Shown here in pieces: positions 1-64,000 of a DNA stretch of 64,000 bases. The translations under genes were made by a program, and so were the position numbers. The stretch covers positions 5,166,001-5,230,000 of the forward strand of contig NZ_CP018319.1 of the NCBI RefSeq assembly GCF_001952935.1. Direction: 5' to 3'. Every line of letters starts with the position of its first letter. Within the stretch, counting starts at the first letter, position 1. This DNA comes from Pseudomonas frederiksbergensis (GTDB lineage: Bacteria; Pseudomonadota; Gammaproteobacteria; Pseudomonadales; Pseudomonadaceae). The notes under the pieces were generated by a model. It was not told where the DNA came from. It made no database searches and was given only the letters and a program-made list of their open reading frames with translations.

Positions 1-232
1 CGCGCACCGCTTCCTTCAAGGGGATACCGCGACGAGTCCAGGCTGGCAGGTAATCGGTTTCTCGCCAACACAACGTCGCCAGGCGAGAAGCACCGAGTAA
101 CGGAGACAGGCCCAGCAGCAGATCCTGTTCGTCCAGATCCAGATAAAGCATGCCAATGCGATAACGGAACCCATGGAATCGCGGCGCCAGACGCCGGTGG
201 ATGACCCAACCGTAGCAAAGGCTGCTGTTCAC
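1..232 (-). CDS. DUF1365 family protein, N-terminal part (runs off left edge)
   Basis: Only the first 77 codons are in the window. The start is GTG at 230-232, overlapping the TGA stop of the upstream FAD oxidoreductase gene as GTGA, which signals translational coupling. The visible protein has the family's N-terminal pattern: a Tyr-Gly-x-Val-x-His-Arg-Arg stretch, then PRFHGFRYRIGMLYLDLDE, an arrangement typical of DUF1365. Family members nearly always sit between an amine-oxidase-like flavoprotein and a cyclopropane-fatty-acid-synthase-like methyltransferase. That methyltransferase would be expected just outside the left edge. The biochemical role is unknown; context points to membrane fatty-acid modification under light or singlet-oxygen stress (inference). 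Confidence 0.85.
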   Translation of the reverse strand, partial: MNSSLCYGWVIHRRLAPRFHGFRYRIGMLYLDLDEQDLLLGLSPLLGASRLATLCWRETDYLPAWTRRGIPLKEAVR

Positions 233-1476
233 AGGCGCTCCCCGAATCTTTGGGCGACGTCCAGTGCGCTGACCACGCCATCCTCATGGAAGCCGTTTGC
301 CCAATAAGCGCCGCAGAAGTAGCTGTGCTGGTTTCCCTGTAGCTCGCCCTGGCGCGCTTGGGCCGCCATGGCGGCAAGGCTGTATTGAGGATGTGCATAT
401 TCGAAGCGAGCCAGCACCTGCGACGGGTCCACGCAATCGCCCTGATTGAGGCTTATGCAGAAGGTTACCGGGGCGTCGAGGCCTTGCAGTATGTTCATGT
501 TGTAGGTCACGGCCGCCGGGGCGTGCGCGGGTCCACCGAGGCGATAGTTCCAGCTGGCCCAAGCCTTGCGCCGGCTGGGCAGCAGGCGGGTGTCGGTGTG
601 AAGCAATACTTCGTTGGCGGCATAGTCGAGGGCGCCTAGCACCTCGTGCTCGGTGGCCGTCGGTTTCTCCAGCAGCGCCAAAGCCTGGTCGCTATGGCAG
701 GCGAACACGACCTTGTCGAAACGCTCCTGGCCTGCCGCACTTGTGATCACCACGCCGTTGTCGTCCCGGCGGACGCTCATCACCGGGCAGCTGAGCCGAA
801 TGCGTTCGCTGAAGGTCTTGCACAATGGCTCCACATAGCTGCGCGAGCCACCCTCGATCACTCGCCATTGTGGTCGCTGGCTGATCGAGAGCAGTCCATG
901 GTTACGGAAAAAGCGGACGAAGAAGTGCAACGGGAAGCGCAGCATATCGGCCCGTGATACCGACCAGATGGCCGAGCCCATGGGGACGATGTAGTGATGG
1001 ATGAAACGCTGCCCGTAGCGTCGCGTGTGCAGGTAATCGCCAAGACTCATGCCCGGCTCAATGCGGTGGCCGTCAAGGTCGGCCACCGCCTGGCGGTTGA
1101 AGCGCACGATATCGCGCAACATACCCCAGAAGCCCGGCGACAGCAGATTGCCGCGCTGGGCGAAGAGGGTGTCCAGGTTGTTGCCGTTGTATTCCAGGCC
1201 ACTCTCCGGATCGTTCACGGAAAAGCTCATCTCGGTGGGGCGTGAGACGACTCCAAGGCGATCCATCAAGCGGATGAAGTTGGGATAGGTCCAGTCGTTG
1301 AATACGATGAAACCGGTGTCTACTGCATAACGCTGGCCCTGCCATTCTATGTCGACAGTATGGGTATGACCGCCGATCCAGTCAGCCGCTTCGAACACGG
1401 TCACCTCATTGCGACGTGACAACAGATAGGCACAGGTCAGCCCAGAGATCCCGCTGCCGATAATGGCGATACGCAT
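229..1476 (-). CDS. FAD-dependent amine-oxidase-like oxidoreductase
   Basis: The 415-residue protein opens with a Rossmann dinucleotide motif (IAIIGSGISGLTCAYLL, residues 3-19). An acidic residue ends the second strand (VFEA), followed by the GGHTHTV segment seen in the protoporphyrinogen-oxidase/amine-oxidase superfamily. Length and order fit the flavoprotein that accompanies DUF1365 and CFA-synthase-like genes in many proteobacteria, where the group belongs to light or singlet-oxygen regulons. It lies 6 bp after the SDR gene and overlaps the DUF1365 start, so it is mid-operon. Substrate unknown; desaturation or oxidation of a membrane lipid acyl chain is the usual guess (inference). Confidence 0.9.
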   Translation of the reverse strand: MRIAIIGSGISGLTCAYLLSRRNEVTVFEAADWIGGHTHTVDIEWQGQRYAVDTGFIVFNDWTYPNFIRLMDRLGVVSRPTEMSFSVNDPESGLEYNGNNLDTLFAQRGNLLSPGFWGMLRDIVRFNRQAVADLDGHRIEPGMSLGDYLHTRRYGQRFIHHYIVPMGSAIWSVSRADMLRFPLHFFVRFFRNHGLLSISQRPQWRVIEGGSRSYVEPLCKTFSERIRLSCPVMSVRRDDNGVVITSAAGQERFDKVVFACHSDQALALLEKPTATEHEVLGALDYAANEVLLHTDTRLLPSRRKAWASWNYRLGGPAHAPAAVTYNMNILQGLDAPVTFCISLNQGDCVDPSQVLARFEYAHPQYSLAAMAAQARQGELQGNQHSYFCGAYWANGFHEDGVVSALDVAQRFGERL

Positions 1477-1482
1477 ATGACG

Positions 1483-2232
1483 CTATTCCTGTTCGGTTCG
1501 CGCCAGTCGACGGCCCAGGGCCAGGCGCCAACGCGCTGGCAGGGCGCCAAGCAAGCGCAGGATGAGAATGAAGAAGCGTGGAAAGTTGATCTCCAACGGT
1601 CGTCGCGTCAGGCGCGCGACGACATGCCGCGCGGCGCGGTCGGCCGTCCAGAGTTGGGGCATGGCAAAGGTGTTGCGCTGAGTCAGGGGGGTGTCGATGA
1701 AGCCGGGGCTGACCAGCGTTACATCGATGCCTTCGGTATGTAGATCCAGGCGCAGGGACTCGACCAGATAACGCAGAGCCGCCTTGGACGCGCCATAGGC
1801 TCCAGCCCGGGGTAGCGCCAGCCAGGTTACCGAGCTGCCGATCACTACCAGATGTGGTCTATGCCCCCGGCGCAGCAGTGGAAGGGCCGCCTGCAGGCAG
1901 TAGCTGACCCCCAGCAGGTTGGTGCGCATCATCCGCTCGACGGTCTCGGCTTCGAACCTGCCCGGCACAAGGTATTCGCAGGTACCGGCGTTCAGGATCA
2001 CCAGGTCGAGTGCGCCCCAGGCATGCTCGATGTTTTCGCAGATAGCCGAGACGTGTCGTGGGTCAGTCACGTCGCCGGTAGTGAGCAGGGCCCCAGGGTA
2101 GCGCAGCACCAGCGGCATCAGTGCCTCCGCCCGCCGGCCACCCAAGGCCACCTCATGGCCTTGTTCCAGCAGCCGCTCAGCCAGGGCAGCACCGAGGCCG
2201 CTGCTGGCGCCTGTCAGCCAGCAGCGGCTCAT
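1483..2232 (-). CDS. Short-chain dehydrogenase/reductase (SDR)
   Basis: A 249-residue classical SDR. The N-terminal cofactor motif is TGASSGLGAALAERL (residues 7-21), the structural motif LNAGT lies near residue 80, and the catalytic pattern is Ser with YGASK (Tyr-x-x-x-Lys) near residues 145-149. An Arg-rich patch after the first strand (GGRRAEAL) suggests NADP(H) preference. The C-terminus is long and hydrophobic (FFILILRLLGALPARW), so the enzyme may associate with the membrane. The ATG overlaps the stop of the SnoaL-like gene (ATGA, 2229-2232). It is the second gene of the operon controlled by the two TGTACA repeats. Substrate unknown. Confidence 0.9.
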   Translation of the reverse strand: MSRCWLTGASSGLGAALAERLLEQGHEVALGGRRAEALMPLVLRYPGALLTTGDVTDPRHVSAICENIEHAWGALDLVILNAGTCEYLVPGRFEAETVERMMRTNLLGVSYCLQAALPLLRRGHRPHLVVIGSSVTWLALPRAGAYGASKAALRYLVESLRLDLHTEGIDVTLVSPGFIDTPLTQRNTFAMPQLWTADRAARHVVARLTRRPLEINFPRFFILILRLLGALPARWRLALGRRLARTEQE

Positions 2233-2651
2233 GCGAGCCTGCCCTTGATCCAGCCAATCACTCCGCCAAGTACGGGAACGTGCTCGTAGAGGAGGGCGCC
2301 GGCATCGAAGTAGTCGTGGTGCAGGTAGACATGTGTCGTCCAGCGCAGGTGGCTGCAGCCATGCAGACTGATCGGCTGACCGCGGGACAGGCGCGGATGA
2401 CGGAAATGCAGGATCCAGCGCAGATAACCCTGCCCGGGGGCGGTTTCATCCGCGTCAAGGAGGTCGTAGCGGATATCCTGGACGTTGGTGTACAGCTTTT
2501 CAAAGTACGTGCGCAGTGCGGGCAAGCCATCCAGCTGATGCAACGGGTCACGAAACTGAACGTCGTTGCTGTATAGCTCGCCCAGGCGGTCCAGACAATC
2601 AGCGTTCAGCGTTGCGAACGTATCAGCGAAATGGTGGAGATATGCAGACAT
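2229..2651 (-). CDS. SnoaL-like / NTF2-fold protein
   Basis: A 140-residue protein with the pattern of SnoaL-like proteins of the NTF2 fold: an N-terminal helix (FADTFATLNADCLDRLGELY), then NDVQFRDPLH, where Asp and Pro are typical, followed by alternating strands with His and Trp. These proteins act as isomerases, cyclases or small-ligand binders; nothing here fixes the reaction. It is the first gene of the operon. Its start lies 19 bp from the nearest TGTACA half-site and is preceded by CTGGAG, a good ribosome-binding site. Homologues commonly head DUF1365/SDR/flavoprotein clusters in Pseudomonas. Confidence 0.85.
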   Translation of the reverse strand: MSAYLHHFADTFATLNADCLDRLGELYSNDVQFRDPLHQLDGLPALRTYFEKLYTNVQDIRYDLLDADETAPGQGYLRWILHFRHPRLSRGQPISLHGCSHLRWTTHVYLHHDYFDAGALLYEHVPVLGGVIGWIKGRLA

Positions 2652-2670
2652 GGCAGGCTCCAGGTAAAGT

Positions 2671-2694
2671 TGTACAATTCGAGAAAACTGTACA
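2671..2694. promoter_or_regulatory. LitR/PplR-type operator, proximal copy
   Basis: TGTACA at 2671-2676 and TGTACA at 2689-2694 form an exact direct repeat with 12 bases between. This matches the PplR1 site reported for light-induced P. putida promoters (T[G/A]TACA-N12-TGTA[C/T]A). The half-sites are spaced like -35 and -10 boxes of the leftward promoter and end 19 bp before the SnoaL-like start, so a bound repressor would cover the core promoter (inference). Confidence 0.8.
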
Positions 2695-2721
2695 GATTTA
2701 TCTGAAGCCTACGGGGAAAAT

Positions 2722-2745
2722 TGTACAAGTCAATATTCTTGTACA
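2722..2745. promoter_or_regulatory. LitR/PplR-type operator, distal copy
   Basis: A second exact TGTACA-N12-TGTACA repeat, with half-sites at 2722-2727 and 2740-2745, lies 51 bp (about five helical turns) from the first. Both lie in the 125-bp gap between the LOV gene stop and the SnoaL-like gene start. On the minus strand it contains TTGACT, which could serve as a -35 box. The spacing would place two repressor oligomers on the same DNA face (inference). Confidence 0.78.
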
Positions 2746-2776
2746 CTTTTTGTGTAAGTTTTAGCGCTACTCGTCG

Positions 2777-3223
2777 TTAGGCACCAAGCCTTGCCAGTTT
2801 ACTGCGAAGCTCGGCCACTTCGGTCTCAAGTGACTGTATCCTTTCCAGAGCGGCAATCTTGTCGCTGACGTCGTGCTGTATGCCAATGTAGTAGGTCAAC
2901 TGGTCGGCATCATTGTGCACGGGAGTGATAGACAGCTCGTTCCAGAACGGGCTGCCATCCTTGCGATAGTTGCGCAGTACCTGACGGCAGGGCTGACCGA
3001 GGCGGATGGCGTCACGGATTGCCTCCAGCCCGGCCTGGGCATGATCGTCTGCCTGCAGGAAGCGGCAATCCTGGTAGAGAATTTCGTCTGAACTGTAGCC
3101 GGTCAGGCGCTCGAAGGCAGGGTTGGCATAGATGAGGATGCTGTCATTGCCTTCCTGCTCGGCCACGACGATGCCGTCATTGGAGGCTTCGACCATAAGT
3201 TGCAGGAGTTTGGCGTCAATCAT
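2777..3223 (-). CDS. Short LOV blue-light photoreceptor (PpSB-LOV type)
   Basis: A 148-residue single LOV/PAS protein with no effector domain. The flavin-binding core includes SNDGIVVAEQEG, the LTGYSSDEILYQDCRFLQ segment with the photoactive Cys at residue 53, the RNYRKDGSPFWNELSITPV stretch and YYIGIQHDV. A C-terminal helix (residues 125-148, LETEVAELRSKLARL) can form the coiled coil used for dimerisation. Length and sequence fit P. putida PpSB1/PpSB2-LOV, and the wording is nearer PpSB2 as I recall it. In P. putida these photoreceptors are required, together with neighbouring PplR regulators, for light-induced transcription. The gene is divergent from the MerR regulator at 3373 and points towards the two TGTACA operators. 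Confidence 0.93.
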   Translation of the reverse strand: MIDAKLLQLMVEASNDGIVVAEQEGNDSILIYANPAFERLTGYSSDEILYQDCRFLQADDHAQAGLEAIRDAIRLGQPCRQVLRNYRKDGSPFWNELSITPVHNDADQLTYYIGIQHDVSDKIAALERIQSLETEVAELRSKLARLGA

Positions 3224-3372
3224 GATCTGGGCTCATTGTGATTCATGGGGTTGCCCCACAGCGTAGTCGCCAGCGACAGCCATGCCTAGATGGCAGGACG
3301 CAGGACCGTCGGACATCGATTGGTGCTGGTTAAAAAGCGTCATGCCTGGTTTAGAATGCCGACACACTCAGG

Positions 3373-4305
3373 ATGCAACGACTTTCAATGACCGAGCCCA
3401 TCGAATCCACCTCCGACGACGCATTGCTCCCCATGCGGGAAGTCGCCAGCCTGACTGGCGTCAACCCGATCACCTTGCGGGCATGGGAGCGCCGCCACGG
3501 GCTGATCCGACCCGTACGCACTGTGGGAGGGCATCGCCTGTATTCGCAACAGGACATCGAACATATTCGTAGCATCATGCTCTGGACCAGCCGGGGCCTG
3601 CCCATCAGCAAGATAGGCGCTTTGCTCGTCCGGCAGCAGGACACACCCGATGCCACTGTATCTGGCTCGGCCGAAGCTCCCCTGGTCCAGTGGCAAGAGG
3701 CAGTTCATCGTGCCACTCAGGCTTTTGACGGCGCTGAGCTGGAGCGCCTGCACGGGCAACTATTTACGATCTATCCGAAAGCAACTGCACTGGAGGCTAT
3801 TCTGCTGCCGGTTTGGCGCAGCCTGGCATCCGGTAATAATTTCGGTCGACGCAGTCAGTGGTTGTTCCTTGACGCCTTCTTGCGTGCGCGGATGTTATTG
3901 CGACTGCAGATGAACCAGAGCAACGGTGCTTGCGTGCTGCTGGCAGACGGCTCGGGCCATGCGCGCGAATTGGAGCTGTTGTGTGCTGGTTTGTTGATGA
4001 GCAGCGACCAGCTTCGCATCGAGGTGTTGGGCACGGGCCAGCCTCTGGAAGAACTGCCGTTGCTGTGTGAAGCAATTCAGCCCGCCGCGCTGGTGCTATT
4101 GGTCCAGGCGCCACTGCAGGAAGATGCGCTCAAGCGACTGCGCGCCCTTCAAATGGGCGTTACGTGCCCAGTGGCCTTGGCCGGCGACGCGGCTGCCGCT
4201 TCGTCGGCAGGGTTGCGGGGTTCTTCGATTGCCATTTTGGGCAATGACGAAGCGAGTATTTTGCCCAGGCTGGAAGCCTTGGTAAGGGGAACACTGCAAA
4301 TTTGA
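3373..4305 (+). CDS. MerR-family light-response regulator, LitR/CarH/PplR class
   Basis: The N-terminal winged helix is MerR-like (MREVASLTGVNPITLRAWERRHG, then GHRLYS, residues 22-64). A helical bundle and a cobalamin-binding-like Rossmann domain follow (from about residue 190, CVLLADGSGHARELELL). AdoB12-type CarH proteins carry Wx9EH and ExHxxG. Here the EH pair appears replaced, and the ExHxxG equivalent reads SGHARE, keeping only the His. The protein is therefore unlikely to sense light through B12 and probably works with the adjacent LOV protein, as shown for class II LitR (PplR) of P. putida. An alternative ATG at 3388 gives 305 residues. Probable target: the TGTACA repeats at 2671-2745. 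Confidence 0.88.
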   Translation: MQRLSMTEPIESTSDDALLPMREVASLTGVNPITLRAWERRHGLIRPVRTVGGHRLYSQQDIEHIRSIMLWTSRGLPISKIGALLVRQQDTPDATVSGSAEAPLVQWQEAVHRATQAFDGAELERLHGQLFTIYPKATALEAILLPVWRSLASGNNFGRRSQWLFLDAFLRARMLLRLQMNQSNGACVLLADGSGHARELELLCAGLLMSSDQLRIEVLGTGQPLEELPLLCEAIQPAALVLLVQAPLQEDALKRLRALQMGVTCPVALAGDAAAASSAGLRGSSIAILGNDEASILPRLEALVRGTLQI

Positions 4306-4490
4306 ATTCAGTCATTCCAGCTAAGGAGGGTTATCTCAAACTGCATTGCAAACTTCATCCAGATCCTGCCAAGAGTTGATACAGAGCCTGACCAGGAACA
4401 CTGGGATATGGGCTGAGAGAGTCGCCTTCCTGCCAGTTAATCCCACATCAGCTTTTTCTGGCTTTCGGTGTAATTAGATCCGAGGTCTGC

Positions 4491-4661
4491 TTAGTTCAGC
4501 CCTTTCATACGTACATTCGCCCTTTGCACCGCGGCCATTTTTTCAGGCCGCTTCATGCGTTTCCACTTTCTAATGTCTTCCTTGCTCCGCCCACAACTCA
4601 CACACAGATCCCCCCTAAGTTGGCACACCGAGACGCAGGGATTTTCGATTTCTTTAGCCAT
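4491..4661 (-). CDS. DUF1289 mini-protein (56 aa)
   Basis: A short gene found by translating the minus strand. It begins ATG at 4659-4661 (MAKEIENPCVSVCQL) and ends TAA at 4491-4493. Four cysteines in the pattern CxxxC...CxxC (NPCVSVCQL, then LCVSCGRSKEDIRKW) are the DUF1289 signature, probably a small zinc-binding fold. The W and the closing KRMKRPEK basic patch are also typical. It starts 2 bp after the stop of the 118-codon gene, with AAAGG in the Shine-Dalgarno position, so the two form one transcription unit. Function unknown. Confidence 0.85.
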   Translation of the reverse strand: MAKEIENPCVSVCQLRGDLCVSCGRSKEDIRKWKRMKRPEKMAAVQRANVRMKGLN

Positions 4662-4663
4662 CG

Positions 4664-5020
4664 TCAATAACCTTTAGCCAGGCGCTTCTGCCAATCACCA
4701 CCCTGGATACGCTGGCATTCTTCTTCAGAGTCAAGGCAGACATTGCGATCTGAAAGGTTCAGATCGATGCCGACCTCATTCAACGCGATGGCCGTCAGCT
4801 CAAAGATGTGAGCCTTCGCGTCAACTTGGGCGAGCTTTCTGTCAGCCAGGGTTTCGAACACCCAGATTACCTTCAGGGTTTCAGCCAACGCGTTCAGGTC
4901 AGCAATGTGGGTGAGCCAGATAAAGCCTTTGATTTTACCTTTTGCTGTTTCGCACGCTTCGGTCAGCGCGGTTATCAACCGGCGTTCAATTCGCGCCAGT
5001 TCACGTTTCCCTGGAGGCAT
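4664..5020 (-). CDS. Conserved hypothetical protein (118 aa)
   Basis: I do not recognise a named family with certainty. The protein is soluble and mixed helix/strand: a basic N-terminal helix (KRELARIERRLITALTEACETAKGKIKG), the segment FIWLTHIADLNALAETLKVIWVFET, then an acidic C-terminal half with two Cys (VCLDSEEEC). The FxWLTH...L.VIWVF.T pattern resembles small Pseudomonas proteins often labelled 'Fis family regulator', though no Fis HTH is visible. It is co-transcribed with the DUF1289 gene 2 bp downstream. A GGAAAT sequence sits ahead of the ATG. Function unknown. Confidence 0.7.
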   Translation of the reverse strand: MPPGKRELARIERRLITALTEACETAKGKIKGFIWLTHIADLNALAETLKVIWVFETLADRKLAQVDAKAHIFELTAIALNEVGIDLNLSDRNVCLDSEEECQRIQGGDWQKRLAKGY

Positions 5021-5056
5021 CGCAATTTCCTTTGGAGTTAATGGGGGAGGTCCTGA

Positions 5057-5998
5057 TCAGGCAGGTCGAAATTCGACCGTCAGATGGCTGACCTCGTGAA
5101 CCGGCTTGAGACGTTCACGAATGCTGTCGGCGTTCGCAGTGGCTTCACCAAGGACGCTGACGATGGCGGCATGGGCTTGCGGTCCAACCCGCCAGACGTG
5201 CAAGTCCGTGATGGTGGCATCCCCCGGTTTTTCAACCAGTTCGCGGATTTCATCGGCAACGTGGGCGTCTGTTTGATCCAGCAATACACCTGCGGTGGCC
5301 CCCATCAAGGTCCATGCCCACCGCGCGATAACGATGGCGCCGACGATGCCCATGACCGGGTCCAGCCATACCCAACCCAGATACCGACCGGCGAGCAGTG
5401 CAGCGATGGCCAGAACCGAAGTCAGCGCGTCTGCGATGACGTGGACATAGGCCGATTTCAGGTTGTTGTCGTTTCCATGATGGGTATGGCCATGATCATC
5501 ATGATCGTGCCCATGACGGTGCCCGTGGCCCAGCAGCAGGGCACTGACGATGTTGACAATCAAACCGGCAATTGCGATGAGCGTAGCGGTGCCGAACTGA
5601 ACCTCCGTTGGCTGCAAGAGGCGCATGACGGACTCAACGCCAATGCCCAGGGAAACCATACCGAGAATCAACGCCGAAGCGAACCCGCCCAAATCTCCAA
5701 CCTTTCCGGTACCGAAACTGTAACGCTGGCTGGAGGCGTGGCGTTTAGCGTATCCGTACGCGGCCGCCGCGATGCCCAATGCGCCGGCATGAGTTGCCAT
5801 GTGAAACCCATCGGCCAATAACGCCATCGAGCCTGTGATATACCCGGTGGTGATTTCACCAACCATCATCACAACAGTTAGAGCCACTACCCAAAGCGTA
5901 CGCTTTGCGTTTTCGTCATGCGCTGAGCCAAGGAACACGTGGTCATGCGTGTAGTTGATGTTCTTGCTGTTCATGAGTGTGTGCCGGGATGTGTTCAC
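5057..5998 (-). CDS. dmeF: Cation diffusion facilitator, cobalt/nickel efflux (DmeF type)
   Basis: A six-helix CDF antiporter of about 313 residues that would export Co2+ or Ni2+ from the cytoplasm using the proton gradient. Membrane segments begin at TLWVVALTVVMMVGEI; the metal-site helix holds LLADGFHMATHA (Asp and His, HxxxH variant) and a later helix holds HVIADALTSVLA. A histidine-rich loop (HGHRHGHDHDDHGHTHHG, about residues 160-178) and an N-terminal THDHVF segment are DmeF hallmarks. The C-terminal cytoplasmic domain ends LTVEFRPA. GTG at 5996-5998 overlaps the repressor stop (GTGA); an ATG at 5972-5974 is an alternative start. It is co-transcribed with dmeR. Confidence 0.9.
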   Translation of the reverse strand: MNTSRHTLMNSKNINYTHDHVFLGSAHDENAKRTLWVVALTVVMMVGEITTGYITGSMALLADGFHMATHAGALGIAAAAYGYAKRHASSQRYSFGTGKVGDLGGFASALILGMVSLGIGVESVMRLLQPTEVQFGTATLIAIAGLIVNIVSALLLGHGHRHGHDHDDHGHTHHGNDNNLKSAYVHVIADALTSVLAIAALLAGRYLGWVWLDPVMGIVGAIVIARWAWTLMGATAGVLLDQTDAHVADEIRELVEKPGDATITDLHVWRVGPQAHAAIVSVLGEATANADSIRERLKPVHEVSHLTVEFRPA

Positions 5999-6270
5999 TT
6001 GGAGTAACGGCGAATGGCTTCAAGAAGCTCTTCGACGCCCGTATTGCGCTCCTCTTCACTGAGTCCAGGGTTCGCAACATGCTCACGCGCGTGATCCTCG
6101 ATGATTTCCTCCATCAAGCCGTTGATGGCTCCGCGAGTGGCAGCAACAAGGTGCAGTGTCTTTGCGCAATCGAGGTCCGACTCCAGTGCCCGTTCAACGG
6201 CCTGTATTTGTCCGGCGATGCGTTTAACACGCTTGAGAAGATCGTCTTTGTTTGCAGCGATATGGCCCAT
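5995..6270 (-). CDS. dmeR: Metal-responsive repressor, RcnR/FrmR family (DmeR type)
   Basis: A 91-residue all-helical protein of the CsoR/RcnR/FrmR family. It starts MGHIAANKDDLLKRVKRIAGQ, with His3 in the position used for N-terminal metal coordination in RcnR and the KRVKRIAGQ DNA-contact helix. DCAKTLHLVAATRGAINGL supplies the conserved Cys and His, and HAREHV further His. Co/Ni specificity is inferred from the fused operon with a DmeF-type exporter; formaldehyde-sensing FrmR members share this fold. Two G/C-tract operators lie directly upstream, one overlapping the ribosome-binding site, so autorepression relieved by metal is likely. Confidence 0.9.
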   Translation of the reverse strand: MGHIAANKDDLLKRVKRIAGQIQAVERALESDLDCAKTLHLVAATRGAINGLMEEIIEDHAREHVANPGLSEEERNTGVEELLEAIRRYSK

Positions 6271-6271
6271 T

Positions 6272-6325
6272 GGATACCCCCCCTACCTATGTTGCGCACA
6301 TGATAGGTATACCCCCTATACCTAT
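6272..6325. promoter_or_regulatory. Two DmeR/RcnR-type operators
   Basis: The better copy (6303-6325) is an inverted repeat with AGGTATACCCCCTATACCT at its core. The second (6272-6290) is GGATACCCCCCCTACCTAT. The C-tract flanked by inverted AT-rich arms is the form described for DmeR and RcnR sites, which wrap A-form-like GC tracts. The proximal copy abuts the dmeR ATG and contains its G-rich Shine-Dalgarno on the minus strand. Confidence 0.85.
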
Positions 6326-6457
6326 GCAAGGGACGACGGACAAAGGGATCATCTACGGCCGTTTAGGGGAAAGAGAGGACTTCATTGGGAACTCAGGTAG
6401 AGAGGTGAGGGAAGGGGAATGCCGCTTCTGCGGCCTTTTCCTTCAAGGCGCTCAGGG

Positions 6458-7189
6458 TCAGATCACTTTAATGGCCCGGCCAATGAACTGCACCGGACCC
6501 GTGGGTTTGCCGGTCTGCGATCCATTTGGATTTTCCAGAGTCAATTCGAAGAGCTGGTTGGGTTCCAGCGGGGGTAATTTATCCAGAGGGACTGAAAGCG
6601 TTTGCCCTGGTTTGACCAATCCAAGAGATACCGGTCCTTGCCAGCCGTCCGCTTTGGTCCAGAACTCAAGTGCTTTATCGGTTGGAACTTGCGCTACCAC
6701 CAAGGGTATCAGTTGGATTTCCCTTGGGTTGCTCGCCTGAATGACCCAGCCGGGCGCCTGGCTTTGTGGAGCCACCAGAACGACCAGGTAGGTGGTCGGA
6801 TTTACCGGAGCTGTTCGTGTCAGTAGTACTGATCCGAGCAAGAGCGTTGCGACAAGACCTGATCCCGCGAGCCCACGCCATAGGGGAAGAAGGTTCCACC
6901 ATGAAGTTGGCTTCGCGGCGGCTGCCACTGCTGATGCTCGCCGGTCATTGCTATTCAAGCTACGCTCGATTCGCCTCCAGAGCAGCGGAGTAGGATTCTG
7001 CGGTTCAGCCAATTCGGTCAACGTAAGCAAGCGCTGTTCCCACGCATCTACAGCAGATCGCAAATCGAATTCCTGAGCGAGACGCTTTTGTATCTCGATG
7101 CGTTGCTCAGCCGGCAACGTGCCTAATACATACTCACTCGCCAGTTCGTCAATGTTCTCGGGATGGTCATCCTCCGGGCTTATGGTCAT
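6458..7189 (-). CDS. Anti-sigma factor, RskA-like (anti-sigma-K) family
   Basis: The cytoplasmic N-terminal anti-sigma domain carries the family signature DELASEYVLGTLPAEQR (about residues 14-30), without the HxxxCxxC zinc motif. One transmembrane helix follows (GLAGSGLVATLLLGSVLLT, about residues 107-125), then a periplasmic RskA domain including PGWVIQASNPREIQLIPL, FWTKADGWQGPVSLGLV and FELTLENPNGSQTGKPTGPV. I chose the ATG at 7187-7189 because it overlaps the sigma-factor stop as ATGA; an ATG at 7198 also exists. It should hold the adjacent ECF sigma factor inactive until released by regulated proteolysis or a redox cue. It is the last gene of the DUF3455-sigma-anti-sigma operon. Confidence 0.9.
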   Translation of the reverse strand: MTISPEDDHPENIDELASEYVLGTLPAEQRIEIQKRLAQEFDLRSAVDAWEQRLLTLTELAEPQNPTPLLWRRIERSLNSNDRRASAVAAAAKPTSWWNLLPLWRGLAGSGLVATLLLGSVLLTRTAPVNPTTYLVVLVAPQSQAPGWVIQASNPREIQLIPLVVAQVPTDKALEFWTKADGWQGPVSLGLVKPGQTLSVPLDKLPPLEPNQLFELTLENPNGSQTGKPTGPVQFIGRAIKVI

Positions 7190-7806
7190 CCCATGCACTC
7201 CCGCAATACAACCAGACTGCGTTTGATCCAGGCTTTGACGGTCCCCAGCGGTGCGTCCAGTTTCTGCGATATTTCAGAATGCGAATAGCCGTCTACATAT
7301 GCATGAAGGATGCAGTTGCGACGTACCGGCTCCAGTTGTTCAAGGCATAAATAAATACGTCCTGAACGGGTTCGAAAATCGAAGGCCTCCACACTCTCTG
7401 ACGATGTCTCCATGGATGACAAAGCTTGCAGTGCCATTTCACTTTGCTCGCTGACTTGTACCTCTCTGGCGTTATCTCGCATGAAATTGAGCGCCAGATG
7501 TCGCGTCACGCTGAAGATCCAGCCACGGGCAGAGCCTCGTGCCGGATCAAAACTGGCGGCACGGGTCCATATTTTGATGAAGGCATCGTGCACAATGTCT
7601 TCTGCCAAGGAGTTATTGCGAGCGATTCGCTTGGCAACCCCCAAAAGTCGAGCACTTTCCTGCTCATACAAGTCTCGCAGTGCCTGCTGCTCGCCCCGGG
7701 AGCAAGCAGCCAGGCAGGCTTCATAGTCAAAACAGGGCTCGGGTAGGGACAAAGTTTTCAGCCGCCAGCTGGTAGAAATTTCCCAGCCATTGGGCTGGAG
7801 TTCCAT
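7186..7806 (-). CDS. ECF sigma-70 family factor (SigK-like)
   Basis: Region 2 is visible as ARLLGVAKRIARNNSLAEDIVHDAFIKIW, followed by RGWIFSVTRHLALNFMRD. Region 4 with its HTH is LEQLEPVRRNCILHAYVDGYSHSEISQKL, then LGTVKAWIKRSLVVLREC. There is no region 1.1 or 3, so it is an ECF factor, and its pairing with an RskA-type anti-sigma factor places it among SigK-like factors. The start is uncertain: ATG at 7804-7806 is used here, a TTG lies at 7839, and homologues may begin nearer LSLPEPCFDYEA. It overlaps the anti-sigma gene by 4 bp and follows the DUF3455 gene. Confidence 0.88.
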   Translation of the reverse strand: MELQPNGWEISTSWRLKTLSLPEPCFDYEACLAACSRGEQQALRDLYEQESARLLGVAKRIARNNSLAEDIVHDAFIKIWTRAASFDPARGSARGWIFSVTRHLALNFMRDNAREVQVSEQSEMALQALSSMETSSESVEAFDFRTRSGRIYLCLEQLEPVRRNCILHAYVDGYSHSEISQKLDAPLGTVKAWIKRSLVVLRECMG

Positions 7807-7858
7807 CGGAGCAGAGTAGACGACTTTGTGCGATAACAACCTGTTCCAGGTAGTTGGC

Positions 7859-8401
7859 TTAATTGGCTGCCCAAAAAATATAGTCAGCCTGATATTTCAC
7901 TACCTCACGTTTGCCTTTGTCAGCGGTGGAGCATTCAGTCGTGGGCGCTACGCCGCCTTTTACGGCCACCCGCTGGATAAAACTGACACCGCTCATCGCG
8001 CCATTGCCTTCCGCAGGGGTAGCCTTGACCAACTGATAAGGGAGGTCGCCAGTACCTGAGGGTGCAACCGCCAGTTGGGTCCCGGTAATTTTAGACCCGT
8101 CATTAGCTTGCCAGGTGGCAGGCGGTCCGAAGTAGGTGCCGACCTGTTTGCCGCTGCGATCATTTAGTACTGCTTTGGGCCCGACGAAAGCCCATTCAGT
8201 CTGACCGATGGCGTTTGTTTTGGAGCGACACTCATACGTGATTTCGCCTACGCCCACGGTTTCCAGCGCGACCTTATGACCGTCAGGAACCTTGATGCTG
8301 TCGGGCAGATCTGACTGGGCGTAGGCAGCTGGCAATGTGACTAACAAGCAGGAGGCAGCAAGCGTAGTACTGACAATGCCCAGAAATCGTTTAGCGTTCA
8401 T
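7859..8401 (-). CDS. Secreted DUF3455 protein
   Basis: A 180-residue protein with a Sec signal peptide (MNAKRFLGIVSTTLAASCLLVTLPAAYA, cleavage after AYA). The mature domain has the DUF3455 features: a P(D)xIxVPxG-like opening (DLPDSIKVPDGHKVALE), ITYECRSK, WAFVGPKAVLNDRSGKQVGTYFGPPATW, and the closing YQADYIFWAAN. It contains two Cys in the mature part, which could form a disulfide. A GGAGAG ribosome-binding site precedes the ATG. It is the first gene of the sigma/anti-sigma operon, so it is probably both a target and a co-product of the ECF response. Function unknown. Confidence 0.9.
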   Translation of the reverse strand: MNAKRFLGIVSTTLAASCLLVTLPAAYAQSDLPDSIKVPDGHKVALETVGVGEITYECRSKTNAIGQTEWAFVGPKAVLNDRSGKQVGTYFGPPATWQANDGSKITGTQLAVAPSGTGDLPYQLVKATPAEGNGAMSGVSFIQRVAVKGGVAPTTECSTADKGKREVVKYQADYIFWAAN

Positions 8402-8450
8402 ACAAGTCTCTCCAGAAAGGTGATCAGTTCAGCAGCGTTGGCTACTACCT

Positions 8451-8480
8451 GTACTACCCATTGGAGGACAAACTGGATGC
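8451..8480 (-). promoter_or_regulatory. Candidate ECF-type promoter of the DUF3455 operon
   Basis: On the minus strand GCATCC (8475-8480) is followed after 17 bases by GTAGTAC (8451-8457), about 50 bp before the DUF3455 start. The GCATCC / GTA layout resembles ECF promoters and would fit autoregulation. It is one weak match with no comparison set. Confidence 0.3.
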
Positions 8481-8704
8481 AGTTCTTGAAAAATATCAGT
8501 AATGGAAGGTTTGTAGCGTTATTGCTTAATCGCTGTATGAGTGTCTGTTTATGGCCGAATCTGGGGAAAAGTCGATTTTCAGAATGACGTTGGATGGATC
8601 GGTGAAAGCGCCCACTACTGGCTTTCATCGCAGTCTGGTCGAGGAACTCATCACGGAAGGGCTGCCGATTCTTCCGGTGTATCTCGGTAGCTCGGTGAAG
8701 ATGC

Positions 8705-9007
8705 GTGAATCAGATGAGCGCTGCCATCCTTTTAGCGCTGGCGCGCTATCTCGATGGTGCTGTGCACATCGATAATAACTGGTGCGAGAATCAAATCCAG
8801 CCGTGGGCTCTTGGGCGCTCGAACTGGCTGTTCGCGGGCTCGTTACGCAGCGGCAAACGTGTGGCGGCGATCATGAGCTTGATCCAGTCTGCGCGCATGA
8901 ATGGACATGATCCATATGCATATTTGAAAGACGTTCTCACGCGCCTGCCTATGCCGCGAGTGAGCGAGATCGATCAGTTGCTGCCGCATAAGTGGCAACC
9001 TGTTTAA
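8705..9007 (+). pseudogene. IS66-family transposase, C-terminal remnant
   Basis: The frame encodes the last ~100 residues of an IS66-type transposase: ALARYLDGAVHIDNNWCENQ, then PWALGRSNWLFAGSLRSGKRVAA, SLIQSARMNGHDPYAYLKDVL and a closing LLPHKWQP. The ID-N-N-x-x-E motif contains the catalytic Glu of the DDE triad. The two upstream Asp residues and the rest of the roughly 500-residue protein are absent. Before it (8402-8704) I see no transposase sequence in any frame and no terminal inverted repeat, so the element is an old deletion relic. Confidence 0.85.
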
Positions 9008-9036
9008 TCAAGCATTTTCGGTTGGCTCCACTCCTG

Positions 9037-9954
9037 CTAGTCAAGCCTTGAAGCGTGTTGAAAACCCTCGCCAGTGATTGCCCGACGTATTTCGCGCGCG
9101 TCGCGGGCTGGAGATGCGCCGAATTGCCTTACATATTCGCGGCTAAACTGGGATGCGCTTTCATAGCCGACAGCGAACGCCACGTCAGACGCGCGATGCT
9201 CGCCAGCAAGCAAAAGCTGGCGAGCCTCCTGCAACCTGAGCTGTTTCTGATACTGGATGGGACTAAGGCCTGTTATCGACAGAAAATGGCGATGCAGGCT
9301 TGCCCGGCTCATCCCGCTTGCATCGCACAACGCCTCGATGCGAAGTCTGGTGTCGTAGTAGTCCCTGATCCAGGCAACGGCTCGCCGGATGCGACTTACT
9401 GCGCCATCGGGTTGGGCAATCTGACGCAGCAGTCGTCCTTGTGGGCCCTGAAGAAGACGATAGAGCAATTCCCGTTCGACCAAGGGGCCGAGAACCGGGA
9501 TATCGGCAGGTGTGTCGAGCAAAGATAATAAGCGCAGCAACGTGTCGCGAAGCGAAGCGGTCATCGGGTTTATCAGGATGCCAATCCCTTTTTGTTCGCT
9601 CTCGCGAACCGACGGCATGGTCGCCGCCAGTTCCGCCAATATGGCCGGATCCAGCACGAGCGATACCGCAACGTAAGGCTGCCCCCCTTCAGCATCAAGA
9701 ATCTGCCCGATCAATGGCAGGTCCAGGGCGCTGATGAGATATTGCTCACTGTCGTAGCTCAGAAGATTGTCGTTAATCGCGACGCGCTTCGAGCCTTGCA
9801 GGATGAAGCAGATCATCGAGCGATACAGGCAGGGCGCCTTGTCTGTAGAGCCTTGCCCGACGCAGATGTCCACACGCGGGATCGGTGTGATAGTCAAACC
9901 GGGTGGCGCATGGCGCAGGGCTATATCAAGATGCGGTGCAAGATCGTTGTGCAT
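9037..9954 (-). CDS. AraC-family transcriptional regulator (AraC_N type)
   Basis: The N-terminal ligand domain (about residues 25-170) has the AraC_N pattern: APCLYRSMICFILQGSKRVAI, a YLISALDLPLIGQI stretch, then FLVDP-like VSLVLDP. Two C-terminal HTH motifs follow: RIEALCDASGMSRASLHRHF and ASDVAFAVGYESASQFSREYVRQFG. The ATG at 9952-9954 (MHNDLAPHLD) is preferred; an upstream extension encodes a poorly conserved Arg/His-rich stretch. It is divergent from the SDR at 10112, a common arrangement in which the regulator controls the SDR, often in response to aldehydes or xenobiotics (inference). Ligand unknown. Confidence 0.88.
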   Translation of the reverse strand: MHNDLAPHLDIALRHAPPGLTITPIPRVDICVGQGSTDKAPCLYRSMICFILQGSKRVAINDNLLSYDSEQYLISALDLPLIGQILDAEGGQPYVAVSLVLDPAILAELAATMPSVRESEQKGIGILINPMTASLRDTLLRLLSLLDTPADIPVLGPLVERELLYRLLQGPQGRLLRQIAQPDGAVSRIRRAVAWIRDYYDTRLRIEALCDASGMSRASLHRHFLSITGLSPIQYQKQLRLQEARQLLLAGEHRASDVAFAVGYESASQFSREYVRQFGASPARDAREIRRAITGEGFQHASRLD

Positions 9955-10111
9955 GAACCGATTATGCCTACGCGCCGCCACCACGCAACATGATTGATAC
10001 AATCAGGCAATAAATTGAGCTTATTGGGCGTGGGTTACAAACCGGTCATTGCCTATCTTGGGCAGGTCAAGAAAGCGCCAAAAAGCGCACCTAACCTAGC
10101 AGAGACAGCCC

Positions 10112-10870
10112 ATGACCAACCAGATCGCACTCATCACTGGCGCCAGCCGTGGCCTTGGCCGCAACATGGCCCTTCACCTCGCCAAGCGCGGCGTCCACAT
10201 CATCGGCACCTATCGCAGCGGCGCGGCAGAAGCTGAAACGCTGAAGCAGGAAATCGAGGCGCAGGGCGGCAAGGCCGCGATGCTGCCGCTCGACATCACC
10301 GATACCGCCAGCTATCAGGCTTTTTCGAACGCATTGGCTGAAACGCTGAATACCAAATTCGGTTGCGAGCGCTTCGACTTCCTCGTCAACAATGCCGGCA
10401 ATGGCCTCTTTTCAAACTTTACTGACGCGACCGAAGACCAGTTTGCCTCACTGGTCGCCACGCACCTTCGCGGCCCGATTTTCCTGACTCAGAAGCTGTT
10501 ACCGCTAGTGGAAGACGGCGGTCGCATCCTGAACGTTTCCTCCGGCTTCGTGCGCTTTACTCTGCCGGGGTACAGCGTTTATGCGGCGGTGAAAGCCGCC
10601 GTTGAAGTGCTCACCCGTTACATGGCCGTAGAACTGGGGCCGCGCCAAATTCGGGTGAATGCGATTGCCCCAGGCGCCATTGCAACCGATTTTGGCGGTG
10701 GTGCAATGCGCGATAACAAGGATGTGAACGCTTATGTAGCACAGGGCATCGCGCTGGGCCGTGTCGGTCTACCGGACGATATAGGCGGTGCGGTTGCCGC
10801 GATCCTGTCTGATGACATGGCCTGGGCTAACGGGACGACTTTTGATGTCTCTGGCGGGCAGTTGCTGTAG
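10112..10870 (+). CDS. Short-chain dehydrogenase/reductase
   Basis: A 252-residue classical SDR. The motifs are TGASRGLGRNMALHLAKRG (cofactor, residues 9-27), NNAGNG (near residue 93), a catalytic Ser in NVSSGF and YSVYAAVKAAVE (Tyr-x-x-x-Lys), and VNAIAPGAIATDF. A Thr-Tyr-Arg after the second strand (IIGTYRSGA) suggests NADP(H). It ends DMAWANGTTFDVSGGQLL, the usual 3-oxoacyl-reductase-like tail. The gene stands alone opposite the AraC-type regulator with a 157-bp shared promoter region. Substrate unknown. Confidence 0.9.
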   Translation: MTNQIALITGASRGLGRNMALHLAKRGVHIIGTYRSGAAEAETLKQEIEAQGGKAAMLPLDITDTASYQAFSNALAETLNTKFGCERFDFLVNNAGNGLFSNFTDATEDQFASLVATHLRGPIFLTQKLLPLVEDGGRILNVSSGFVRFTLPGYSVYAAVKAAVEVLTRYMAVELGPRQIRVNAIAPGAIATDFGGGAMRDNKDVNAYVAQGIALGRVGLPDDIGGAVAAILSDDMAWANGTTFDVSGGQLL

Positions 10871-10977
10871 CCACAGCCGCATTCATTCCATCCCGTCGTT
10901 GCCCTATCGAGAAGGGGGCTGGACCTGGCCGAACATTATGAGCGTGTCTACAACCATTAAGATCTGGTGCGGACAAC

Positions 10978-11003
10978 AAAACGCCGGCATGAGCCGGCGT
11001 TTT
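10978..11003. terminator. Bidirectional intrinsic terminator
   Basis: AAAACGCCGGC, loop ATGA, GCCGGCGTTTT: an 8-bp GC-rich stem flanked by A and T runs on both sides. It can end the SDR transcript from the left and the leftward LLM monooxygenase transcript from the right. Confidence 0.85.
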
Positions 11004-11040
11004 GCTTACTGGGTTTTATCGCAAAGCCTGACGGGCGAGC

Positions 11041-12084
11041 TTAGCGAAACGCCGGCACCACCTGCTTGATGAACAGCTCCAGGGATTTTTTCTTCTCGGC
11101 GTGAGGCAAGCTGTTATCGCACCAGAAGCTGAACTCATCGACGCCCAGTTCCTGGTAGTACTTGATGCGCGGGATGATTTCCTCTGCCGTGCCGATCATG
11201 GCGGTTTTGTGCAGGCTTTCGAGTTCGAACTCCGGGCGAGCGGCGAATTTCTCTTCCGGGCTCGGCGCCAGGAAGCCGTTGACCGGCACTTCCTTGTTGC
11301 CGAACCAGGCATCGAAGGTGCGGTAGAACTTCGAGATCGCCTTGGCCCCGACTTTCCAGCCTTCCGGGTCATCGGCCGCATGCACGTGAGTATGGCGCAG
11401 CACCATCAATTGTGGGCGCGGTACGTCCGGGTTGTTGTCGAGGGCGGCCTGGAACTTGTTCTTCAGGTCGAGGACTTCTTCGTCGCCCTTCATCAGTGGC
11501 GTGACCATCACGTTGCAGCCGTTGGCCACGGCGAAGTTGTGCGAGTCCGGGTCGCGGGCGGCGATCCACATCGGCGGGTTGGGCTTCTGGATCGGTTTTG
11601 GCACGCTGGTGGAGGTAGGGAATTTCCAGATATCACCGTCGTGGGCATAGTCGCCTTGCCACAGGGCGCGCACCACCGGAACCATTTCCCGCAGGGCTTG
11701 ACCGCCTGAGGAGGCAGGCATGCCGCCGGCCATGCGGTCGAATTCCACTTGGTAGGCGCCACGGGCCAGGCCGACTTCCATGCGACCGTTACTGATCACG
11801 TCCAGCAACGCGCATTCGCCAGCGACCCGCAACGGATGCCAGAACGGCGCGATGATGGTGCCGGCGCCAAGGTGAATGGTAGTGGTCTTGGCGGCCAGAT
11901 AGGCCAGCAATGGCATCGGGCTTGGCGAGATGGTGTATTCCATGGCGTGGTGTTCGCCGATCCAGACGGTGCTGAAACCACCGGCCTCGGCCATCAGGGT
12001 CAGTTCGGTCAGGTCTTCGAACAACTGGCGGTGGCTGACACTTTCGTCCCAACGTTCCATGTGCACGAACAGGGAAAACTTCAT
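11041..12084 (-). CDS. LLM-class FMN-dependent monooxygenase
   Basis: A 347-residue bacterial-luciferase-like TIM barrel. Visible family segments are MKFSLFVHMERWD, GFSTVWIGEHHAMEYT (luciferase-type substrate/flavin segment), IHLGAGTIIAPFWHPLRVAGECALLD, GRMEVGLARGAYQ and PPMWIAARDPDSHNFAVANG. Such enzymes use reduced FMN delivered by a separate reductase, and the flavin reductase gene lies 36 bp upstream in the same transcript. Related two-component LLM enzymes open heterocycles (RutA on uracil, PyrA on pyridine), desulfonate or do Baeyer-Villiger chemistry. The neighbouring permease, hydrolase and semialdehyde dehydrogenase genes favour ring opening, but the substrate is not known. Confidence 0.9.
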   Translation of the reverse strand: MKFSLFVHMERWDESVSHRQLFEDLTELTLMAEAGGFSTVWIGEHHAMEYTISPSPMPLLAYLAAKTTTIHLGAGTIIAPFWHPLRVAGECALLDVISNGRMEVGLARGAYQVEFDRMAGGMPASSGGQALREMVPVVRALWQGDYAHDGDIWKFPTSTSVPKPIQKPNPPMWIAARDPDSHNFAVANGCNVMVTPLMKGDEEVLDLKNKFQAALDNNPDVPRPQLMVLRHTHVHAADDPEGWKVGAKAISKFYRTFDAWFGNKEVPVNGFLAPSPEEKFAARPEFELESLHKTAMIGTAEEIIPRIKYYQELGVDEFSFWCDNSLPHAEKKKSLELFIKQVVPAFR

Positions 12085-12120
12085 GACGCTTACCTCGGAT
12101 CTTTGTTATTGACTGTCGGT

Positions 12121-12606
12121 TCAGGCGAGGACGGGCAGGGCGCCCATTTTGCCGTGGCAGTACACCAGCGGACCGGCGGTGTGCTGCGGCACTATCAGGT
12201 TCTTCACGGCGCCAACCATGATCGCGTGGTCGCCACCTTCGTATTCACGCCATAGCTCACATTCGATGACGGCCGTGGCGTTGGCCAGAATCGGATTGCC
12301 CAACTCGCTCAACGTCCATTCGATTCCTTGAGCTTTGTCTTTGCCTTTACGGGCGAAGGCATAGGCTTCGCTTTGCTGGCCGCCAGAAAGCACGTGAATG
12401 GCAAAGCGTTTGTTCTTGATCAGTACCGGATAGGAATCGGAGCTGTAGTTGGGGCAGAACAGCACCAGGGCCGGGTCCATGGACAGCGAGCTGAACGCGC
12501 TGGCGGTGAGGCCGACGATTTGACCCTCATCATCCAGCGTGGTGATTACCGTCACACCGGACGGGAACGAGCCCATGACTTGTTTGTAGATGGCGGCATC
12601 GATCAT
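12121..12606 (-). CDS. Flavin reductase of the two-component monooxygenase (first copy)
   Basis: A 161-residue flavin-reductase-like protein (HpaC/RutF fold). Its signature FPSGVTVITTLDD is followed by GLTASAFSSLSMDPALVLFC and NKRFAIHVLSGGQ, and GGDHAIMVGAVKNL carries the conserved GDH near the flavin. It would reduce FMN with NAD(P)H for the LLM enzyme 36 bp downstream. A paralogue about 70% identical (by-eye alignment) lies at 24710 in the same regulon. Its promoter region carries a GGTATACC operator copy at 12657-12675. Confidence 0.9.
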   Translation of the reverse strand: MIDAAIYKQVMGSFPSGVTVITTLDDEGQIVGLTASAFSSLSMDPALVLFCPNYSSDSYPVLIKNKRFAIHVLSGGQQSEAYAFARKGKDKAQGIEWTLSELGNPILANATAVIECELWREYEGGDHAIMVGAVKNLIVPQHTAGPLVYCHGKMGALPVLA

Positions 12607-12656
12607 TGGAGGGTCCTCGGGCGCTGCGGCATGGTTTTTATGAATTTATAGGTCTG

Positions 12657-12675
12657 ATGGTATACCGTAATACAT
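12657..12675. promoter_or_regulatory. Regulon operator copy 1 (flavin reductase/LLM promoter)
   Basis: ATGGTATACCGTAATACAT lies 51 bp upstream of the flavin reductase start. The core GGTATACC is a perfect palindrome that fits the FadR-type GntR half-site rule (GTA/TAC). Four close relatives lie at 12831, 19605, 20960 and 28191. Confidence 0.75.
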
Positions 12676-12830
12676 AGTTTGCAAGGGCTTTTTATCTTTG
12701 CCGATAAACGCGTCCTGCGGCGATAAGGCTTAATGTTTACGGGGCTTTTAACGCAAGGTTGAGAGCCGGAGGCCCTTGGAAAAGCGGATCAGTTTGCCTT
12801 TCAAGCAACGGATCAGTCTTGTGAAAATGT

Positions 12831-12848
12831 TGGAATACCATAATATGG
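12831..12848. promoter_or_regulatory. Regulon operator copy 2 (permease promoter)
   Basis: TGGAATACCATAATATGG lies 77 bp before the permease ATG. It shares ATACCATAATA with the copies at 20960 and 28191 and is identical over GGAATACCATAATAT to the minus strand of copy 3. Confidence 0.72.
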
Positions 12849-12924
12849 TGCGCTTCTGAGGGGTTGCCAAAGAGCGCCCCCGGTTTGGCTTCATACAAAT
12901 ATAAGATCAGACAAACTCGAGTTC

Positions 12925-14337
12925 ATGCACATGTCCCAGATGTCCCGGCAAGACCCGTTGATCGAGAATCACACGGTCGATTACGTCCCACTCGCGGAAC
13001 GCCATGGGAAGGCCCGCGATCTGTTCACTCTATGGTTCAGCACCAATATTGCGCCGTTGCCGATCGTGACCGGCGCGATGGTGGTTCAGGTATTTCACCT
13101 TGACCTGTTCTGGGGGCTGCTGGCGATTGTCCTCGGGCATATGGTCGGCGGTTTGGTGATTGCCCTCGCATCGGCCCAGGGTCCGCGCATGGGAATTCCG
13201 CAAATGGTGCAGAGCCGTGGTCAGTTCGGCCGTTATGGTGCGCTGCTGATCGTGTTCTTCGCTGCGCTGATCTACATCGGTTTTTTCATCTCCAACATCG
13301 TGCTGGCCGGCAAATCGATTGTCGGCATCGTGCCTTCGGTTCCGGTGCCGGCGAGCATCATCATCGGCGCCCTCAGTGCTACCGCGATCGGAGTGATCGG
13401 TTACCGCTTCATTCATACCCTCAATCGCATCGGCACCTGGGTCATGGGCAGCGCCTTGCTCGCCGGTTTTCTTTACATCTTCGCCCATGAATTGCCGGCG
13501 GACTTTTACAGTCGCGGCGGTTTTAACCTGTCGGGCTGGCTGGCCACGGTGTCGCTGGGGGTCATCTGGCAGATCAGTTTCTCGCCTTATGTCTCGGATT
13601 ACTCCCGTTACCTGCCGGCGGATATCGGCATTGCCAAGCCGTTCTGGGCCACTTATCTGGGCGCGACCCTGGGCACCATTCTGTCGTTCACCTTCGGTGC
13701 GGTGGCGGTACTGGCGACGCCGGAAGGCACTGAAGCGATGGATGCAGTGAAACAGTCCACCGGTTGGCTGGGGCCGATTCTGATGGTGCTGTTTTTGCTC
13801 AATATCATCAGCCACAACGCCTTGAATCTGTATGGCGCGGTGCTGTCGATTATTACCTCGATCCAAACCTTCGCCAGCCAATGGACGCCGAGCATCAAGC
13901 TGCGGGTGGTGTTGTCCAGCGTGGTGTTGGTGGGCTGCTGCCTGGTGGCGTTGGGGGCTTCGGCAGATTTCATCACGCAGTTCATCGGCTTGATCCTGGC
14001 GCTGTTGCTGGTACTGGTGCCATGGGCTTCGATCAACCTGATCGACTTTTATGTGATCAAGCGCGGCAGCTACGACATCGCATCGATCTTTCGGGCGGAT
14101 GGCGGGATTTATGGGCGTTTCAATCCGCATGCAATCGTTGCGTACTTCATCGGCATCCTTGTGCAGTTGCCGTTTGCCAATACTTCGTTCTATGTCGGGC
14201 CATACGCCAACCTGGTCGAGGGTGCGGATCTTTCGTGGCTGGTGGGGCTGGTGGTGACGTGTCCGTTGTATTACTGCCTGGCTACCCGCGGGCAAACCCG
14301 GCAGAGCAGAGCTGCGCGGTGGGGATACACGGACTGA
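12925..14337 (+). CDS. NCS1-family permease (cytosine/purine/hydantoin type)
   Basis: A 470-residue carrier with about twelve hydrophobic helices. Early family features are LFTLWFSTNIAPLPIVTGAMV (helix 1 with the substrate/sodium-site region), QGPRMGIPQMVQSRGQFGRYGALL (helix 2-3 amphipathic linker), SFSPYVSDYSRYLP and LGAT. NCS1 proteins import nucleobases, hydantoins, allantoin or vitamins with H+ or Na+. The operator at 12831 and its place beside the LLM monooxygenase suggest it brings in the island's substrate, which would then be a small N-heterocycle (inference). Three ATG codons (12925, 12931, 12940) compete as starts. Confidence 0.88.
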   Translation: MHMSQMSRQDPLIENHTVDYVPLAERHGKARDLFTLWFSTNIAPLPIVTGAMVVQVFHLDLFWGLLAIVLGHMVGGLVIALASAQGPRMGIPQMVQSRGQFGRYGALLIVFFAALIYIGFFISNIVLAGKSIVGIVPSVPVPASIIIGALSATAIGVIGYRFIHTLNRIGTWVMGSALLAGFLYIFAHELPADFYSRGGFNLSGWLATVSLGVIWQISFSPYVSDYSRYLPADIGIAKPFWATYLGATLGTILSFTFGAVAVLATPEGTEAMDAVKQSTGWLGPILMVLFLLNIISHNALNLYGAVLSIITSIQTFASQWTPSIKLRVVLSSVVLVGCCLVALGASADFITQFIGLILALLLVLVPWASINLIDFYVIKRGSYDIASIFRADGGIYGRFNPHAIVAYFIGILVQLPFANTSFYVGPYANLVEGADLSWLVGLVVTCPLYYCLATRGQTRQSRAARWGYTD

Positions 14338-14339
14338 CC

Positions 14340-15311
14340 CTACAGGGATCGCATTCGATCTTCCTTGGGGGGCAAGATAAGGCTCAACAGCACCGAAGTC
14401 AGAATGATCCCGCCGACAATCGCCAGCGACCATTCAACTGGCAGGTGAAACCACGGCATCAGCGTCATCTTGGTGCCGATGAACACCAGTACGATCGCCA
14501 AACCATATTTGAGCAAGTGAAAGCGGTCAGCCATGTCGGCCAGCAGGAAGTACAGCGCCCGCAAGCCCATGATTGCGAAGATGTTCGATGTGAACACAAT
14601 GAACGGATCGGTGGTGATAGCGAAGATCGCCGGGATGCTGTCGATCGCGAACATCAGGTCGCTGGCTTCGATCAGCACCAGTACCAGAAACAATGGCGTC
14701 GCCCAGAGTCGACCGTCTTGCACCACAAAAAAACGTTCGCCATGAAACTCACCAGTGACACGCAGATGACCGCGTATCCAGCGCAATATAGGGTTTTTTT
14801 CGAGATCAGGCCGCTGTTGCGCGAATGCCAGCATCTTGATCCCGGTGATGATCAGTAACACACCGAACACATACAGCAACCACGCGAACTGCGACACCAG
14901 CCACACGCCGGCGAAAATCATCGCCCCCCGCATCACGATTGCCCCGAGCACACCGTACAGCAACATCCGGCGCTGCAACTCCGGCGGCGCGGCGAAGTAG
15001 CCGAAAATCATCACGAAGACGAACATGTTGTCGATCGACAGCGACTGTTCGATCAGGTAACCGGTGAGGAACTCCAGCATTTTGCGCTGGGCGATTTCGG
15101 GACCGAGCTCGTCATTCAAGTACCAGCGCAGCAATCCTGCAAAGACCAACGCCAGCGCGCACCAGGCAATTACCCAGCATGTCGCCTCGCGCGACGATAC
15201 CCGATGCGCCTTGCGCCCGCCGAAGACAAACAGATCCAAAGCCAGCATGGCGACGACGAAGATGATGAAGGCGACCCACATCCAGGGTTCGCCGATGCTT
15301 ATGGGCTGCAT
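14340..15311 (-). CDS. TerC/Alx-family integral membrane protein
   Basis: A 323-residue membrane protein with about nine helices. TerC-family markers are ALDLFVFGGRKAHRVSSREA near the N-terminus, LIEQSLSIDNMFVFVMIF (acidic metal-site helix), LFLVLVLIEASDLMFAIDSIPAIFAIT and IFAIMGLRALYFLLADM. Members are linked to Mn2+ export (Alx) or tellurite resistance; the paired Asp/Glu helices fit metal transport. It converges on the permease gene with only 2 bp between stops. I see no yybP-ykoY manganese riboswitch in its 5' region. It is probably unrelated to the catabolic island. Confidence 0.9.
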   Translation of the reverse strand: MQPISIGEPWMWVAFIIFVVAMLALDLFVFGGRKAHRVSSREATCWVIAWCALALVFAGLLRWYLNDELGPEIAQRKMLEFLTGYLIEQSLSIDNMFVFVMIFGYFAAPPELQRRMLLYGVLGAIVMRGAMIFAGVWLVSQFAWLLYVFGVLLIITGIKMLAFAQQRPDLEKNPILRWIRGHLRVTGEFHGERFFVVQDGRLWATPLFLVLVLIEASDLMFAIDSIPAIFAITTDPFIVFTSNIFAIMGLRALYFLLADMADRFHLLKYGLAIVLVFIGTKMTLMPWFHLPVEWSLAIVGGIILTSVLLSLILPPKEDRMRSL

Positions 15312-15470
15312 GTCGTTATCCTTGGCTGGTCGTATTCTGGAGCCGACAGGGCCATGCTAGCGAGAGGATGAGGGTTTAGAAAAATCGATTATTCCTTATC
15401 AATGATTCGTTATTTACGAAGTGTCGCCGGGGAAATTGAGGTGGGTTTCGTTTGATCACAAATGCTCGGC

Positions 15471-15507
15471 AAAAAAATGGTCACCACAGCCCGACGCTGT
15501 GGTGACC
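15471..15507 (-). terminator. Intrinsic terminator of the ABC-importer operon
   Basis: Reading leftward, GGTCACCACAGC, a 5-nt loop and GCTGTGGTGACC are followed by A and seven T. A 12-bp perfect stem with a T-run lies 46 bp after the ATPase stop. Confidence 0.92.
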
Positions 15508-15552
15508 CGAGGGTGATACGCAAATCCGGACCCACCGTGGTGGGCTTTTGCA

Positions 15553-16707
15553 TCAATGCGCGCCAGCGGCCTTGTTCAGATCGCTTTCCGCCCATTCGGT
15601 GTACACGCACGCATCCGCCGTCGCCCAGCGCACTCGCACCGGGTCGCCAGCCTTGAGCGGCATACCGGCGGCAGAGAGGGCCTTGACGGTCATCGATGTG
15701 CCGCCCGAGGTCACCACACTGCAAGTCTGGCTTTCGCCAAGAAACAGCACTTCAACGACCGTGGCCGACACTTCATTCCAGCCCGCCGCCAAGGGTTCCC
15801 GGGCGGCTTGCTCGACGCTCAAGGCCAACGCTTTCTCCGGCCGCACCATCAGCAAAACATCCTGATCGGTCTGCAACCCTGCGGTCAGGCGAATCGACAG
15901 AGGCTGACCTTCAAACGAAGCCACCGCATTACCCTGAGCTTTGAGTTTGAGGAAGTTGGAGTTGCCCAGAAACGAAGCAACGAAAGCATTCGGCGGATTC
16001 TGATAAAGGTCAAAACCACTGCCCAATCCAACGATCTTGCCGTGGCTGAAAATCGCGATGCGCTGAGACAGACGCATGGCTTCTTCCTGGTCGTGGGTCA
16101 CGTAGATGATGGTGATGCCCAGACGCCGATGCAGCTGACGCAGTTCATCCTGCAAGTCTTCACGCAGCTTTTTGTCCAAAGCGCCGAGAGGTTCGTCCAT
16201 CAACAGAATGCGTGGTTCATAAACCAGCGCCCGAGCGATCGCCACCCGTTGCTGCTGACCTCCGGAAAGTTGTGAAGGGCGGCGATGCGCAAATTGCTCA
16301 AGCTGTACCAGTTTGAGCATGGCGTCGACCCGGCGCTCGCGCTCGCTGGCGGCCAGTTTGCGGATGGCCAGGGGGAACGCGATGTTCTCGCGCACCGACA
16401 AATGTGGGAACAGCGAATAACGCTGGAACACCATGCCGATGTCACGCTTGTGCGGCGGTACGTTGACCAGTGATTGGCCATTGACCTGGATCTCGCCGCT
16501 GCTCGGGGTTTCGAACCCGGCGAGCATCGACAGGGTGGTGCTTTTGCCAGAACCGCTGGAGCCGAGGAAGGTCAGGAATTCACCGTCCTTGATGTCCAGC
16601 GAGATGTCGTCCACGGCAGCGAAGTCGCCGTAGTACTTGTTCAGGTTGCGCAGGCTGACCAGCGGTTTGTCGTTCTGCTGCGCGGAATCTTTGATAACGG
16701 CACTCAT
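15553..16707 (-). CDS. ABC importer ATP-binding subunit (polyamine/PotA type)
   Basis: A 384-residue ATPase. Walker A is GSSGSGKSTTLSMLAG, the Q-loop is VFQRYSLFPHL, the signature is LSGGQQQRVAIARAL, Walker B is ILLMDEPLGALD, and the switch is VTHDQEEAM. A C-terminal TOBE domain (about residues 280-375) includes LMVRPEKAL and VEVLFLGESQT, as in PotA and related spermidine/putrescine systems. The ATG at 16705-16707 follows CAGGAGTACGAC; an upstream in-frame stretch is Arg-rich readthrough of the permease gene. It is the last gene of the SBP-permease-permease-ATPase operon, whose promoter carries operator copy 3. Confidence 0.92.
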   Translation of the reverse strand: MSAVIKDSAQQNDKPLVSLRNLNKYYGDFAAVDDISLDIKDGEFLTFLGSSGSGKSTTLSMLAGFETPSSGEIQVNGQSLVNVPPHKRDIGMVFQRYSLFPHLSVRENIAFPLAIRKLAASERERRVDAMLKLVQLEQFAHRRPSQLSGGQQQRVAIARALVYEPRILLMDEPLGALDKKLREDLQDELRQLHRRLGITIIYVTHDQEEAMRLSQRIAIFSHGKIVGLGSGFDLYQNPPNAFVASFLGNSNFLKLKAQGNAVASFEGQPLSIRLTAGLQTDQDVLLMVRPEKALALSVEQAAREPLAAGWNEVSATVVEVLFLGESQTCSVVTSGGTSMTVKALSAAGMPLKAGDPVRVRWATADACVYTEWAESDLNKAAGAH

Positions 16708-16724
16708 GTCGTACTCCTGTGCGC

Positions 16725-17534
16725 TCAGGCGCTGATTTGATTGCGCCGGCGAACGGCGGCGGCGATGACCATGACCAATACCGAGAGGCCGATCAGCAAC
16801 GTCGAGGCGACGGCGATCACGGGCGTCAGGTCCTGGCGCAAGGTGGTCCACATTTTCACGGGAAGGGTTTGCAGGGTCGGGCTGGCCATCATCACGCTCA
16901 GTACCACTTCATCCCACGACACCAGGAACGCGAACAGCGCACCGGCGACCATGCCCGGACGAATCGCCGGGAAGGTCACCTTGAACACCGCTTGCAGTCG
17001 CGAAGCGCCGCAGATCACCGCGGCATCCTCGATCGACTGATCGAACAGCTTCAGCGAGTTGATGATCGAGATGATGGTGAACGGCAGCGCCACGATGACG
17101 TGGCTGACCACGAAAGCGAACATCGTCCCGGTGTAGCCGAGTTTGAGAAACAGCGCGTACACCGCCACCGCGATAATCACCAGCGGCACGATCATCGGCA
17201 GGGTGAACAGACCGTAGAGCATTTCCCTGCCTGGAAAGCGCCCGCGCACCAAGGCAAAAGCAGTTGGCAAACCCAGGGCGACAGCGCAGATCGTGGTCAG
17301 CATCGCCACCTTGAGGCTGGCCATGGCGGCGTTCATCCAATCGGGATTGGAGAAGAACTGGCCGTACCATTTCAGCGTCCAGCCCGGCGGTGGAAACACC
17401 AGCCACTGGGAGGAGCCGAAGGACAGCAGCACGATGAACACGATCGGCAACAGCAGGAACAGTGCGATCAAACCAGTCGTGAAATACAGGCCGAAACGCA
17501 TGCGCCGGCTCATGGCATTGGGGGTCAGGAGCAT
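16725..17534 (-). CDS. ABC importer permease 2 (PotC/PotI type)
   Basis: A 269-residue inner-membrane permease with six predicted helices: residues 13-36 LYFTTGLIALFLLLPIVFIVLLSF, then MASLKVAMLTTICAVALGLPTAFALV, and so on. The coupling EAA-like loop is IEDAAVICGASRLQAVFKVTFPAIRPG, which touches the ATPase. It follows the first permease by 6 bp and precedes the ATPase by 17 bp. Similarity to polyamine permeases suggests a cationic or amine-bearing substrate, but this family also carries other small N-compounds. Confidence 0.9.
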   Translation of the reverse strand: MLLTPNAMSRRMRFGLYFTTGLIALFLLLPIVFIVLLSFGSSQWLVFPPPGWTLKWYGQFFSNPDWMNAAMASLKVAMLTTICAVALGLPTAFALVRGRFPGREMLYGLFTLPMIVPLVIIAVAVYALFLKLGYTGTMFAFVVSHVIVALPFTIISIINSLKLFDQSIEDAAVICGASRLQAVFKVTFPAIRPGMVAGALFAFLVSWDEVVLSVMMASPTLQTLPVKMWTTLRQDLTPVIAVASTLLIGLSVLVMVIAAAVRRRNQISA

Positions 17535-17540
17535 GACGGT

Positions 17541-18485
17541 TTACCTCGCGTTGCTTGCACCAACCGGGGATTCCGGCTGGAGCTTCAGGTAGAAGTAGAA
17601 CAACACCAGCGTGATCACGATCAGCAAGGCTGCGCCGGCGCTGGCCAGTCCCCAATTGAGGAACGACTGCACCTGTTGAATGATGAATTCGGGCAGCATC
17701 ATGTTCTGCGCGCCGCCCAGCAGCGCCGGGGTCACGTAGTAACCGAGGGACATCACGAACACCATCAAGCCACCGGAGAACAGCCCCGGCCGGCACAGCG
17801 GCAGGAACACCCGGAAGAAGTTGGTCCAGGGGCTGGCGCCGCAAATCGAACCGGCCTGCAGAATCATCGGGTCGATGGCCTGCATGGTTGCCTGCAACGG
17901 CAGCACGATGAACGGGATCATGATGTAACTCATGCCGATCACCACGCCGGTCAGGTTGTGCACCATTTCCAGTGGTTGATCGATGATGCCCATGGCCATC
18001 AGCGCTTTGTTGATTACACCGGACGCCTGCAACAGCACCAGCCAGGAGTAGGTCCGCGCCAGCAGGCTGGTCCACATCGACAGCAGCACAATATTGAGGA
18101 CCCACCGGCCCCAGCCACGAGGCACCAGAGTGATTGCCCACGCCAGCGGAAAGCCCAGCAGCAGACTGAACAGCGTCACCAGCCCGGCCACCGAGAACGT
18201 GTTGAGCAAGACCCGCGCGTAAGCCGAGTTGGCGAACAGTTGTTCGTAGTTACCCAGGCCCGGAACCGGCTCCAGTACGCCCCGCAGCAGCAGACCAATC
18301 AGCGGCGCCAGAAAGAACAGGCCGAGAAACAGCAGGGCGGGGATCAGGTTGCTTGAACCGCGCCAGCGCTGTGCCAGGGAAGGGGATTGGTTCATCACAG
18401 CCGCCTTGCCGGTAACCGTCCCGGTAGCGCCAGCGGCGCTCCCGGTCGGAGCAGGTTGACGGGACGCTGTTGCCGTCATTTTCAT
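17541..18485 (-). CDS. ABC importer permease 1 (PotB/PotH type)
   Basis: About 314 residues. The ATG at 18483-18485 overlaps the stop of the binding-protein gene as ATGA and is preferred to an ATG 21 bp further out. A Thr/Ala/Pro-rich cytoplasmic tail (about 45 residues) is followed by six membrane helices beginning LIPALLFLGLFFLAPLIGLLL. The EAA loop is MILQAGSICGASPWTNFFRVFLPLCRPG. It pairs with the second permease to form the membrane channel of the importer. Confidence 0.9.
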   Translation of the reverse strand: MKMTATASRQPAPTGSAAGATGTVTGKAAVMNQSPSLAQRWRGSSNLIPALLFLGLFFLAPLIGLLLRGVLEPVPGLGNYEQLFANSAYARVLLNTFSVAGLVTLFSLLLGFPLAWAITLVPRGWGRWVLNIVLLSMWTSLLARTYSWLVLLQASGVINKALMAMGIIDQPLEMVHNLTGVVIGMSYIMIPFIVLPLQATMQAIDPMILQAGSICGASPWTNFFRVFLPLCRPGLFSGGLMVFVMSLGYYVTPALLGGAQNMMLPEFIIQQVQSFLNWGLASAGAALLIVITLVLFYFYLKLQPESPVGASNAR

Positions 18486-19507
18486 TTGACCAGCCATTCG
18501 TTCCACCGTGTCGCGATGGCCGGACCGTTTTTGGCCCAGTACGCGAAATCAAGAGTGATTTGATCCTTTGCGTAGGCAGTCGGCAGGTTGGGGGCGAGCA
18601 CCTTATCCAGGCGCGCTACGCTGTCGACGTTGACCGGCGCATAGGCGGTCAGGTTGGAGAAGTCAGCTTGTCCTTTGGCGCTGCTGGCATGGGCCAAAAA
18701 CTTCATGGCAGCGGCCTTGTTTTTCGAGCCTTTTGGGATGACCAGAATGTCGGCCATGACCAGGTTCTGTTTCCAGCTCACGCCCACCGGCGCGCCATCC
18801 TGTTGCAGGGCGTAGATGCGGCCGTTCCAGAACTGCCCCAGGCTCGCTTCACCCGAGGCCAGCAACTGCTGGGACTGCGCGCCGCCGCCCCACCAGACGA
18901 TGTCTTTCTTGATGGTGTCGAGTTTCTTGAAGGCGCGATCCAGATCCAGCGGATACAGCTTGTCCACGGCAACGCCGTCGGCCAGCAAAGCCAGTTCGAG
19001 TACGCCGGGGCTTGGCCATTTGTAGAGGGCGCGTTTGCCGGGATAGGTCTTGGTGTCGAACAGCGCGGACCAATCCTGAGGTTTGCCGGCACCGAGCTTG
19101 CCTTCGTTGTAACCGAGGACGAAGGAGAAGTAGAACGAGCCTACGCCATGGTCAGAGACGAAACGCGGGTCGATTTTGTCGCGCTGGATCACCGAAAAAT
19201 CGAGGTGTTCGAGCAAGCCTTCAGCCGCCGCGCGCAGGGCGAAATCAGCTTCGACGTCGACCACGTCCCATTGCACGTTGCCGCTTTCGACCATGGCTTT
19301 GAGTTTGCCGTAGTCGGTAGGACCATCCTGGACCACGGTGATGCCGCTGGCCTTGCTGAACGGATCGGCCCAGGCCTGCTTCTGTGCATCCTGGGTGCTG
19401 CCGCCCCAGCTGACGAAGTTGACGCTTTCAGCCGCCATCAGCGCCTGACTGGTCATGCTCAACAAACCCGCAAAAAGCATTGCGGTTACACCTTTGTTCA
19501 ACACCAT
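18482..19507 (-). CDS. Periplasmic substrate-binding protein (PotD/PotF-like)
   Basis: A 341-residue exported protein: signal peptide MVLNKGVTAMLFAGLLSMTSQALMA (cleavage after LMA), then the type 2 periplasmic-binding fold. It starts ESVNFVSWGGSTQDAQKQAWADPFSKASGI, a pattern typical of polyamine and putrescine-like binding proteins; WDVVDVEADFALRAAAEGLLE and FSFVLGYNEGKL also fit. It is the first gene of the importer operon. Operator copy 3 is about 98 bp upstream. Ligand unknown; expression with the LLM island implies it feeds that pathway. Confidence 0.9.
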   Translation of the reverse strand: MVLNKGVTAMLFAGLLSMTSQALMAAESVNFVSWGGSTQDAQKQAWADPFSKASGITVVQDGPTDYGKLKAMVESGNVQWDVVDVEADFALRAAAEGLLEHLDFSVIQRDKIDPRFVSDHGVGSFYFSFVLGYNEGKLGAGKPQDWSALFDTKTYPGKRALYKWPSPGVLELALLADGVAVDKLYPLDLDRAFKKLDTIKKDIVWWGGGAQSQQLLASGEASLGQFWNGRIYALQQDGAPVGVSWKQNLVMADILVIPKGSKNKAAAMKFLAHASSAKGQADFSNLTAYAPVNVDSVARLDKVLAPNLPTAYAKDQITLDFAYWAKNGPAIATRWNEWLVK

Positions 19508-19604
19508 TTTTACGCCCTCATTTGTTGTGTTTGTGAGCGGGCTGTTGATGCCCGCCTATCGGGAGCAGTAGGTCCATCTGGTCGATTATGATCGTCCGGT
19601 CTAT

Positions 19605-19627
19605 GGAATATCATATTATGGTATTCC
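19605..19627. promoter_or_regulatory. Regulon operator copy 3 (ABC-importer promoter)
   Basis: GGAATA and TATTCC enclose 11 bases as an inverted repeat. On the minus strand the site reads GGAATACCATAATATGATA, sharing GGAATACCATAATAT with copy 2. It lies about 100 bp before the binding-protein start. Confidence 0.72.
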
Positions 19628-19699
19628 AAACTTTGTGCAAGCACTTTGCCTTACCGGCTATCAGCCAAAAGCGGTTTTTTGTGGTGGAGGGGTTTGGCC

Positions 19700-19795
19700 T
19701 GTGGCGAGGGAGCTTGCTCCCGCTGGGCTGCGAAGCGGCCCCAAAAAATAGGACTGCTGCGCAGCTCCAACGGGAGCAAGCTCCCTCGCCACAAA
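19700..19795. repeat. REPIN 1 (inverted pair of REP elements)
   Basis: TGTGGCGAGGGAGCTTGCTC at 19700 recurs inverted as GAGCAAGCTCCCTCGCCACA ending at 19793. This is the head-to-head REP doublet of fluorescent pseudomonads. It lies between the ABC operon promoter and the ribBA stop and may act as a transcript-end hairpin. Confidence 0.9.
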
Positions 19796-19816
19796 AGCCC
19801 TCCGAAAGCTCCAGAT

Positions 19817-20926
19817 TCATCCGGTGAACGGGATGCTCTCGACCACTTCCAGGTCGTAACCGGTCAAGCCTGCGTATTTCAGCGGTGGGCCGAGATGACG
19901 CAACTTGCCCACGCCCAGATCCTGCAGAATCTGCGCACCGGTCCCTACTTCAGAATAGATGCGCGATTGCGATCGGTTGAATTGCCGTGGCGGCTGTGTG
20001 AGTTGGGGTACGCGTTCCAGTAGCGCTTGTGACGACTCATGATTGGCCAGTACGACCACCACGCCGCGACCCTCTTCAGCCACCCGTTGCAGCGCGGCCC
20101 ATAACGTCCAGTTAGACGGGCCGCTGTACTGCGCACCGACCAGATCGCGCAGCGGATCGATCACGTGCACCCGCACCAGAGTGGGTTCTTCCCGACGAAT
20201 GTCACCCATGACCATCGCCATGTGCACGCCACCTTCAATGCGATCTTCGAAGGTGAACAACCGGAAGGTGCCATGCACCGTCGGCAATTCGCGTTCACCG
20301 ATGCGCACCACGGTGTGCTCGGTGCTCAGGCGATAGTGGATCAGGTCGGCGATGGTGCCGATCTTGATCCCGTGCTTGCGCGCGAACACCTCCAGGTCTG
20401 GGCGGCGGGCCATGGTGCCGTCATCGTTCATCACCTCGACGATCACCGATGCCGGCGTGAAGTCTGCCAGGCGCGCCAGGTCGCAACCGGCTTCGGTGTG
20501 GCCGGCGCGGGTCAGCACGCCGCCTTCCTTGGCGCGAAGCGGGAAGATATGCCCCGGCTGCACAATGTCCGTGGGACCTGCATCGGCAGCGACGGCGGCG
20601 GCCACCGTACGCGCCCGATCGGCGGCGGAAATACCGGTGGTCACGCCCACGGCGGCCTCGATGGACACGGTGAACGCGGTGCTGAACACACTGCCATTGC
20701 TCGGCACCATCTGCTCCAGACCGAGGCGCTGGCAGTGCGCGTCGGTCAGGGTCAGGCAGATCAGGCCCCGGGCTTCGCGGGCCATGAAGCTGATGGCCTC
20801 GGCGGTGCAGCGGTCGGCGGCGAGCAGCAGATCGCCTTCGTTTTCCCGGTCCTCGTCATCGACTAGAAGCACCATCTTGCCCTGTCGGTAATCTTCGATG
20901 ATTTCTTCGATGCTGTTGAAGGCCAT
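19817..20926 (-). CDS. ribBA: RibBA-type 3,4-dihydroxy-2-butanone-4-phosphate synthase with degenerate GTP cyclohydrolase II domain
   Basis: The N-terminal domain (1-200) is a good DHBP synthase: MVLLVDDEDRENEGDLLLAA (acidic metal site), VGVTTGISAADRA, HIFPLRAKEGGVLTRAGHTE. It makes the C4 riboflavin precursor from ribulose 5-phosphate. The C-terminal half has the GCHII outline, but the three zinc Cys expected near a CDCG motif are missing (DPLRDLVGAQYSGPSNWTLW instead), so GTP cyclohydrolase activity is probably lost, as in many proteobacterial RibB proteins. The short 5' region (71 bp) holds the island operator and no room for an FMN riboswitch, so this copy is probably induced with the flavin-dependent pathway. 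Confidence 0.9.
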   Translation of the reverse strand: MAFNSIEEIIEDYRQGKMVLLVDDEDRENEGDLLLAADRCTAEAISFMAREARGLICLTLTDAHCQRLGLEQMVPSNGSVFSTAFTVSIEAAVGVTTGISAADRARTVAAAVAADAGPTDIVQPGHIFPLRAKEGGVLTRAGHTEAGCDLARLADFTPASVIVEVMNDDGTMARRPDLEVFARKHGIKIGTIADLIHYRLSTEHTVVRIGERELPTVHGTFRLFTFEDRIEGGVHMAMVMGDIRREEPTLVRVHVIDPLRDLVGAQYSGPSNWTLWAALQRVAEEGRGVVVVLANHESSQALLERVPQLTQPPRQFNRSQSRIYSEVGTGAQILQDLGVGKLRHLGPPLKYAGLTGYDLEVVESIPFTG

Positions 20927-20959
20927 GCTGGAACTCTCAGTGTTGGGTAGGTATATTTA

Positions 20960-20976
20960 TTGGTATACCATAATAC
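20960..20976. promoter_or_regulatory. Regulon operator copy 4 (ribBA / DUF1330 divergent promoter)
   Basis: TTGGTATACCATAATAC, with the perfect palindrome TTGGTATACCA-type core, lies in the 71-bp gap between ribBA (leftward) and the DUF1330 gene (rightward), so one site could control both. It is identical to copy 5 over TGGTATACCATAATAC. Confidence 0.82.
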
Positions 20977-20997
20977 AAAACAAACCAAGAGGTCACT

Positions 20998-21291
20998 ATG
21001 AAGGCGTACTGGATTGCTCACGTGAATGTCACCGACCCCGATCAATACAGCCAATACACCCAACGCGCCCCGGCGGCGTTCGCTTTATATGGCGGGAAGC
21101 TGTTGGCACGCGGCGGGCGCAGCGAAGCGATGGAAGGTCGGCCGACCCCACAACGCAGCGTGGTCATCGAGTTCGATTCTTACGAGCAGGCGCTGGCCTG
21201 TTATCACAGTGAGCAATATCAAGAGGCGAAACGGCACCGCGAGGGCGTGGCCCGGGCCGAGGTGATCATTGTCGAGGGCGTGGCGCCCTAG
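20998..21291 (+). CDS. DUF1330 protein
   Basis: A 97-residue single-domain protein of the dimeric alpha/beta-barrel (ferredoxin-like) type. Family markers are the opening KAYWIAHVNVTDPDQYSQYT, the GGKLLARGG segment, VVIEFDSYEQALACYHSEQYQEAKRHR and the final ARAEVIIVEG. Members are often found in catabolic clusters but have no established reaction. GAGG precedes the ATG. It is the only rightward gene between ribBA and the long leftward operon, and shares operator copy 4 with ribBA. Confidence 0.9.
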   Translation: MKAYWIAHVNVTDPDQYSQYTQRAPAAFALYGGKLLARGGRSEAMEGRPTPQRSVVIEFDSYEQALACYHSEQYQEAKRHREGVARAEVIIVEGVAP

Positions 21292-21297
21292 GAGATG

Positions 21298-22616
<1,319 letters not shown>

Positions 22617-22703
22617 GGGGTCCGCTCTGAGTGTGGCTGTCCATGCAAAAAGAGCACTTCGATCCAGGATCATCGTGCTCAGGTCATCAAAAACAGCCAA
22701 GGG

Positions 22704-23093
22704 TTAACTGGAGGCCTCGGCATCGGCTTCGGCGAAGGCTTCACGGGCGAGCCGGAAACTGTCTACGGCAGCGGGGACACCGCAATAAATACCGACTTGA
22801 AGCAAAATTTCGCGTATTTGTTCACGACTCAGCCCGTTACGCAAGGCACCGCGTACATGCAGCTTGAGTTCGTGAGGCCGGTTGAGGGCCGAAATCATTG
22901 CCAAGTTTATCATGCTGCGTTCTTTAAGCGACAAGCCCTCACGGCCCCAGACGTGGCCCCAGCAGTACTCGGTGACCATCTCCTGAAGAGGCCGGGTGAA
23001 GTCGTCGGCGTTTTCGATGGAGCGGTTCACGTAGGCTTCGCCCAGCACCTGGGTGCGGATTTTCAGGCCTTTTTCGTACTTTTCATTGCTCAT
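22704..23093 (-). CDS. Carboxymuconolactone decarboxylase-like protein
   Basis: A 129-residue helical protein of the CMD/PcaC family. Characteristic segments are MVTEYCWGHVWGREGLSLKERSMINLAMISAL, then LHVRGALRNGLSREQIREILLQVGIYCGVPAAVDSFRLA. The CxxC peroxidase motif of AhpD-type members is absent, and the His of LHVRGA is kept as in PcaC. The start overlaps the aldehyde dehydrogenase stop as ATGA (23090-23093). In protocatechuate breakdown PcaC decarboxylates a lactone, but no other aromatic-pathway genes are here, so it probably acts on a different ring-opened intermediate (inference). Confidence 0.88.
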   Translation of the reverse strand: MSNEKYEKGLKIRTQVLGEAYVNRSIENADDFTRPLQEMVTEYCWGHVWGREGLSLKERSMINLAMISALNRPHELKLHVRGALRNGLSREQIREILLQVGIYCGVPAAVDSFRLAREAFAEADAEASS

Positions 23094-24565
23094 CGCGGTG
23101 TGCTCCCAAAATCGTCAAGCCCGCCCATCAAGGTGTACTTGAGCTCCAGATAATCTTCGATGCCGTACTTGGATCCTTCACGACCGAGACCCGAGGATTT
23201 GATCCCGCCAAAGGGCGCGACTTCAGTGGAAATCAGTCCTTCGTTGATCCCGACCATGCCGTATTCCAGCGCTTCACTCATGCGCCAGGCGCGCCCCAGA
23301 TCGCGGGTGTAGCAGTAAGCCGCAAGGCCGAACTCGGTGTCGTTGGCCAACTGCACAGCCTCGGCTTCGCTCTCGAAGCGGAACACCGCGGCCAGCGGGC
23401 CAAAGGTTTCCTCTTGAGCGACTTTCATGTCACCGGTCACGCCGGCCAGCACGGTTGGCTGGAAGAAGCCGTGCCCCAGCGCATGGCGTTCGCCGCCGCA
23501 AAGCAGTCGGGCGCCTTGGAAGAGGGCGTCCTGAACGTGGTCTTCGACTTTGGCCACCGCGCGTTCGTTAATCAGCGGACCTTGAGTGACACCTGCCTCG
23601 AAGCCACTGCCGACGTTCAGTTGCGCCACGCGCTCGGCCAGTCGCGTGGCAAAAGCATCATGAATGCCGCTCTGCACCAGGAAGCGATTGGCACAGACAC
23701 AGGTTTGCCCGGCATTGCGAAACTTGGCGATCAGCGCACCTTCTACGGCACGCTCCAGATCAGCATCGTCGAACACGATGAAGGGCGCGTTGCCTCCCAG
23801 TTCCAGTGAGACTTTTTTCAGGGTTGGCGCGCACTGCGCCATCAGCAACTTGCCTATGGCGGTGGAACCGGTGAACGACAGTTTGCGCACCAGCGGGCTG
23901 GCGGTCAGCTCGCCACCGATGGCCACGGCGTCGCCGGTGATCACATTGAAAATGCCGGGTGGGATCCCGGCCTGTTCCGCCAACGCGGCCATGGCCAGCG
24001 CCGAAAACGGGGTTTCCGGTGCCGGTTTCACGATGCACGGGCAACCGGCTGCCAGCGCCGGGCCGGCCTTGCGGGTGATCATCGCCGCCGGAAAATTCCA
24101 CGGGGTGATGGCCGCAACCACGCCGATCGGTTCCTTGCTGACCACAATGCGTGCATCGCCTTTGTGGCTGGGAATGGTGTCGCCGTAGATGCGCTTGGCT
24201 TCTTCGGCGAACCACTCGATGAAACTCGCGGCGTAGAGGATTTCGCCCTTGGCTTCGGCCAGTGGCTTGCCTTGTTCGAGGGTGAGGATTTCTGCCAGCG
24301 CATCGGCATTTTCAATCATCAGCGCGTGCCAGCGTTTCAGCGTCTGGCTACGTTCCTTGGCGGTCAGAGCACGCCAGGTCGGCCAGGCTTTGTTGGCGGC
24401 GGCGATGGCTTGACGAGCTTCTGCGGCGCCAAGGTTCGGCACCTGGCCGATCTTTTCGCCGGTGGCCGGGTTGAAAATGTCCTGACAGGCGCCATCGGGC
24501 GCATCCAGCCATTGGCCGTCGATGTAGGCTTGCTGGCGGAACAGTTGCGAGGTTGCTGGGTTCAT
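23090..24565 (-). CDS. NAD(P)-dependent succinate-semialdehyde-type dehydrogenase
   Basis: A 491-residue aldehyde dehydrogenase. Motifs include ITPWNFPAAMITRKAGPALAAG (cofactor binding), FTGSTAIGKLL, the general-base ELGGNAPFIVFDDAD and the catalytic Cys in FRNAGQTCVCANR. The close CVC pair and the NAPFIVFDDADLE wording are those of GabD-type succinate/glutarate semialdehyde dehydrogenases. Start ATG at 24563-24565 after GGGAG; REPIN 2 lies just upstream, separating it from the flavin reductase gene. In the pyridine pathway of Arthrobacter a similar enzyme oxidises succinic semialdehyde after ring opening, which makes it a good parallel (inference). Confidence 0.9.
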   Translation of the reverse strand: MNPATSQLFRQQAYIDGQWLDAPDGACQDIFNPATGEKIGQVPNLGAAEARQAIAAANKAWPTWRALTAKERSQTLKRWHALMIENADALAEILTLEQGKPLAEAKGEILYAASFIEWFAEEAKRIYGDTIPSHKGDARIVVSKEPIGVVAAITPWNFPAAMITRKAGPALAAGCPCIVKPAPETPFSALAMAALAEQAGIPPGIFNVITGDAVAIGGELTASPLVRKLSFTGSTAIGKLLMAQCAPTLKKVSLELGGNAPFIVFDDADLERAVEGALIAKFRNAGQTCVCANRFLVQSGIHDAFATRLAERVAQLNVGSGFEAGVTQGPLINERAVAKVEDHVQDALFQGARLLCGGERHALGHGFFQPTVLAGVTGDMKVAQEETFGPLAAVFRFESEAEAVQLANDTEFGLAAYCYTRDLGRAWRMSEALEYGMVGINEGLISTEVAPFGGIKSSGLGREGSKYGIEDYLELKYTLMGGLDDFGSTPR

Positions 24566-24594
24566 GCCGGCTCCCAAGAAAGTGGAGGCGCTCT

Positions 24595-24686
24595 ATGTGG
24601 GAGTGAGCCTGCTCGCGATAGCGGTGTGTCACTCACATTGATGTTGAATGTGCTGCCGTCATCGCGAGCAGGCTCGCTCCCACATG
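24595..24686. repeat. REPIN 2 (inverted pair of REP elements)
   Basis: TGTGGGAGTGAGCCTGCTCG at the left end recurs inverted as CGAGCAGGCTCGCTCCCACA at the right. It is inserted inside the long operon between the flavin reductase and semialdehyde dehydrogenase genes, and could attenuate or stabilise the transcript there. Confidence 0.92.
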
Positions 24687-24709
24687 GACCTGCGCCCTGA
24701 AGATAAACA

Positions 24710-25195
24710 TCAGGCCAGGGTGGGCAGCGGCCCCAGCTTGCCTTTGTGATAGATCATCGGCGTGACCGGTTGCTCGGGCAGAATCAGGTTCTTCACCGCG
24801 CCGACAATGATCGCGTGATCGCCGCCGTCGTATTCACGCCACAGTTCGCACTCGATGATCGCCGTGGCTTTGCGCAACAGCGGGTTGCCCAGCTCGCTGA
24901 GGTGCCAGTCGATGCCTTTGGCCTTGTCCTTGCCTTTGCCCGCAAACGCATACGCTTCGGCAGTCTGGTCGGCCGATAGCAGGTGAATCGCGAACTGCTT
25001 GCTGTCACGCAGGATCGGGTACGTGTCCGAGGCATAGTTGGGGCAGAACAGCACCAGTGCCGGATCAATCGACAGGGCACTGAAGGCGCTGGCGGTGATG
25101 CCGACGATGCCACCGTCCAGGTCCAGGGTGGTGACCACCGTGACCCCGGATGGGAACGAGCTCATGACGTCTTTGTAAATGCCGGGTTCGATCAT
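24710..25195 (-). CDS. Flavin reductase of the two-component monooxygenase (second copy)
   Basis: A 161-residue paralogue of the protein at 12121; I count 47 differences in 161 residues, about 70% identity. It keeps FPSGVTVVTTLD, ITASAFSALSIDPALVLFC, KGKDKAKGIDW and GGDHAIIVGAVKNL. It is embedded between two aldehyde dehydrogenase genes, 12 bp after the upstream one. Only one LLM monooxygenase is visible in the window, so either both reductases serve it or a second monooxygenase lies elsewhere. Confidence 0.9.
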   Translation of the reverse strand: MIEPGIYKDVMSSFPSGVTVVTTLDLDGGIVGITASAFSALSIDPALVLFCPNYASDTYPILRDSKQFAIHLLSADQTAEAYAFAGKGKDKAKGIDWHLSELGNPLLRKATAIIECELWREYDGGDHAIIVGAVKNLILPEQPVTPMIYHKGKLGPLPTLA

Positions 25196-25207
25196 GTCGG
25201 CGGTCTC

Positions 25208-26689
25208 CTAGCGCATCACGAAGGGGTCAGGCATGGGTGCCTGAGAGAGGTTGATCCACACCGTTTTCAGTTCGGTATAGGCCAGCACCGAATCGATGCC
25301 GCTCTCGCGTCCATAGCCGCTGTTCTTGAAGCCGCCGATCGGCGCCATGGCCGAGACGGCTCGGTAGGTATTGACCCAGATAATCCCCGAGCGCACGTCC
25401 CGGGCCAGGCGATGGGCGCGGCCCAAATCACGAGTCCAGATACCGGCGGCGAGGCCGAACTGCGAGTCGTTGGCAATCGCCAGGGCTTCGGCTTCATCTT
25501 TGAAACGGATGACCGAGGCCACCGGACCGAAGACTTCTTCCTGCATGATCTTCATGGAGTTGCGCTCGCATTCGAACAGGGTCGGCTCGTAGAACCAGCC
25601 ATCGCCCAGATTTTGCGGACGCTTGCCACCCAGGCGCAGGCGCGCACCTTCGGCGATGGCATCGGCGACCAGGCCTTCGACCACAGCCAGTTGCTGTGCG
25701 GTGGCCATCGGGCCCATTTCGCTGCTGTCTTCCTGCGGGTTGCCGATACGGATGCGCTTGGCACGTTCGACCAGACGATCGACGAACTCATCGTAGATTT
25801 CGTCCTGCACCAACAACCGCGAGCCGGAAACGCAGCTCTGGCCTGATGCCGCATAGATCCCGGCAATCGCACCGTTGATCGCGCTGTCGAGGTCGGCATC
25901 GGCAAAGATAATGTTTGGTGATTTGCCGCCCAGTTCCAGAGACAACTTGGCGAAGTTTTCAGCGCTGCTACGCACCACATGCCGGGCCGTGGCAGCGCCG
26001 CCGGTGAAGGCGATTTTGCGCACCAGCGGATGGCGGGTGAGGGCGGCGCCGGTGCTTGGGCCGTAACCGGTAACGACGTTGACCACGCCCGGCGGGATGC
26101 CGGCTTCCAGCGCCAGACGGGCCAGTTCGAGAATGGTGGCGGAGGCGTGCTCCGACGGTTTGATCACGATGGTGTTGCCCGCCGCCAGGGCCGGGGCGAG
26201 TTTGATCGCGGTCAGGTACAGCGGACTGTTCCAGGGAATGATCGCGGCGACCACGCCCATGGCTTCGTGCACGGTGTAGGCAAACAGGTCCGGCTTGTCG
26301 AGGGGCAGGGTGCCGCCTTCGAGCTTGTCGGCCAGGCCCGCGGTGTAGTGGAAGAACTCCGGCAGGTAGCCGACCTGACCGCGAGTTTCGCGAATCAGCT
26401 TGCCGTTATCGCGACTTTCCAGCTGCGCCAGTTGTTCTTTGTTTTCGGCGATCAAGTCGCCGAGACGGCGCAGCAGTTTGCCCCGAGCGGTGGCGGTCAG
26501 GCCGCGCCAGGCCGGGCTGTCGAAAGCCGTCTGCGCAGCCTGCACGGCGCGCTCGACATCGGCTTCGTCGGCATCGGGTAATTCAGCCCAGGCTTGAGCC
26601 AGGGCGGGGTTCAAACTTTCAAAAGTCTTGCCGGAGAGGGCATCGACCCATTCACCGCCGATGCACATCTGGAAGCGTGCGAGTGTCAT
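25208..26689 (-). CDS. Aldehyde dehydrogenase (second of the island)
   Basis: A 493-residue NAD(P)-dependent enzyme. [34 protein letters not shown] forms the cofactor site (positions about 150-183). [30 protein letters not shown] and SGQSCVSGSRL follow, the last with the catalytic Cys. The sequence differs clearly from the semialdehyde dehydrogenase at 23090, resembling betaine-aldehyde or hydroxymuconic-semialdehyde type enzymes. Its ATG overlaps the hydrolase stop (ATGA, 26686-26689). Two distinct aldehyde dehydrogenases suggest two successive aldehydes or two branches in the pathway. Confidence 0.9.
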   Translation of the reverse strand: MTLARFQMCIGGEWVDALSGKTFESLNPALAQAWAELPDADEADVERAVQAAQTAFDSPAWRGLTATARGKLLRRLGDLIAENKEQLAQLESRDNGKLIRETRGQVGYLPEFFHYTAGLADKLEGGTLPLDKPDLFAYTVHEAMGVVAAIIPWNSPLYLTAIKLAPALAAGNTIVIKPSEHASATILELARLALEAGIPPGVVNVVTGYGPSTGAALTRHPLVRKIAFTGGAATARHVVRSSAENFAKLSLELGGKSPNIIFADADLDSAINGAIAGIYAASGQSCVSGSRLLVQDEIYDEFVDRLVERAKRIRIGNPQEDSSEMGPMATAQQLAVVEGLVADAIAEGARLRLGGKRPQNLGDGWFYEPTLFECERNSMKIMQEEVFGPVASVIRFKDEAEALAIANDSQFGLAAGIWTRDLGRAHRLARDVRSGIIWVNTYRAVSAMAPIGGFKNSGYGRESGIDSVLAYTELKTVWINLSQAPMPDPFVMR

Positions 26690-27519
26690 GCAACGATCCC
26701 CTTTATTTGATTTTGTCGGGAGTGCACCGTGTCGAGAAACTCCAGCAGCAGCTGGTTGACCAGGCGCGGTGATTCTACGGGCATCATATGCCGCTGCTCG
26801 GCGAGCACGGCAACTGTCGCGCCGGGAATGCGTGCGGCCAATTGCTCGGCCATTTCCGGTGTGGAGCCCGGGTCCAGTTCACCGGTGGCGATCAGCGTCG
26901 GCACTTGGATGCAGCCCAGATCGTCAGCGCGGTACATGTCCTGGGTCGCAAACAGCTCATAGGTGGTCAGGTATCCCTGCGGGTCATTGTCTGCCAGAGT
27001 TTGGCGCAAGGCCGCAATCTGCGCCGGGTTGGCCGCCCGATATTCACGGCTGAACCAGCGCGACAGAGCGGCTTCGGCGTTGGCGTCTGGTCCGTGCTCG
27101 GCCGCTTGAGCGGTGCGGGCGATAACGCCGGCACGCTGTTCGGGGCTGCGATTGAACACGCTGTTGAGGACCACCAGGCCTTGCAGGCGTTGCGGGTAAT
27201 GCAATGCAAAAGCCCGCGCCACCAGCCCGCCCATGGAAAAGCCGATCACCGTCGCCTGAGGCAGTTGCAGGTGGTCGAGCAGTTCAAGTAACTGGTCGGC
27301 ATAGCCGAGCAGGGGCGTGCCGCTTTCCGGGCGCGGGCTGGCGCCATGACCCAGCATGTCGTAGGCAATCACACGGTACTTCGTGGCCAGGCCAACGACC
27401 TGGCCGCCCCACATTTCTTTGTTCAGGCCCACGCCGTGGATCAAAACCACGGGCTGGCCTTGGCCGGTCGCCAGGTAACTGGTGCCAGCCGGGGTGCGTT
27501 CAGCGGTGAGCCGAATCAT
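26686..27519 (-). CDS. Alpha/beta hydrolase (RutD/3-oxoadipate-lactonase-like)
   Basis: A 277-residue enzyme from the ATG at 27517-27519, preceded by CAGGAG. The oxyanion segment is VVLIHGVGLNKEMWGGQV, the nucleophile elbow GFSMGG, the acid probably Asp in GELDPGS and the base His in EQRHMMPVE, a complete Ser-Asp-His triad. A helical cap lies between. Similar proteins hydrolyse carbamates, enol lactones or C-C bonds. In the island it would act on the ring-opened product, for example an amide or formamide (inference). It is the second gene of the long operon, 43 bp after the DUF1185 gene. Confidence 0.88.
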   Translation of the reverse strand: MIRLTAERTPAGTSYLATGQGQPVVLIHGVGLNKEMWGGQVVGLATKYRVIAYDMLGHGASPRPESGTPLLGYADQLLELLDHLQLPQATVIGFSMGGLVARAFALHYPQRLQGLVVLNSVFNRSPEQRAGVIARTAQAAEHGPDANAEAALSRWFSREYRAANPAQIAALRQTLADNDPQGYLTTYELFATQDMYRADDLGCIQVPTLIATGELDPGSTPEMAEQLAARIPGATVAVLAEQRHMMPVESPRLVNQLLLEFLDTVHSRQNQIKGIVA

Positions 27520-27562
27520 GGAGCGCTCCTGCATGCCTTTTTGTTGTTCTTACCGACCTTGA

Positions 27563-28153
27563 TTACTGGGCGTTTTCAGCGGCCAGCTCTTCGAGATCGA
27601 TGTAACGGTTGCCGATACGTGGGTGCAGGCGGCCGCCATCGGCGCAACCCAGAACAACCACGATTTCGTCGGCACGCGGTGCATCTTCGATCTGCATTTC
27701 CAGGGTGATGTAGTGCGAACGCAGGCCTTCGTCGTCCTTGTGCATCATCGGGATCTGGATCGAGGTGCCCGGGCCGCCGCGCTTGTTGGTGAAGCTCAGG
27801 TAGCTCTTGGCTTTCACCGCTTCGCGGTAATGGTTGCCGAAGCGCAGGGTATGGATCACGGCGGAGGCGTGCTCGATTTCACCGTCGGCGCCCACTACGG
27901 CGGCCTTGCCATATGCCTCGATCTTCTCGGCGCCGCCGATGATGCCCACCAGGCGCTCGACCATCAGCGCGCCGAGGTCAGAGCAGTTGGCGCGAATTTC
28001 CGGCTTCAGGTCTTCGACAAAGCCGCGACCCAGCCAAGGGTTTTTCATCACCACGGCCAGCCCGAGCATGGTCACAGGCTTGTCCGTAGCCTTGCCGCCT
28101 TCGATAAAGGTTTCTTCGACATAGCTGACGATCTTGCGAATTTCGAAACTCAT
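27563..28153 (-). CDS. DUF1185 'amino acid synthesis' family protein
   Basis: A 196-residue protein from the ATG at 28151-28153 (MSFEIRKIVSYVEETFIEGG). This opening, together with GLAVVMKNPWLGRGFVEDLKPEIRANC, is characteristic of PF06684. Further markers are EKIEAYGKAAVVGADGEIEHASAVIHTLRFGN, KRGGPGTSIQIPMMHKDDEG and VVLGCADGGRLHPRIGNR. Structures of two members show a chorismate-mutase-like fold without a proven reaction. It is first in the long leftward operon, with operator copy 5 about 40 bp upstream, so it is likely a central enzyme. The ADGGRLHPRIGN segment may form an active site. Confidence 0.88.
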   Translation of the reverse strand: MSFEIRKIVSYVEETFIEGGKATDKPVTMLGLAVVMKNPWLGRGFVEDLKPEIRANCSDLGALMVERLVGIIGGAEKIEAYGKAAVVGADGEIEHASAVIHTLRFGNHYREAVKAKSYLSFTNKRGGPGTSIQIPMMHKDDEGLRSHYITLEMQIEDAPRADEIVVVLGCADGGRLHPRIGNRYIDLEELAAENAQ

Positions 28154-28190
28154 GGGCTGCTCCGTTGGGGGTAAGAGTGTCTGTGCGTAT

Positions 28191-28209
28191 GATGGTATAC
28201 CATAATACC
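28191..28209. promoter_or_regulatory. Regulon operator copy 5 (long operon promoter)
   Basis: GATGGTATACCATAATACC has the 12-bp perfect palindrome ATGGTATACCAT at its core and is identical to copy 4 over TGGTATACCATAATAC. It lies 37 bp upstream of the DUF1185 start and probably overlaps the promoter of the seven- or eight-gene operon. Confidence 0.85.
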
Positions 28210-28627
28210 GGAAGCACAAGTCCTTGAAATGAGTTTCTGGTTCAAAGGCGATAAAAGGGAGGGAGGTATTGCCCGTTGCTCGGAGTACTGCCGGTCACAC
28301 TGCCTGAAATTAACCTGCGAGATGCTCGCGCTTTGCGTGATGTTGCTTGGGCGCCATACCCGGTGGCCTTTCGGGTTATGGGCGCGGAGCGGACAGGGTT
28401 GCGCGATATTGCCGCACAGATGCGCGAGGTCTTGGCGGCTAGTCCCATGATGAGAACCCCGCCAGCGATGTACTCCCTCTGGTTCAAGATCAGAGCTGAG
28501 TCTGCAAGTGATGTGGATGCGCGTACTCAATCCGCATGAGCAATGCCAGCCTGGGCCATTGGAGTGTCGCGTGAAGGCCGTCGATAACAATCACATCCCG
28601 CCATCCCTGCGCAAAGGCCCATTCAAC
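28210..28627. other. Gene-free interval (418 bp)
   Basis: Several open frames exist on both strands, none with a recognisable family, good ribosome-binding site or typical composition. I see no RNA gene, repeat or terminator that I can support. It separates the catabolic island from the LysE/LysR pair and marks a likely island boundary. Confidence 0.5.
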
Positions 28628-29245
28628 TCAAGCTGAACGCTGAGCGATTGTCAGTAATATTGCGAAGCTCACGAGTAGGCCGCCAAAAATCCGGTCAATC
28701 CATTGTCGTGCGGCCATCAATTTCTCGCGCACCCTCCCGGCTGAGAAGCACAGCGCGATGAGGCTGAACCACACCGCGTGCGCCCCAGCGATGAACAGTC
28801 CATATGCAATTTGCACTGTCAAGGCGGTGTCCGGCCGTACTACACCAATGAACACACTAACGATGAAGATCGATGTTTTAGGGTTCAACGCGTTCGTGAG
28901 AAATCCCGTACGCAGAGCTGCCAGATCTGACATGGCGGGTGGCGGTGCGTCTAGCTGTTCAATAGCCGGCTTGGAACGAAGCATTTTGATGCCTAGGTAG
29001 ACGAGATACGCCGCTCCAGCCAGCTTCAGCGCATTGAACAACCAAGGCGTTTGTTGAAGCACTAACCCTAGTCCGAGCAGCGTATAGCACACGTGGACAA
29101 GCACCCCCATACCAATTCCCACCGCTGTGAGGACGCCTGCTCGTCGAGACAATAGCAATCCGTTGCGGCAAACCATGGCGAAATCCGGTCCTGGACTGAT
29201 GCATGCGAGTATTGTAATGGTGATTACGGCTATCCATTCGCTCAT
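28628..29245 (-). CDS. LysE/RhtB-family amino-acid exporter
   Basis: A 205-residue inner-membrane protein with six hydrophobic helices. The family N-terminus is plain: WIAVITITILACISPGPDFAMVCRNGLLLSRRAG (residues 4-37, with the SPGPDF motif). GIGMGVLVHVCYTLLGLGLVL and LKLAGAAYLVYLGIKMLRSK follow. Exports amino acids or homoserine-lactone-like compounds. It is divergent from the LysR-type gene at 29311 with a 65-bp promoter gap, the usual pairing of exporter and its regulator. Confidence 0.92.
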   Translation of the reverse strand: MSEWIAVITITILACISPGPDFAMVCRNGLLLSRRAGVLTAVGIGMGVLVHVCYTLLGLGLVLQQTPWLFNALKLAGAAYLVYLGIKMLRSKPAIEQLDAPPPAMSDLAALRTGFLTNALNPKTSIFIVSVFIGVVRPDTALTVQIAYGLFIAGAHAVWFSLIALCFSAGRVREKLMAARQWIDRIFGGLLVSFAILLTIAQRSA

Positions 29246-29310
29246 GCTGTACCCTTCGAATTGTGGTGATAGAGAGCGATATTTACAGATGATTTACCTT
29301 GGTACTAACG

Positions 29311-30228
29311 ATGATTTCTGAAGGAAATAGTGACTACGACTCACTAATTTCTAAGGCTCGCATGCCTTCTCTACTTGCGTTGCGTTGCTTCGAATCAGCC
29401 GCACGGTTCGAAAACTTCGCCCGAGCGGCAGACGAACTGCATCTGACCCCGGGTGCCATTAGCCGCGCAGTGCGCTTGCTTGAAGAGGATTTGGGCGTTG
29501 ACCTGTTCGAGCGGCGTAGCCGAAGGGTTTTTTTGACGGATGCCGGAAGACACCTGGCGAAAGCGGTTAGTGAAGGGCTTGGGTTGATGAACCAGGCAGT
29601 TGGCGAGATACGCACCGATGCCCGTCGTGCTCGTCAGCTTGTCCTGTCCTGTGAGCCAACGCTTTTAATGCGATGGTTGATCCCTCGTTGGAGCGACTTC
29701 CAAACACATCATCGAGGGTTAGAAATCCATTTAGTGGCTGGCGGCGGCATCTTTTCATTCGACCATGGCATAGATTTGGCCATTCGACGGGACGATTTTC
29801 CTCGCCCCCCCGGATATCATGCCGAGACTCTATTCACAGAGAAGGTCGGCCCTGTATGCAGGCCAGAAAAGGCAGATCAGTGGTTCGGCAAAAGCAGGAA
29901 AGGTCTGCGCTCCTCGGCCCCATTGCTTCAGACAACTAGCCGGCCTACCGCTTGGCAGGAGTGGGCTGGCGCAAAAGGACTGCCCATTTCTGAGATGGAC
30001 ATGCAATCTTTTGAGCACTTTTATTTCAGCATCCAGGCGGCTGTCGCAGGCCTCGGAGTAGCCATTGGCCCGTGGCACTTGGTGCGCGACGATATCCAGA
30101 GCGGTGTGTTGGCCGCGCCATTAGGATTTGTTGAAGACGGCTCCCGCTACTGCCTGTTATCTCCCACAGCTCCTAAGCCAGGCAGCCTGGAAATGGATTT
30201 ACTTAAATGGCTGCAGGCAATGGGCTGA
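29311..30228 (+). CDS. LysR-type regulator (GcvA-like)
   Basis: The N-terminal HTH is PSLLALRCFESAARFENFARAADELHLTPGAISRAVRLLEEDLGVDLFERRSRRVFLT, as in GcvA-type regulators (positions about 18-76 of the long form). The effector domain includes LVLSCEPTLLMRWLIPRW and VAGLGVAIGPWHLV. ATG at 29311 gives 305 residues; ATG at 29362, preceded by AAGG, gives 288 and looks equally like the family start. It probably controls the divergent LysE exporter. The stop at 30226-30228 is followed by a strong hairpin at 30304. Confidence 0.9.
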   Translation: MISEGNSDYDSLISKARMPSLLALRCFESAARFENFARAADELHLTPGAISRAVRLLEEDLGVDLFERRSRRVFLTDAGRHLAKAVSEGLGLMNQAVGEIRTDARRARQLVLSCEPTLLMRWLIPRWSDFQTHHRGLEIHLVAGGGIFSFDHGIDLAIRRDDFPRPPGYHAETLFTEKVGPVCRPEKADQWFGKSRKGLRSSAPLLQTTSRPTAWQEWAGAKGLPISEMDMQSFEHFYFSIQAAVAGLGVAIGPWHLVRDDIQSGVLAAPLGFVEDGSRYCLLSPTAPKPGSLEMDLLKWLQAMG

Positions 30229-30303
30229 GGCTTGTCGATCTTCAGTTGCATCCACTGCGGACCAGTAGTTCCTGTGGGCAACAACTGCTATTGCTCGTCA
30301 ATC

Positions 30304-30340
30304 GGCCAGCATCGATGAATGCAGCGCATCGATGCTGGCC
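30304..30340. terminator. Perfect 14-bp hairpin between convergent genes
   Basis: GGCCAGCATCGATG, a 9-nt loop, then CATCGATGCTGGCC. The stem is perfect, but no T-run follows on either strand. It ends 6 bp from the DUF3604 stop, between convergent genes, so a transcript-end role is likely but not classical. Confidence 0.6.
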
Positions 30341-30346
30341 TCGACA

Positions 30347-32563
30347 CTACTTGACCACCTCGACCTCATAATTCGCATAGCCAAACTCGTTGCTGCGAGC
30401 CGCCACGTATTTGCCGTTTTGCTCGAACACCGTGGCCTCGAAGGGCGTGCCGCCGAGTGTTGTCAGCAGATGGCCGTCCTTGATTTCATACTTGGCCGGA
30501 ACGCCAAACTGGCCGGCATGCAGCATGTTCAGGTATTCCCCTTGTGCAGGCGGCTTGCCGTCGACGCTGGTGACCAGACGTTGGCCGTCGGTGCCATAGA
30601 CGATCTCAAACGTCTGGCCGGTGACGGTATTGCGCACCTTGATGGTTTTGCCCACCACATAGGTTTGCAGTTGCTCGTTGGTGAGTGCTTTGGCCCCTTC
30701 GGTTTTCAGTTGATCGATGGTTTTACCGCCGGCGATGGACTTGCTGTCCTCAGCATTCGGCGTGTACCAGATCGGTGAGGTCCAGGCGCGTTCCTGGACG
30801 GTGGCCGAGACATCCGCCGGCGGCGGTACTTGCAGCTTGGCCGCGTCATAGGTGCTCCAGCGCGGTGTCGGGATCTGTAGCACGCGGGCGTAGTAGAACG
30901 CGTGCTGCGCCGGATCGAAATCCGGATCGACCCAGACTTTTTTCAGCTCGGTGGCACCAATGGTGTTGGTGTAAGTCGCCTTGGAAACGTCAACTGTCGA
31001 GCCCACCGACGGTACGTTGCCGGTCGCCTGGTCCGGTTGGCGATCACCGGACCAGACGACGTCATAGATCTTCTCGAAGGTCTGGCCGTTTTTGGTCCAG
31101 CCCTTGATGATCTGGATGCGGTCGAGGTTGCCGTCGTCTGCATCCTTGACCGCCCACACTACAAAGGACGGCGCCGCTTTACCCGGTTTTGCCGGCAAGT
31201 CGCCGCCCATGGGCACGCCCTTGGCGTAAGCAGTTTGAACCCAGTCTTTTTCGTTCCAGACACTGCTGTCGAAACCCCAGCCACCAAACAGGCGCACGGG
31301 GATGCGCACGCCGCTGGTGCCATAGACTTCCTTGCGTTTCATGGCATCGAAGATCGATTCACGGGTGTTTTCTTCCGCCCAGACACCGGCCAATCCCGAC
31401 GTGCTGGTTTGCAAGGCCACCATGCCGGAGTTTTCCTTGCCGGAAATACGCGCCGCCGGGGTGCTGTCGGTAAACCCGTGGGAGCCGAAGTTGTTGCTCT
31501 GCGAATAGGGAATCACCCCGTTGTGCGAGTCGCTGGCACCGACCACGCCCATTTTGTAGGGGTTGTATCCGCGGGCTTCCTGCAAGGCCATGCCGTTCTG
31601 CCAGGCTTGCCTGATGTAACTGCCATTGAGTTTCGACGTGCTGTTGTCGATACCAAGCAGGAAACTCATGATTTCATAATTGGCAAATTCGTCGGTCGGC
31701 GACAGTTCGGGGTGGGTTTCGGAGGTGCCTTTGACCTGATGAATTTCGGTGAGGGATTCATTGCGCATCCGCGTTTCGGCCCAGGCGGCATCGATGGGGC
31801 GACCACGATCATCAACATCCACCGGGAACATCAGGCCGTTGCTGAGGTTGCCGTTGTGGGAGATCGCCAGCACCTCATTGCCCTTTTTGCGTTGATCGTC
31901 CATCCAGCCCCACAAATCCTCCGGTTTGTCCGAGTCGAGGGCCGTGAAGGGCAGGTCCGGCACCTTCTTCGAATCGCGGAAAAATATATTGCGGTGCATG
32001 TTTTGATTGTTCGGTGCCGAGGTCCATTCATAGGCGACGAACGTGGTGAACTTGCCGGGCTTGTAGTACTTGTCGGCGATGGCGATGTTCTGCTGCCAGA
32101 TGTTGCCGGCCACCTTCGGATCAATCAGCTCCTTGATCGGGTGGCTCAAGCTGCCGGCGATCCATTTGAACACCCGGTTGAAATCTTCCGGGGTCTTGGC
32201 AATCAGCTTTTGCGCGATGGGCTGCTTGCTGAAGTCCGACTTCGGATCATTGGCCAGGGCGATCACGCCCACGTATTCCGAGTGGTCGGTCACGCCATGG
32301 AAATCCAGCGGTCGGCCTTTGAGCTGCACTTCAACCCCCATCGGATGCTTGACCGGCATCCCAAGTGAGTATTGGTATGTCTGCTCGGGATCGACCTGAT
32401 GGTTGCCGATCAGGTAGGCATCAATCGACCAGGAGGTATGCGAGTGCGTCTGGCCAAAGTAAACCTCGCGATCAGGGATTCCCTCTGCCAAGGCCAGTGT
32501 GCTGAAAGCAAGCACGGCGCTACTTAACAGTGACGGCACGATGATGGGTGTATGGGGTTTCAT
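30347..32563 (-). CDS. Secreted DUF3604 protein (PHP-like metal hydrolase fold)
   Basis: A 738-residue exported protein: signal peptide of about 26 residues ending ALA. The mature protein starts with EGIPDREVYFGQTHSHTSWSIDAYL. The QTHSHTSW motif and the later FHGVTDHSEYVGVI resemble the first two metal-binding motifs of PHP phosphoesterases. Further family segments are VAYEWTSAPNNQNMHRNIFFRD, LAISHNGNLSNGLMFP, GVVGASDSHNGVIPYSQSNN, and the C-terminal ERAWTSPIWYTP. Function unproven; a periplasmic metal-dependent hydrolase is likely. It follows the HupE-like and PpiC-like genes in one leftward operon. Confidence 0.9.
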   Translation of the reverse strand: MKPHTPIIVPSLLSSAVLAFSTLALAEGIPDREVYFGQTHSHTSWSIDAYLIGNHQVDPEQTYQYSLGMPVKHPMGVEVQLKGRPLDFHGVTDHSEYVGVIALANDPKSDFSKQPIAQKLIAKTPEDFNRVFKWIAGSLSHPIKELIDPKVAGNIWQQNIAIADKYYKPGKFTTFVAYEWTSAPNNQNMHRNIFFRDSKKVPDLPFTALDSDKPEDLWGWMDDQRKKGNEVLAISHNGNLSNGLMFPVDVDDRGRPIDAAWAETRMRNESLTEIHQVKGTSETHPELSPTDEFANYEIMSFLLGIDNSTSKLNGSYIRQAWQNGMALQEARGYNPYKMGVVGASDSHNGVIPYSQSNNFGSHGFTDSTPAARISGKENSGMVALQTSTSGLAGVWAEENTRESIFDAMKRKEVYGTSGVRIPVRLFGGWGFDSSVWNEKDWVQTAYAKGVPMGGDLPAKPGKAAPSFVVWAVKDADDGNLDRIQIIKGWTKNGQTFEKIYDVVWSGDRQPDQATGNVPSVGSTVDVSKATYTNTIGATELKKVWVDPDFDPAQHAFYYARVLQIPTPRWSTYDAAKLQVPPPADVSATVQERAWTSPIWYTPNAEDSKSIAGGKTIDQLKTEGAKALTNEQLQTYVVGKTIKVRNTVTGQTFEIVYGTDGQRLVTSVDGKPPAQGEYLNMLHAGQFGVPAKYEIKDGHLLTTLGGTPFEATVFEQNGKYVAARSNEFGYANYEVEVVK

Positions 32564-32602
32564 ATTCCACCTCTTGGGAATACGGCAGTGATAGGGGGCA
32601 AC

Positions 32603-33601
32603 TCAGGTCCAGAAACTCCAAACTCTCTCGAAAAACCAGAAGGCAGCCAGCGTGCCCAACCCGTAGGACGCAACCGGTTGGGCATACAGAAGCGCGGACC
32701 GTGGCAATCGACAATGCAGCAACAGTGCGCGAAGGCTCAGCGCGGCGGCGACAAACATCAGTTGGCCGATCTCGACGCCGACGTTGAAGGTGAACAGCGC
32801 CAAAGGCAGGTCGTGCCGGGGCAAGCCGATTTGCGCCAGCGCCCCCGCAAAACCAAAGCCGTGCAACAGACCAAAACAGAACGCCACGACCCAGGGCCAT
32901 TGAATGGTGAAGCTGGTTTCACCACGATTCTTGCGGGCGATTTCCACCGCTAGCAACAGAATGCTCAGTGCAATCGTCGCTTCCACAGGCGGGCCGGGAA
33001 GCCGCACTGCGCCCAGTGCAGCAAGCACCAGCGTGATGGAGTGGGCGAGGGTAAACGCGGTGATGGTCTTCACCAGCATCCACCCGTTACTCACCAGCAG
33101 CAGAAGGCCGAAGACGAACAACAGGTGATCGACCCCCCCGAGGATGTGCTGGATGCCATGGACCAGAAACGCACCGGCCACCGAGAGCATTCCCGGCGTG
33201 CCAGCGATGTCTATCCAGGGTTGTGCGGGGTGGACGAGAGTGGTCGTCAGGCTGCCGTCCAGGCGCGAGACACGCACCAGCACATCGGTGATGCTCGCTT
33301 GCAGGCCGATAAATTCAATGCGTTGCCCAACCAGTCCCGTGGGACCCGCATCAATGATCCGGCGCTCGATCAGTGAATCGTTCAGTTCGCTTTCAACCGG
33401 CTCAACGACAGAGCGCACACCGTCGGCAAACTTCAGCACAATCGGCAAGCGCATGCCTGAAAGCACCGGGGTGCGCCACATGACGTCATAGCGCCCGGTG
33501 GTCGTTTCGTTGATTTCCAGGTAAGCAGGGCGGGACTCATGGGCCATGGCCGTCAGCCCCATGAACCAGAGCAACAACAGCCAGACCATGTGTTTCATCA
33601 C
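32603..33601 (-). CDS. HupE/UreJ-family membrane protein with exported N-terminal domain
   Basis: A 332-residue protein: signal peptide MKHMVWLLLLWFMGLTAMA, then a ~150-residue periplasmic beta-rich domain (RPAYLEINETTTGRYDVMWRTP...). A seven-helix HupE/UreJ_2 domain follows, starting GAFLVHGIQHILGGVDHLLFVFGLLLL; its His/Asp cluster (HGIQHILGGVDH) is a likely metal site. ITAFTLAHSITL and FCFGLLHGFGFAGAL are also family hallmarks. The ATG overlaps the PpiC-like stop (ATGA). Some HupE proteins carry nickel or cobalt; here a metal supply to the DUF3604 protein is possible (inference). Confidence 0.88.
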   Translation of the reverse strand: MMKHMVWLLLLWFMGLTAMAHESRPAYLEINETTTGRYDVMWRTPVLSGMRLPIVLKFADGVRSVVEPVESELNDSLIERRIIDAGPTGLVGQRIEFIGLQASITDVLVRVSRLDGSLTTTLVHPAQPWIDIAGTPGMLSVAGAFLVHGIQHILGGVDHLLFVFGLLLLVSNGWMLVKTITAFTLAHSITLVLAALGAVRLPGPPVEATIALSILLLAVEIARKNRGETSFTIQWPWVVAFCFGLLHGFGFAGALAQIGLPRHDLPLALFTFNVGVEIGQLMFVAAALSLRALLLHCRLPRSALLYAQPVASYGLGTLAAFWFFERVWSFWT

Positions 33602-34506
33602 GGCCGCTCCGTTTGAGCAGCGACAATCCCGCTGGTAGACGTCGGCATCATCACCACGACGTCATAGCGTGCTTTCAGTGCCTCGAAACTCGCGCGTTTC
33701 GATGCGCTGCGTTGCTCGGACAACCAATCGGACTTGAGCTGCCGGGCCACGGTTTCGAAGGGCGGTGGTGGTGGTTTGGCCAGCGAATCAATCCACACCA
33801 GGTGCCAGCCAAAACCGGACTCCACAGGGCCTACCCAACTTCCGGGCGTTTGCTTGAACAATGAAATGGCAAACTTTGAACCAAAGACCCGCGCCACCTG
33901 ATCCTGGGATTGTTCGAAGTAGGTGTTTTTAAACATGAAGGCATCGCCTTCTCCACTGTTCTGATCAGTCAGGCCACTTAACGCGGCTTGGGCCTGCGTT
34001 TGTGTATCAGCACCGCGTTTGTCCGGGGCGAAAAATAAATGACGGAAAGTCGCCAATGGTGGCAGGGCATACGCGTCCTGACGCTGGTTATACCAAGCCT
34101 CAAGTTCACCGGGTGCAGGCTCGCGAAGTGACGCGACATCCTCGGCGAGGAAATCCATTTTTTGCGCCAGTCGGCGGCGAATGATGGTGTCGTCTTTATC
34201 CAGGCCAAGTTTCAGCGCTTCGCGATAGAGGATTTCCTCTTTCACATAGTCATCGATCAGGCCCTGCAACTGTTGCTCCGATGCCGGTCTTTGCCATCGC
34301 GCCAGCCACGAGATCGCGATCCGTTGGACAACTTCAGGCGTGATTTCGATGCGTTGAGGATTTTGATCGACGGGGGAACGGTGCAAACCTCCGTACAACA
34401 CAAAGAGTGCAAAACCGGCGATTAAAAAATGCAGTAATGGCTGGTGAAGGCATCGTTTTAATGACGAAAGTCGAGATGCTTTAAGTTCGGAGACGGTTAA
34501 GTTCAT
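33598..34506 (-). CDS. Membrane-anchored parvulin-type peptidyl-prolyl isomerase
   Basis: A 302-residue protein: N-terminal cytoplasmic stretch, one membrane anchor (LLHFLIAGFALFVLYGGL, about residues 24-41), then a SurA/PpiD-like helical chaperone part with RLAQKMDFLAEDVASL. The rotamase-like region is PLATFRHLFF, with FGSKFAISLFKQTPGSWVGPVESGFGWHLVWI downstream. It is the first gene of the PpiC-HupE-DUF3604 operon, so it probably folds the exported DUF3604 product or the HupE ectodomain. Conserved gene order of this trio occurs in several gammaproteobacteria (from memory). Confidence 0.88.
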   Translation of the reverse strand: MNLTVSELKASRLSSLKRCLHQPLLHFLIAGFALFVLYGGLHRSPVDQNPQRIEITPEVVQRIAISWLARWQRPASEQQLQGLIDDYVKEEILYREALKLGLDKDDTIIRRRLAQKMDFLAEDVASLREPAPGELEAWYNQRQDAYALPPLATFRHLFFAPDKRGADTQTQAQAALSGLTDQNSGEGDAFMFKNTYFEQSQDQVARVFGSKFAISLFKQTPGSWVGPVESGFGWHLVWIDSLAKPPPPPFETVARQLKSDWLSEQRSASKRASFEALKARYDVVVMMPTSTSGIVAAQTERP

Positions 34507-34684
34507 GACTTATTGCCCCACGCTATACTCGGATAGTTTCTAAGCAGAGTGGAGTATTGCTGCTGGATTGGAACTTTCCACCAAGGTTAATCACGATAGG
34601 CACTAAGCGTTAGTCGCAATCGGATTAACCCGTTCACCGGGTAGTGCAGTTACGTGGCTGCGCAGCCCGGACTGGAGCGTCCGT

Positions 34685-35026
34685 ATGATGAAAGGACTGC
34701 TGGTTTTCGCCGCGATTATCGAGGCCGCCACTGGCGTGGGGCTGCTGTTTGTCCCGTCTCTGGTCGGGCATCTGCTGCTTGGCATCGAACTGACCGGTGT
34801 CATCGTTCGCGTGGCCGGCATTGCCCTCATTGCCCTGGCAGTCACCTGCTGGCCAGGCCCTCCCGTGCTCGGCATGTTGATCTATAACGCAGCCGTTGCG
34901 CTGTATCTCACCTACGTTGGCTTCTCCGGTGACGCGAGCGGGATTCTCTTGTGGCCAGTGGTTATCTTGCACGCAGTGATGACGGTACTTTTGATACGAG
35001 CAATGACGAGGCAGGTCACGCATTGA
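34685..35026 (+). CDS. Small four-helix membrane protein, unknown function
   Basis: A 113-residue hydrophobic protein with about four helices: GLLVFAAIIEAATGVGLLFVPSLVGHLL, GVIVRVAGIALIALAVTCW, GMLIYNAAVALYLTYVGF and WPVVILHAVMTVLLIRAM. I do not recognise a named family; the AxIE.xTGxxLLxxP opening is common in small DUF membrane proteins of Pseudomonas and Xanthomonas. A second ATG lies at 34688. A possible follow-on gene begins with TTG at 35024, overlapping the stop. Confidence 0.7.
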   Translation: MMKGLLVFAAIIEAATGVGLLFVPSLVGHLLLGIELTGVIVRVAGIALIALAVTCWPGPPVLGMLIYNAAVALYLTYVGFSGDASGILLWPVVILHAVMTVLLIRAMTRQVTH

Positions 35027-35247
35027 GCGCCGTCATTATCGACGCCATCGTTTTCGCCTGCCTGTTCGCTGCCGCGCTGATAAGAATGCTGCTGCACATG
35101 CGATTGCCGATTCATCCCCTGGATCTCGAGTCCAAAGAGCGCGCGCAGAGGCTAAAGCCACGTATTCACCACTCGTCTATCCAGCTCCTCCCAATCCGCC
35201 ATGCCCAATACACGTGTGGTGTTCAACCCGCGCAAATAGCCGCGTAA
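35024..35247 (+). CDS. Possible small membrane protein, TTG start
   Basis: TTG at 35024 overlaps the stop of the preceding gene (ATTGA). The frame encodes SAVIIDAIVFACLFAAALIRMLLHMRLP, a plausible membrane helix, then a basic tail to 35247. The last third overlaps the 3' part of the leftward gene at 35152, so the real reading frame may be shorter or decayed. Weak evidence. Confidence 0.25.
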
Positions 35248-35451
35248 CTGATTGGCGGTGGCCTGTACAAGCTCCCGGTCGGGCGCTTTTTCGCACAACA
35301 GTACGGTTTCGTATTGGGTCAGGTACTCGGCCACCCGGTCTCGGAAGTCGGGCAAAACGGCGTCGCGTATCAGGTCAAATGTTCTCAAGGAGAGATCCTC
35401 ATCAATCTTTCTGGTTGTGATTGAGTCTGCATCCGTCGGCACGGCGCGCAA
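35152..35451 (-). CDS. Conserved hypothetical protein (99 aa)
   Basis: A soluble, mainly helical protein of unknown family: KIDEDLSLRTFDLIRDAVLPDFRDRVAEYLTQYETVLLCEKAPD, then LVQATANQLRGYLRGLNTTRVLGMADWEELDRRVV. Charge pattern and codon use look like a real gene. The ATG at 35449-35451 has no strong ribosome-binding site; an in-frame start nearer KIDEDLS is possible. It converges on the rightward membrane-protein gene at 34685. Confidence 0.55.
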   Translation of the reverse strand: MRAVPTDADSITTRKIDEDLSLRTFDLIRDAVLPDFRDRVAEYLTQYETVLLCEKAPDRELVQATANQLRGYLRGLNTTRVLGMADWEELDRRVVNTWL

Positions 35452-35593
35452 CTATTGCTAGAAGTAATAGTGAACATTACGAAACGCAAGTTCTGCTTTC
35501 TCGGCAGCAGGCGGAAAATCGCCTCCATGACGACGTTCGTGACGAAGTCCCGTTGCTTGTTGTACCGATCCTTTTACTTTCAGGATGAGACCG

Positions 35594-35935
35594 ATGCGCC
35601 CTTTATTCGTGCCCGCCATGGTGTTTGCCGCTTTGCTGCTCGCCGGTTGTGCCTCCACGCCGAACGATCCGACCCTGACCTTGCAGACCAGCAAGACCCC
35701 GGCCCAATACGCTGACTGCGTCGTGCCGAAATTGCAGGGCAGTGCGTTGAACCCGACTGTCTCGCAGACTCAGCGCAGCTACCGGATCGTCGTGCCGAGC
35801 AAAGTCTCGGCGGATAACGTGCTGGAAGCCTACAAGACCGGGAACGGCGGCAAGGTGTTCATCTACGAACGGCATTTGCTGGCCTCGAACTTCCTGCCTT
35901 CAAGTTTTGAACGCGCGGCGCAGGATTGCATCTGA
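35594..35935 (+). CDS. Small lipoprotein
   Basis: A 113-residue protein with a type II signal peptide: MRPLFVPAMVFAALLLAGCAS, lipobox LLAGC with Cys19. The mature part (TPNDPTLTLQTSKTPAQYADCVVPKLQGS...) has two further Cys (DCVVP and QDCI), a likely disulfide. The family is common in Pseudomonas but has no assigned function. An upstream ATG at 35585 would add three residues; 35594 gives a standard signal peptide. Confidence 0.82.
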   Translation: MRPLFVPAMVFAALLLAGCASTPNDPTLTLQTSKTPAQYADCVVPKLQGSALNPTVSQTQRSYRIVVPSKVSADNVLEAYKTGNGGKVFIYERHLLASNFLPSSFERAAQDCI

Positions 35936-36058
35936 CCTGGACCGTAAACGCTTCTCACCGTGCTCCTTTGGTTGGCCGCAACCAACCCGTTTTTTGCCCG
36001 CGCTCTTTAGTTTAAATACATGAGGACACTGAATAATTCACCACCCGCCGTTTTTTTG

Positions 36059-36970
36059 TTAAATCACCGCTGTACTGGGGTAGCTGAAATGATCGCTACC
36101 CAGCGAATCGCGTTGCATTGAGTGCAGGTTTTTCTCGATGGTTTCGCAGAGGGCTTCCATCTGGATCTGGTGTTCGCTGTCGCGGAATGGGCTTTGCAGA
36201 TCAGTGCCGATGCGTTCGATGGCCAGCAGCATGAAGCCCACCACTGTCGAGGCCAGCGGGGTATACCAGCCCAGGGACTCGACCAGCCCCACCGGCACAA
36301 TCAGGCAAAACAGCGAAATAAACAGCCGCGGAAAATAGACATAAGGGTAGGGCAGCGGCGTATTGGCAATCCGCTCCATGCCGCCCTGGCTGTTGGGCAG
36401 ATCAACCAGAGTCGACTCCAGCCGCGCCAGGCGAATGCTGTCAAGGTGCCCGGCCTTGTATTCCTGGGCCAGCAGCGCCGCGGAACCGTTGAGGATATCG
36501 TTGGCAAAGTTATTGGTGGTGCCGCTGCGTGCGAACTCCCCGGCGGGAATAAACGCCTGTACTTCGAGCGGGCACGGCTGGCCCCGGAGATGCGCCGCCA
36601 GGCAATTCACGTACGCCACGTGGCGGCGTAGCAGGGTTGACTTCATCGGATTGACTTCATTACCCGGGTCATCCAGCAACGTCAGTACTTGCCGCGCAAA
36701 GCTACGGGAGTTATTGACCATCGCCCCCCACAACGTGCGCGCTTCCCACCAGCGATTGTAGGCACTGCTGTTGCGAAAACTGATCAGCACCACCAGCGCC
36801 GAGCCGAGCAAGGTCAGCGGCATCAGCGGCAGATTGATCTTGCTGTTGAGAAACAGCATGAAGTCCACGGTGACGGCTATATCCCAGAGCAGCAGCCAGA
36901 ACAGGGCCCAGCCCACGTAGCCCATGGTCTTGATGATCAGGCGGTATTTTTTGATGATGACGGCTTTCAA
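36059..36970 (-). CDS. Bestrophin-family anion channel
   Basis: A 303-residue inner-membrane protein of the bestrophin/UPF0187 family. Markers: LLLWDIAVTVDFMLF (helix 1), PLTLLGSALVVLISFRNSSAYNRWWEARTLWGAMVNNSRSFARQVL at about 50-95, containing the conserved RxxSAYxRWWExRxLWG motif, and a C-terminal pore/neck region GWYTPLASTVVGFMLLAIERIGTDLQSPF with NDLPL replaced by DLQSPF. Bacterial members (for example KpBest) form pentameric channels. The gene stands alone. Ion selectivity cannot be told from sequence. Confidence 0.93.
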   Translation of the reverse strand: MKAVIIKKYRLIIKTMGYVGWALFWLLLWDIAVTVDFMLFLNSKINLPLMPLTLLGSALVVLISFRNSSAYNRWWEARTLWGAMVNNSRSFARQVLTLLDDPGNEVNPMKSTLLRRHVAYVNCLAAHLRGQPCPLEVQAFIPAGEFARSGTTNNFANDILNGSAALLAQEYKAGHLDSIRLARLESTLVDLPNSQGGMERIANTPLPYPYVYFPRLFISLFCLIVPVGLVESLGWYTPLASTVVGFMLLAIERIGTDLQSPFRDSEHQIQMEALCETIEKNLHSMQRDSLGSDHFSYPSTAVI

Positions 36971-37122
36971 ACAGCGACCTCGCGGTGAATAGTTAACATT
37001 GATGCCCTAACTCGGACGGTGGTTGCCGGGTAAAGGTTCGGTGGGAGCTGCGATCAATGATCCGAGCGGTGTAACCTTGCTCGCTCGCATACCAAGATAA
37101 GAAAAATAATCAGGAGTCTTTG

Positions 37123-38049
37123 ATGCAACCGATCCGTCTCGGTCTGGTGGGCTACGGCAAGATTGCTCAGGATCAACACGTCCCCGCTATTAACGCCAAC
37201 CCCTCGTTCCAGTTGGTGGCTGTCGCCACGCAAGGGCAGCCCTGCGCCGGGGTCGAGAACTTTCAGTCCCTGAGCGAGCTGCTCGAAAACGGCCCGTACG
37301 TCGACGCGATTGCGTTTTGCACACCACCGCAAGGACGATTCGCTCTGGTGCAACAAGCCCTGGCCGCTGGCAAACACGTACTGGTAGAAAAACCGCCGTG
37401 CGCCACGTTGGGTGAAGCGATGGCGTTGGTGAATCAGGTTGGGGAGCAAGGCGTCAGCGGTTTGTTCGCCTGGCATTCACGCTACGCGCCCGGCATCGAA
37501 GCGGCCCGTAACTGGCTGGTCAGCCGCACCTTGCACAGCGTACAGATCGACTGGAAGGAAGACGTGCGCAAGTGGCACCCCGGCCAGGCATGGATCTGGC
37601 AGCCCGGAGGCCTGGGCGTCTTCGATCCCGGCATCAATGCCTTGTCGATAGTCACTCATCTGCTGCCGCTGCCGCTGTTTGTCGAGTCTGCCGAACTGCG
37701 GGTCCCCAGCAACTGCCAGTCGCCGATTGCCGCGTCCATCAAGCTGTCTGACGCGCACCACCTCGATGTCCGCGCGGAGTTCGATTTCGATCACGGTCAT
37801 GAGGAACTCTGGAGCGTCGAGATTCGTTGCACTGAAGGCATCCTGCGACTGGACAACGGTGGCGCACTGTTGAGTATCGACGGCGTGCGCCAAGTCGTAT
37901 CGGAGGAGGGCGAATACACGGCGGTGTATCGGCATTTTCAACAGCTGATTGGCGACAAGTCCAGTGACCTGGACCTTCAGCCGCTGCGACTGGTCGCCGA
38001 CAGCTTTTTTGTCGGCAGTCGGGCGTCGGTTGCGCCGTTCTACGATTAG
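37123..38049 (+). CDS. D-galactose 1-dehydrogenase (Gfo/Idh/MocA family)
   Basis: A 308-residue NAD(P)-dependent dehydrogenase. N-terminal Rossmann motif GLVGYGKIAQDQHVP, catalytic-region EKPPCATLGEAM with Lys in the EKP motif, and the C-terminal substrate domain GLFAWHSRYAPGIEAARNWL, QIDWKEDVRKWHPGQAWIWQPGGLGVFDPGINALSIVTHLLP (positions about 140-190). The whole pattern matches the well-known P. fluorescens galactose dehydrogenase, which oxidises D-galactose (and L-arabinose) to the lactone. ATG at 37123 is preceded by CAGGAG. No transporter or dehydratase genes of the pathway are adjacent. Confidence 0.88.
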   Translation: MQPIRLGLVGYGKIAQDQHVPAINANPSFQLVAVATQGQPCAGVENFQSLSELLENGPYVDAIAFCTPPQGRFALVQQALAAGKHVLVEKPPCATLGEAMALVNQVGEQGVSGLFAWHSRYAPGIEAARNWLVSRTLHSVQIDWKEDVRKWHPGQAWIWQPGGLGVFDPGINALSIVTHLLPLPLFVESAELRVPSNCQSPIAASIKLSDAHHLDVRAEFDFDHGHEELWSVEIRCTEGILRLDNGGALLSIDGVRQVVSEEGEYTAVYRHFQQLIGDKSSDLDLQPLRLVADSFFVGSRASVAPFYD

Positions 38050-38095
38050 CGGCTACGGCTCGAGCCCATTTCGCTCTAATGACGACAGACGCTGG

Positions 38096-38132
38096 AAAAA
38101 CCCCGCTCGGCAAATAACCGGGCGGGGGTTTC
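38096..38132. terminator. Bidirectional intrinsic terminator
   Basis: AAAAACCCCGCTCGG, loop, then CCGGGCGGGGGTTT between the convergent galactose dehydrogenase and FAD oxidoreductase genes. GC-rich stem with A and T runs on its two sides. Confidence 0.82.
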
Positions 38133-38170
38133 TGTTGGTGCGCATGAAAATACTGCATAGGACCGAGGCG

Positions 38171-39562
38171 TTATCCCTTGTCCGCCTTGCCGGCGGCCGC
38201 CGCAAATTTCGCCAGACGCACATCCAGTCGACGAGGAGGGCGGTTGTGGTCTTCGGCCTGCTCCTTGCGCCGAATGGCATTACGCACCATCAATGAACCC
38301 AGGTAGCGGACCGGCTCCGGTGGGAAATGGCCAAGCGGACCTTGCAGCAGCGGCGAGCGTGTCCAAGGGTTATCCAGGCCCAGCACCAGCGACGACAGGA
38401 TCTGTCCACCCATATGGCACGGACCGACGCCGCTGCCGGAATACCCGAAACCATAGAAGATATTGCCGCTTGCGCCCATGCGGCCGAAGAAAGGCACCCC
38501 GGTGACTGAGCGATCGGAAGGGCCATTCCAGGTGGCGGCGATACCGACATCGGCAAAGTCCGGAAAGAACTCCGTCAACGTGTTGCGCAGCAGCCCTGCG
38601 TAAGGTGATGGCTGGTCGAATACCGGCAGGATGCGCCCGCCATAGGCGAAGGTGTTGCCCCCTTTGCCGAGCATGATTCGGCCGTCCGGAGTGTTGTGGT
38701 AGTAGTGCACGAATATCCGCGAGTCGAGTACGGTGACTCCGCTGGTCAAACCGATCTGTTTGAGCAGATCAGGTCGCGGCTCGGTGATGATCATGTCGCT
38801 GGAGACGATGGCCACTGAACGCGAGAACTGTGGAAAGGCACGGGCCATCCAGGCGTTCATCGCCAGCACGACCCGGTTGCAGGTCACTTTCCCTTTGGGC
38901 GTATTGACGATGGCCGGCATTCCCTCTTCCAGACCGGTCATCGGCGTGCCCTCGAAAATACGCACGCCCAGTTCCAGTGCGACTCGGCGCAGCCCACGGA
39001 CCAGCTTGCCCGGTTGCACACTGGCCGCCGCTGGCGAGAACCAACCCTCGATGTGCCGGGTTGAGCCGGCCATGCGTTGCACGTCAGGCAGCGCACATTT
39101 GGAGAAAGAGTTAATGCCATGGCGCTCCAGTGCCGCGATCACCCCGTCGGTCGAGCCGACCTGGGCGCGGTTGGTCGCCGTGTAGAGCGTGCCGTCGAGA
39201 CGGTAGTCGGCATCCACCGCGTACTTTTCGCAAAAGGTGCCGATGGCGTAGATGCTCTTCTCCGATTCCTTGACCAGGCGTATCGCCTCTTTGACGCCGA
39301 ACAAGCGCTCAAGGGTGAAGTACTTGGCCGACCAGGACAGCGCGCAGCCACCGTTGCGTCCACTGGCACCGGCACCGCAGATGTCGGATTCGACGATGAC
39401 CACATCCAGCTCGGGATTCTGTTGCTTGAGCATGATGGCGGTCCATAAACCGGTATAGCCACCGCCGACGATGCAGACGTCGGCGCGGGTGTCCTGTTGC
39501 AGCGCAGGGCAGGGCGTAGCGGGTTGATTTTTCAGGGCCTGGTCCAGCCAGTAGGGGCGCAT
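38171..39562 (-). CDS. FAD-dependent amine/amino-acid oxidoreductase (DAO family)
   Basis: A 463-residue flavoprotein of the DadA/PuuB-like branch. The FAD site is DVCIVGGGYTGLWTAIML (about residues 29-46), then VVIVESDICGAGASGRNGGCALSWSAKYF, the ARNGG-type pattern typical of gamma-glutamylputrescine oxidase relatives. A later GFGYSGSGVGPCHMGGQI closes the flavin site. It would oxidise an amine or imino acid, giving an imine that the RidA protein encoded 46 bp upstream could hydrolyse. The divergent LysR is the probable regulator. Confidence 0.88.
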   Translation of the reverse strand: MRPYWLDQALKNQPATPCPALQQDTRADVCIVGGGYTGLWTAIMLKQQNPELDVVIVESDICGAGASGRNGGCALSWSAKYFTLERLFGVKEAIRLVKESEKSIYAIGTFCEKYAVDADYRLDGTLYTATNRAQVGSTDGVIAALERHGINSFSKCALPDVQRMAGSTRHIEGWFSPAAASVQPGKLVRGLRRVALELGVRIFEGTPMTGLEEGMPAIVNTPKGKVTCNRVVLAMNAWMARAFPQFSRSVAIVSSDMIITEPRPDLLKQIGLTSGVTVLDSRIFVHYYHNTPDGRIMLGKGGNTFAYGGRILPVFDQPSPYAGLLRNTLTEFFPDFADVGIAATWNGPSDRSVTGVPFFGRMGASGNIFYGFGYSGSGVGPCHMGGQILSSLVLGLDNPWTRSPLLQGPLGHFPPEPVRYLGSLMVRNAIRRKEQAEDHNRPPRRLDVRLAKFAAAAGKADKG

Positions 39563-39608
39563 GGGGTCATCTCCGATGGATCGGTTAAAGGCAGGGTTCA
39601 GGACACAA

Positions 39609-39959
39609 TCAGCCGCACGCGGCGACCACGATCATTTCCACACGCCAACCGGGGTCGATCAGCTGAGCCAGCGTGCAAGCGCGTGTGGGCGCATGGCCTT
39701 CAGGAAAAAACTCATCCCAGACCCTGTTCAGCCCTTCATAGTCCTCGCGATGGGCGAGCAGGATGCGCACCGACAGCACCCGCTCGCGGCTGCTGCCGGC
39801 ACTGAGCAAAAGCTGCTCGATACCGGCGAGCACTTCGCGGGTCTGCGCCCCGATATCACCACTGAGGTCCGAGGCGACCTGGCCACCGATATAGAGATGG
39901 TTGTCGTACCGGACCATGTCCGAACGGCGTTTTGCTACAGCGAAACGTTCAATTTCCAT
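39609..39959 (-). CDS. RidA/YjgF-family imine deaminase
   Basis: A 116-residue protein from the ATG at 39957-39959 (MEIERFAVAKRRSDMV). RidA segments include NHLYIGGQVASDLSGDIGAQTREVLAGIEQLL and SVRILLAHREDYEGLNRVWDEFFPEGHAPTRACTLAQLI; the Arg of APTRAC corresponds to the catalytic Arg105. Hydrolyses reactive enamines/imines. It is paired with the FAD amine oxidase downstream, a logical producer and consumer of an imine. In this pair the substrate is not known. Confidence 0.9.
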   Translation of the reverse strand: MEIERFAVAKRRSDMVRYDNHLYIGGQVASDLSGDIGAQTREVLAGIEQLLLSAGSSRERVLSVRILLAHREDYEGLNRVWDEFFPEGHAPTRACTLAQLIDPGWRVEMIVVAACG

Positions 39960-40026
39960 AAAGCATTCCTGATGGGTACGAGGGGCGGCACTTGTGGAAA
40001 TCATGCTTGCAGTTCATCGTCCATAA

Positions 40027-40041
40027 ATAAAATCGATTTAT
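40027..40041. promoter_or_regulatory. Candidate LysR operator
   Basis: ATAAAATCGATTTAT, a near-perfect palindrome with T-N11-A, lies between the divergent RidA (start 39959) and LysR (start 40082) genes. Position and form fit a LysR-type box, but no other copy supports it. Confidence 0.5.
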
Positions 40042-40081
40042 CGTATGGCAAGATAAGTTGAACCTATAGCGAGGTGCGCCG

Positions 40082-40957
40082 ATGACGATTTCCCATACCC
40101 AACTCAAGGCGTTTCACGCCGTTGCAATGAATGGCAGCTTCACCCGGGCGGCCGAGCAACTCTGCCTGTCACAACCCGCGGTATCCGACCAGGTGCGCAA
40201 GCTCGAGGATTATTACGGGGTGATGGTGTTCTACCGCGACAAGCGCCTGGTGCGCCTGACGGAAGTGGGCGAGCGGTTGTTCGGCCTGACCCAGCGCCTG
40301 TTCGATATCAGTATCGATGCCCACGACATGCTGACGGACTACCGCACCCTGTCGACGGGAACCCTGAACCTTGCCGTGGATGCGCCGGTGCACGTCTTGC
40401 CCTATGTCTCACGCTTCTGCAGCCGTTACCCCGGCGTTGAAGTGAAGATCGAAACCGCCAATACCGACGAGGTCCTGCAGCGGTTGTTCAGCCACCAGGC
40501 CGACATCGCCCTGCTGGGGCGCAACATCGAAGACGATCGCCTGATGACGCTGCACCTGCGCAGCGATCCCATGCTCGCCTTCGTCGCCCATGACCATCCC
40601 TGGGCGCAACGGGATTCCATCTGCCTTGCCGACCTGGACAACACACCCATGGTCTTGCGCGAGCAAGGTTCGGTCACACGGTTATCGCTGGAGGAGGAGA
40701 TGGCTGGGGCGGGTTTGCACATTCGCAAGGCCATCGAAGTGGAAGGGCGTGAAGCGGCACGCGAGGCCGTGGCGATTGGCATGGGCGTCGGGGTCGTCTC
40801 GGCAGCCGAGCTGGGCTCGGACTCCCGGGTTCGCGGCTTGCCGATTGTTGACTCTCAGCGACACTTCACCGAGACATTGGTCTGTCTGCGGGCACAGAGT
40901 TCGCGACGTATCCTGACGACCTTTTTTGACATGGTTCGAGAAGGGTTGGGCGAGTGA
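40082..40957 (+). CDS. LysR-type regulator
   Basis: A 291-residue regulator. The N-terminal HTH is LKAFHAVAMNGSFTRAAEQLCLSQPAVSDQVRKLEDYYGVMVFYRDKRLVRLTEVGERLF (positions 8-66). The effector domain begins about residue 92 (GTLNLAVDAPVHVLPYVSRFC). The relation to the LysR at 51941 is recognisable: both share VSDQVRKLE/VSEQVNALE, an ADIALLG / VDVAILA segment and an IGMGVGVVSAAE / KGIGIGFVSAVE segment, as in regulators of AEP and amine catabolism. Divergent from RidA/FAD oxidase, its likely target. Confidence 0.9.
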   Translation: MTISHTQLKAFHAVAMNGSFTRAAEQLCLSQPAVSDQVRKLEDYYGVMVFYRDKRLVRLTEVGERLFGLTQRLFDISIDAHDMLTDYRTLSTGTLNLAVDAPVHVLPYVSRFCSRYPGVEVKIETANTDEVLQRLFSHQADIALLGRNIEDDRLMTLHLRSDPMLAFVAHDHPWAQRDSICLADLDNTPMVLREQGSVTRLSLEEEMAGAGLHIRKAIEVEGREAAREAVAIGMGVGVVSAAELGSDSRVRGLPIVDSQRHFTETLVCLRAQSSRRILTTFFDMVREGLGE

Positions 40958-41094
40958 GATTCATTGTTCGATCGTGGCCGATAGCTGCCTGTCAGGAAGG
41001 GCAGATAGCGGCCGATTCTGTTGAAAAATTGGCTCAGGCCTGGTCAAAGGCAATAATTATTGGCCGTTGTTGATGTGGTGTCTGACAGATCGCC

Positions 41095-41188
41095 ATCGCG
41101 AGCAAGCCCGCTCCCACAGGTAATCTGCGCCCAGCACAAATCTTATTCTCACTGGAGATCAACTGTGGGAGCGGGCTTGCTCGCGAAG
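41095..41188. repeat. REPIN 3 (inverted pair of REP elements)
   Basis: CGCGAGCAAGCCCGCTCCCACAG is mirrored by CTGTGGGAGCGGGCTTGCTCGCG, with about 45 bp between. It lies between the LysR gene and the acsA terminator. Confidence 0.92.
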
Positions 41189-41221
41189 AGGCCCGAACTG
41201 CCACTGCAAAAACATCAGGCA

Positions 41222-41261
41222 ACAAAAAAGCCCCGCCAGGCGCAATGCCGGGCAGGGCTTC
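41222..41261 (-). terminator. Intrinsic terminator of acsA
   Basis: Leftward, GAAGCCCTGCC pairs with GGCGGGGCTTTTTT across a 16-nt loop region, ending in six T, 20-60 bp after the acsA stop. Confidence 0.88.
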
Positions 41262-41280
41262 GATGACTCAAGAACCGCGC

Positions 41281-43236
<1,956 letters not shown>

Positions 43237-43314
43237 CTTTTTTACCTCGGTGGAATAGTTGTTCTTGTGGTCTGTAACGGGTTTGGAGCCCAAGTATTCG
43301 GGCCATTGCAAAAC

Positions 43315-45198
43315 TCAAATCCTGAAGCGATTGAGCAGTTTGTCCTGCTGGCCGACGTGGTCCACCATCACTGAACATTGGCGAACCTGTTTATCCGCAC
43401 TGCCGGAAACTTCAAGACTGATATCGCGGATGTTGGTCGTGTTGCGATTGATTTCTTCGGTCGTGGCGCTTTGTTCTTCAGCCGCTGCGGCAATCTGCAG
43501 GTTCATGTCATTGATGCGATAAATCGCCTCACGGATGCGCTCGAGGGTGTCATTGGCTGCATTGGCATCCCCGGCCGTCTTGCTGGCCGTGTCACGGCTC
43601 TGCTGCATTTGCACTTGGGCGTGTTTCACGCCCGTCTGCAACTGGTCGATCATCTCGCGTATTTCCTGCGTGGATTGCTGGGTTCGTGAGGCCAGTGAGC
43701 GCACCTCATCAGCCACCACGGCAAAACCGCGACCTGATTCGCCGGCACGTGCCGCCTCGATGGCTGCATTGAGCGCGAGCAAATTGGTTTGGTCGGCGAT
43801 GCTGGTGATGACCGCCACGATGGATTCGATGCTTTGACTGAGCGTGGACAACTCATTGATCGCATGACCGGTGGCGTCCATCTCCTCAGCCAAACGCTTG
43901 ATCGCCCCCGTCGACCTGGAGACCAGGGCAACCCCGTCTGCTGTTTCCTCGTTGGCAGCGATCGCCGCTTCGGCCGCGGCTTGAGCGTTGCGCGCCACAT
44001 CCTCGGCGGTCGAGGCCATCTCGGTCATGGCGGTGGCCAGTTGATCCAGTTCTTGTAATTGGACCTGTACGCGGTTGGCTGCCTGATCCGCTTCACACGA
44101 CGTCGCTGTGGTGCTCTCGCGGACGTGTTGCGAGCTGTTCTTCACCGCGCCAATGAGCGTTTTCAGGTTCTGCAGGAACTGGTTGAACTCCCCGGCGACC
44201 AGCGCAATTTCATCGTTGCCGACCACGGGCAGTTGGCGGGTCAGGTCGCCTTCTCCGCGATTGATGTCGGCCAACGAGTCCTTGAGTTGATCCAGGGGTC
44301 GCAGCAGCCGCCTTACCAGCAGACCCAGCACCAACAGGCTAATCAGCACGCCCAGGCCGGTCCCGATGACGGCCCGCCAACTCAGGATGTGGGCTGCGGC
44401 CATCACGATGTCCTGATCCAGTACCACACCGATGTACCAATCCATGCCCTTGAGATTGGAGAGCGGAATGAAGGACACCAGGAGGGACTTTCCACCGCTG
44501 CTGACCTCCTGAAGCTGACTGTCGAGAGGCAGAGCGCTGCCTGCGAAAAGCTGGTTGTAGGGCTTGCCGTTCAGTTCAGCGTCCGGGTGGGAAATAATGT
44601 TGCCATTTTTGCTCAGCAAGAATGCATAACCGGCCCCACCGAAATCCAGTGTATTGATGGCGTCGGCAACCGTATTCAGGCGGATGTCACCACCCAGTAC
44701 GCCAAGAAACTGACCAGCATCGCTGATCCTGGTGACGACCGAGATCAGGATTTCGTTGGAGGTCGAGGCCTTGTAGGGCTCGGTTAAAACGGCCTGGTTG
44801 CCCGCCTTGCCGGTCGCGTACCAAGGTCGCGAGCGACCATCATAATCAGGCTTTGGGTTCCAGGATGCGTTGTTCTTGATGGGTTTGCCATCGGACTGAA
44901 GGGCACCGAATACCACTTCGAATTGGTCCTGCAATATTGGGGATTCGATAATGCGTTGGGTGGCTTCCGGGCTGTACTGGCTGTCGATGGCCTGGGCCGT
45001 CAAGTCAATCAGGCGAAGTTTGCCGTTCAGCCAATTTTCAATCTGCCGTGCCACCGCATTGCTCGACTCGGAGATACTTGCCTCGACCTGGTGACGCAAA
45101 ATCGTACGTATCTGCTCTACCTGAACCAGCGATAGAAGACTGGTTGTCACGAACAGCACACAAGCAGCCACAAGGCTCACCTTGTAACGGATTTTCAT
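43315..45198 (-). CDS. Methyl-accepting chemotaxis protein, dCache_1 (amino-acid-type) sensor
   Basis: A 627-residue chemoreceptor. First membrane helix [19 protein letters not shown], periplasmic double-Cache domain (about 30-275), second helix ([19 protein letters not shown]), HAMP ([29 protein letters not shown]), and the signalling hairpin [37 protein letters not shown]. The distal Cache has [12 protein letters not shown] and GVLGGDI, the Y-x-R-x-WY...Y...D pattern of amino-acid-binding dCache_1AA sensors such as PctA. ATG at 45196-45198 follows TTGGAGTCCTCG; further upstream the frame runs into REPIN 4. No C-terminal CheR-docking pentapeptide. Confidence 0.92.
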
Positions 45199-45273
45199 CG
45201 AGGACTCCAAAGGATCGATCAAGGGGAGCAGGGCATCCAGTCCTTGAATGTCAGGTGTGTCATTGAGGACGCC

Positions 45274-45349
45274 TTCGCGAGCAAGCCCACTCCCACATTG
45301 GTTTTGTGAACGCCACAGATCAAATGTGGGAGTGAGCCTGCTCGCGATG
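45274..45349. repeat. REPIN 4 (inverted pair of REP elements)
   Basis: CGCGAGCAAGCCCACTCCCACAT is mirrored by ATGTGGGAGTGAGCCTGCTCGCG. It sits between the aldehyde dehydrogenase stop (45395) and the chemoreceptor start and may help terminate the former. Confidence 0.92.
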
Positions 45350-45394
45350 GCCATCTGAAGGGCGACGCAGAAACAACTGCATCGCCCACGCTTT

Positions 45395-46915
45395 TTAGAA
45401 GAAGCCCAACGGATTGATGTCGTAGCTCACCAGCAGGTTTTTGGTCTGCTGATAGTGATCGAGCATCATCTTGTGGGTTTCACGACCGACGCCGGATTTC
45501 TTGTATCCGCCGAACGCGGCATGCGCCGGGTACAGGTGGTAGCAGTTGGTCCACACACGACCGGCCTTGATCGCGCGGCCCATGCGATAGGCGCGGTTGA
45601 TGTCGCGGGTCCAGAGACCGGCGCCGAGGCCGAACTCGGTGTCGTTGGCGATGGCCAGGGCTTCGGCTTCGTCCTTGAAGGTGGTGATGCTCACCACCGG
45701 GCCAAAGATTTCTTCCTGGAACACGCGCATTTTATTGGTGCCCTTGAGCAGGGTCGGCTGGATGTAATACCCGGTCGCCAGGTTGCCCTCGAGTTTTTCC
45801 ACCTTGCCGCCGGTCAGCAGCTCGGCGCCTTCGCCCTTGGCGATTTCCAGGTACGACAGGATTTTGTCGAATTGCTGCTCGGACGCCTGGGCGCCGACCA
45901 TGGTGTCGGTGTCCAGCGGGTCGCCACGTTTGATCGACAGGACTTTCTTCATCACGACTTTCATGAAGTCGTCGTAGATCGACTCTTGCACCAAGGCGCG
46001 GGAAGGGCAGGTGCAGACTTCGCCCTGATTGAAGAACGCCAGCACCAGGCCTTCGGCGGCTTTTTCGATGAAGGTTTCTTCGGCTTGCATGATGTCTTCG
46101 AAGAAGATGTTCGGCGACTTGCCACCCAGCTCCACGGTGGACGGAATGATGTTTTCGGCGGCGCATTTCATGATGTGCGAGCCGACCGGGGTCGAGCCGG
46201 TGAAGGCGATCTTGGCGATGCGTTTGCTGGTGGCCAGCGCTTCGCCGGCCTCTTTACCGAAGCCTTGCACCACGTTCAGCACGCCCGGCGGCAGCAGGTC
46301 GCCGATCAGCTCCATCAGCACGGTAATGCCCAGCGGCGTTTGCTCAGCAGGCTTGAGCACCACGCAGTTACCGGCCGCGAGCGCCGGGGCGAGTTTCCAG
46401 GCGGCCATCAGGATCGGGAAGTTCCACGGAATGATCTGCCCGACCACGCCCAGCGGTTCATGGAAGTGATAGGCCGCGGTGTGTTCGTTGATTTCGGCCG
46501 AGCTGCCTTCCTGCGCACGGATGCAACCGGCGTAGTAGCGGAAGTGGTCCACGGCCAAGGGGATGTCGGCGTTGAGGGTTTCACGTACGGCTTTGCCGTT
46601 GTCCCAGGTTTCGGTGACGGCCAGCAGTTCCAGGTTCTGTTCGATGCGGTCGGCGATTTTCAACAGCGCTAAAGAGCGGTCCTGTACCGAGGTTTTACCC
46701 CAAGCATCGGCGGCCGCATGGGCAGCGTCCAGGGCCTTTTCGATGTCTTCGGCCGTGGAACGCGGGAATTCGGCAATCGGTTGGCCATTCACTGGCGAGG
46801 TAGTGGTGAAGTACTGACCGTTGACCGGTGCGACAAACTCACCGCCGATGTAGTTACCGTAACGGGACTTGAAGGAAACGATGGCACCGGGAGTGCCTGG
46901 GTGGGCGTAGTTCAT
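45395..46915 (-). CDS. exaC: NAD-dependent aldehyde dehydrogenase, ExaC/AcoD type
   Basis: A 506-residue enzyme from ATG at 46913-46915 ([20 protein letters not shown], the conserved ExaC opening). Motifs: [59 protein letters not shown] and the catalytic Cys in [15 protein letters not shown]; the end [28 protein letters not shown] is typical. Oxidises acetaldehyde to acetate. It lies 76 bp after phnX, whose product is acetaldehyde, and 2.2 kb from acsA, so it links AEP breakdown to acetyl-CoA. A degraded copy of its 3' region lies beside the second phnX. Confidence 0.94.
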
Positions 46916-46991
46916 GGTGAGGTTCTCTTGTTGTTTTTTGGTTGTGACCGCCTGTGAGACGGCCACTGTCAGTTACACAAGCCGTGCGGAA

Positions 46992-47819
46992 TCAGGAACC
47001 CTGGGGCGTTTCTCCGCGTGCCAGGCGGGCATTGATGTCTTCGATGACGGCAGGTAGATCGACGATGGTGTCGATCAGGTAGTGCGGACGAGAGCCTTCG
47101 AACATTTTGACGATGCGCGCGCGTTCCTCGGCCAATTCCTCCAGGGACAAATCCTTGAATTCTTCATAGGTCAGCCCCAGTGCGTTGCCGGAACAGGTCA
47201 GCGCGACCGTCCACATTCCGGCGCTACGACCTTCGAGAATGCCGGGCCAGGTGTCATCGACTTTCACGCAGGCGGCGACATCGCTGATCCCCAAAGCAAT
47301 CACGTTGGCCAGCGCCTGAGCCGGGTGCGGACGGCCATTGGGCACTTCGTCAGTCGCCACGACGTAGTCGGCGACGTAGCCGTTTTTGCGCGCCAGCTCG
47401 ACGACTTTTTCCATGACCACCGCTGGGTAACCGGAGCACGAACCGATTTTCAGACCCTTGTCGCGCAAGGCATCAATCGTATCCAGCGCACCAGGAATCA
47501 GCGCCGAGTGCAGGGCGATCTTTTCGATTTGCAAGGGCATGAAGCGCTCGTAAAGCGCGGTGACATCGTCATCGGTCGGCAGGCGATCGAAGGCCGCACG
47601 GTAGCGTTCGGCGATCTGTGGCTGGTTGCAAAGCGTGCGGATGTGATCCCACTTGCCCATGCCCATCGGTCCACGGGCTTCGGCCAGGGAAACTGCAACG
47701 CCAAACTCGGCGAAGGCTTCGACGAAAATTTGCGTAGGGGCAAAGGAACCGAAATCAACGACGGTGCCTGCCCAGTCCAGGACCACGGCTTGCAGTTGGG
47801 AAGGTTGTTTGTAGTTCAT
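46992..47819 (-). CDS. phnX: Phosphonoacetaldehyde hydrolase (copy 1)
   Basis: A 275-residue HAD-fold phosphonatase that splits phosphonoacetaldehyde into acetaldehyde and phosphate. Nucleophile motif [14 protein letters not shown] (Asp15, Ala-Gly-Thr), the Schiff-base Lys in [12 protein letters not shown] (near residue 55), motif II GSCSGYP and motif [26 protein letters not shown]. It follows the MFS carrier gene by 39 bp and precedes exaC. A second copy at 51027 differs at about 18 of 275 residues, mostly in two places: the C-terminal cap/tail ([11 protein letters not shown] here) and scattered conservative changes. Confidence 0.96.
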
Positions 47820-47858
47820 GATGATCGCTCCAGCGAAGGGTAAGTGGGTACTGCGAGT

Positions 47859-49202
47859 TCAGGAGTTGGTGCCGACGATGACCGGTTGTACCGGGATCGA
47901 GACAGACAGTTGGCTTTCCACAGTTTTCGGCCGGCTGTTCCAAAACGGCAGCAACATCAAGATGGCCAGGAGTGCAGCGCCGGTGAACACCATGAACACG
48001 GTGATGGTGTCGAAGTAACCCGGCAGCAGGCCGCCGAGGACCGCACCGACCGAACCACAACCGTTGACGAAACCTGCGGCGGACGCCGCTCCGTCCTTGC
48101 TGCCGAAGTCGATGGCCGCCGAGCCACTGATCATCGAGTCCGGCCCGTAGAGCGTCAGGCCCATCATGAACAGCAGGCCGACCACCAGGTACAGACTTCC
48201 GCTTTGCATGGCGGGAACGAACAGAGCCAGGCAAACGGTGAGGACCACCAGGCTGAGGACACACGCCGGTATACGACGGGCGCCGAAGTATTTATCTGAT
48301 GCGATACCGATGAGGATGGGACCGATCAGTCCCGCCAGTTCAAAGGAGGTCGGGACGATGGCGGAGGCGACCTTGCCAATCTCGGGCATGCGTTCGTAGA
48401 TGATTACCGGGCCCCACAAGAGGATGGCGTAGCGCGCGGGTTTGAGCATGAAATAGGCAAGGCCGAGAACCAGCACGGTTCGATTTTTCATCACGGTGCG
48501 CAAGCCAGCCCACATGCTTTCACGCGGAACTACGACATTGCTGACGGGTTCGATCTCGATCTCGACAGGAGGCAGACCTACGTCTTCCGGTTGGTTGCGT
48601 TGCAGGAAAAAGAACAACACCGCCACCACCAGCACCACGACGGCGCTGCTGATGAACGCTATGCGCCAGTCGTGGTAGGCGTTGTAGGCCCACCAACCAG
48701 CAAACGGAGTAGCCACCATCCCGCCAAAGGCATAAGAGGTGCTCCAGTACCCCAGTACGCGGCCACGCACGCCTGTACTGAAGAAACTGCCGACGTTCTT
48801 GCATAGACCTGACCAGCCGGTGGACTGAGCCAGACCTTGTACCAGCATGCAGGAGACGAAAATCGGCAAGGTGGCGTAGGTACCCATGAGTAGCGCCGCC
48901 AGGGCCGAGATGACGAGGCCGCTCAGCACCACGACTCTTGGCCCAAAGCGGTCAGAGAAGTTGCCCCAAAGAAACTGGCCCACGGCATAGGCCGTCAGGT
49001 AGAGGGCGTCGAGATTGGCCATCATGGCTTTTTCGAGCATGAAGTTCGGGTCTTCGCCAATACCAAGCTTGGCGACGGAGAACGCTTTGCGGGTGAAATA
49101 GAAACCGGCGTATGCCACCCAAGTGATGAGGAAAATCTGCACGCGCCAACGCTGGAGTGATTTCCAGCCGGTTGCGAGAGGACTTGTGGTGTTCTTGTTC
49201 AT
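47859..49202 (-). CDS. MFS carrier of the organophosphate:phosphate antiporter type (probable AEP uptake)
   Basis: A 447-residue permease with twelve predicted helices from ATG at 49200-49202 (MNKNTTSPLATGW). OPA-family segments: FLITWVAYAGFYFTRKAFSVAKLG (helix 1, with the Arg-Lys pair expected to bind the phosphoryl group), QFLWGNFSDRFGPRVVVLSGL and GLAQSTGWSGLCKNVGSFF. GlpT/UhpT relatives exchange phosphate for organophosphates; the position ahead of phnX suggests 2-aminoethylphosphonate as substrate (inference). A TTTTTG tandem repeat lies about 47 bp upstream. Confidence 0.88.
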   Translation of the reverse strand: MNKNTTSPLATGWKSLQRWRVQIFLITWVAYAGFYFTRKAFSVAKLGIGEDPNFMLEKAMMANLDALYLTAYAVGQFLWGNFSDRFGPRVVVLSGLVISALAALLMGTYATLPIFVSCMLVQGLAQSTGWSGLCKNVGSFFSTGVRGRVLGYWSTSYAFGGMVATPFAGWWAYNAYHDWRIAFISSAVVVLVVAVLFFFLQRNQPEDVGLPPVEIEIEPVSNVVVPRESMWAGLRTVMKNRTVLVLGLAYFMLKPARYAILLWGPVIIYERMPEIGKVASAIVPTSFELAGLIGPILIGIASDKYFGARRIPACVLSLVVLTVCLALFVPAMQSGSLYLVVGLLFMMGLTLYGPDSMISGSAAIDFGSKDGAASAAGFVNGCGSVGAVLGGLLPGYFDTITVFMVFTGAALLAILMLLPFWNSRPKTVESQLSVSIPVQPVIVGTNS

Positions 49203-49248
49203 GGTGTTCTGATCCCGTATGTGGTGCCAGACAGCGCAAATTAATTGG

Positions 49249-49276
49249 TTTTTGTTTTTGTTTTTGTTTTTGTTTT
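49249..49276. repeat. Hexanucleotide tandem repeat (TTTTTG)4 upstream of the MFS gene
   Basis: Four exact TTTTTG units (49249-49272) followed by TTTT, reading CAAAAA on the coding strand. It lies 47-74 bp before the MFS start, in the promoter/leader region. Such simple repeats can change length by slippage. Confidence 0.9.
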
Positions 49277-49414
49277 CGGTGCAGAAGGCCTGTCCACGCA
49301 CACGGCATCGATTCGATGGCGGTGAGGATGGCATCAGGCTTCACGTATTAAATTGCCGCGGTCGCTGACTCCTGCCCGGCGCTGCCGAGCGATACGTCAC
49401 CGAATCCATGGTTC

Positions 49415-49477
49415 AAAAAAAGATCCCCGCCCAGCGGCGCTACCCATTGCACCTATGCTCGAATCGGCAGGGATCTT
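49415..49477 (-). terminator. Probable terminator of phnW
   Basis: Leftward, AGATCCCTGCC and GGCGGGGATCT form an 11-bp stem (one G-T pair) across a long loop of about 34 nt, followed by a run of seven T. It lies 12-74 bp after the phnW stop. The loop contains further GC-rich sequence. Confidence 0.7.
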
Positions 49478-49488
49478 GAAAGGGGTCG

Positions 49489-50655
49489 TCAGGCTGCCGG
49501 TTTTGGCATGTCCACGCCCATCGCCACGAGGCTGTCAGCAATGGCACGCAGCAGTTGGTGAACGATGTATTCGTCGATCTGACCGATGCATCCGATGCGG
49601 AAGCTTTCGGCCTGGGTCAGCTTGCCCGGGTAGATGATGAATTGGCGGGTCTTGAGCTCATCGTAGAAACGCATGAACTCAAAGTTCGGATGCTCGGGGC
49701 AAAAGAACGTGGTGATGATCGGCGACAGCCAGCAGTCTTCCAGCAGGGTCCGGAATCCCAGTTCACGCATGCCGCTCACCAGCACGTCGCGGTTGCGTGT
49801 ATAGCGCGCCTGACGACCTAGCACTCCGCCTTCGATCGCGTGCTGTTCGAGCGCTTTGTGAAACGCCACCACACTGTGGGTCGGTGGAGTGAAGCGCCAC
49901 TGACCGGTGCGCTCCATGTAGACCCATTGCTCGTAGAGGTCGAGGGACAGCGAGTTGGCGCGACCCTTGGCGGACTCCAGTACGCTGCGACGGATGATCA
50001 CGAATCCGAAGCCCGGGATGCCCTCGATGCACTTGTTGGCCGAAGACACCAGCACATCGAAAGGGATTTCTTTGACGGTCACCGGCACAGCGCCGAAGGT
50101 GCTCATGGCGTCGATGATCAAGCTCTTGCCGTGGGCCTTCACCACGTCGGCGATCTCGCGCAGCGGGTTGAGGATGCCGGAGCTGGTTTCGCAATGAACC
50201 AAAAACACATGGGTCACGTCCGGATTGGCCGTGAGCAGGGCATCAACTTCATCGGGCTGCGGTGGCAGGTAGTCGCCCTTGTCCAGAGAGATGAAGGCGC
50301 GGCCGAGATATTCCAGGGTTTTGGTGGCGCGCTGGCCGTAGGCGCCATTCATCAGCACCAGGGCTTTGCCATCTCGCGGGATGGCGGTGGCCAGGGCGGC
50401 TTCAACCGAATAACTGCCGCTACCTTGCAGAGGCACGCAGGCGAAGCTGTCGTCCTCTACGCCGGCCATGCTCAGCAATTTCTGGCGAACCTCAGCGGTG
50501 ACCTGATTGAAGGCACCGTCCCATGATCCCCAGTCGCGAAGCATGGCTTCCTTGGTGGCTTTGGAGGTGGTGAGCGGGCCAGGGGTCAGCAGGTAGGGTT
50601 CACCCAGCGCTGGGGTTGCCAGCGGTTGAGTGGTCGGGAATTCGGCTTTGGTCAT
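49489..50655 (-). CDS. phnW: 2-aminoethylphosphonate:pyruvate aminotransferase
   Basis: A 388-residue class V PLP transaminase from ATG at 50653-50655 ([10 protein letters not shown]), after CCGGAGAAGATC. The conserved opening is [33 protein letters not shown]; the PLP pocket includes [33 protein letters not shown] and [11 protein letters not shown], with the Schiff-base Lys in [17 protein letters not shown]. Converts AEP plus pyruvate to phosphonoacetaldehyde plus alanine, which PhnX then hydrolyses. It has its own promoter region (a LysR-type palindrome about 100 bp upstream) and its own terminator, although it sits between two phnX copies. Confidence 0.95.
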
Positions 50656-50755
50656 GATCTTCTCCGGCAGTATTGTTTTTGTGGTGAGGAGTGATGCATG
50701 GGTGGATATAAACAATGATTTAGAAATAAGAAAAATCGTTTTATTGTATTTCATA

Positions 50756-50772
50756 AATAAGCTGAGCTTATT
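50756..50772. promoter_or_regulatory. LysR-type palindrome upstream of phnW
   Basis: AATAAGCTGAGCTTATT, perfect around the central G, with T-N11-A. It lies 101 bp upstream of phnW. The centre GCTGAGC recurs in the palindrome at 55466 upstream of the iron-alcohol dehydrogenase, supporting a shared regulator, probably the LysR at 51941. Confidence 0.7.
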
Positions 50773-50903
50773 AGTGGCACCTATCGATTTGGCCGATACA
50801 GATCTCGAATCAACCGATTTGAACAATGCTTCCAGAGCGGTAACTCTTCGTACATTTCAGACATCTACGGTTGAGGGAACGAAGAGGGTGGACGATCATC
50901 AAC

Positions 50904-50975
50904 GCCGCCGAACGCGGCGTGGTACAGGGGGTAGCAGTGGGTCCACACACATGACCCATGCGATACGCGCGATTG
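50904..50975 (-). pseudogene. Degraded 3' fragment of an ExaC-type aldehyde dehydrogenase
   Basis: The minus strand reads CGCGCGTATCGCATGGG...TGTGGACC...CTGCTACCCCCTGTACC...GCGTTCGGCGG. It matches, with small deletions and substitutions, the exaC segment at about 45505-45606 encoding NRAYRMGR...WTNCYHLYP...AAFGG. The frame is broken. It follows the second phnX as exaC follows the first, and the intervening ACGGCCACTGTCAGTT is also shared. It is the decayed remains of a duplicated phnX-exaC segment. Confidence 0.85.
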
Positions 50976-51026
50976 AGTCAGTTGTGGCCATCCATGGACG
51001 GCCACTGTCAGTTTCAGCAGGTGGCG

Positions 51027-51854
51027 TCAGGAACCTTGAGGGGTTTCACCGCGCGCCAGGCGGGCATTGATGTCTTCGATGACGGCCGGCAACTCGACGA
51101 TGGTGTCGATCAGATAGTGCGGGCGAGAACCTTCGAACATCTTGGTGATGCGGGCACGTTCTGCGGCCAGCTTGTCGGAGGGCAGGGCCTTGAACTGATC
51201 GTAGGTCAAGCCCAGTGCGTTGCCGGAACAGGTCAATGCGACGGTCCACATGCCGGCGCTACGACCTTCGAGAATGCCGGGCCAGGTGTCGTCGACCTTC
51301 ACGCATGCGGCGACATCGCTGATCCCCAAAGCAATCACATTAGCCAATGCCTGCGCCGGGTGCGGACGACCATTGGGCACTTCGTCGGTTGCTACTACGT
51401 GGTCGGTGACGTAGCCGTTTTTCCGCGCCAGCTCTACTACTTTCTCCATCACGACTGCGGGATAACCGGAACACGAACCGATTTTCAGGCCCTTGTCGCG
51501 CAACGCATCGATGGCGTCCAGAGCCCCGGGAATCAGCGCCGAGTGCAGGGCGATTTTCTCGATCTGCAGCGGCATGAATCGCTCGTAAAGTGCCGTGACA
51601 TCGTCATCGGTCGGCAGGCGATCGAAGACCGCACGGTAGCGTTCGGCGATCTGTAGCTGGTTGCAAAGCGTGCGGATGTGATCCCACTTGCCCATGCCCA
51701 TCGGACCGCGAGCCTCTTCCAGTGAGACAGCAACGCCAAACTCGCCGAACGCCTCGACGAAGATCTGAGTCGGTGCGAAGGAACCGAAATCAACGACGGT
51801 GCCTGCCCAGTCCAGGACCACGGCTTGCAGTTGGGAAGGTTGTTTGTAGTGCAT
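51027..51854 (-). CDS. phnX: Phosphonoacetaldehyde hydrolase (copy 2)
   Basis: A 275-residue intact paralogue of the gene at 46992, with all HAD motifs kept ([44 protein letters not shown]). About 18 residues differ; nine of them lie together near the C-terminus ([20 protein letters not shown] against [20 protein letters not shown]), so the copies may be diverging in one patch rather than evenly. It follows the LysR gene by 86 bp in the leftward series alcohol dehydrogenase-MFS-LysR-phnX. Downstream lies the aldehyde dehydrogenase remnant, then the separate phnW unit. Confidence 0.95.
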
Positions 51855-51940
51855 GGTGAATCTCCAATTTCGGGTAGGGGAAGGCCGTCCCTCTTGTCAC
51901 CAGGAGGTAAGCCAATTGATTGTTGAAACGCGTTACGGAA

Positions 51941-52813
51941 TCAGGTGGTCGGTATGGGACTGGAGTCGAACAACTCCGCGATCATCGGCCGGTTTCTGCG
52001 AATACCCAGGCAGCACAGGTGGTAGTCGATTGAAAACGGGTGATCGACAAAGGTGATCGGCTTGGTGCCTGGCGTTTCGGCGTACTCGACGGCAGACACG
52101 AAACCGATACCGATGCCCTTGGCGATGGCGTGGACGATCGCCTCGCGACTGTTCAATTGCATGACACAGTTCAGATCGACGCCAAGACGCTTGCAGCTTT
52201 CTTCCACCAGTTGCCGGGTGCGTGAGCTTTTTTCCCTCAAGACCCACTTTTCGTCGCTGATCTGCTCGACGTACACCTCTTTCTGCCGGGCCCAGGGATG
52301 GTCGTCGCGAACCACCGCAATAATCGGATAGCGTCGATAAAGCTGCGTATCAAAGCGCTGGTCGAATTCGGAGAGCGCAAGAATCGCCACATCGATATCG
52401 AAGTTGAACAGGCGATCCAGCGTTTCTTTTTCGGGAGAAAACGACGTTTCCAGTTCAATGTCCGGATGCCGCTGCATCAATTCGTAAGTCAGGTTCATCG
52501 CAATGGGCGGGGAGACCGCGCCCAAGCGCAGCATCCCGGTTTTGCGTTGCTTGAAACTTTGCAGAAGTTGCACGGCTTCATCCTCTTGGCCGAATAGCCC
52601 TTGGGTGATCGCATAGAGCTTGTGCCCCGCCGAACTCATTTCGATAAAACGGCCTCGACGATGAAAGAGTTCCACGGAGAACTTCTTCTCCAGCGCGTTG
52701 ACCTGTTCACTGACAGTCGGCTGACCAACGCTCAGGTACTCGGCGGCGAGGGTGAAACTGCCAGTCTTCGCCACCGCATGAAAGGAACGTAGCCACTTGT
52801 GGTACTGGTACAT
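51941..52813 (-). CDS. LysR-type regulator of the phosphonate genes
   Basis: A 290-residue regulator. The N-terminal HTH is LRSFHAVAKTGSFTLAAEYLSVGQPTVSEQVNALEKKFSVELFHRRGRFIEMS (positions 8-60). The effector domain starts about residue 93 (GMLRLGAVSPPIAMNLTYEL). LysR proteins of this kind are the usual regulators of phnWX-type AEP clusters, acting as activators that need AEP or the aldehyde. Candidate binding sites are the GCTGAGC-centred palindromes at 50756 and 55466. It sits between the second MFS gene and phnX copy 2. Confidence 0.88.
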   Translation of the reverse strand: MYQYHKWLRSFHAVAKTGSFTLAAEYLSVGQPTVSEQVNALEKKFSVELFHRRGRFIEMSSAGHKLYAITQGLFGQEDEAVQLLQSFKQRKTGMLRLGAVSPPIAMNLTYELMQRHPDIELETSFSPEKETLDRLFNFDIDVAILALSEFDQRFDTQLYRRYPIIAVVRDDHPWARQKEVYVEQISDEKWVLREKSSRTRQLVEESCKRLGVDLNCVMQLNSREAIVHAIAKGIGIGFVSAVEYAETPGTKPITFVDHPFSIDYHLCCLGIRRNRPMIAELFDSSPIPTT

Positions 52814-52867
52814 AGAAGATCCTGTTCCCGAGCCGCCGCTGTTGATACAAGCCTCTGTGCCGGGCCA

Positions 52868-54163
52868 TCAACGTCTGATGAACAGCGCGACCACCGCGCT
52901 GCACAGGCATGCAGCCGTAACCACGATGAAGATCAAAGACGTGTTGCCGGTACTGTCGAGCATACTGCCGATCAGCGGTTCCGCCAGGCCGGCGAACAGA
53001 TAGGACGAGAAGTTCATCACGCCGGTTGCCGTGCCCGCGCGCTTTGCGCCGACCAGGTCCGGGCAGAGTGCCCAGAAACTCGACGCCGGGCCGTAGACGA
53101 AGAAACCGCAAAGGAACAACGCTACAAGACCGGTCGCGCTATGAGGTGCAAGGGTCCACATCCACAGGCTCGTACCTGCCCCCAGGAACATGTAGAGCAT
53201 GATCGCCAGGTAGCGTTTGGAGCCGAACAGCTTGTCCGATATCCAGCCATTACTGAGCGCACCGATGGCCATGCCCACTGGCAGGGCAACCGTGATCCAC
53301 TTCGGATCGATCATGCTGTCGCCGGTTTTCCAGTTGGCCCCCAGAAAGTGCACCGGTACCCAGACGATCAAGCCATAGCGAGCGGCGTTCTGAAAACCCA
53401 GGGACACTGCAGCGATGATCAGACGAAAGTTCTTCAGCACGGCTTTGTAGCGTTGCACGGAGGTTTCGACTTCGCCGTGTGCCACTTCATGATTTTTGTC
53501 ATCGGCATTGGCGACGCCGGTGTCGGAGAGCGGTTCGAAACCCATGTCCTGCGGACGTTCACGCGCCACCAGGTAGAAAATGATGCCACCCGCCAGCATC
53601 AGCAGCACGGGCAACCGGAAGATCCAGCGCCACTCCAGTTGCAGCACCTCGAGCACCACGATGGAGGTCACATAAGAAAGGACCGAGGCGCAACCGGCGG
53701 CGAACACGTAAAGGCCATAGACCTTGCCGCGCTCACCGGTGCTCCACCAATTGGAGATCAATCGACTGCCTGGCGCCCAGCCCAATGCCTGGAAGTATCC
53801 ATTGATGCCCCAGGGCAGGATCAACGCGGAAAAACTACTGGCGAAGCTGGTCACCCAGTTGGCGCCGCAGGACAGTACGGCGCCAAGGGTCATGATGCGT
53901 CGGCCGCCGAACTTGTCGGCGAGGTTGCCGTTGATGGCCTGGCCAATGGCATAGGCCCAGAGCATTGCAGCCGATGCCCACCCAAGGTGTTCCTTGGTAA
54001 AGCCGAACTCGGCCTGAATGCCTGGAATGGCAAAACCGAAGGTTTGTCGGCCGGTGTAGAAAAACAGATAACAGAACATGGCAGCCAGCAGCATGCGCCA
54101 CTGAGCGACTCGAAACGACGAGGTGGATGCTGCGATACCTGGCATGGTTTGGGCACGATACAT
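52868..54163 (-). CDS. Second MFS carrier of the organophosphate antiporter type
   Basis: A 431-residue twelve-helix permease. LLAAMFCYLFFYTGRQTFGFAIPGI (helix 1) places an Arg where the phosphoryl-binding Arg of GlpT-like carriers lies; AIGQAINGNLADKFGGRRIMTLG is the 2-3 loop. Other markers are WAPGSRLISNWWSTGERGKVYGLYVFAAG and IGALSNGWISDKLFGSKR. It is distinct from the carrier at 47859, sharing fold but little close sequence. It lies between the alcohol dehydrogenase and LysR genes. Substrate likely a phosphonate, possibly 2-hydroxyethylphosphonate given its neighbour (inference). Confidence 0.85.
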   Translation of the reverse strand: MYRAQTMPGIAASTSSFRVAQWRMLLAAMFCYLFFYTGRQTFGFAIPGIQAEFGFTKEHLGWASAAMLWAYAIGQAINGNLADKFGGRRIMTLGAVLSCGANWVTSFASSFSALILPWGINGYFQALGWAPGSRLISNWWSTGERGKVYGLYVFAAGCASVLSYVTSIVVLEVLQLEWRWIFRLPVLLMLAGGIIFYLVARERPQDMGFEPLSDTGVANADDKNHEVAHGEVETSVQRYKAVLKNFRLIIAAVSLGFQNAARYGLIVWVPVHFLGANWKTGDSMIDPKWITVALPVGMAIGALSNGWISDKLFGSKRYLAIMLYMFLGAGTSLWMWTLAPHSATGLVALFLCGFFVYGPASSFWALCPDLVGAKRAGTATGVMNFSSYLFAGLAEPLIGSMLDSTGNTSLIFIVVTAACLCSAVVALFIRR

Positions 54164-54188
54164 GATCTTTTCCTTATTATTGTTCGGT

Positions 54189-54210
54189 CCCTCCGAATGT
54201 CGTCGGAGGG
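54189..54210. other. Hairpin between alcohol dehydrogenase and MFS genes
   Basis: CCCTCCGA, loop ATGTCG, TCGGAGGG: a perfect 8-bp stem 26 bp before the MFS start, without a T-run. It may attenuate transcription or act as an RNA processing/stability element between the two genes. Confidence 0.5.
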
Positions 54211-54288
54211 TGCACTCTTTTGTGGGTGCAGCAGGAAATCGTCGCGGTTCGTTACGCCGCTGGCGGTGCTTGGTTGGGCTGGCAGATG

Positions 54289-55380
54289 CTAGGCGGCTTG
54301 TGAACCGATGAAGTTCTTGCCGCGTGCGCCTTGCATGGCGAAATTGATCATCTCTTCAGCCTCCTTTGCCGTTACGCCGTAGTCGGCAAATTCGGTTTTC
54401 ACGTCAAGACTGTGCAAGAACTCGCGCAACTGGCTTTGAGCCTTGTGCAAGTCATTGCCGAAAATTCGTTGAAGGGTTCGGTCGCGTGCTTCGTCATGGC
54501 CCCAGGCAAGGCCCAGAACCAGCGGGAGGGTGAAGGAGCAGGCGATGCCATGGGGCAACCCGTGATGCAAGGTCATCTCGTAGGAAATGGAGTGAGCCAG
54601 TGCAGTTTTGGTATTGGAAAATGCCAGCCCGGCCTTGAGTGCCGCGAGCGCCATCCTGGAGCGCAGATCCTTGTTGGACAAATCACGGCGCAGCAATGGC
54701 AAGCAGTGCAGGATGTCCTCAATGGCAGAGATAGCGTAGGTGTCCGAAATCGGATTGGCATTGATGTTCCAGATCGACTCCAGCGCATGCGACAGGGCAT
54801 CGAGGCCCGTAGAAACGGTGACGCCAGCCGGAACCGTCAGCATCAACTGCGGATCGACAATGGCCACTTTCGGCCAGGTGCATTCCAGGTGCAGGGAGTA
54901 TTTCTTGTGGCTGGCCGAGTCCCAGATAGTGGCCCATGGGGTGACTTCGCTTCCGGTACCCGCCGTAGTCGGGGCTGCAATCAGTAACTTGCTGCGCGCC
55001 GGGACGAAGGGTTTACCGGTTGCCAGCAACGCGAGCAACTCATCGAAGCAACCCGATTCGGTACCCACGATCAATGCCTTGGCGGTATCGATGGCGCTGC
55101 CACCGCCTACGGCAACGACCATATGGCAGTCGCCGGCTTCTTGCCAAAAACGCTCATAGGTATCGCGTAACTGAGCCACATCCGGATTGGGCTGGACATC
55201 CTCGATGATGTACACCAGCCGGTCGCCCAGCAGGTCCTGAATGCGATCCACTAATCCCAGCCCACGAGCTTCGGGAAAGGTCACAAGAGCGACTTTCTGG
55301 TTTTCGGTGATTTCGGCAAGTTCGAGAAGGCTGCTCCAGCCGAAGCGGGTATCAACTGGATTGTGGAAGCGGGCAATCAT
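54289..55380 (-). CDS. Iron-containing alcohol dehydrogenase (phosphonoacetaldehyde-reductase-like)
   Basis: A 363-residue group III alcohol dehydrogenase. NAD site VVAVGGGSAIDTAKAL (about residues 88-103), APTTAGTGSEVTPWATIWD, and the metal ligands in STGLDALSHALES (Asp, His) and SISYEMTLHHGLPHGIAC (His residues). It resembles enzymes that interconvert phosphonoacetaldehyde and 2-hydroxyethylphosphonate (PhpC group). In this cluster it could feed hydroxyethylphosphonate into PhnX or drain excess aldehyde (inference). It is first in the leftward series; a GCTGAGC-centred palindrome lies about 86 bp upstream. Confidence 0.85.
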   Translation of the reverse strand: MIARFHNPVDTRFGWSSLLELAEITENQKVALVTFPEARGLGLVDRIQDLLGDRLVYIIEDVQPNPDVAQLRDTYERFWQEAGDCHMVVAVGGGSAIDTAKALIVGTESGCFDELLALLATGKPFVPARSKLLIAAPTTAGTGSEVTPWATIWDSASHKKYSLHLECTWPKVAIVDPQLMLTVPAGVTVSTGLDALSHALESIWNINANPISDTYAISAIEDILHCLPLLRRDLSNKDLRSRMALAALKAGLAFSNTKTALAHSISYEMTLHHGLPHGIACSFTLPLVLGLAWGHDEARDRTLQRIFGNDLHKAQSQLREFLHSLDVKTEFADYGVTAKEAEEMINFAMQGARGKNFIGSQAA

Positions 55381-55465
55381 GGCGGGGCCTTTATTTTTGT
55401 TGTTGAAGGTGGCCCATGATCGAGGACCCTCAACAACAGCTCAAATCGATAAATCGCAGGCTTTC

Positions 55466-55480
55466 ATCGGCTGAGCCGAT
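55466..55480. promoter_or_regulatory. LysR-type palindrome upstream of the iron alcohol dehydrogenase
   Basis: ATCGGCTGAGCCGAT, perfect around the central G, with T-N11-A and the same GCTGAGC centre as the palindrome at 50756. It lies 86 bp before the gene start. Confidence 0.68.
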
Positions 55481-55586
55481 ACCAGATGCAGGGGGGCGTT
55501 GATTGCAGGTGACGTATTGAGTAGGTGGGTCTTGTTCCGGGGCACACGGAATCGTGACGCTTGTGGCGTTACGATCCGCGCACTAA

Positions 55587-56144
55587 TGGAGTCAGCGCTT
55601 AATCAATAATGACAGTACGGCGCTCGCCGCACAGAGCCCCGCAGAGCGCACCAACCAGTTCTACCCGGACCCACGTATCCCCAAGAGTGGACGGGCAGAG
55701 TTGAGCGACTACCGTAGCCAGCATCCGGCGGTGGACCGCGGCCATCAATTCCCGGCAGCCGATGCACCGAACCCCAATGCAATGGCCCAATCCTTTGCGC
55801 TGTCGAACATGGTGCCGCAATACCCCACCAACAACCGGAAGATCTGGAGCAAGGTCGAGGCGGATGTCAGGAAATTTGCCAAGCGCGCCGATGGCAATGT
55901 TTTTGTCTTTACCGGCCCGCTCTTTGACTCAGGCCACACCACCGTCGGCAACAACAAGGTCTGGGTGCCGACCCGCCTGTTCAAGCTGGTTTACGACGCA
56001 TCGTCCAAGCGTGCCTGGGCCTACGTTCTGCCCAACACTGAAACCCGTATCGAGAGACCGATGGACTATGGCGCTTTCGTGAAGAGTACCGGGCTCAATT
56101 TGCTGGGGAATCTACCGGTCACAGGTTCCGTAGGGCGCTCTTGA
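55587..56144 (+). pseudogene. DNA/RNA non-specific endonuclease, 5'-truncated
   Basis: An open frame from 55587 (after TAA at 55584) encodes NNDSTALAAQSPAERTNQFYPD, then SDYRSQHPAVDRGHQFPAADAPN with the DRGH active-site motif of NucA/Serratia-type nucleases. The remainder, with SNMVPQYPTNNRKIW (metal-site Asn region) and VFVFTGPLFDSGHTTVG, is intact to the stop. The signal peptide and first ~70 residues usual for the family are missing, and no ATG precedes the catalytic part; only TTG at 55701 could start, just before DRGH. It is probably a remnant, though a shortened gene cannot be excluded. Confidence 0.75.
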
Positions 56145-56215
56145 TGGTTTGATGAATTGCACCCCAAAGGCTGGATGCAACCGATGGGGTGTTTCATTCA
56201 CGGATAAATAGCGGC

Positions 56216-59200
56216 TCACTCAGATGCGAGCGCGGCGTTCCCCCGGACCTGTTGGGTGTCAGCGGCCGTCTGGCGACCCACCTTGAACCATGCAGCGTAC
56301 AATGCCGGGACGAAGAAAATCGTCAGCAGTGTTGCCACGGTAAGGCCGCCCATGATCGCGATTGCCATGGGGCCCCAGAACACACTGCGCGTTAACGGGA
56401 TCATTGCAAGCACGGTGGCCAGCGCCGTCAGCATCACTGGCCGGGCTCGGTGGACGGCGGCATCCAGCACAGCATTCCACGGGTCGCGCCCTTCAGTGAT
56501 CTCGATTTGCACTTGATCGATCAGGATCACAGCGTTGCGCATGATCATGCCACCCAGTGCGATGATCCCCAGTATCGCAACAAAGCCCAGCGGCGACTGG
56601 AATACCAGCAGCGCTGGCACCACTCCGATCAAGCCCAGCGGTGCGGTCAGCACCACCATCCACATGCGGGAGAAGTTCTGCAGTTGCAGCATGAGTAATA
56701 GCAGGATGGTGATCAGCATCAGTGGGGCCACCGCGATCAGCGCCTTGTTGGCCTTGTCACTTTCCTCAACGGCTCCACCCGTGTCGATGCGGTAGCCCGA
56801 CGGCAGCTTCGCTTCGATTTCCTTGAGTAACGGCTGGATCTCCTGAGTCACCGAAACACCTTGTTCGCCATCCTTCACGTCGGCCCGCACCGTGATTGCC
56901 ATATCGCGGTTGCGGCGCCAAAGCACTGGCTCTTCCAGTTCAGCGCGCACCTGTGCGACTTGCGACAGCGGTACCACCGTGCCCTGGCGCGTGTAGAGGT
57001 TGATGTCTTTCAGTGTGTCGAGGCTCAGGCGCTCAGCGGGCACGGCACGGGCGACGATGTCGATCAGGTTCTCGTGCTCACGCAGCTGCGACAAGGTAGC
57101 GCCGTTCATCACGGTCTGGGTCGCCAGCGACACGTCGGCCGGCGTGAGGCCAAGCGCGCTCGCCTTGTCCTGATCAAGCTCGACCTTCAGCGTGCGCACC
57201 GGGTCGTTCCAGTCGAGCTGGAGGTCGCGCACCTTCGGGTTGGACGCAATCACGTTCTCCACCTCACGGGCGATCTGACGCACCTTCTGGGTATCAGGCC
57301 CTACGACGCGGAACTGCACCGGGTAGCCGACAGGTGGCCCCAACTCGAGCCGGGTCACGCGCACCCACGCCTGGGGGAATTGTTGGTCAGCCGAGGCCAC
57401 CAGCCGCGCACGTACCCGCTCGCGTGCATCCAGGTCCTTGGTCATCACAACGAACTGTGCAAATCCAGGATTGGGCAGCTCGGGGTTGAGCGAGAGATAG
57501 AAACGCGGTGCGCCGGCGCCGGTGTAGGCGGTATAGAAACGCACGTCCTCGTCCTTCGCCAGGATCTCCTCCATGTGCTTGACCTGCTCGGTCGTCGCGG
57601 CGAACGAGGACCCTTCCTTGACGCGCAGGTCAATGACCAGTTCAGGGCGCGAACTGTTGGGGAAGAATTGCTGCGGCACCAGCTTGATACAGGCCAGAGC
57701 AAGCACCAGAGCGGCAACCGTCGCACCGATGACCACCCAGCGACGCTCGATGGCGGCGTCGATCAGGCGGCGCAGGCTGCGGTAGAACTTCGTGTCGTGC
57801 GGATCACCGTGCTGGTGCTTGCCCAAGTCGTTGGGCAGCATCTTGCCCGCCAGATACGGCGTGAAAATACCGGAACAGATCCACGAGAACAGCACTGCGG
57901 CGCCGACGATCCAGAAAATGCCACCCGCGTACTCGCCAGTGGTGGACTTCGAGAGGCCGATCGGCAGGAAGCCCACGACCGTTATGAGTGCGCCGGTCAG
58001 GCGCGGCATGGCGGTGGACTGATAGGAGAAGGCGGCCGCCTTCACGCGGTCCATGCCGGTTTCCATTTTCGCCACCATCATCTCGATGGCGATGATGGCG
58101 TCATCCACCAAAAGTCCCAAGGCGATAATCAGTGAGCCGAGCGAGATGCGCTCGAGGTTCCAGCCCATCGCCAGCATCACCAGCGCCACGCCGCCCAGCA
58201 CCAGCGGCACCGTGGCCGCGACCACGAGGCCTGCCCGCCAGCCCAGGCTGGCCAGGCTCACCGCGATCACGATGATCAACGCCTCGGCCAGTGCGCGACC
58301 GAAGTCCAGGATTGCATCCCTCACCGTGGTGGGCTGGTCGGCCACGAGTTCAAGTTCCACGCCATGCGGGAGCTCCAACTGGATCTTGGCGACGGCCGTG
58401 TCCATCGCCTTGCCAAGGTCCACGATGTTGCCGTCGCTGGACATCGTGATGCCAAGCATCAGCACGGGCTCGCCGTTGTGGCGGACCGTGTAGGTGGGCG
58501 GATCCTCGAAACCACGTGTAACGGTCGCAATGTCACCGAGCTTGATCTGCCGGCCGCCCGCGGCGATGGGCACGTTGCGGATAGCCGCTTCGCTGGCGAA
58601 CTGGCCGCTCACGCGCACCATGACGCGGTCGCCGCGGGTGTCGATCTGGCCTGCGGGCACCATGGCGTTCTGGCTCTTGAGGCTTTCGGCAATGGCCAGT
58701 GGTGTGATGCCCAGCGCGGCCAGGCGCTCGTGCGAGAACTCGACGTAGACACGCTCGGCCTGCTTGCCGATGAGATCGATCTTCTTGACCATCGGCACCT
58801 TCAGCATCTGGCGCTTGATGTCCTCGGCCGCGTGCGACAGGTCGGCGTGACCGACGCCGTCGCCCTTGATGGCGTACATCAGGCCATATACGTCACCGTA
58901 CTCGTCGTTCAGGATGGGGCCGATCACGCCGTCAGGCATCTCGAGGCTCAGGTCGTTGAGTTTCTTGCGCGCCTGATACCAGGCTTCGCGCTGGTCAGCC
59001 TTGGAAGTGCCGCCGCGCACGGTGAGCGTCATACCTGCATAGCCTTGCCGTGCGTAGGTGACCACCTTCTCGAAGTTGTCGATCTGCTCGAATTTCTTCT
59101 CCATGCGGTTGAGGACCTGGTCCTGCAACTGCTGGGCAGTGGCGCCCGGCCAGATGACCATGGCGGTCATGGAAGGCACGGAAAAGTTCGGATCCTCGAG

Positions 59201-59311
59201 CTGGCCGAGCCGGGTGAAGCTGAAGGCGCCAGCCACCGCGACAATGAGGAGCATGAACAGAACGATGGCGCGATGGCGCAGCGCCCAGTCGGTGAGGTTG
59301 AAGTTGTTCAT
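56216..59311 (-). CDS. RND efflux pump, inner-membrane transporter
   Basis: A 1031-residue HAE1-like resistance-nodulation-division pump. It begins NLTDWALRHRAIVLFMLLIVAVAGAFSF (helix 1); helix 4 holds the proton relay Asp pair in SLGSLIIALGLLVDDAIIAIEMMVAKME. The docking and porter domains fill two large periplasmic loops, and RPVMLTALATVLAMIPL lies near helix 11. It overlaps the adaptor gene by 4 bp (ATGA). With the adaptor and outer-membrane genes it makes a complete tripartite exporter; the branch resembles TriC/MexK-like pumps rather than MexB. Substrates not predictable. Confidence 0.93.
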   Translation of the reverse strand: MNNFNLTDWALRHRAIVLFMLLIVAVAGAFSFTRLGQLEDPNFSVPSMTAMVIWPGATAQQLQDQVLNRMEKKFEQIDNFEKVVTYARQGYAGMTLTVRGGTSKADQREAWYQARKKLNDLSLEMPDGVIGPILNDEYGDVYGLMYAIKGDGVGHADLSHAAEDIKRQMLKVPMVKKIDLIGKQAERVYVEFSHERLAALGITPLAIAESLKSQNAMVPAGQIDTRGDRVMVRVSGQFASEAAIRNVPIAAGGRQIKLGDIATVTRGFEDPPTYTVRHNGEPVLMLGITMSSDGNIVDLGKAMDTAVAKIQLELPHGVELELVADQPTTVRDAILDFGRALAEALIIVIAVSLASLGWRAGLVVAATVPLVLGGVALVMLAMGWNLERISLGSLIIALGLLVDDAIIAIEMMVAKMETGMDRVKAAAFSYQSTAMPRLTGALITVVGFLPIGLSKSTTGEYAGGIFWIVGAAVLFSWICSGIFTPYLAGKMLPNDLGKHQHGDPHDTKFYRSLRRLIDAAIERRWVVIGATVAALVLALACIKLVPQQFFPNSSRPELVIDLRVKEGSSFAATTEQVKHMEEILAKDEDVRFYTAYTGAGAPRFYLSLNPELPNPGFAQFVVMTKDLDARERVRARLVASADQQFPQAWVRVTRLELGPPVGYPVQFRVVGPDTQKVRQIAREVENVIASNPKVRDLQLDWNDPVRTLKVELDQDKASALGLTPADVSLATQTVMNGATLSQLREHENLIDIVARAVPAERLSLDTLKDINLYTRQGTVVPLSQVAQVRAELEEPVLWRRNRDMAITVRADVKDGEQGVSVTQEIQPLLKEIEAKLPSGYRIDTGGAVEESDKANKALIAVAPLMLITILLLLMLQLQNFSRMWMVVLTAPLGLIGVVPALLVFQSPLGFVAILGIIALGGMIMRNAVILIDQVQIEITEGRDPWNAVLDAAVHRARPVMLTALATVLAMIPLTRSVFWGPMAIAIMGGLTVATLLTIFFVPALYAAWFKVGRQTAADTQQVRGNAALASE

Positions 59312-60420
59312 CGGGCGGCCTGCTGCGTGGTATTGGCGTCAACGATCGCCGCACCTGGCAGCGCGACCTTCAGTCCGGACGTCATCTTCTGGACGCCGGC
59401 GGTGACGACCAATTTGCCAGCCTGCAGCCCGGAGACGAGTACCTCGTCGTTGCGGTAACCCCAAACTGCCACACGCTCCAGATCGACGATGCCTACCGGA
59501 TCCTTGCCCGTGGGCGTGACCACCCACAGCGCCGGCTGACCGCCGATCTGCGTCAATGCCGTGGCTGGCACTGCCGCCACAGAGACACTTGTCATGACTC
59601 GCTCGGCCATCACCGTGGCGGTGGCGCCCAGCGGCAGCGCCTGCAACGGTTTGAGCCGCGCGCGATAGGTGCGCGTCTGCGCTGCAGCCTGTGGTGACAG
59701 CTCGCGCAGCGTGACATCGAAGATCTCGTTCGGCGCACTGGCCAGCGAGGCCTTGAAGCGCGCGTCCTTGAAGACGGCCAGTTGATCCTCGGGCACGTCG
59801 ATGAGGATCTCGGATTCGCCCGGATTCGCGATCGAGACAACCGGTTGCCCCTCCGGTACGACCTGTCCGGCCTCAAAGCGGACAGCCGTGACGACGCCGC
59901 TATGCGAGGCGCGCAGCACGGTGTACTTGAGCCGGTTGCGTGCGAGTTCGAGTTTTCGCGCCTCGGCCTCGGCGGTCGCATGCGCGGTTTGGGCATTGGT
60001 CTGCGCGCGCTCGGCGTCGGCCGCACTGACCGAGCCGTCAGCCTTCAACGCAGTCAGACGTTGGCGGTCCGAGTCGGCCTGGCGCGTCTGCTCGACGGCA
60101 ACCGTCCACTGTTGTCGCGACGCTTCTTCGGCGAGGCGGTAGTCGGCATCATCCAGTACAGCCAGTATGTCGCCTTCGCGCACAAACTGGCCTACCTCTA
60201 CCTTGCGCTGGGCGACCTTCCCGCCCACGCGGAAGGCCTGGTCGACTTCATGCCGTGATTGCACGGTGCCCACGTAGCGACTGATGTCGCGGGCATTGTC
60301 GTAGCTGATTTCAACAGTGCGAACCGGTCGTGGCGTTTGCACGGTCGGCTTGTCCGGGCTGCACGCGCAAAGCATGACGGCGACGGCCAGGGCGCCGGCC
60401 GCAGTAAGGGAGGTTTTCAA
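59308..60420 (-). CDS. RND periplasmic adaptor (membrane fusion lipoprotein)
   Basis: A 370-residue adaptor: lipoprotein signal MKTSLTAAGALAVAVMLCACS with Cys near residue 20, barrel-sandwich hybrid (YVGTVQSRHEVDQAFRVGGKVAQRKVEVGQFVREGDILAVLD), a coiled-coil hairpin rich in Ala/Arg/Gln (about 90-150), then the lipoyl return (HSGVVTAVRFEAGQVVPEGQPVVSIAN) and beta-barrel domains. It follows the outer-membrane gene by 29 bp. It links the pump to the outer-membrane channel. Confidence 0.92.
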   Translation of the reverse strand: MKTSLTAAGALAVAVMLCACSPDKPTVQTPRPVRTVEISYDNARDISRYVGTVQSRHEVDQAFRVGGKVAQRKVEVGQFVREGDILAVLDDADYRLAEEASRQQWTVAVEQTRQADSDRQRLTALKADGSVSAADAERAQTNAQTAHATAEAEARKLELARNRLKYTVLRASHSGVVTAVRFEAGQVVPEGQPVVSIANPGESEILIDVPEDQLAVFKDARFKASLASAPNEIFDVTLRELSPQAAAQTRTYRARLKPLQALPLGATATVMAERVMTSVSVAAVPATALTQIGGQPALWVVTPTGKDPVGIVDLERVAVWGYRNDEVLVSGLQAGKLVVTAGVQKMTSGLKVALPGAAIVDANTTQQAAR

Positions 60421-60449
60421 GGCGGTTCCTCTAGTAAAACGGCAGATTC

Positions 60450-61967
60450 TTAAGAAAGGGGTGGCAGGTCGGCTTTGGTGGCTGCGGTGGGAGTAGCGGG
60501 TTGTTCGAACACCTGCCAGCCCCCGCCCAGTGCCTTATAGAGCTGCACGCTATCGATCAGCAGGCGGGTGTTGCTTTCGTTGGAATTCAAGCGTGCCGCC
60601 AGGCGCGCGCGCTGCGAATCCAGAAGTGGCAACAGGTCGATCTGCCCGCGGTTGTAGAGCGACTGGGCGCGGTTCTGTGCAGCCTCGGCGGACGCGGCGG
60701 CCAATTGCAGCGACCCGGCGCGGCGCCGCTCTTGCGCCAGCGTGACGAGGGCGTTCTCTACATCTTCGAGCGCCCGCACGATGCCGTCTTCGGCGCGCAG
60801 CAGCGCCTCTTTTTGAGCACTTTCGGCCGCATCGTTGATTGCTTGCGTGCGCCCGGCGTTAAAGAGCGGCATCGCCAGCAAACCCGCCACGTTAGTGAAG
60901 CGTGCAACGCCGAGATCGGCGCCGTTCAGGCTCAAGCCCTGGCGGCCGAAGGAGGCGTCGAGGAACAGCCGCGGAAACCACTCGGCCGCGGCCTGCTTGC
61001 GGCGCGCATTGGCTGCATCGAGCTGCGCCATCAACGCCAGCACGTCAGGTCGACGTTGCAGCAGCTCTGCGGGCTGGCCTGGCTTGGCCTCGGGCACCAC
61101 TGCCACATCGCTGATCGAAGACTGGATGTTCGCGGTATTGAAGGACTGGTCGGCAATCAGCACCGCAATACGATGGCGCGACACAGCCACCTGTGTTTCC
61201 AGCGGCGGAATCTGCGCCCGCGCCGACAAGGCGTCGGTCTGCGCGCGTTCGACGTCGAAGGCCGAGGCCAGCCCCGCCTGCTGGCGAGCGACAACCAGAC
61301 GCAGCGTCTCGTCCTGCATCGCTGAGATGGCGCGCAGTGTCGCGACCTGGCGTTGCGCGCCGAGCAGTGTGAAGTAATTGCTGACGACGTCGCTCATCAC
61401 CAGCAGGCGTACGCCGCGCATGCTGTGCTCCGCGGCCATCGCATCGGCGTCAGCCGCCGCTGCGCCGGCGCGCAAGCGGCCGCTCAGGTCGAGCTCCCAC
61501 GAGACGTCCAGCCCCGCACTGGTGGTCTTGGTATCCGGATAACCCTGTTTCGTGGCCGAGCTGTAGCCGCTGCTGCGATCGCTGCCGGAGGCGGATGCGC
61601 CGACACTCGGGAACAGCCATGAGCGGCTGACCGTTTCGCCAGCACGCGCGGCGTGCAGGCGCTCGGCGGCAATCTTGACGTCGCGACTCTCGCGCGCGGC
61701 TCGGCGCACCAGATCCGTCAGCACCGGGTCGTGGTAAACCTCCCACCATGCCGCCTCGGGTTCCATTTCGGAGGCCGTGCTCGCGGCGAAGTTGCTCGGT
61801 AGGTCTACCGACGGCGTCAGCACCTCCGTGGAGCAACCGGTCAGGATCAGGGCGATGGACGCGGCAAGCGCCGCACTCTTTACGACACCGATTACGCGTT
61901 CGGCATGTTGCAGGGGCGTCTGCCCGGTGTTGCGGGTCAACAGGTGGAAGTTTGGAAGTCGCGGCAT
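60450..61967 (-). CDS. RND outer-membrane channel lipoprotein (OprM/NodT family)
   Basis: A TolC-fold protein of about 505 residues. The lipobox is LILTGCS after a hydrophobic segment (KSAALAASIALILTGC). Family segments: AAWWEVYHDPVLTDLVRRAARESRDVKIAAERLHAAR, LDVSWELDLSGRLRAGAAAADADAMAAEHSMRGVRLLVMSDVVSNYFTLLGAQRQV (about 140-195) and RPDVLALMAQLDAANARRKQAAAEWFPRLFLDAS. The start is uncertain: 61967 leaves an unusually long n-region before the hydrophobic core, and ATG 62057 or GTG 62066 leave longer ones. First gene of the efflux operon. Confidence 0.88.
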   Translation of the reverse strand: MPRLPNFHLLTRNTGQTPLQHAERVIGVVKSAALAASIALILTGCSTEVLTPSVDLPSNFAASTASEMEPEAAWWEVYHDPVLTDLVRRAARESRDVKIAAERLHAARAGETVSRSWLFPSVGASASGSDRSSGYSSATKQGYPDTKTTSAGLDVSWELDLSGRLRAGAAAADADAMAAEHSMRGVRLLVMSDVVSNYFTLLGAQRQVATLRAISAMQDETLRLVVARQQAGLASAFDVERAQTDALSARAQIPPLETQVAVSRHRIAVLIADQSFNTANIQSSISDVAVVPEAKPGQPAELLQRRPDVLALMAQLDAANARRKQAAAEWFPRLFLDASFGRQGLSLNGADLGVARFTNVAGLLAMPLFNAGRTQAINDAAESAQKEALLRAEDGIVRALEDVENALVTLAQERRRAGSLQLAAASAEAAQNRAQSLYNRGQIDLLPLLDSQRARLAARLNSNESNTRLLIDSVQLYKALGGGWQVFEQPATPTAATKADLPPLS

Positions 61968-62084
61968 CGGATTGGGCTCGTGCAAATTCGAGGTGGCATC
62001 AGCGTAGGGCCCGGTGTGCGCGAAGTCGTCAGCGAAGGGTCGCCGTTCGGTCGCCATATCGAGCACTCGTTCGTGGTGGAGGCG

Positions 62085-62300
62085 TCACTCGCCGCCGGTA
62101 TCTGCCGTGTGCTCGCCGGCTGTCACCGCGAGGTCCGAGGCAATCGACTCCAACAGCTCTTCGGCGGAGGAAAATTCGCGCTGTCGTCCGGTGACCAGGT
62201 TTTCGAGGCGGCCCACCAGGGCCCCCGGCGCGGCGTCGCTACGCAGCTTCACTACGTACGAGCGGCGGCTCGGGTATTTGGATTCAGGGTTCAGGATCAT
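62085..62300 (-). CDS. Small conserved protein (71 aa) beside the TPR regulator
   Basis: A 71-residue soluble protein: SRRSYVVKLRSDAAPGALVGRLENLVTGRQREFSSAEELLESIASDL. The VxLRSDA...G.GRxExxxTGxxxxFxSxEELLxxI pattern is that of small proteins often found beside large AAA/TPR or LuxR-type regulators in proteobacteria (from memory). Its placement between the regulator and the efflux operon suggests it belongs to the same regulatory system. Function unknown. Confidence 0.65.
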   Translation of the reverse strand: MILNPESKYPSRRSYVVKLRSDAAPGALVGRLENLVTGRQREFSSAEELLESIASDLAVTAGEHTADTGGE

Positions 62301-62420
62301 CGCGGACCAGGGGGCAAGAAAGTTCGACGACAGCGTAAGCGTCCCCCTGGGGCGAGTCGTAAGCGAAAGGTCAGACTTCGGTCGGGACAGTAATCCTTAC
62401 CGCAGAGAAATCGCGCCGCT

Positions 62421-64000
62421 TCACGCCGGCTTGGCAGCGTGAATCAGCGAGCGCGCACGTTTCGCCAGCTCGGTTCCGTCAGTTTCCGGCGACTGGTCAA
62501 CCAGCGTGGCCAATACCTGTTGGTCCTCGGCCGTAGCGTCAGGGTGCTCGCACAGTTCGACCAGCGCTTGCAGCTCCAGCCACGGTGCTTCCTGGGCGCG
62601 AGCCTCTTCAACTGCGCGCCGCACCGCAGCGATGCCGGCGTCGGGCTGACCCTGCGCTCGCGAGATCGCTGCCTCCAGCAGCAATAGTTGCGGCAGGTAG
62701 ACGCGCTCGCCCAGTTCTTCGCCCACCCGAAATGCTTCCTGCAGCTCGACTTGCGCTGCGTTGCAATCACCTGCGAGCAGCAGCGCCTCGGTGGCGTAGC
62801 CGAGCACCTCGCTGGCACCGGAGCGCATTCCAAGCCCGGTGTGTTCTTCATAGGCCTCGCGGATGCGACGGTAGCCGTCGCGCGGTGCACCGTTGCGCGC
62901 GTCGGCCCAGCCGCGCCACCAGCGGCAAGCCGTACGCCCGAGTGCGAGTGAATATTCATCGACCAGCGCCTGCATGTCGTCGGCCAGCGCAGCCACACGC
63001 ACGTGGTTTCCCATCCGCACCTCGATCAACACCTCCTGCCAGGCGGCGACCAGCCAGGTCATGGGCTGGCGCAACGCCTGCGCGCGTGCCCGCGCTTGCT
63101 GCATGTGGATTCGGGCTTGCTCGATCAGACCAGAACGCACGAGTTCTATAGCCAGCATGCCATGCAGCATGACCTGAGGATCAGCCGCAAAAATCTCGTT
63201 CGTCCCGATGTCCAGCGGTTCGGCGATCGCGAGGGCGCGTTCCAGCCAACGGCGAGTCGTTTTTGTGCGTCCCTGGAGGTGATGCACCTCGCCCCGAACG
63301 ATGCACGCCGCCAGCAGGAGCTCTTGATCATTTGCGTCGCAGGAGAGGGTTTCAGCACGCTCCGCCACCTCGAGCGCCAACGCATAGTCGCCGCGCAGAC
63401 CAAGCAGATAGCCGAACCCGTGCAGCAGACGACCGCGCATGGGGTGTTCGGGGACATCCGCCAACAGCCTGTATGCACGTTCGAAGGCGCTTTTGGCTTC
63501 ACTGCCGACACCGAACATGTGGAAAGCCGAAACCCCTTGCAGCGTGGCCAGGGTAATTTCGAGCACATTGCGCTCCGTCCCTTCGGGAGCCTGCATCAAC
63601 AGGACCAAGGCGCGCTCAGTGAGGCCAATGCACAAGTCCGGGCTGAAGTGCAGCAGCGCGGCTTCTGCGGCCTCGGCGTAGTAACGCAGCGCAATCATCG
63701 GCTGCCGAGCCCGGTCGAAGTGCATTGCCAGCTCCGAGGCAGCAACCGGCACGCCGGTCGTGCGCTCGCGTTCGAGGGCAGCGCCGACCTGGCGATGGAG
63801 TTGGGTGCGCAATGAGCGCGGCGTGCGGTCGTACAGCACCTGGCGGAAGAGCGCGTGTCGGAAAGAGTGGGGTGGCTCTAGCGTCTCCTCAACTTCTGTG
63901 GCCCGCGATCGTATGAGCCATACCTGTTCGCGTATCAGCTCTTCACAGGCGTGGACCACCGACGCGAGGTCTCGCTCGAGGGCCAGTGAAACCGTCTCGA
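62421..64000 (-). CDS. C-terminal part of a large TPR/ATPase-type regulator (runs off right edge)
   Basis: The frame is open to position 64000, so the N-terminus lies outside. What is visible begins ETVSLALERDLASVVHACEELIREQVWL, then FRHALFRQVLYDRTPRSLRTQLHRQVGAALE, the winged-helix region that follows the ATPase in AAA-type (STAND) signalling proteins. About ten TPR-like helical pairs follow (LLHFSPDLCIGLTERALVLL, MRGRLLHGFGYLLGLRGDYALALEVAERAETL, and so on). No DNA-binding domain lies at this end, so an HTH, BTAD or cyclase domain would be N-terminal. It is upstream of and in line with the efflux operon and may control it (inference). Confidence 0.82.
   Translation of the reverse strand, partial: ETVSLALERDLASVVHACEELIREQVWLIRSRATEVEETLEPPHSFRHALFRQVLYDRTPRSLRTQLHRQVGAALERERTTGVPVAASELAMHFDRARQPMIALRYYAEAAEAALLHFSPDLCIGLTERALVLLMQAPEGTERNVLEITLATLQGVSAFHMFGVGSEAKSAFERAYRLLADVPEHPMRGRLLHGFGYLLGLRGDYALALEVAERAETLSCDANDQELLLAACIVRGEVHHLQGRTKTTRRWLERALAIAEPLDIGTNEIFAADPQVMLHGMLAIELVRSGLIEQARIHMQQARARAQALRQPMTWLVAAWQEVLIEVRMGNHVRVAALADDMQALVDEYSLALGRTACRWWRGWADARNGAPRDGYRRIREAYEEHTGLGMRSGASEVLGYATEALLLAGDCNAAQVELQEAFRVGEELGERVYLPQLLLLEAAISRAQGQPDAGIAAVRRAVEEARAQEAPWLELQALVELCEHPDATAEDQQVLATLVDQSPETDGTELAKRARSLIHAAKPA

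Follow-up and report, generated by a model that had tools for sequence, protein, structure and literature searches.

Two exact copies of the element TGTACA-N12-TGTACA stand in front of a putative lipid operon of Pseudomonas frederiksbergensis, in the 64,000-nucleotide stretch of DNA analysed here (hereafter the window). They raise the question of whether the pair forms a light-responsive operator and, if so, how two sites act together at a single promoter.

The operator pair and its neighbourhood

As the first-pass annotation had claimed, the two repeats lie at 2722-2745 (Site 1) and 2671-2694 (Site 2), on the minus strand with respect to the operon, 51 bp apart both start to start and centre to centre, with 27 bp between them. 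They fall in the 125-bp intergenic gap that it had also indicated (2652-2776), which extends from the start of a SnoaL-like ORF (2651, minus strand) to the stop of a LOV gene (2777). An exact site appeared in none of 1000 dinucleotide-preserving shuffles of the window (0/1000) and in none of 5000 shuffles of the gap (0/5000). With up to two mismatches allowed, 0.82 sites are expected per window and two or more were seen in 21/100 shuffles; as such relaxed sites are expected by chance, the case rests only on exactness and conservation. One could argue that the repeats are chance palindromes, or a repeat devoid of regulatory role, as TGTACA is its own reverse complement, with 9 occurrences in the window where 5.7 are expected. 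However, not even one exact site came out of the 1000 shuffles, and the site positions are conserved across the genus (see below). Together, shuffles and conservation rule out a chance origin, a reading to which we assign practically no weight, and the operator pair is real and functional-looking.

The genes on both sides are those that had been proposed. The operon, all on the minus strand, starts with the SnoaL-like ORF (2229..2651; SnoaL_2, 3.6e-12), followed by a short-chain dehydrogenase (SDR) ORF (1483..2232; adh_short match) and an FAD amine-oxidase-type oxidoreductase ORF (229..1476; Amino_oxidase match), and its row continues past the window edge with DUF1365, a CMAS/CFA-type (cyclopropane-synthase type) methyltransferase and DUF2878, in agreement with a lipid/redox function. 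Upstream of the operon and codirectional with it lies a short LOV photoreceptor ORF (2777..3223, minus strand) of 148 aa, a stand-alone LOV domain with the flavin-adduct cysteine (DCRFLQ) and no effector domain. Its best PDB match is 7a6p (236 bits, E 8.6e-70) and the next is 3sw1 (190 bits, E 1.3e-55), which we take to be PpSB2-LOV and PpSB1-LOV, respectively. Divergent from the LOV gene is a LitR/CarH-like MerR regulator ORF (3373..4305, plus strand), combining a MerR helix-turn-helix (MerR_1, 2.2e-15) with a LitR/CarH-like C-terminal half. It aligns with Thermus thermophilus CarH (3whp, 5c8d) over residues 9-257 (E 2e-16) and matches the NCBIfam CarH model with E 9.9e-23, under the curated cut-off. 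No Pfam B12-binding_2 hit was found in it up to E 5, though the CarH alignment spans that region, while such a hit is present in a pplR1-like paralogue at 3515368. The histidine of the CarH GERHE motif, presumably the B12 lower ligand, is aligned to an arginine, and the absence of this residue is as expected for a class II LitR.

This genome encodes three LitR-like MerRs and two short LOVs: the two further LitR-like MerRs share 44% and 35% identity with that of the window, two weaker MerR matches cover the N-terminal part only, and the second short LOV is 59% identical to the window LOV. A PplR1-3 / PpSB1-LOV / PpSB2-LOV system was reportedly described in P. putida KT2440 by Sumi et al. in 2020. 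The numbers of three LitRs and two short LOVs are the same in P. putida KT2440, where the regulators are named PplR1-3 and PpSB1/2-LOV (PMC9758184), and the window sites fit the pattern T(G/A)TACA-N12-TGTA(C/T)A, as given in the text of that paper, with two copies in one promoter. The proposed assignment to the PplR/PmlR2 (class II LitR) operator type therefore appears sound, since the sequence fits the site pattern. TGTACA is absent from the divergent gap between the LOV and LitR genes of the window. This is similar to P. mendocina, where pmSB-LOV and pmlR2 are constitutive according to the authors, with 0.9-1.1 and 1.4-1.5 fold, respectively (PMC9758184).

Across the whole genome, TRTACA-N12-TGTAYA occurs in six places, four of which make up two twin operators. 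We thus observe a second twin operator in addition to that of the window lipid operon, before rudS-litR-phr (3517191/3517241, offset 50), which is new here; rudS is so named from its DUF1722 and 2-thiouracil desulfurase domains and from the relevant part of PMC11417400. A single site at 5162492 precedes a Chalcone_3/DUF3833 pair convergent with the lipid operon. The remaining exact single site, at 2730151, was rejected as a regulon member because it lies inside an ORF (a porin by eye), and is probably a chance occurrence.

Promoter geometry and mode of control

The idea of a twin LitR operator at a blue-light promoter is already known from the P6650 promoter of P. mendocina, whose description provides the closest comparison. 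In the portions of Maruyama et al. (2022; PMC9758184) that concern this promoter, two such sites were footprinted, the transcription start was mapped 48 bp before the ATG, and the promoter reads TTGACT-N16-TATGAT; Site 1 covers the -35, and Site 2 falls between the start and the ATG. A single continuous footprint covers both sites (+32/-45 and +37/-54). P6650 is light-inducible in P. mendocina, and its transcription in vitro is repressed by PmlR2 and relieved by illuminated PmSB-LOV, which acts as an anti-repressor (PMC9758184).

The window shares with P6650 the two TGTACA-N12-TGTACA sites, a TTGACT within Site 1 (2728..2733, minus strand; a -35 hexamer identical to that of P6650) and a probable -10 after 16 bp (TAGGCT, 2706..2711, minus strand), which differs from the TATGAT of P6650 and is weaker. 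The TTGACT-N16-TAGGCT pair was not reported by a generic promoter scan of the region, and the same scan gave no terminator-like site on the minus strand between the LOV and SnoaL genes. Setting the start at the P6650 distance, 48 bp before the ATG, places it at 2699 (minus strand), so that Site 1 would extend from -46 to -23 and Site 2 from +6 to +29, the latter lying at -43 to -20 relative to the ATG. By analogy with P6650, Site 1 would thus overlap the -35 and Site 2 would fall in the 5' leader, between start and ATG in both promoters. The first-pass annotation had one copy overlapping the core promoter and the other upstream. Its first half holds for the SnoaL-distal copy (2722-2745), which covers the -35, whereas its second half is probably wrong and was rejected because a P6650-like start puts 2671-2694 downstream, in the leader.

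The likeness extends to a regulon of photolyase and lipid genes, with a different arrangement. According to PMC9758184, P. mendocina has one long operon of nine genes, from PME6650 to PME6610, in a region with pmlR1, phrB and ufaM, whereas in the window the lipid half is a separate unit that has a twin operator of its own and adjoins LOV and LitR. With its sensor, regulator and operator as direct neighbours, the lipid operon may represent a light-regulated module that is portable. Light repressors of the MerR type are also found in Myxococcus xanthus, in the form of CarA and CarH. There, as reported in the part of PMC8156234 dealing with the operator, two CarA dimers bind cooperatively over the -35 of PB, and the CarA/CarH operator of ~55 bp (-70 to -19) is wholly upstream of the start. 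The window differs in that Site 2 would lie downstream of its start, so that its operator is not wholly upstream.

From sequence and from analogy with P6650, we propose that the window very probably carries a class II LitR (PplR/PmlR2) twin operator at a sigma-70-type, blue-light-derepressed promoter of a SnoaL/SDR/FAD/DUF1365/CFA-like lipid operon, which would add a second promoter to the published photocontrol system. If the window promoter behaves like P6650, in the dark a repressor on Site 1 would cover the -35 and another on Site 2 would cover about +6 to +29, the two bound sites together shutting the promoter, and the repressor might also act as a road-block stopping read-through from the upstream LOV gene. 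Under blue light, a short LOV protein would bind LitR and strip it off, allowing transcription to start. The acting repressor would be one of the three LitRs of the genome, and the near-fixed spacing described below may reflect contact between the two bound repressor units.

Conservation and spacing of the twin operator

The twin operator is present in 271 of 398 genomes of the genus, and 14 of the 398 carry two (counted from the table), with zero occurrences of a reversed-pattern control in every row of the scan. Gaps of 12-42 bp between sites were allowed, corresponding to offsets of 36-66. Despite this, the spacing is mostly 49-52 bp, with 44-47 bp in a few genomes. The twin operator is therefore widespread in the genus at near-fixed spacing, an observation that is new here. 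None of the titles and abstracts listed deals with the cooperativity of class II LitR sites or with how far their spacing is conserved.

At least 120 twin loci came from a scan of public genome contigs, and a downstream gene could be assigned in 109 of them: rudS in 93, SnoaL in 12, litR in 2, phr in 1 and MerR in 1 among the matches listed. The 11 of 120 left out of these class counts are L118, L158, L182, L202 and L204 (offset 36-37), L180 and L199 (offset 42), L124 and L171 (more than one match, repeats), and L160 and L169 (offset 50, no gene match). Among the matches listed, the offsets of the 93 rudS loci are 46 (4), 49 (13), 50 (66) and 51 (10), with a standard deviation of 0.95 bp, against 7.8 bp for the distance from Site 2 to the ATG in the same loci. 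The spacers of the 66 rudS loci with offset 50 have a mean identity of 59% (lowest 15%), and thinning to spacers below 60% identity leaves 14 loci with offsets 46 (2), 49 (1), 50 (6) and 51 (5), again among the matches listed. When strict twin loci are pooled, with the possibility that one species is counted twice, rudS offsets are 44 (1), 46 (4), 49 (15), 50 (91) and 51 (14) (n=125), and SnoaL offsets are 50 (2), 51 (35) and 52 (16) (n=53). As all these counts are drawn from related species, they are not independent trials.

Among the matches listed, 80 of the 120 loci are named, and they include Azotobacter, Stutzerimonas, Grimontia, Salinivibrio, Enterovibrio and Photobacterium; the other 40 (L178-L217) entered the analysis without names. 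The twins of the last four, which lie outside the genus of the published system, precede rudS or litR at a spacing of 47-51 (L133, L143, L153, L161, L166). Four genomes have a further single site ~1.1 kb from the rudS operator (L046:3516, L048:1029, L050:964, L051:3349), located where the gene upstream of rudS (FAD-type oxidoreductase by eye) begins or slightly ahead of that point.

Relatives of the SnoaL gene were found in 280 of the 398 genomes, and we examined 70 of these loci, the 30 best and then the 40 next in rank, omitting three that had already been taken (G278, G057, G190). In 15 of the 70, SnoaL directly follows phr and has no site. Site 2 is retained, with no more than one mismatch, in every one of the 55 separate SnoaL promoters. 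Both sites, with at most one mismatch each, are present at an offset of 50-52 in 38 of the 55 (51 in 25, 52 in 12, 50 in 1), and in the other 17 Site 1 is shifted or damaged while Site 2 is kept. An exact TTGACT occupies the -35 place in 29 of 53 SnoaL twin loci versus 99 of 125 rudS twin loci. The 24 of 53 SnoaL twin loci whose Site 1 is without exact TTGACT include several that also have an unclear -10 (by eye), and a plain sigma-70 promoter therefore does not account for every orthologue. The 1.2-1.5 kb upstream contain a LOV gene in 26 of the 55 separate SnoaL promoters, indicating that the LOV/LitR pair is not a required part. 

Two subclasses of SnoaL loci are worth describing. In L081-L084, L090, L222, L226, L231, L232 and L239, both operators are kept at offset 52, there is no recognisable TTGACT or TAGGCT, and a motif close to ACCTGCACTATACC recurs with few changes just before Site 2. 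In L097, L228, L230, L233, L234, L238, L242, L246 and L252, about three spaced TGTACA-like half-sites are found upstream of SnoaL instead of Site 1, and Site 2 is perfect.

How the two sites would work together can be weighed from these data. They may act without any cooperation, Site 1 occluding RNA polymerase and Site 2 serving separately as a road-block to leaky initiation and to read-through from LOV, in which case the spacing would be fixed solely through the link of each site to a promoter landmark of its own. The -35 inside Site 1, the position of Site 2 just after the presumed start, the single-site promoter in the same genome and the presence of Site 2 without a strict Site 1 in 17 of the 55 separate SnoaL promoters all favour such independence, as does the binding of PmlR2 to an isolated Site 2 in P. 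mendocina, reported in the binding experiments of PMC9758184. However, a pure road-block needs no near-fixed distance, yet in rudS loci the offset is much more constant than the distance to the ATG, and SnoaL loci are still spaced at 51-52 bp where an exact TTGACT is no longer present in Site 1. We would give independent sites somewhat less than an even chance. We attach a similar weight, a little under one half, to looping or wrapping, where one LitR oligomer would hold both sites and trap the promoter between them. This would account for the near-fixed spacing, yet the 27 bp between the sites are short for a true DNA loop. In addition, the minor forms at 44, 46 and 47 bp (G378, L129 and others, L153) differ from the 50-51 bp class by roughly half a helical turn and count against a strict helical-phase rule. 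More favourable to it are the unbroken footprint across both sites in P. mendocina and the apparent size of PmlR2, 226 kDa, a hexamer according to the authors of PMC9758184.

Alternatively, the sites might belong to another regulator, such as a B12-dependent CarH in other taxa, and the LOV pair would then be irrelevant to this operon. This would be compatible with the 29 of 55 separate SnoaL promoters for which no LOV gene was found 1.2-1.5 kb upstream, and with the twin operators of Photobacterium, Grimontia, Salinivibrio and Enterovibrio (among the matches listed). Nevertheless, the site sequence is that of PplR1/PmlR2, and P6650 answers to PmlR2 and PmSB-LOV in the in vitro assays of PMC9758184, making this reading quite improbable. 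To return to the LitR twin operator that we favour, its near-fixed spacing provides indirect support for cooperation between the sites. Having been footprinted at one promoter and being widespread at near-fixed spacing, the twin operator makes a cooperative-clamp model testable by spacing mutants.

Site 2 in the predicted transcript and the history of the lipid module

Because Site 2 would be transcribed, it may have a role in the mRNA as well. In folding predictions for both twin-operator leaders of this genome, Site 2 forms a 10-11-bp stem that starts 5 nt from the first folded base. In the window leader, folded from the presumed start, Site 2 forms a putative 10-bp RNA hairpin (-11.4 kcal/mol, z -1.45, 19/200 shuffles as good), and the rudS leader gives -19.1 kcal/mol (z -2.34, 4/200 shuffles as good). 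To compare individual sites, only the inner 12 bases were shuffled, because TGTACA alone gives 6 pairs. A rank in the top 5% of its own shuffles is then reached by 62 of 120 rudS Site 2 copies versus 11 of 77 rudS Site 1 copies, and by 3 of 43 SnoaL Site 2 and 6 of 36 SnoaL Site 1 copies, both Site 1 controls also being somewhat above 5%.

Covariation was then considered for the rudS class. The complementary pairs 7-18, 8-17 and 9-16 of Site 2 are found in 85, 76 and 45 of 124 loci versus 46, 44 and 33 expected, and the pairing excess is 82.8 in the true register but does not exceed 19.2 after a shift of up to 4 positions. Among 62 disjoint nearest rudS pairs, there are 4, 4 and 5 compensatory changes (7-18, 8-17, 9-16) versus about one each, numbers reached by 25, 27 and 1 of 2000 permutations, respectively; in the same 62 pairs, 5, 7 and 13 double changes fail to preserve pairing, and a change affects one side only in 14, 19 and 21 cases. 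Strong departures can arise from relatedness by itself, as seen in flank pairs outside the site (z 5.4 and -2.9 for rudS; 3.9 and -3.9 for SnoaL). At the 7-18 place, rudS Site 1 is A-T in 101 of 109 loci among the combinations listed; as Site 1 is nearly constant where Site 2 varies, a preference of a single protein provides no easy explanation. There is thus fair to good support, from sequence comparison, that compensatory changes in Site 2 of the rudS promoter fit an mRNA hairpin, the signal being much weaker at the untranscribed Site 1. These changes are seen in rudS loci among L015-L053 and L098-L217, and L011:6192-6215 (minus strand) is the rudS operon Site 2.

For the SnoaL class, a first test on 52 hand-copied sites, in which loci with a defective Site 1 were included, gave an apparent signal at three pairs but was discarded: in strict SnoaL twin loci only the inner pair 9-16 stood out in Site 2, and a one-base slide gives an almost equal excess (6.8 vs 7.7), not above control. 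A hairpin role of Site 2 at the window promoter, whose leader is predicted to fold, is possible. A spacing-locked clamp with a dual-use downstream operator, which would hold LitR as DNA and form a 5'-terminal stem-loop as transcript, is a rather unlikely combination in our judgement. If true, a stem-loop ~5 nt from the mRNA 5' end could set transcript stability or translation. The rudS leader raises the more general question of operators acting also as mRNA hairpins; the text of PMC9758184 contains no mention of hairpin, stem-loop or spacing.

Finally, we asked where the separate lipid operon comes from. Under one twin operator, L263-L265 have the gene order rudS, litR, phr, SnoaL, SDR, and the phr operon of the window genome has only an SDR after phr (ORFs of at least 120 aa). 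In a midpoint-rooted tree of the FAD protein (31 rows from 29 chosen genomes), one split with 100/100 support separates 20 rows from separate operons, including that of the window, from 11 rows near rudS; labels were taken from coordinates, and gene order was checked in G053, G150, G252 and G367. The window FAD gene thus belongs to a lineage other than the photolyase-linked FAD, a result from sequence that is also new here. Judged by RudS and by a ferrochelatase-like protein (identified by eye), the window genome belongs with the rudS-near FAD group. Compared with it, G046 shows 93% and 95% identity in RudS and the ferrochelatase-like protein, and 72% in the rudS-near FAD. Base composition gives no sign of recent gain, the first 4 kb of the window having a GC of 0.60 versus 0.55-0.65 elsewhere in the window. 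Lateral gain of the window lipid operon and an old duplicate kept by chance both fit these data.

Both FAD copies are carried by G252 and G367 (L297 and L298): the first belongs to a rudS-litR-phr-SDR-FAD row that lacks a SnoaL match, and the second is separate and window-like. Moreover, G046 (L296) has an extra SnoaL/SDR/FAD copy at 7224-9647, with the FAD match in two pieces and one strict single site upstream at 9884, perhaps representing a further copy in decay.
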